Shown here: one piece after another, positions 1-21,395 of the stretch | How positions within the stretch are numbered: the first letter of the stretch is position 1 | Layout of the letters: each line of letters begins with the position of its first letter | Assembly: GCA_900169235.1 (NCBI GenBank) | Contig: FWCC01000574.1 | Location: 1 to 21,395, forward strand | DNA length: 21,395 nucleotides | DNA from: Zarea fungicola | Lineage: Eukaryota > Ascomycota > Sordariomycetes > Hypocreales > Cordycipitaceae | Direction: 5' to 3' | Position numbers and translations under genes: made by a program | The notes under the pieces: model-generated | The model's input: only the letters and a program-made list of their open reading frames with translations | Told to the model about the DNA's origin: nothing | Database searches by the model: none

Positions 1-19
1 TTTTTTTGTCACCCCCTTG
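1..19 (+). repeat. Left terminal inverted repeat
   Basis: TTTTTTTGTCACCCCCTTG, an exact 19/19 inverted match to the last 19 bases. Identity stops at base 20. The outer seven T (A at the other end) are inverted rather than direct, so they belong to the TIR and are not a target-site duplication. Just inside, TGGCTAC (29-35) recurs in direct orientation at 21362-21368, which may be chance. Confidence 0.85.
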
Positions 20-339
20 ACTGGCAACTGGCTACAGGGATGATTTAAACCAATCCTGCACTGCATCGTTTGTACCTTCAAACAGTGGATATACTAGTGC
101 ATCATTGTCTTAATCCAGTGCTTGTCTTGGGTCAGGTGATGGGTGATCTCGATCGCATGGCGTCTTCTCCAGAATATTCCTACAGGGGTCTTGGGCTCAC
201 CCCAGTTTCTCAATTCTCACTGCTCCCTCTCACCATTCTCAGCGACAACTACCTCTGTCACCTAATCTTCGTATCTAAATGCCTTGGCTTCAGAATACAG
301 TCAACTGTATTTTTACTTTAGCGGGCTAGCCGCTCCAAA
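20..339. other. Left subterminal region and 5' flank of the histidine kinase gene
   Basis: This is 320 bp between the left TIR and the first gene. One short open frame (70-321) encodes a leucine-rich peptide that resembles no family I know and is probably chance. No captain-like recombinase, TATA box or tandem repeat is evident. The stretch presumably holds the kinase promoter and leader. Confidence 0.5.
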
Positions 340-3300
340 ATGCCTTTTTTCCCAACGGCCGACGCAACCCTCTTGTCGTCGCCATCAGTAGAGAAGCCCA
401 AGGCTCCCCTCCGGCCCACGATCATTCACCCGATATTTGATGTAGACAATTTTGACCGGCCTATTGAGCTGTGGACCTCGGAGACTGAGTCATGCTTCTA
501 CCCGCCAAAGTTAGACTCTTATGCGCCTTCATCGATACCAAAGGATATTGCTCCCCCCGGGGCGCCATACCTACGCGCTCAATTGGCCAGAAATGAACGA
601 TTGCGGCTGTCTATGCTCTGGTATTACGGGCGGGATCTAGACCAAGAACATGAGCTCCTTGCGGGCCTTCAAGAGAAGGCATGCTTAGCTCAAGAGTCCT
701 CGGGATGGGAGTTTGCAGTCGTCGGCATACTCGATTTAAACGTTTATATCCGTCTGGCAACGGCTGGTGGTCTTCAGCTCGGCATTCTCCCCCGTGGTGA
801 AACTCTTTGCGCCCATACCGCGACACAACCACCTGGTGTATGAAACCTTCTTAACTCTGACTTCTGCCTCCCACCAGCTAACCCGTTACGGACAGAGTGT
901 GTTCCTCCTGCCAAATATGCTCGAGGACTGGAGATTTCGAGAGTCGCCTTACGTGGAACAAGGCGGGTTGGTGGCATATGCTGGCATCCCTCTTCGAATG
1001 CAGCACGAATCTGGCGAGTGCATTTCGTTTGGTACGATATGTGTAGCTTCAGCAACCAGTCAGCCTCCTCTATCTCGACAGCAGCAGCAAACTCTCACCC
1101 GCCTCGCCGATTGGGTGGTGGCTGACATAGTGCAGTGTACCCGGTTGCGACGCCAGAGAGAGCGCCGTCGACTCGCGGAACTCCTTGCAAATGCTGAGAA
1201 TGCCTGCGACGAGAATGATTCTCAAGAGACAGTACTAGAGATGCTACAAATGGCATACCCGAGCGACATGATCAGCATCCAGGCGTCGTCAGACCTCGAA
1301 CCATGCGATTTAAATGGGAAAAACACACCATTTCCGCCAAATCTAGAGAATGGGTTATGGGAAGACACTGCCTATATTGACGAAGTCATTGCTGTCTCCA
1401 ACCACGATTGCACTCCAACAGACAAAGTAGTCCGCCTGATGTCTGCCCAATGCGACAGTAAATTGGGTAATTCATTAATAGTTGTGGCTACGAAAAACTT
1501 CCGACGAATATTCGATGACGTTGACTCTTGGTTTATACAACGTTGCGCAAATTTAATTACTCGGATTTGGCAGAGGTCTGTCATGTCGGAAGCACTCAGA
1601 GCCAAGGAGATTTTTCTTCGTGGAATATCTCATCAGCTTCGAACCCCGATTCATGGTATACTCGGTGCTGCTGAACTACTTTCAGAGGATTTCAAAGCCA
1701 TCGCTTTCTCTGACAACTCCTCCGCGCGGCCAGCATCAATGGAAGTCACGAACCTTCCTGACATTGCTGGCAAGGCGTCGTTGTATCTCGATGCTATATC
1801 TGGAGCCGGCCGAGAACTCATGTCAACCGTCAATAGCATGATCACATTGAACAGATGGGCCGATGTTGCTGTTGCTGAACGACATTACGCTTCATACGAC
1901 GTTGGTGACCTCGAGTCTGACCTACTACGGCGAGTTTCTGAAACGACTATGCACCGCACTGACCAGGGGGCCTCAATATTTTTTCATTGCGATTCATCTC
2001 TGGACTCTATCAAGCTACGGACCGACATTAAATTGCTTCGAGAGAGCCTCCTTCCTGTTATTCTAAATGCTCTTCAGAGCACGGCAGAAGGTGTTGTAGC
2101 CGTTACATTCTCGACGCCGCCAGGCACAAAAACATTAGTCGTCGATATTGAGGATACAGGCTGTGGCATTCACCCAGATGACCAAGCGCGCATTTTCCAG
2201 CTTTATGAGAAAGTCGACGAGCACTCAGCCGGCGTTGGACTTGGGCTGACCCTTTCTGTCAAGTTCGCGGTGTTGCTGCATGGTTCAATCGAGCTGATCT
2301 CCTCACGGGTGAATCAAGGCTCGCATTTTAGAGCCACTTTTAAGAACATTGCTCATATCTGCTCAGTTGGGCCTCCACGTGCGATAGCCTCTTCCTTTCA
2401 ACACTTATCTCTGAAATATCGTCAGCTGGAGACGGACTTCTGCGACTCACACCTGTCATCCAATTTCGCCAAGTTCTTGGCCCGCAATGGATTCATTAGT
2501 TCAAAAACCTCTGCAGAAGATTGTTTCACAATTTCTGAGTACAGTCATAACTCAGATCAGCCGCATAGCAACCCAGTGTCAATATTGGAGCAGGTCGCCA
2601 TTGTGCTAGTTCCACGAAATGTGGACATGGATTGTCTGGTGAAGATTCCCAATGTTATTTATGCAAGCGAACCGTTCTCAACATCAAACCTCTGCAGCAC
2701 GCTTCAGGAGGCCGACAGACTCAGTGCCGTGCTTCAATTGACGCGCACTAGTCTCGCCAAGACTGCAACGACCTATCAAAGTCAGCATAGCTTCCATGAT
2801 GATTTTTTGCCGTCAATTGCGGTTTGCACCAATTTACATGGGGGGTATAACTCTACGGACGAATCTTCATCGTGCAGCGAGGATTCGCTTCAGACACGTG
2901 AGCTTAGTAGCGGCTTGGCCTCAGATGGGGATTCGTCCCCGACAGACGAGTCCTCGGAGGCGTCATTCCTGAAGCGGCCTCTTGCGCCTTTACCCCCTCA
3001 AAAGTCAGCTAAACCGCTGGTACTTCTTGTGGATGACAACGTTGTCAACCTCCGCATCCTGGAGATGTATTGCAAGAAACGTGGACTGTCATTTGTCAGT
3101 GCGACGGACGGTAAAGCGGCCGTTGAACTGTTCTCAAAGCACCAAGCGCTGTCCACCAGAAGTGGGAGCGTTCCCATTGAGCTGATTTTAATGGACCTGC
3201 AAATGCCGATATGCGATGGCATAAATGCAACACAGCAGATACGCTCATTAGAGGAACAAAATTCGTGGATCCCTAGTGTTGTATTCATCGTGACTGGCCA

Positions 3301-3418
3301 AGACAGTCAACTTGATAAAGAAGCAGCTAGTGCTGCTGGTGCCGATGACTATATGGTGAAGCCTGTTGGTATGAGGCATTTGGACGCTGTAATGAAGAGA
3401 TATTTTCAATTGCTCTAG
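340..3418 (+). CDS. GAF-type hybrid histidine kinase with receiver domain
   Basis: Sensor kinase of a fungal multistep phosphorelay: it autophosphorylates on His, passes the phosphate to its own receiver Asp, and would signal through a histidine phosphotransfer protein. The model has exons 340-837 and 896-3418, giving 1006 aa. The 58-nt intron (GTATGA donor, CTAAC at 878-882, ACAG acceptor) restores the family motif 'TQPPG-SVFLLPN' of the GAF-like domain (about residues 100-250). H-box ISHQLRTP has the phospho-acceptor His412. N- and G-boxes follow, with DTGCGI at 586-591 and GVGLGL further on. A Ser-rich acidic linker leads to a C-terminal receiver with the double Asp, MDLQMP (Asp933), the TGQ Thr and the VKP Lys, so all catalytic positions are present. 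No membrane segment is seen, so it is probably soluble. The start ATG at 340 has a good AAA context. It is the first gene inside the left end; the ligand is unknown. Confidence 0.93.
838..895 (+). other. Intron of the histidine kinase gene
   Basis: 58 nt, with donor GTATGA, branch point CTAAC at 878-882 and acceptor ACAG. An alternative acceptor, CAG at 875-877, keeps the frame but gives a 40-nt intron and adds six residues (LTRYGQ) not expected from the family. The longer intron is preferred. Confidence 0.85.
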
Positions 3419-3809
3419 AGCCAGCTTCTGAAATCGGCGGCCAAGTGGCTCACTGCTCACCTGTATTGGATCGTTAAATGACATATATGGCAGTTGCGGT
3501 TCTTTTATGAAACATTATGACAAAGTGCGACGCTGGTGGGCAGCAAGGTATCTGTAATATCTGGTTTTCAAAGCATTTAAATTTAAGATAGCTGCGATCG
3601 TTGTGTCGGCGGCATCTGCAGACGAGGTTTTGTGTGAGTACACCAGACCAAAAAACGGCCTTTACCGTCATACGTAGAAAACTATCTCACAATTTCACGG
3701 TAGACCCTTGCAACTGCTACGTGAAATACTCTTTCTGAACGACTTGGAACACATTAAATAAAGGACATGGAAATGTGGTACTCGTAACTATAAACGTACA
3801 AAACAACGG
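3419..3809. other. Convergent 3' region between the kinase and the HAM1-like gene
   Basis: 391 bp with no gene. AATAAA at 3757-3762 (plus strand) is a possible polyadenylation signal of the kinase, although it lies about 340 nt past the stop. The two genes end towards each other here, so this stretch should hold both 3' UTRs. Confidence 0.5.
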
Positions 3810-6041
3810 CTAATTAGCTGGAGATGTTGCTACCGTAAAGATGTCATTCTTCCACCCGTCTTTTCTGTACTCGTGTATGTTTTGCTCCGCATCTTCTGCC
3901 TCTTCCTCCCACAGTTTCACCAAGCTACCTGGTGCATAGCGTCCCCTAAAAACGTCATTTCCAGGTTTGAAGCCCACCCTAGCCGAAACATTTGGATCTC
4001 GCTCAAAAGTAAATCGTGCGGATACAGCCTGGATAAACGTCCAGATGCTGTCCGGGTTGCATACACGCACAGCCCTCAGACGTTCTCGCGCAAAGACAAG
4101 CTCTCTATTCAGCGCCCTGACGCCGTCACCAATCGCCGATTCGATGGTGGACTCTAGCGCCTTGCGAAGGATTGGCCGGAGGAGGAGTTTGAAGAACCAG
4201 GCCAGGCATGCGAATTTGGATTTGCGCAGCTTGTAGTCAAGGTGGTGGATCTTCACATTGGCGTTGCGCAAGACGACAAGTTCCTCGAGCCGGTCGCGCC
4301 CGATTTCGAGCTCGACGCTGACATCAATGCCGCGATCGTCGAGAAAAAATCCTGCGATTCCCTGGTCCATGAAGCGCAGCAGGCCAGAGTGCACGCGCAT
4401 CCAGTATCCGAGATCTTCGGCCGCGACAGAGATGCCCGCGGCCTTGATGGTGAAGAGGTTCGTCATGGAAGTGGCCGTACCAAATCTGACCTTGGTAACA
4501 TTCAAGTCGTTATTTGTGGTAAAGTGAAGATTGTAAGGCAGAAAGGAACTGTGGTGAATTGTCTTGCCGGGCTGCAGAATGAGATTCTCCAGCAGTAGAT
4601 CCACCGTCGGCGTCGCTACCTCGAGACGTGGAATTGGAATATGCTGAACTGCCTGCATGATCAATGGTAGGAATACATTTGAAACATCTGTAAATAGATC
4701 AGAGTTTCCTGCTTGGTTCCCAGGAAACGCAATCTCAGCGAGGCGCAAAGATGCCGACGTCAGCTTCTGCAGCGCAGGGTCCCTCAGAGCCGAGTGAAGT
4801 GCCGACTGGGTGGTGTCGACAATTCGAGAGATGTCATCACCCAAAGTGGAATCCTTGGTCAGTTCCTTCACTTTGCCCTTCATTTCGTCCTTCTTCTCGC
4901 CAAAGTTGTTCAAAAACTCGGGATCGGACAACATCTTTTGCAGCATGGTGATGAGTTCTTGCGCTAGCTGCTCGGCGTTTTCCTTGTTTTCGTGATTTCT
5001 GTCTATAAATTCACGAAATGCGGTGGAAACCTGATCCCAGCGCTCTTCATCACCAAACGAGGAAATGAAGCCCCAGAAATTTGTCGCCGCCTCCTTTGCG
5101 TCCTGATTCAAACTTACGTTGTCTTCCACTTGGTCAGCTGCCTCCCCTGCGGCAGAGAGATATATGGCTACGCATCGCTTCAACAGATGTGTGACCTGCG
5201 AGACGGCCTCGGAGTAATCCTTTTTCTGACGTAGGCTGCTTACCGCTGCCTTCAATCGATTGATCAAGACTTGCTGCGCCTCCTCGCTCATATGATCGCG
5301 GAAGCTTGTATACAACTCTTCAGAGACTTGCGACACCTCACCTTGGACATTATCCTTGACCTGGCGTAACTCCTCCTTGAGATCTTCCTTTGGCAGTTTG
5401 GTCTCTGCTCTCTTGTCTGTAGCCTTGAGGGCCGCTAGGTCTCCACCCCCATTGGCGACAGGGTCGAGTTGCTTTCCGGCCTCTTGCGACACTTCGCTAA
5501 CGGCAAAAGCACCATCGCGGAGAACTTGTTTAGATATGGTACCGATATCTGCCACTAGCACTCGAAAGTCATTGTTCGCAAGCGCGAGGGAGAAGATGGT
5601 GCGCAGACCCTCTGCAAATGCGGAGGCTTTGGCATGAGCCCGACCCTTGCTGATGGCGCTGCCTGCTCCATTTGCGTCGACATGGACTCTGGTGCTTGAA
5701 AGATACCAGATGAAATCTTGTATCTGATTTTGGGAATTTTTCTGGTTCAAGAGCTCAATGAAGAGCTCCAGCCATTCTCTGGTGGTGCGGACGAGAGCAC
5801 GGCCAGACGGGGACAATCCAGCTGTTTCTGACGGATTGATGACTTGGGATGACAGAATTGTTCTTAACTGCACGATTGTTTGCTCAGTTGTCGGCATGTA
5901 TCCCTTGGATATGGCGCGTAGCATCTGATAAGTGTGCAGCTTTTCATGCAGACGCGCCTGGCGGCCGGTGTCATCATTATACTGTGGCAGAAGCGGCTCG
6001 CGCTCATCCTCGTTACCGTCGGTCCCGAAGCAAGAAAACAT
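3810..6041 (-). CDS. HAM1-like protein (HAM1_N/HAM1_C, formerly DUF4449), lipid-binding TULIP-like
   Basis: A 743-aa single-exon protein. The whole length fits the fungal HAM1-like family: an N-terminal helical HAM1_N part beginning MFSCFG..EREPLLPQY, with the family phrase LHTYQMLRAISKGYMPTTEQ; a variable acidic/Lys-rich coiled middle (about 195-400); and a C-terminal HAM1_C part with IPIPRLEVATPTVDLLLENL and a conserved tail YAPGSLVKLWEEEA. HAM1_C has been compared with the BPI/TULIP lipid-binding fold, so membrane-lipid handling is the best guess; no enzymatic motif is seen. EREPLL near residues 13-18 matches an acidic-dileucine sorting signal, and the two nearby Cys (Phe-Ser-Cys, Cys4 region) could be lipidated; both are inferences. 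The start ATG at 6041 has G at -3. The promoter carries TGACGTCG and a TATA-like stretch. Confidence 0.88.
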   Translation of the reverse strand: MFSCFGTDGNEDEREPLLPQYNDDTGRQARLHEKLHTYQMLRAISKGYMPTTEQTIVQLRTILSSQVINPSETAGLSPSGRALVRTTREWLELFIELLNQKNSQNQIQDFIWYLSSTRVHVDANGAGSAISKGRAHAKASAFAEGLRTIFSLALANNDFRVLVADIGTISKQVLRDGAFAVSEVSQEAGKQLDPVANGGGDLAALKATDKRAETKLPKEDLKEELRQVKDNVQGEVSQVSEELYTSFRDHMSEEAQQVLINRLKAAVSSLRQKKDYSEAVSQVTHLLKRCVAIYLSAAGEAADQVEDNVSLNQDAKEAATNFWGFISSFGDEERWDQVSTAFREFIDRNHENKENAEQLAQELITMLQKMLSDPEFLNNFGEKKDEMKGKVKELTKDSTLGDDISRIVDTTQSALHSALRDPALQKLTSASLRLAEIAFPGNQAGNSDLFTDVSNVFLPLIMQAVQHIPIPRLEVATPTVDLLLENLILQPGKTIHHSSFLPYNLHFTTNNDLNVTKVRFGTATSMTNLFTIKAAGISVAAEDLGYWMRVHSGLLRFMDQGIAGFFLDDRGIDVSVELEIGRDRLEELVVLRNANVKIHHLDYKLRKSKFACLAWFFKLLLRPILRKALESTIESAIGDGVRALNRELVFARERLRAVRVCNPDSIWTFIQAVSARFTFERDPNVSARVGFKPGNDVFRGRYAPGSLVKLWEEEAEDAEQNIHEYRKDGWKNDIFTVATSPAN

Positions 6042-6147
6042 ATCCAGATTCTCATGAAAGAAGAAATTTGAATCTCAATGCTTCATCATCCTCGATTTTT
6101 TTCAGGCGTAGAATTCAGTCCGAGGAATGAAGAAATAGTTGCGGGCA

Positions 6148-6179
6148 TTAATATATGGTAAAAGGGAGGAGTGACGTCG
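6148..6179 (-). promoter_or_regulatory. Candidate promoter of the HAM1-like gene (TATA-like plus CRE-like octamer)
   Basis: On the minus strand, CGACGTCA (plus 6172-6179 TGACGTCG) differs by one base from the palindromic CRE bound by Atf/CREB-type bZIP factors. TATATTAA (6148-6155) follows about 107 bp before the ATG. Spacing and order fit a promoter, but both motifs are short. Confidence 0.4.
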
Positions 6180-6798
6180 ATGATTACGACTGAACCTGCG
6201 GACAGCCACTAGCGTATTGAGTACCAAACCGTCAAATAAGTGCATCAGTTTTTTATTTTATTTTATTTTGGAAACTACAGCTCCATGATTGGTACTTGGC
6301 ACGTGAATTTTATTTTTCTGCCTTGTACATTTTATGTAGCTTGGTGTGTACAATGAGCGTTCGACGGCAACCGCCTGCACAGTGCTAGAATGCCGTTTAA
6401 TTTTTGAGGTGATAACTAATAGAAGTCTAAGTTGGTAAAAGCCAGCGTGGGCCGTTGCTCTGTCTGTCAATGCGTGGTGGAACGCAGCTTGTGGAAATGC
6501 CAGCATTTTCCAATAGTTACGGGCAATTAGACAGCACAACGAGATAGGCACATCTGAGATACTATAAGGCGCCAGAATAGCTTAGGATCACAATGACGAC
6601 AGACACACCTATGCCTTTTTGCGGCGGGCAGGGCGCCGCACTTTCGCAGCTAGTTATTGCATGAATTTGCCACTGAATGGTCACTTCCAAGCTTTAAACG
6701 ACAACTATGACTACAAGTGTTATAGATTTAACTACATTTGTTTTAAATTAAAGCGCGACCATTTCATCCAACCAGAAACTAGTAACTGCCTACTTGAA
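6180..6798. other. Intergenic region between divergent HAM1-like and His-rich genes
   Basis: There is no supportable gene. Two open frames (6551-6258 minus, 6619-6870 plus) encode compositionally random peptides. A TTTTA microsatellite lies at about 6249-6269. Short T/A-rich stretches alternate with unique sequence. It is presumably a shared upstream region of two divergently transcribed genes. Confidence 0.5.
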
Positions 6799-6818
6799 TC
6801 CCCTCTATTCCCCTCTAT
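6799..6818 (+). promoter_or_regulatory. Tandem TCCCCTCTAT repeat containing two STRE cores
   Basis: The decamer TCCCCTCTAT occurs twice head to tail. Each copy contains CCCCT, the stress response element core recognised by Msn2/4-type zinc-finger factors. It lies 80-100 bp before the start codon at 6900, a good place for an activator site. Binding is inferred. Confidence 0.45.
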
Positions 6819-6899
6819 GAAAAGGTTCATTCTTTTTGCTGGTATTGTTTATATTACATGCAACGGCTGATTTATACTTGATCAAGACTCTGCGTAGCC

Positions 6900-7445
6900 A
6901 TGCCAAGCGATCGAAGCCACGACAGCCATCGGCACGGCGGCCGTGAGCCAACTCTGTCAGACAAGTTTGAAAGGTTCATTGACAAGATTGATCCACTCAG
7001 CATGAGTTCAAGTCGCCAGAATGATGCGTCTCTGATACAGCACCGGGATCATCATAACCATGGACACCAGAGGCATCGCAACGACCAGCGCTACCGGGAC
7101 GAGTCTCCCTCTCTCCAACATGCCTACTCGAGTCCCACGTCAGCGAATTCGCGCCGCCACGGCAGTGGACAGCACAGTAAACGCCACTCTCAGGGACATT
7201 CTGAGAACTTTTCCAGTAGCCAAGCTATCAAGTCGGCAGCCCTAACGGCAGCCATTGAGGCGTTGAGAGCACGACACGACAAGGACAAGGTGATTCGGGT
7301 GGCTACAGCCGCTGCTGCGTCGGCAGCTGTGGACGCTGCTATTGGTAGCAAGAATGATGAGAAGAGTGTGAAGCATGTGGCAGAAAGCACTGTTGCTGGT
7401 CTTGCAATCGGGAAGTGGGCAAATAAGAAAAGCAGACATGAGTAG
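6900..7445 (+). CDS. His-rich small protein with Ala-rich helical C-terminus, function unknown
   Basis: A 181-aa single-exon gene with ATG in GCC context. The N-terminal 110 residues are low-complexity and rich in His, Arg, Ser, Asn and Gln, with dense clusters such as QHRDHHNHGHQRHRND, and probably disordered. The last 70 residues form Ala-rich amphipathic segments (SAALTAAIEALRARHDKDK, ATAAAASAAVDAAIGSKN, ESTVAGLAIGKWANKK) resembling the Ala/Gly-rich repeats of small fungal stress proteins, but I cannot name a family. The His clusters could bind Ni, Zn or Cu; that is inference from composition only. There is no signal peptide or transmembrane segment. The tandem STRE upstream fits stress induction. 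The open frame is long and the composition non-random, so it is probably real. Confidence 0.72.
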   Translation: MPSDRSHDSHRHGGREPTLSDKFERFIDKIDPLSMSSSRQNDASLIQHRDHHNHGHQRHRNDQRYRDESPSLQHAYSSPTSANSRRHGSGQHSKRHSQGHSENFSSSQAIKSAALTAAIEALRARHDKDKVIRVATAAAASAAVDAAIGSKNDEKSVKHVAESTVAGLAIGKWANKKSRHE

Positions 7446-8246
7446 AAGTACATAAAGCGCGGCTTTACTCGGAATAGCAATGTTGTCTCGGCCTGTGAAT
7501 TTATACTCTCGGTTTTAGCTTCTCAATCGGCTTGAGTACTAATGGATGCGGAACATAAACTAGGGAGGAGACGAATGCCAATGAATGGGGGTTTAATATT
7601 CATGCCTGGAGCGGTCAAGTAATTAGATGAACCAGCAAGCCGCTTCTACGATTGAAACCGACGTCAAGAAATACGACGAGCAACTCCTAGCTCATTTTCT
7701 ATGCAGACGCCAATGGGCGCATCGACAAGGGCAGATAAGATTTACACAGAAAATATGCGGCATAAAGCCGACAAGTGACTGAGCCAGAGTCCCTTTACAG
7801 TCGTTAAAAATTTAATAAAGAAGTCAATAAACATAAGAGAAAGTCTAGCAGAGTGCGCGTGTATAGGGGTTTTTTTTGGGCATTTACCACGAAATCTATC
7901 AGCCAGGAATATACAGGCCTATTTTCTTTTATTTCGTTTTTAGTTATGACAAGCAGGCCAAATGCCACCACAATTACAAAAAGGTCATTGCATTATACAA
8001 GCCGATGGAATATTGGGTATCTGTGTGTCCTCCATATTAAAAACCCAGATTGCCAGTTCGACGACGTGTTCTGCAACGCAGTGGTACAGCATTGATGCCG
8101 CACCGCCGGTAAGGGATAAGTAGGCGCCATCATTGCAGCATTATGACGTTAATATCCTTATAGCTAGCTCTACAACGGAAATTTGAATATTACATCATCT
8201 TAATTTACTCGTAAGTTAATGCGTGCAATCTGCGGCCCGTTCTGGT
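7446..8246. other. Intergenic region without a convincing gene
   Basis: About 800 bp. AATAAA at 7814-7819 and 7826-7831 may be polyadenylation signals for the upstream gene. A CRE-like CGACGTCA is at 7659-7666, an AGGGG (STRE core on the other strand) at about 7865, a T8 run at about 7869, and AGATAAGA (GATA-factor-like) near 7733. An 80-codon frame (7853-8095) has no family resemblance. Confidence 0.5.
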
Positions 8247-8280
8247 TTTATAAGTATCTAAAAACGCGCTCAAAAAACGC

Positions 8281-8288
8281 TATAAATT
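8281..8288 (+). promoter_or_regulatory. TATA box (TATAAATT) of the small hydrophilic protein gene
   Basis: TATAAATT lies 71 bp before the ATG at 8352, leaving room for a short leader of about 40 nt. A second TATAA is at about 8249. A TATA promoter with a short leader suits a strongly inducible small gene. Confidence 0.55.
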
Positions 8289-8351
8289 GTAACTCCAAAA
8301 CTTCTCAGAACTGATACGTTACCAAATTAAATCGAACAATTCCTTACAATA

Positions 8352-8696
8352 ATGGCTTCTCCAAACCTCACGGATCCAGTGCGCAAGCAAGCCAGCAACC
8401 CCAACGAGCGGCATTTACATGCCACACGCACAACAGAGGATGTAGAAGCTGAGATGAATGCTGCGCAACAGAGCAAGATTCCAGAAGGCACCTTTGGCCC
8501 ACACAAAACACGCCTAGCAAACGCACTCGACCCCCGAGTTGATTCCGACTTGGACTCTGCGGCGAATCCAAAGACAGCAATGACGACCGGCGCGGACAAC
8601 TCTAAATCTACGCAGAGGGGAGCAGGAAAGAGCGCATCGCTTGGCCCGACGTCAAATGCTCCCCGCTCAAGTGGCACTAGAGACTCTGCAATCTAG
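8352..8696 (+). CDS. Small hydrophilic, probably disordered stress-type protein
   Basis: 114 aa, single exon, ATG in AATA context, 71 bp downstream of a TATA box. The protein lacks long hydrophobic stretches and is rich in Ser, Ala, Asn, Asp and Thr; it looks intrinsically disordered over its whole length. The central segment GTFGPHKTRLANALDPRVDS resembles a motif I associate with small conserved fungal proteins of unknown function (GPH..LAN.LDPRVDSD); that recall is from memory and unverified. There is no signal peptide, Cys pair or catalytic motif. The composition resembles LEA-like/hydrophilin proteins made under desiccation or stationary phase, which is inference. It lies between the His-rich gene and the SDR, all on the same strand. 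Confidence 0.75.
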   Translation: MASPNLTDPVRKQASNPNERHLHATRTTEDVEAEMNAAQQSKIPEGTFGPHKTRLANALDPRVDSDLDSAANPKTAMTTGADNSKSTQRGAGKSASLGPTSNAPRSSGTRDSAI

Positions 8697-10589
8697 AAAG
8701 TATTGAGTTTGGTCTATGCAAGAAGGCAAATGTATACATGCATATATATATGGGTGTAAACGATATAAAAATAGGAGAAGCAAAATTTGGAATTAGAATG
8801 CGTTTCTAATAACGTTTCGCCATTGTTTAATTAGAAGCTTGTTGATATTTCCGAGACAAGAGACCCTCGATCGCTGGAGTCATAATAGTCCGAGGATTCA
8901 AATCCGAAGGTCGAAATAGACTCCTTTGACTAGCTAATCAGTTATTGTTTTGAAGGGAAGATGAAATCCACAAACCGAGTCAGATAATAAAACGCTACCA
9001 TATCCAGGAATGTCTAAATGAGTATACTGTTCCGATTAGCCTATTGTCTCGATGCTTTGGAAACATAAGTGGCAGTGATCTTGTCTCACACATTGAGAGT
9101 CTGGGCCAGGCTTGGCCGGTTTCCTGCGAAGTTGCTCGCGAATGGATATAAAAGAATAGTACAGAAACATAACAAGACACATGAAGAACTAAGATAATTG
9201 GTCAATTTGCGAAAGGGAAAAGGAAATGAGCAACATTGCCTCAACACCAGTTGGCTTTGACACAATTTAAGCTGCTTGCATTGAAACGCATACTTTTTTT
9301 TTTTTTTTTTGGTGCATGATTCCGCACAGACAAGTCCACTACTGAGAGCCGGTTACCCGATCCAGCTCAATTGCAGGCTACACCCTCTTGAGAGTGGCAC
9401 TAACCCATGCTGGTACAGTGTAGCTTTCAAGAGTTTTCTTCTTGAACGAGTGGCCGAGCTTGTTATTCAATCCAACCATAGAACAGCTTTCAATTTGCTT
9501 CAGCGTGAGGGCTAGCGTCAACCATGGCGGGCCAGCGGGGGAAATATCCCGCCGCTAGAGCAATTATGTGGACATTAGCGCCATTTAATCTCCATGCAGT
9601 CCAATATTTTTATGGTGCAGTAATATAGGAGACTCAGGTTGGATGTTACAAGTTGAAATAGCCCTCGACTTCTGGGATACGATTGCGCCAGACCCGCTTT
9701 CCTTGCCGAGGATTGCTAGAAATATCTTTGCAGTGGGAATGAGCAAGCCGGTCGGTGACAGTCATATTGCGTACGGTTTTATGTGTTGATGTGAAGCGGA
9801 AGGTATGAGCCGCTAGCATGAGGAAAATCTTGAATCCTTTGGCCAAATACGAAGAGGCCATGCAATGATTGCAGAAATGGGCTTTTTTTTTGGCGGCGGA
9901 GCTAAAAAGCTGAACTGGCATTTTAGAATGTAAGCAATAAGCAACCTTGGCGCATCAGAGACCGTCCGCCGTCCATGTTTCGATGCATCGTTTTAAAATT
10001 CTACAGCAGTAGCTGACAAGACGCACTCTCTACTGTGCCGAATTGGATATAATGATGCAGGTATTCCTGAAGTCCGCGCTGTAATTTGATCGACGTATGT
10101 CGTCAATATCGCCTTTGATTTTCGTTGTGTCGCGCAGACTGGGATGCATAGTCCTGCCTTTCAACATCTTGGAATTGAATCTTTTCTTATTTCTAACTGC
10201 CAATGAGAATATTTTCTGTCGTAGGTCTAGGAAACATGAAGGGAACACGGACGGCCCATACACCTGTTGAAATTGGCAAAACGGCATTGTGTACGTCAAA
10301 GGCAGTGTGTGGTTTCTGTCCTGTCGCCAAACAGCGTGACAGTAATGCGCTTGTGGTAGAACCACAGAATAACTGAGCGTGGCAACGCAGCCTTCGATTT
10401 TCTGAGCATGTAAAATTAATCCGCTAATCTTATCCATGAAGCCGCATTTGACATGACCGCTTTATTCACGTCATTTAAAGCAGCCACCTGCATGGCTCTG
10501 CTAACCCCCCCGAAGTACTACAGTTGCAGTGTTAGGCTACTCGGAATTGGTGTTATGTTGTAGAAATTCGCCATGAGGAGTCACCATGC
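8697..10589. other. 1.9 kb gene-poor region
   Basis: The largest gap in the element. Its start is presumably the 3' UTR of the hydrophilic protein gene, with a short TA-rich run near 8740. Other visible items are: GGATTCAAATCC at about 8895, which looks like a tRNA T-loop but lacks a proper stem and an A box; TATAAAAG at about 9148 with no clear gene behind it; a T17 run at about 9294-9310; and a short GC hairpin near 9530. The frames 9646-9921 and 10030-10437 on the minus strand are open but encode nothing recognisable. No transposase relic was recognised. Confidence 0.45.
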
Positions 10590-10599
10590 CGTCATGACG
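10590..10599. promoter_or_regulatory. Palindromic CGTCATGACG upstream of the SDR gene
   Basis: A perfect 10-bp palindrome made of two inverted CRE half-sites (CGTCA/TGACG), 175-185 bp before the SDR start. A further CACGTCAT is at 10467-10474. This suggests a bZIP dimer site; binding is inferred. Confidence 0.35.
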
Positions 10600-10773
10600 A
10601 AGAGCTGGAGCCAGCCAGTTTTCGGAATTCTTGCGAGACAAGGTCCTTTGTGGCCGCTCACTGTTGCTGGTATCTGGACCTACATAAGTTGACACGAAAC
10701 CCATCATCTCTTATACTCACATAAATTGAGATGCACTCATAATTTAATTCATATACTATTCAAATCAATAACA

Positions 10774-11756
10774 ATGGAGACTGCAAAGGAAGCTCTTCAG
10801 AACATTGCCAGCCGATCCAGAAAGGAGCCAACCCAGCAAAGCAAGCCAGGTATCGAGGGCGATATGCCGAACAAGCCGACCAAGGTGCATCTCCAAAGCG
10901 GGGACTCTAACGAGAAGTCAGCATCCTACGCAGCCAGCGGTAAACTCAAGGGTAAAAATGCCGTGATCACTGGAGGTGATTCCGGGATCGGCCGCTCTGT
11001 GGCAATACTATTTGCAATGGAAGGTGCGAAAGTCGCTATTGTTTACCTGCCCGTAGAGGAGCAAGACGCACAGCACACCAAGGCTCAGGTGGAAAAGAAT
11101 GGCGGAGAGATTTTGCTCTTAGCAAGCGACCTGAGCCATGCCATCAATTGCAAGGATGTGGCCGAAAGAATTGTTACAACAATGGGCAAGGTCGACATTC
11201 TTGTGAATAATGCGGCTACGCGCAACCAAGAAGGTAGCATAAGTGATGTCAGCGAGTAAGCCAAGAGCCTCTAATGCAACAAGGGGAGTTTTATGTTATT
11301 GACAAATATACCAGAGATCAATGGCTGTCGACTTTCCGTGTCAACATTGATTCGTATTTCCACCTAACAAAGGCGCTACTGCCTCATATGGCAAATGGAG
11401 GCTCCATTATCAACAGTGCCTCGGTGGACTCGTACATTGGTGTTCCTAGCCGCATCGACTACGCGACAAGCAAAGGTGCCGTCGTGGCTTTCACCCGCGC
11501 GCTGTCCAACGACGTTGTTAAGAAGGGCCTGCGAGTCAATGCTGTAGCAGCAGGGCCAACCTTGACTCCGCTCATGGCCTCAGGCGTGGATAAAGAAGGC
11601 CAGCAGGGGCATGGCTTGGGTAACTGGACAGCAATGGGCCGCATCGGACAGCCAGTGGAAGTGGCAACGAGTTATGTCTTCCTGGCCTCCTCCGATAGCC
11701 AATTCATGAGCGGGCAGACGCTGCACCCCAATGGAGGTATTGTAGTAAACGGATAG
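10774..11756 (+). CDS. Short-chain dehydrogenase/reductase of the YghA/general-stress type
   Basis: A classical-fold SDR that reduces a carbonyl or oxidises an alcohol with NAD(P)H; the substrate is unknown. Exons 10774-11255 and 11315-11756 give 307 aa. The 59-nt intron (GTAAGC..CCAG) joins 'SDVSE' to 'DQWLSTFRVNI', as the family requires. Residues 66-73 are the TGGDSGIG cofactor loop, followed by NNAA, Asn171, Ser197, Tyr210 and Lys214 (YATSK), a complete catalytic tetrad. The roughly 55-residue N-terminal extension with PTKVHLQSGD and 'Y.ASGKLKGK' is typical of the bacterial YghA/YdaD/YhxC stress subgroup, also common in fungi. The ATG at 10774 (ACAATGG) is preferred to the in-frame upstream one at 10726, which would add an atypical hydrophobic stretch. 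It is likely cytosolic. Confidence 0.93.
11256..11314 (+). other. Intron of the SDR gene
   Basis: 59 nt, donor GTAAGC, acceptor ACCAG, possible branch ATTGAC at 11298-11303. Nearer AG dinucleotides (11283, 11288) give the wrong phase, so the acceptor at 11314 is the only one that restores the family sequence. Confidence 0.85.
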
Positions 11757-12268
11757 GCTGACTGAGCAGCGCTCTGCCCAGCTTCCTGCACGGGCTTTCA
11801 ACCAGGAAGCCATATGCACTGGGGATTACAAGCACCGCAAGCTAGCTCCAGTTTAAATTCATCACTATTTAATCACTATTCGATCGCGATTTGCTTACAG
11901 AGTATTCGGTACTGTCTAAAAATAAGTACTAATTGATATGAATGCCTTACAAGTGGCAACAAGTTTTGTAGCGACTAATCTTCACCGTAATATTGGCGGT
12001 CATTAATGGCTGTGCCATGAGTGAGGCCTGTTCGTCTATTCTCCAATATTTATTTCTTTAGAAGAAAGCTTAGCTTCCAACAATAAACAATTGAGGAGTG
12101 CGCCATCCCTTCGCAGCGGCGGGTTGGCACATTGTTACTCCTGTGACTGCAGACTGTCGGGCGTCATCGTAGCGTCATCCACGAAAGCTAACACGGCCGT
12201 GGCTAGACAAGAGAAACCGGAGCTTCTCTTCGCATCAACAAGACAGTTCTATATTAATTACTAGTAAT
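11757..12268. promoter_or_regulatory. Upstream region of the molybdenum enzyme with a repeated GCGTCATC
   Basis: 512 bp without a gene. GCGTCATC occurs twice (12161-12168 and 12172-12179), 90-108 bp before the start codon, each with a CRE half-site. No convincing TATA box at a useful distance and no clear nitrate-activator or double GATA site was seen, so nitrate-type control is not supported by motifs. Confidence 0.4.
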
Positions 12269-15200
12269 ATGGCCACTTGTCGCAAAGAACCGAGTATACA
12301 ATCACGAAACTCTATTGACGATGTCTGGGGCCCGAGGACGCCATACCTGGAAGATTGGCCTGTGAGGCTAGATATGGCTGCCGATGAGGAGCCGCAGAAG
12401 TGGGTGCAGAGTGCATGTGTGCTATGCAGGTATGTCTTTTCAAAACAGAACTATTTTTCAAACGAGAGTAATTCGAGAACTGATCGCTGGACAGCAACGG
12501 ATGCGGCATGGACATTGGCGTAAAGGATGGCAAGGTAGTCGGTGTTCGTGGCCGAGCTGCTGACCGCGTGAACAAGGGAAGACTGGGTCCCAAAGGCCTT
12601 CACAGGTATACAGACAATTAGAGTCTCTATGATTGCCTATAGCGCTTCTGACGTTTAATTTATAGCTGGAAAGCTCTTCACAGCAAGGACAGACTCACCC
12701 ATCCACTTATCCGGCGCCACGGAAAACTAGAGAAGGCGACATGGGATGAGGCGATGAACCTTATTGTTAAGAAGGCCAAGGAGTTGTTGGAAACACTTAC
12801 AGCGCATAGTGTTGCATTTTACACTAGCGGCCAGCTATTTTTGGAAGAATACTACGCATTGGCTCTCATTGGCAAAGCCGGGCTGCAAACCCTTCACATG
12901 TATATGTCACGATTTCTCTCTATGTTGAAGTTAGCAATAATTAATTATGCTATTAGGGACGGTAATACGCGCTTGTGTACTGCGACGGCCGCTGCGTCGA
13001 TGAGAGAATCATTCGGCTCCGATGGACAGCCTGGATCTTATAGGGACATTGACACCACGGACTGTATAATGCTTGTGGGCCATAACATGGCTGCAACACA
13101 AACAGTACTTTGGTCTCGGATTCTTGACCGTATACACGGGCCTAGTCCTCCGAAAATAATTGTGATTGACCCTCGCTATTCAGAAACGGCGAGCAAGGCG
13201 ACAGTGCATCTCACCCCACGAGTGGGTACTAACTTGGCTCTGCTCAATGGTATTCAGCACCTAATGTTTACGAATGGATACATTGACAAACATTTCGTTA
13301 AGAAGCATGTAGTCGGTTTGGAGTCTCTGCAGGCAGTGGTATCAGAATATTCTCCAGAAAAAGTTGAAGAGATCACAGGGGTGTCAGCAGCAACTCTCCA
13401 AGAAGTCGCGGCAATTCTGGGTTCAACTCCCACACTACTGTCCACCGCTTTGCAAGGCGTATATCAGTCAAATCAGGCAACAGCAAGCGCATGCCAGATT
13501 AACAATATCCATCTACTTCGCGGCCTAATTGGAAAACCGGGGAGCGGCATCTTACAGATGAATGGGCAACCCACTGCGCAGAATAACCGGGAAGTTGGCT
13601 GCGACGGCGAGTTCCCTGGTTTCCGAAATCACCAAAATCCAAAGCATTTTGAGGAGTTGGCAAAGCTGTGGAATATGGATAAAATACGAATTCCGCACTG
13701 GAATGAACCAACGCATATTGAGAATATGCTGAAGTACATGAAAGCTGGAAGCATTCGAATGGTCTGGATCAGCGGTACAAATCCTCTCGTGAGCCTGCCA
13801 AATCTGCCAGCTATGAGAGACATTTTTACGCAACCAGAGCTTTTTGTGATATGTCAGGATGTTTTCATGACGGAGACAGCTAGCGTGGCCGACGTTGTCC
13901 TGCCTGCTGCACAGTGGGGAGAAAAGACAGGCTGTTTCACAAATGCTGATCGAACTGTGCACATTTCGCTGAAAGCGGTTGAGCCTCCGGGGGAGGCTCG
14001 ATCAGACCTTCTGATTTTTCTCGACTTCGCTCGTAGAATGGGGTTCAAAGACAAAGACGGACAAGATTTACTACCCTGGACAGAGCCAGAGCAGGTTTTC
14101 GAAGCCTGGAAACGCATATCGGCTGGGCGACCGTGTGATTATACTGGTCTATCATATGATTTGTTAACAGGAGGATCTGGTATTCAGTGGCCATGTAACG
14201 AGGCGAATCCCCACGGAAAAGAGAGGCTTTTCGATGACGGCGTCTTCTTCACTGACATGGATGTGTGCGAAAGCTTTGGCCATGACTTGGAAACCGGCGC
14301 GCCGTTTTCTGCAGACTACTACAGGAAACTTAACCCTGCGGGACGTGCGATTCTGAAGGCATGCCACTACTTAAAAGGCTATGAGGAGCCCGACGATGAT
14401 TATCCATTCCGGTTGTCGACGGGTCGCAACGTCTATCAATTTCACACGAGAACGAAAACGGGCAGGACTGCTCTGCAAAAAGCCTGCCCAGAACCTCATA
14501 TTCAGCTGTCCAACAAGGATGCCAAAGATCTCAACCTTGAAACTGGAGACATGGTAATGGTCAGGTCACGGCGTGGCGAAGTTGAACTGCAAGTAGAAGT
14601 TGGCAAAATTGCGACCGGCCAAGTTTTTATTCCTTTTCATTTTGGTTACTGGGATGCTGAAGATGGGAGGGCTCGGGCGGCGAATGAGCTCACAACTAGT
14701 TCGTTTACTATCCTCCCACACACCCGCAGTAACGTGCTGACAATACATTTAGGTGAATGGGATCTAATCTCAAAACAGCCGACGTTTAAATCGGGGGCAG
14801 TTGCTATAACTAAACTCGGTTACAAAACGCAAGAACCCGGTAGCAAAGGCACTGTCACGGTCAAGGAAGCGCAAACTGCCGCTGTTAAGTCGACAGCCAG
14901 TACTGATGCAGAAACGACCACTGCCACACGTAATGACTTGGTAAATCGCCGTCGCCATCTCGAGAGCTGGCTTGGGGATACACACGAGTGCATTGAACTG
15001 CTTGATAACACATTTAAATTTCTCCTTCCGAGAGTAGCATCTGATTCGGACGCCCAGCTCGGGATACGCTCACTGCATATCATTTGCGGTCGTATCCGTG
15101 AACGCCTGAAGCCTCAGATTGAGAAGTTCGGAGAGAAGGTTCAAGGCAGGCCTGTGAATGCTGTCCATGCTTTACATAAATCGCTCTTTAACCACACTGA

Positions 15201-15435
15201 AACTGGCGAGGGGCTTTTGAACATCCTAGCCATGTTGCGGGCGCTGCATGTATTCGCAGCACATATCCAGGCCTGTCTGACGGCCCTGGTTCCGGTGAGC
15301 CAAGCGCTATGGGATGAAGAATTTTTTGAGGCGGCAAAGTTTGCGAATACGGAAATGGAAAGAATTCAAGATTGGATCAAGTTTCAGCTCCAGGTTCGCG
15401 CGCCGCAAACGTTGTTAGTGCCAGCTTTAAAGTAG
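12269..15435 (+). CDS. Bacterial-type molybdopterin oxidoreductase (Nas/Nap nitrate-reductase-like), with C-terminal helical domain
   Basis: A Mo-bisMGD oxidoreductase of the DMSO-reductase superfamily. Exons 12269-12429, 12495-12605, 12666-12899 and 12957-15435 give 994 aa. The N-terminal iron-sulfur motif is Cys50-x2-Cys53-x3-Cys57 (SACVLCSNGCG), but Gly85 replaces the usual fourth Cys (GRLGPKG instead of GRLCxKG). Cys176 in NTRLCTATAA sits where NapA/NasA have the Mo-ligand Cys (compare NSRLCMxSA). Then come the bis-MGD contacts (VGHNMAATQ, GTNPLVSLP, TNADRTVH) and the dinucleotide-binding barrel (about 651-770, STGRNVYQFHTRTKTGR..FHFGYWD). Residues about 835-990 are an additional four-helix segment with several His. 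There is no twin-arginine or other signal, so it should be cytosolic. The clade resembles actinobacterial 'molybdopterin oxidoreductases' as I remember them. The substrate is unproven; nitrate is a guess and formate cannot be excluded. MobA and MoeA follow directly. Confidence 0.93.
12430..12494 (+). other. Intron 1 of the molybdenum enzyme gene
   Basis: 65 nt, GTATGT..ACAG. It splits the iron-sulfur motif between Cys53 and Cys57 (AG|C = Ser54), and removing it gives SACVLCSNGCG. A CTGAT near 12480 may be the branch point. Confidence 0.9.
12606..12665 (+). other. Intron 2 of the molybdenum enzyme gene
   Basis: 60 nt, GTATAC..TATAG, branch CTGAC at about 12648. Splicing joins GRLGPKGLH to SWKALHSKDRLTHPLI, the expected order. 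Confidence 0.9.
12900..12956 (+). other. Intron 3 of the molybdenum enzyme gene (57 nt, frame-neutral)
   Basis: Donor GTATAT, acceptor TTAG. The stretch is 19 codons with no stop, so it reads through as coding. Removing it gives LHM-DGNTRLC, the continuous family sequence; retaining it inserts a 19-residue hydrophobic peptide seven residues before the Mo-ligand Cys176. Splicing is therefore inferred from homology and splice signals, not from a frame break. Confidence 0.8.
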
Positions 15436-15683
15436 GAGCTGGTAGCATGCTCTGTATTACAATGCAAGCTTCACGCATAACGCGAAGCACTGTTCTCAAT
15501 GAATTTTTCTCATATGGCCTATGGTATTTAGCAATTTCATTGCCCTCTAGCGACGGTTATCTCATTTTATATGACGCAATGATTACGTCGGGGGGTTACC
15601 AGAGCTCACAATCCAATGTTCCGGAATTCAACCCCATCAAGCAACACAAACTTGGACCTACTAGAATCAATTCTATCGAAAAA
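15436..15683 (+). promoter_or_regulatory. Short spacer upstream of mobA with bZIP-like sites
   Basis: 248 bp between the molybdenum enzyme and mobA, genes on the same strand. It is open in the mobA frame, but that reading overlaps the previous gene and is not similar to MobA. TGACGCAAT (from 15572) and TTACGTCG (15583-15590) lie about 95-110 bp before the ATG and resemble ATF/C-EBP composite sites. Confidence 0.35.
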
Positions 15684-16316
15684 ATGGTCTACGAGCTTAT
15701 AAATTTGAAGCCTCTTATTCTGGCTGGCGGAAGAGCCACCAGGATGGGTGAGCCAAAGCATATGATGCAAACGCCAGATGGCTCGAGTCTGCTCCAGCGC
15801 ACTTTCGACCTCATGAGTGATGTTTTCCAACAGACATCCACAGTCTACGTATCCATAGCACAAGACTCAGTGCTTGGCTCTTTCATGACTGACAATATGG
15901 CATCAGCTAGACTCATATTTGATGAAGAAGAAAACACTACAGTGCGATCCGCTGGCCCAGCTTCTGGTCTGTTGTCTGCCTACCACATGGATCCTACAGC
16001 CATTTGGCTGGTGGTCGGGTGCGACTATCCACTTCTGACCACTCATGCGCTGGATTGTCTTCGGCAGGCATACGAGCCGCCAATAACATGCTTCCAGAAT
16101 TCCGATGGGTTTTTTGAGCCGCTTGTTGGGATATGGTCCCCCCCAGCACTTCACGCGCTGGAGGATGAAGTTGTGACTGGGAAAGGAAGTCTCACTGCTG
16201 CTATCAAGAGGTGTGATGGCAACACCGTCTCGGCCCCTGATGGTTGTGAGCACTGGCTTTTTAATGTAAACAATCAAGAGGAGTGGCACCGCGCCCTGGA
16301 GCTTTTGAAAGCTTAA
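15684..16316 (+). CDS. mobA: Molybdenum cofactor guanylyltransferase MobA
   Basis: Transfers GMP from GTP to molybdenum-molybdopterin to form the MGD cofactor, in the cytosol. 210 aa, single exon, the usual bacterial MobA length. The nucleotide-binding signature LAGGRATRMGEPK (residues 13-25, Lys25 included) is intact. VGCDYPLL carries Asp114, the Mg-binding position of the canonical PCDxPxL. FEPLVGIW matches the 'EPL(F)ALY' segment, and FNVNNQEEW matches the C-terminal 'F.NINTPEDL'. The ATG at 15684 (AAAAATGG) is chosen because the signature starts ten residues later; the longer open frame from 15372 overlaps the preceding gene. Known eukaryotic Mo enzymes do not need MobA, so its place right behind a bis-MGD-type enzyme says what it is for. 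CobA/MocA-like relatives are possible, but the neighbour argues for MobA. Confidence 0.9.
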   Translation: MVYELINLKPLILAGGRATRMGEPKHMMQTPDGSSLLQRTFDLMSDVFQQTSTVYVSIAQDSVLGSFMTDNMASARLIFDEEENTTVRSAGPASGLLSAYHMDPTAIWLVVGCDYPLLTTHALDCLRQAYEPPITCFQNSDGFFEPLVGIWSPPALHALEDEVVTGKGSLTAAIKRCDGNTVSAPDGCEHWLFNVNNQEEWHRALELLKA

Positions 16317-16356
16317 GTGAATCAGTTTCAGAATTAATCTTGCCGATGTCTTTATT
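16317..16356. other. 40-bp convergent gap between mobA and moeA
   Basis: The stop codons of mobA (+) and moeA (-) are only 40 bp apart. AATAAA on the minus strand (plus TTTATT 16351-16356) directly follows the moeA stop codon, a possible polyadenylation signal. The two transcripts must overlap at their 3' ends unless cleavage is extremely tight. Confidence 0.6.
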
Positions 16357-17709
16357 CTATGACACCATTGGTGTGAGAGGGTAGCACTCGACCATCTCAC
16401 CGTTCAAAAGACTGCAGCTAGGATAAATATGTACCCAGCAATTCGCCGATATAAATGGCTCTAGCTTTGCGGAAGAAATTTCGGCACACACTTCTACGAC
16501 GTTACGACCGCCAGTGGTAGATGTAAGACGGCCTAGCAGAAAGCAGTCGTTCAGCTTTCTAGATGAGAAAATGGTATTACACCGGTACATCTCCTGGTGT
16601 CGGCATTCTTTGTCTTGCCGCGTAGCTTCTGCTATGACTGGTCGCTCTGGGTCTCTCAGTTGGATTTGGCGCAGGAATGGGACAAGCAAAAATCGGAAGC
16701 AAGCTGCTGAAGCGCCAGGATTGCCCGGTAAACCAAAGAACGCGACTGGGTCTGCGCTCCGATTTGAGGGCAAAGATGCAAACAGCACAGGATGCCCAGG
16801 CCGAATATCAACACCATGAAACAAAATGTCCGCTCCACAGCTTATCAAGGCGGGCCGAACAAAGTCAAATTTTCCGGCAGAGACAGCACCGGTCGTGACT
16901 AACACATCAAAGTCACCTGTTTCGGCAGCCTTTTTGATCTCTCGCGTCAGATCTTCCTGTCTATCATCCAAGTAGCCCAGGAACACCGGGTCGGCATCAA
17001 AGTCCCGACAAAGAGCCATCAAATACGGGCCATTGATATCTGTCCGCGCATTGGACGCATCAGAAACAAACTCATTGCCCGTGGACCAGATTCCAACCCT
17101 GGGCCTCGCAACAACGGATATAGTTTCGACCCCGGCAGATAAGAGTGGCAGTAAATGCGGCGACAAGATTCGCTGACCAGCGAGAATAAGGGGCTGACCT
17201 ATTGCCAGGTCACTCCCCTTCACGCGGCGGTGCGCGCCAGGAGGGACGGCATGCGTAATGGCAATGATTTTTGTGGCTTGACCAGTATTCGATTCAACAG
17301 ATGAAGAGACTGACACACGCTCAACTGGAACACAGGCGTCCAGCTCCATCCATTCGTCATCTCCCTCCGGAAACTGTCCACCCGTCATCATCTCCAGGCA
17401 AATTCTTCTGCTCTTCCAAGGCGCCCCAGCGCATTTCGACGGCTTATGTCCTGGAACGATTGTATCAATGACGGTAAATATTGCGGGAGAATCGGGCGTC
17501 GCGTTGCTCGTTGCCGAAGAACAGATGAGAAAGCCGTCCATGGCAGAGGTGCTGTGCACAGGTGTAGCTCGAGGGCTTAGATATGGCGTAGCAGAAATTC
17601 TCCCAACCGCGTCAATCACAGGGACATTTTCTAAAGGAGTCGTCGGCGGTGTTGCGCTGGAGGGGGTTTTCTTTAATAACCCGAGCGCGTCCAAGAAGGA
17701 AATTGTCAT
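16357..17709 (-). CDS. moeA: MoeA-like molybdopterin molybdenumtransferase
   Basis: Inserts molybdate into adenylylated molybdopterin. 450 aa, single exon, from ATG at 17709 (A at -3); the open frame extends upstream only to a TTG at 17772, not a normal fungal start. It shows SAMDG (55-59, Asp58 at the catalytic position), then the MoCF-like fold with STGNEF, DINGPYL, TTGAVSAGKFDFV, HGVDIRPGHP and FGLPGNPGASAACF, and a C-terminal domain IV-like tail. Two small departures from the textbook: the Ala in TTGAVS where Gly is usual, and His in PGHP instead of PGKP. The usual fungal enzyme (CnxE) is fused to a MogA-type adenylyltransferase domain; none is present here, so it would need host MogA activity to supply adenylylated substrate. 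It converges on mobA and diverges from the malic enzyme. Confidence 0.9.
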   Translation of the reverse strand: MTISFLDALGLLKKTPSSATPPTTPLENVPVIDAVGRISATPYLSPRATPVHSTSAMDGFLICSSATSNATPDSPAIFTVIDTIVPGHKPSKCAGAPWKSRRICLEMMTGGQFPEGDDEWMELDACVPVERVSVSSSVESNTGQATKIIAITHAVPPGAHRRVKGSDLAIGQPLILAGQRILSPHLLPLLSAGVETISVVARPRVGIWSTGNEFVSDASNARTDINGPYLMALCRDFDADPVFLGYLDDRQEDLTREIKKAAETGDFDVLVTTGAVSAGKFDFVRPALISCGADILFHGVDIRPGHPVLFASLPSNRSADPVAFFGLPGNPGASAACFRFLLVPFLRQIQLRDPERPVIAEATRQDKECRHQEMYRCNTIFSSRKLNDCFLLGRLTSTTGGRNVVEVCAEISSAKLEPFISANCWVHIYPSCSLLNGEMVECYPLTPMVS

Positions 17710-18313
17710 AATCACCAAAGTATAGACACTGACGGGTCTCGCGTTTAGTTGAGCGGCGCAAAAAATGCACAACGAAAGAATATCAGTTTCAGGGCTGCAG
17801 AATTACACTTTAAAAATGAAAGGTCAATATCCATTAGCCACATTCGGTTGGTTTTTTGACAAGGGAGAAATATCCTGCGACGTCATCGCCCTGTCATGGA
17901 ACCTATGTACCAGCACCTAACATTCTGCTTTCTAGTGGAAACAGTTCATGATCAATTAAATTAACTGTATTTCGGGCATACCGCTTATAATATTTAATTG
18001 CATTAGCAGCCTTGCCATCATCACGCAGCGGGCTCTCACTGAAGCTCTATTGGCCCGAAAAAGAACCAGGTTTTAGCTGCAAGGGTCTGGGTTGGTAAGT
18101 AACTAGTTAAGCAATTAGCAGGTGAGCTACCGATTAATAAATCAATGACATCAGGAAGAGATTTTGCCCCATCAAGTAGGAAGTAAAGCTTGGGCTTGAA
18201 TCGAGCCATTTAATTCGTTTCATAGTATCTATCTCATTTCACCCCGGAATTCCTGCTGTTCACTCCTCTGCCCGCCATCACCGTCATTGCCCGCACTCCA
18301 GCTCACCATCAAT
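17710..18313. promoter_or_regulatory. Divergent promoter region of moeA and malic enzyme
   Basis: 604 bp between two divergent start codons. A CRE-like CGACGTCA is at 17878-17885, about 170 bp from moeA and 430 bp from the malic enzyme. The last 60 bp before the malic enzyme ATG are CT-rich, typical of a fungal leader. No other gene is visible. Confidence 0.45.
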
Positions 18314-20487
18314 ATGCCTACTTGGAAACCGTCTTCCAGGTTCACTCACCTGCCTCGCGCTGCATCTGGTGCATTGACCTGTTCAATCACAGGCCAGCCG
18401 CTGCTTTCTCTGGCTCAATATAACAAAGGTTCTGCTTTTCCGAATAATGAGCGCAAAGCATTTAAACTGCACGGACTTTTGCCGCCCAGGGTCCAGACGC
18501 TCGACGAACAGGTTGAACGAGCCTATCGACAATATTCCAGCTGTGGCGATGACCTCACCAAAAACACCTTCATGGCTAGTATGAAGGCGCAGAATGAGGT
18601 GTTGTATTACAAGGTCTGCAGCACCTTTTTTCCTCCCCATAGTACAATGAATGTTTCAGCTCATGGATAGAACCAGCTTCTTCAAACACACCTCAAGGAG
18701 ATGTTAAGCATCATCTACACTCCCACTGAAGGGGATGCAATTCAAAACTACTCTCAACTATTCCGAAAACCAGAGGGATGCTTTCTCAACATTCGCGATC
18801 AGAATGCGATTGACGAATGCATGGCTGCCTGCAGCAATGCGGAGGACATCGATTATATCGTCGTTAGTGATGGCGAAGAGGTAACATAGCCTGAAAGGGA
18901 TCAAAGCCTAAATAAAGTGACTCAGACTTGTAGTAGATTTTGGGTATCGGCGATCAGGGCGTCGGCGCCATTCTCATCTCCGCCGCGAAGTTAGCCATCG
19001 CGACCTTGTGCGCCGGCATTCATCCATCGCGCCAGCTGCCCGTCGTTCTAGACTGTGGCACTAATGTATAGTTCATCAAACACCGCGAGAATATTGAAGG
19101 GGCAGCACTAATCAAACTCCAAAGAATGAGGGCTTACTTAAAAACGATTTGTATCTTGGCCTACAAGAACGTCGTGTACGTGGTAAAGAATATGATGAGT
19201 TTGTGTCCAAATTCGTTCAGGCTGCTCGCAAGCATTATCCTAATGCCTACATTCATTTGTAAGTTCTTTTAGTTTATAGGCTAGTAGGATGATCCCCGCC
19301 CTTTCTTCATCTGTATTGACTCTTCAAGTGAGGATTTCGGCCTACAAAATGCGAAGCGAGTTCTCGACAGATACAAATCTCAAATCGCGTGCTTCAACGA
19401 TGATATCCAAGGCACTGGTTGCGTCACCGTCGCTGCTATGCTGGCTGCACTGCATGTAAGCGACGTCGAGGTTGAGGATGTCCGCGTTGTCATCTTTGGC
19501 TCGGGCACTGCTGGGATGGGAATTGCAGATCAAATCGCCGATACCATTGTTACACAGACAGAAAAGTCTAGAGAAGAAGCGCGCAAACAAGTTTGGTGAG
19601 TCTTGCACAAGAAAAATCTTCTAATCGATAGGAAGAACGTCTAGGCTCTGGTCCTATTTTGGGCTCATGCGTTTGATGTGCACCATCATGCCACAAGTTT
19701 TGGGGAATAGGTGTCTAACACGACGTTCAATGTAGGTGCATCGATAAATACGGCCTTCTACTAAAATCACACGGCGACAAGTTAACTGCCGCCCAAGTTG
19801 AATTTGCTAAGGGCGAGGACGAATGGCCAACTAACGATCAAAACGACTTGCTCGCCGTAATCCAACATGTCAAGCCGCATGTCCTAATTGGAACATCAAC
19901 TAAGCCAAACACATTCGACGAGAAGATCATTCGTGAAATGGCTAAGCATATCCAGAGGCCGATTGTGTTTCCTCTGAGCAACCCAACACGACTACACGAA
20001 GCGCAGCCTGCAGATCTCTTCAATTGGACTAATGGTAGAGTTCTTGTTGCAACAGGCAGCCCGTTTCCTCCAGTGGAGTACGGGGACAATAAGTTTGACA
20101 TAGGCAAGTAAAATTGGTTTTTTTTTAAAAAAAAAAGGAACTAACACTTTCCATGTAGCTGAGTGTAACAACTCTATTTGTTTTCCTGGCATTGGTCTTG
20201 GTGCGATTTTATCTAGGAGTCGGCTTGTTTCCAAGAAGATGCTGGTGGCAGCCGTTGAAGCAATCAAGCTAAAATCGCCTGCCCTAAAGGCTTCAACAAG
20301 GGCTCTTTTGCCTGATGTAGGGGATATTCGCGAAATGAGCGTTGAAATTGCTGCTAAAGTGATTCAATGTGCTGTCGAGGAAAACCTCGCGCAGGAGAAG
20401 AATATCCCCTCGGACGATGATGACCTTAGAGAGTGGATTCGTGCTCAAATGTGGGACGCTGTGTACCGGCCGCTAGTTAAACAGTGA
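18314..20487 (+). CDS. NAD(P)-dependent malic enzyme, seven exons
   Basis: Oxidative decarboxylation of malate to pyruvate and CO2 with NAD(P)H. Exons 18314-18613, 18677-18880, 18937-19065, 19125-19258, 19329-19595, 19736-20103 and 20159-20487 give 576 aa, the normal size. Seen: [30 protein letters not shown] (Tyr114), [38 protein letters not shown] (Glu257, Asp258) and NDDIQGTG (Asp280, Asp281) as metal ligands, FGSGTAGMG (312-320) as dinucleotide loop, [26 protein letters not shown] and the C-terminal [16 protein letters not shown]. All are intact. The N-terminus is basic, Ser-rich and without acidic residues for about 45 residues, compatible with a weak mitochondrial presequence. Start ATG at 18314 (AATATGC); upstream only TTG. 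Intron 6 uses a GC donor. NAD versus NADP preference cannot be told by eye. Confidence 0.95.
18614..18676 (+). other. Malic enzyme intron 1
   Basis: 63 nt, GTCTGC..CCAG, phase 0. Joins VLYYK to LLQTHLKEM. Confidence 0.85.
18881..18936 (+). other. Malic enzyme intron 2
   Basis: 56 nt, GTAACA..GTAG, branch GTGAC near 18917. Joins VSDGEE to [10 protein letters not shown]. Confidence 0.9.
19066..19124 (+). other. Malic enzyme intron 3
   Basis: 59 nt, GTATAG..AAAG. Joins LDCGTN to NEGLLKND. The acceptor AAAG is weak, but it is the only one keeping the family sequence. Confidence 0.8.
19259..19328 (+). other. Malic enzyme intron 4
   Basis: 70 nt, GTAAGT..CAAG. The split Phe256 codon gives YIHFEDFG. 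Confidence 0.9.
19596..19735 (+). other. Malic enzyme intron 5
   Basis: 140 nt, the longest intron in the window, GTGAGT..GTAG with CTAAC at about 19714. The split Trp345 codon gives KQVWCIDKYG. Confidence 0.9.
20104..20158 (+). other. Malic enzyme intron 6, GC-AG type
   Basis: 55 nt. The donor is TAG|GCAAGT, the strong exon context known for GC-AG introns; CTAAC at about 20141 and acceptor GTAG follow. Joining gives FDIAECNNS, the family sequence. A GT donor four bases further on would give an in-frame stop. It contains a T9A10 run (20118-20136). Confidence 0.85.
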
Positions 20488-21376
20488 CGCAAATGCTGGC
20501 AATTATGTATGGTATTCATGAAAGGTACAGAGGAAATAAACATTTATTTCGGGCCTCTCGAGCTACACAGAAGCGGCTGTGAGGTCGAAAAGAACAATGC
20601 CTATTTGGTGCCTTAGAACAGCAGCTGGTTCTAACGCCTATGGTCTGCAAAGGGACAAAAAGGGGCACCGTGGTCGAGTAACCTGAAACATCTTACCGAG
20701 ATTGTCCATCTCGGGGCTGTCCAGGTCCTCCGGGTAACCCATTGCCGACAGTTCTTATGGATGGATATCTATAATTCTTCGTGGGATTGGCATCCAATGC
20801 CCCAAATCCATGGAGACGTGGTGGAGGGCAGCTGGTTCGCATTTGCTCTTTGTGGCTAACTACATATACGTTGAAATGACGCAGTATCGTTTGGGTTGTT
20901 TAAACGCACAATGGAGAGATGAAATGTGACTGTCATTGATGTAATCCAAAATGTGGAATATCGAACTATTAAAATTCATGAAATATATTCAGCTCGGAAA
21001 ATTTGCTCCGATATGGAGACCTGCCAGATTCGCATAAGTCCAGTTCAGTTTAAAGCACTACTTGGACATTCCACGCTTCTGGTACGCCGTAACCAACATC
21101 TTAGTGTGGGCGATCGCCCTTTAAAGCAGTCTTCATAGAATTACAGGGCATGCTGGCGCTAGGATTAGAAAAGTGTTCTGTAGAGCATTACTTTGAGGGA
21201 GTTGATCAAGCGATTGCCAATAACGATTACATGTGAGCATCCACCACGTACCGGCGTACGGAAAGTTCTGGGAGCTCCTTTGCGACTACTGCATTCCGCT
21301 ACATCATAATGACAACATTGGCGTCTGCTTTCCAAGAACCTTGGCCCGATATTAGAGTGGTTGGCTACTTAACTAG
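20488..21376. other. Right subterminal region without a convincing gene
   Basis: 889 bp between the malic enzyme stop and the right TIR. AATAAA at 20535-20540 is a plausible polyadenylation signal, 48 nt past the stop. A 70-codon frame at 20926-21138 and a 29-codon frame starting at ATG 21150 (containing CSVEHYFEGVDQAIANNDYM), the latter preceded by ACAG, may be exons of a decayed or undetected gene. I recognise no family. No recombinase motif is visible. Confidence 0.4.
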
Positions 21377-21395
21377 CAAGGGGGTGACAAAAAAA
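21377..21395 (-). repeat. Right terminal inverted repeat
   Basis: CAAGGGGGTGACAAAAAAA, the exact reverse complement of bases 1-19. It is 19 bp long with no mismatch and lies flush with the window end, which strongly suggests the window was cut at the element's ends. Confidence 0.85.

Follow-up and report, generated by a model that had tools for sequence, protein, structure and literature searches.

The locus described here raises the question of whether a fungus can carry a bis-MGD molybdoenzyme together with its own cofactor-conversion genes. Four papers confine either the DMSO reductase family or the formation of bis-MGD to prokaryotes (PMC4633490, PMC10609526, PMC6650914, PMC9370521), and the eukaryotic molybdoenzymes named in the relevant part of a survey that included 250 eukaryotes all belong to the SO, XO and MOSC families (PMC6147048). 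The whole 21,395-nt stretch analyzed (the window) is an entire contig (C22) of the 43.1-Mb Zarea fungicola assembly, which comprises 456 contigs. Gene models and domain matches confirmed that, as a reading made from the sequence alone (the sequence-only reading) had claimed, genes for a molybdopterin oxidoreductase of the DMSO reductase superfamily (NapA/Fdh-like), a predicted MobA-like molybdenum cofactor guanylyltransferase and a second, divergent MoeA are adjacent. The three genes probably constitute a long-resident fungal cluster of bacterial ancestry, in which the linked MobA would supply bis-MGD to an oxyanion-reductase-like enzyme.

The oxidoreductase gene (12,269–15,435, forward strand) consists of four exons (12,269–12,429, 12,495–12,605, 12,666–12,899 and 12,957–15,435), and, after removal of three introns, encodes a protein of 994 aa. 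All three introns lie on the forward strand and have GT...AG borders. Splicing of intron 1 (12,430–12,494) joins CVLCS to NGC, which matches the homologues, while intron 2 (12,606–12,665) was delimited from the sequence. Intron 3 (12,900–12,956; 57 nt) is in frame and encodes 19 residues that are absent from the homologues; its removal restores HM-DGNTRLC, which is read as HMDGNTRLC in those proteins. The coding frames of the three genes contain no internal stops, and their GC content (0.49–0.52) is close to the mean of 0.50 obtained for 28 stretches at other contig ends. Thus, the introns, the 43.1-Mb fungal assembly and the homologue alignment uphold the earlier view that the introns are real and the DNA is fungal. 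The probability that the cluster is contaminating bacterial DNA, or arrived recently in a single transfer, is negligible: the one named non-fungal relative among the matches listed is bacterial (P0103, 53% identical), but introns and fungal-type neighbors occur on the same contig, and the window enzyme groups with 29 named fungal rows from both Ascomycota and Basidiomycota. A spliced model of a histidine kinase gene elsewhere in the window (intron 836–877) was discarded, as its reading frame was lost.

Bioinformatics analysis of the enzyme, performed on a 1013-aa model in which intron 3 was retained, revealed Molybdop_Fe4S4, Molybdopterin (PF00384, 193 bits) and Molydop_binding (PF01568, 79 bits) domains, all scoring above the Pfam cut-offs. 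Only one other PF00384 match, on contig C343, is present in the genome. The AF2 model of a Fusarium relative (P0001; pLDDT 88.6), which was used for structure comparison in place of the window's own protein, has the fold of bis-MGD enzymes and best matches NapA of Desulfovibrio desulfuricans (2jio; TM 0.92 by target, 32% identity). NapA is also the closest solved relative by sequence when the bacterial relative P0103 serves as the query. Based on domains and predicted fold, the protein is assigned to the DMSO reductase (MopB) superfamily and is predicted to bind bis-MGD; the proposal that an enzyme of bis-MGD type stands beside MobA in a eukaryote is therefore corroborated by the Pfam domains, the PDB matches and the predicted structure of the relative.

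The statement that all three genes look intact and carry their key motifs holds with respect to the reading frames, but the Fe-S motif of the enzyme (CVLCSNGC) keeps three of its four cysteines and has Gly where the fourth is expected. A four-Cys 4Fe-4S motif is usual, although not universal, in the superfamily. Counted in alignment columns, the first three cysteines are present in 113, 112 and 114 of 131 rows, about 17 rows have none of the Fe-S cysteines, and the fourth position is occupied by Gly (118 rows), Asp (12) or a gap (1), never by Cys. The presumed Mo-ligand Cys lies within DGNTRLCTATAAA and is followed by Thr in 130 of the 131 rows (one gap). At this position, Met is typical of Nap and His of Fdh. 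Similar to NapA (2jim/2jio), whose fold is shared with the Fusarium relative, the enzyme has a Cys as its presumed Mo ligand and a conserved Lys in GPKG. In contrast to NapA, it has no evident signal peptide (judged by eye), lacks the fourth Fe-S Cys, has Thr after the Mo-ligand Cys, carries an extra C-terminal helical domain and is encoded by a eukaryotic gene with introns.

As regards substrate, the enzyme would most likely reduce an oxyanion, with nitrate as the leading guess. The best structural match being a nitrate reductase speaks for nitrate, as do the membrane proteins encoded near bacterial relatives: TM_HPP was found in 17 of 80 bacterial loci and SLAC1 in 7 of 80, each family being annotated from one representative after clustering of neighboring ORFs that do not overlap the enzyme. 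Both families include members that transport nitrite or anions. Nevertheless, the chance is only a little short of even that bis-MGD is made as proposed while the enzyme acts on something other than nitrate, either another oxyanion or a compound that it oxidizes at high potential, in the manner of arsenite oxidase, whose Fe-S motif likewise has three cysteines. The near-invariant Thr and the consistent absence of the fourth Cys point in this direction, and the scores against the NCBIfam equivalogs are below the cut-offs for NasC (368 of 1100 bits), NapA (338 of 904) and Fdh alike. In addition, a role in nitrate reduction would be redundant, since a gene for a eukaryotic-type nitrate reductase is found elsewhere in the genome (C210).

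Oxidation of formate is quite unlikely. The best NCBIfam model for the enzyme is indeed that of the Fdh alpha subunit (TIGR01591, 467.6 bits), and the structure predicted for the Fusarium relative matches E. coli FdhH (1fdi) with a TM of 0.90 by target. However, the family cut-off of 666 bits is not reached, Thr rather than His follows the Mo-ligand Cys, and FdhD, a sulfurtransferase that known Fdh enzymes require, has no match in the genome, while it was found in 8 of 14 control genomes. The same features set the fungal protein apart from the cytoplasmic Fdh enzymes, FdhH and FDH1 of Methylorubrum extorquens. The tungsten route to FDH1 resembles the fungal cluster in being devoted to one bis-MGD enzyme and having its own MoeA, but it is bacterial, uses tungsten and needs MobB and FdhD (PMC13197769), both of which are unmatched here.

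The gene for MobA (15,684–16,316, forward strand; 210 aa) encodes an NTP_transf_3 domain (72.7 bits) with the nucleotide motif of MobA-like NTP transferases (LAGG...K, D). It accounts for the only PF12804 match in the genome; searches of the 43-Mb assembly found no other MobA and no match to MobB. All eight PDB sequence matches at E ≤ 1 are MobA chains; one match is strong (3.7 × 10−10), and the other seven are weak (0.019–0.14). The domain and the LAGG, K and D motifs are common to this protein and bacterial MobA, represented by the E. coli (1fr9/1e5k) and Aquifex (2e8b) proteins. The fungal MobA differs in its low similarity to them (42.9 bits to 2e8b, 17.7 bits to 1fr9) and in its linkage to one enzyme gene.

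This divergence bears on the possibility that MobA is an NTP transferase that has decayed or taken on another role, and that the cofactor of the enzyme is GMP-free, either bis-molybdopterin or mono-molybdopterin. A nucleotide-free bis-Mo-MPT is reported to exist in E. coli YdhV (PMC9103625). Furthermore, the aligned rows, bacterial-type ones included, show 27–86% identity to the window's MobA, whose best score with the MobA models of NCBIfam is 74 bits, well short of the cut-offs (for TIGR02665, 61 of 152 bits). On the other hand, the TIGR02665 cut-off is passed in just 1 of the 14 control genomes and in 4 of the 12 bacterial ones, K25 and D114 are invariant over 32 MobA rows, LAGG is nearly so, and the MobA trees agree with those of the enzyme. 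The reading without GMP is rather unlikely on these grounds.

The stand-alone MoeA gene (16,357–17,709, reverse strand; 450 aa) contains MoeA_N (81 bits) and MoCF_biosynth (91 bits) domains, both above the cut-off. MoeA_C (PF03454) was not matched in the Pfam scan, and the PDB matches end by residue 377 of 450. The same genome encodes a canonical gephyrin-type MoeA (contig C172). The window protein shares the MoeA_N domain and an aligned MoCF region with this gephyrin/CnxE protein, but lacks a MogA part as well as a MoeA_C match, and is substituted at the STGDE, GGVSMG and KPGKP positions. According to a 2025 survey, MoeA in fungi either occurs as a fusion with MogA or has been lost (PMC11733289).

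In the reading favored here, the fungus's ordinary pathway, with the gephyrin-type MoeA, would make Mo-molybdopterin, to which the linked MobA would join GMP, yielding bis-MGD, perhaps with the assistance of the divergent MoeA. The cofactor would then be loaded into the soluble, presumably cytosolic enzyme related to NapA, Nas and Fdh. MobA may have stayed beside the enzyme gene because this enzyme is probably its only client.

Bacterial relatives belong to a family annotated as nitrate reductase (for example, P0103 from Oxalobacteraceae; loci L071–L150), which carries the motifs of the fungal enzyme in most rows and shows about 49–63% identity across the matching portion of the main ORF. It differs from the fungal cluster in that no MobA or MoeA gene was found within 10 kb of the enzyme in the 80 loci, 19 of which have incomplete flanks. 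Among viral contigs, five stretches matched the enzyme pattern and none was a relative.

Homologues of the enzyme are widespread in fungi and already deposited in databases: at least 76 of the 120 enzyme matches listed bear fungal names, including Aspergillus, Penicillium and basidiomycetes. The fungal enzyme and MobA entries are often labeled 'nitrate reductase', 'hypothetical protein' or 'MobA-like'. In the enzyme tree, a branch with a support of 100 separates all 30 fungal rows and 6 further rows from 45 bacterial loci, the bacterium P0103 and 5 further rows. Fungal MobA likewise forms one group against 15 bacterial-type rows (support 98/96). Grouping of the window MoeA with the canonical MoeA was not rejected (AU p 0.068). 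As a proxy for linkage, contig sizes and gene numbers were compared by eye, which gave at least 14 database pairs of enzyme and MobA on equal-sized contigs, with gene numbers two apart in four of them. By this proxy, linkage of the two genes is indicated mainly for Sordariomycetes, since no MobA from Aspergillus, Penicillium or basidiomycetes is among the matches listed (120 of 569).

One Trichoderma copy sits with Cladorrhinum and Coniochaeta in both the enzyme and MobA trees, and both trees reject a single Trichoderma clade. Based on this shared placement, it is likely that the enzyme and MobA genes moved together between fungi, at least once between orders, although the agreement of tree distances as such could stem from shared species history alone. 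The idea of a transferable package consequently survives in a changed form, as a pair that seems to have moved between fungi.

By contrast, the view that the cluster is carried on a mobile element was not sustained. A perfect 19-bp inverted repeat is present at both contig ends (1–19, forward strand; 21,377–21,395, reverse strand), as would be expected of a cargo transposon, yet its 15-mer core is found at 56 contig ends, 54 of them besides the window's own. The inner flanks of these ends are all different, whereas the two contigs that extend past the repeat have about 70 nt of outward sequence in common. Another five matches differ by one mismatch, three of them lying inside contigs (C88, C265 and C298), and no match occurred among viral contigs. 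Since the repeat recurs at 54 other contig ends beside off-contig sequence, the window is unique DNA between repeat copies, and its termini are ends of a repeat that lies outside it rather than element boundaries. When the 56 flanks were examined for target-site duplications, 10 complementary 5-mers but no 6-mers were detected, compared with 0–7 in shifted controls (7 at offsets 2 and 4). No transposase was detected among the 10 window proteins scanned, and a cargo transposon is very improbable. A Starship was likewise rejected: the window ends are not element ends, and matches to the captain domain (DUF3435) are located on C178, C102 and C422, none on C22.

Judged by title and opening lines of the abstract, no description of a fungal bis-MGD enzyme or MobA was found among the literature matches listed. 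The chances are somewhat better than even that Dikarya, as the first eukaryotes known to do so, make bis-MGD with a MobA reserved for this task and an additional MoeA, that these two accompany their only client enzyme, and that the resulting self-contained module has passed from one fungal order to another. The client would then represent a new type of molybdoenzyme in eukaryotes, distinguished by its three-Cys Fe-S site. If the genes work, the statements of prokaryotic exclusivity and the survey of fungal MoeA would need amending, a dinucleotide branch would be added to eukaryotic Moco biology, and it could be studied in common fungi that grow in culture. The locus would also illustrate clearly how an enzyme and the step that completes its cofactor can move jointly.

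The C-terminal helical domain of the enzyme (14,929–15,432, forward strand) is predicted, with weak scores, to adopt a ferritin-like (YciF-like) fold. Nine conserved His, Cys or acidic columns were found among 34 rows of this domain. No claim is made for a metal site of ferritin type, since the window protein keeps three of the nine columns and has Asp in place of Glu in one more, and the PDB matches are weak (best E-value, 2.7 × 10−3). In the 80 bacterial loci, the domain is fused to the enzyme in about 13 and encoded by a separate ORF directly downstream in 40.

The sequence-only reading was right in its central observation: the adjacent enzyme, MobA and MoeA genes and the introns inside the enzyme gene were confirmed, and its core idea, a bacterial-type enzyme with its own cofactor genes in a fungus, is well founded. 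The window represents one entire contig (C22; 21,395 bp) of a 43.1 Mb assembly comprising 456 contigs. The gene for the NapA/Fdh-like enzyme (12269–15435) consists of four exons and three introns, of which the first two were read from the sequence, while the third (12900–12956; 57 nt), which is in frame, was recognized from homologues in which the corresponding 19 residues are missing. The product after intron correction is 994 aa long and contains Molybdop_Fe4S4, Molybdopterin, and Molydop_binding domains, all matched over the Pfam cut-off. The MobA-like protein (15684–16316) has 210 aa, and the MoeA-like protein (16357–17709; 450 aa) is encoded on the strand opposite to the enzyme and MobA. 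In this second MoeA of the genome, Pfam matches were obtained for MoeA_N and MoCF_biosynth, and none for MoeA_C; STGNE, GAVSAG, and RPGHP replace STGDE, GGVSMG, and KPGKP of the canonical copy. Other features of the contig include a HAM1-like gene, a histidine kinase gene, an SDR gene and malic-enzyme exons, and the GC content of the three genes is in line with 28 other stretches of the same genome. Given its introns, neighbour genes and GC content, the cluster is fungal.

The hybrid histidine kinase (340–3418; HisKA, HATPase, response regulator, and weak GAF domains) is read in two frames near 767–880, which may reflect an intron or a frameshift. Frame changes also occur in the malic enzyme exons (18287–20486; PF00390, PF03949), which may belong to a gene with several introns or to a decaying one. 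The SDR gene (10774–11756), composed of two ORFs, lies immediately upstream of the enzyme gene, and two small hydrophilic ORFs without a Pfam match are found at 6900–7445 and 8352–8696.

Genome-wide profile searches, whose matches and negatives alike refer to the best-scoring candidates, revealed that MobA of the window is the single NTP_transf_3 match of the assembly. PF00384 was matched twice, by the window enzyme and on contig C343, the latter presumably being the complex I 75-kDa subunit. No match was obtained in the assembly for MobB or FdhD, which the same searches detected in 6 and 8 of the 14 control genomes, respectively. Among four Oxidored_molyb matches, that on C210 (L037) resembles, as judged by eye, a nitrate reductase of the eukaryotic type: the stretch inspected covers its Mo and cytochrome b5 parts and the beginning of a FAD part. 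Judged likewise, two eukaryotic nitrate-reductase-like genes are present, the other being on C85 (L035). The MoeA encoded on C172 has a His-rich linker and is taken to be of the gephyrin type.

The protein search for the enzyme scored 7,999 candidates, 7,216 of them at E ≤ 0.001. The best 120 of these 7,216 include 76 with fungal names (Fusarium, Trichoderma, Colletotrichum, Pyricularia, Aspergillus, Penicillium, Knufia, and Saitoella, as well as the basidiomycetes Naganishia, Filobasidium, and Crassisporium), one bacterial protein and 43 without an organism. In the genome contigs searched, a relative is encoded in at least 583 of at least 595 stretches, and 80 of these loci, spanning many bacterial phyla, were kept. 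They were aligned with the window enzyme, 38 hand-picked proteins of the 76 named fungal ones and 12 others. The tree was built with FastTree from 87 rows, each trimmed to its first 800 residues, after the bacterial rows had been reduced to one per genus and nine near-duplicate fungal rows had been removed. A branch with a support of 100 has all 30 fungal rows and six rows without an organism name on one side, and 45 bacterial loci, P0103 from an Oxalobacteraceae bacterium and five unnamed rows on the other. Two of the unnamed proteins, P0072 and P0085, fall on the fungal side, outside the named fungi. The grouping of the window enzyme with the fungal rows, together with the three introns, fungal-type neighbours and GC agreement, bears out the earlier claim that the enzyme gene is eukaryotic and not contamination. 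The enzyme is not singular to Z. fungicola: the system is widespread in fungi.

When the relative P0001 from Fusarium was modelled with AlphaFold2 (pLDDT 88.6), the best structural match was NapA (2jio; TM 0.92 by target), and the next distinct enzyme was FdhH. In the alignment, the Mo-ligand Cys, the following Thr and the Lys of GPKG are each present in 130 of 131 rows, with one gap. The first three Fe–S cysteines are conserved in 112–114 of the 131 rows, about 17 bacterial rows being without them, and the fourth position is occupied by Gly (118), Asp (12) or a gap (1), and never by Cys. A three-Cys motif is likewise found in arsenite oxidase, where it holds a 3Fe–4S centre. Of the 80 bacterial loci, 40 encode the C-terminal domain in an ORF of its own that immediately follows the enzyme ORF; the domain is fused in 24 by script (13 of these with a PQxL ending by count), while the script made no call in 16; its model is a helical bundle, YciF-like with weak scores. 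The two members of the bacterial NapA-like family that were scored did not reach the NCBIfam equivalog cut-off.

The MobA search, started from an alignment of 11 MobA proteins, yielded 569 relatives. Comparison by eye of the best 120 records of each protein gave 14 exact matches of contig size, a proxy for linkage; in four pairs (Fusarium sarcochroum, Thermocarpiscus, Monosporascus MC13-8B, and Stachybotrys chartarum) the gene numbers are two apart. By this proxy, MobA accompanies the enzyme in these fungi, but no MobA of Aspergillus, Penicillium or basidiomycetes is among the best 120 of the 569. In the Monosporascus record P0027, enzyme and MoeA domains are fused, so MoeA probably adjoins the enzyme there too. 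In contrast, searches of the DNA up to 10 kb from the enzyme gene yielded neither MobA nor MoeA in any of the 80 bacterial loci (61 spanning at least 22 kb, 19 cut shorter), even with wider profiles. All 12 bacterial genomes with an enzyme locus that were searched whole have MoeA over the cut-off and a MobA-like match, the latter over the cut-off in four. The clustering therefore seems characteristic of fungi, which would make sense if the enzyme were the only client of MobA there. In Massilia (L161/L180, G002:C1), MobA and MoeA matches lie inside one 624-aa open frame, suggesting a fused MobA-MoeA.

Tree distances of enzyme and MobA are correlated over 18 taxa (14 size-matched pairs, the window, F. 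oxysporum matched by species, and the mixed-species pairs of Coniochaeta and Corynascus), with a Mantel r of 0.77 reached in none of 5000 permutations; species history common to both genes would alone give such a correlation. The split of Trichoderma is more telling: in both trees, T. ghanense groups with Cladorrhinum and Coniochaeta, and T. barbatum with Hypocreales that include the window. A single Trichoderma clade was rejected by AU tests for both proteins (enzyme, p = 3 × 10−108; MobA, p = 2.5 × 10−4), although the groups were named after the trees were seen and the p values therefore do not refer to a hypothesis set in advance. The pair has probably moved together between fungi, which upholds the idea of a transferable package in a changed form; ancient duplication and loss is an alternative to transfer as the origin of this split. 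Fungal MobA proteins (16 rows, one without an organism) form one group against 15 bacterial-type rows (support 98/96), with MobA of Bacteroidota close by, in a set with long branches and six bacterial rows less than half filled.

The proposal that the cluster is carried on a mobile element was not sustained. The window ends carry a perfect 19-bp inverted repeat (1–19 and 21377–21395; end sequence CAAGGGGGTGACAAAAAAA), whose 15-mer core occurs in exactly 56 copies in the genome, two in the window and 54 at other contig ends, near the contig start in 21 and the contig end in 35. Every inner flank is different, and the two contigs running beyond the repeat have about 70 nt outward in common, which marks the edge of a repeat that breaks the assembly. 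DUF3435 was matched on C178, C102, and C422, and not on C22, in the profile search of the genome. The window as a TIR element was rejected on both grounds. Complementary 5-mers among the repeat flanks, against imperfect controls, hint at 5-bp target duplications, and the repeat is possibly a DNA transposon generating these.

According to several papers among PMC4633490, PMC13197769, PMC7816997, PMC6650914, PMC9370521, PMC10609526, PMC10100899, PMC6400420, PMC13223375, PMC6340186, PMC6147048, PMC11733289, and PMC9103625, the DMSO-reductase family, MobAB or dinucleotide cofactors are restricted to prokaryotes. One MoeA survey required three Pfam domains, MoeA_C among them, a criterion by which the second MoeA would have been left out (PMC11733289). 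Among the papers listed by the literature searches, none appeared to describe the fungal module. The module would matter for Moco biology because databases carry it under routine names and reviews deny its existence.

In the proposed pathway, host Mo-molybdopterin would be the starting point, MobA would add GMP to it, and the GMP-bearing product, bis-MGD, would then go into the enzyme. Neighbour clusters in the 80 bacterial loci, each annotated from one representative, include TM_HPP (17), DUF326 (10), SDR (8), zinc alcohol dehydrogenase (8), TPP enzyme (8), and SLAC1 (7). Some members of the HPP and SLAC1 families transport nitrite or anions, and an oxyanion is therefore the guessed substrate. 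An SDR near one bacterial enzyme locus (L121) shares 39% identity with the first part of the window SDR.
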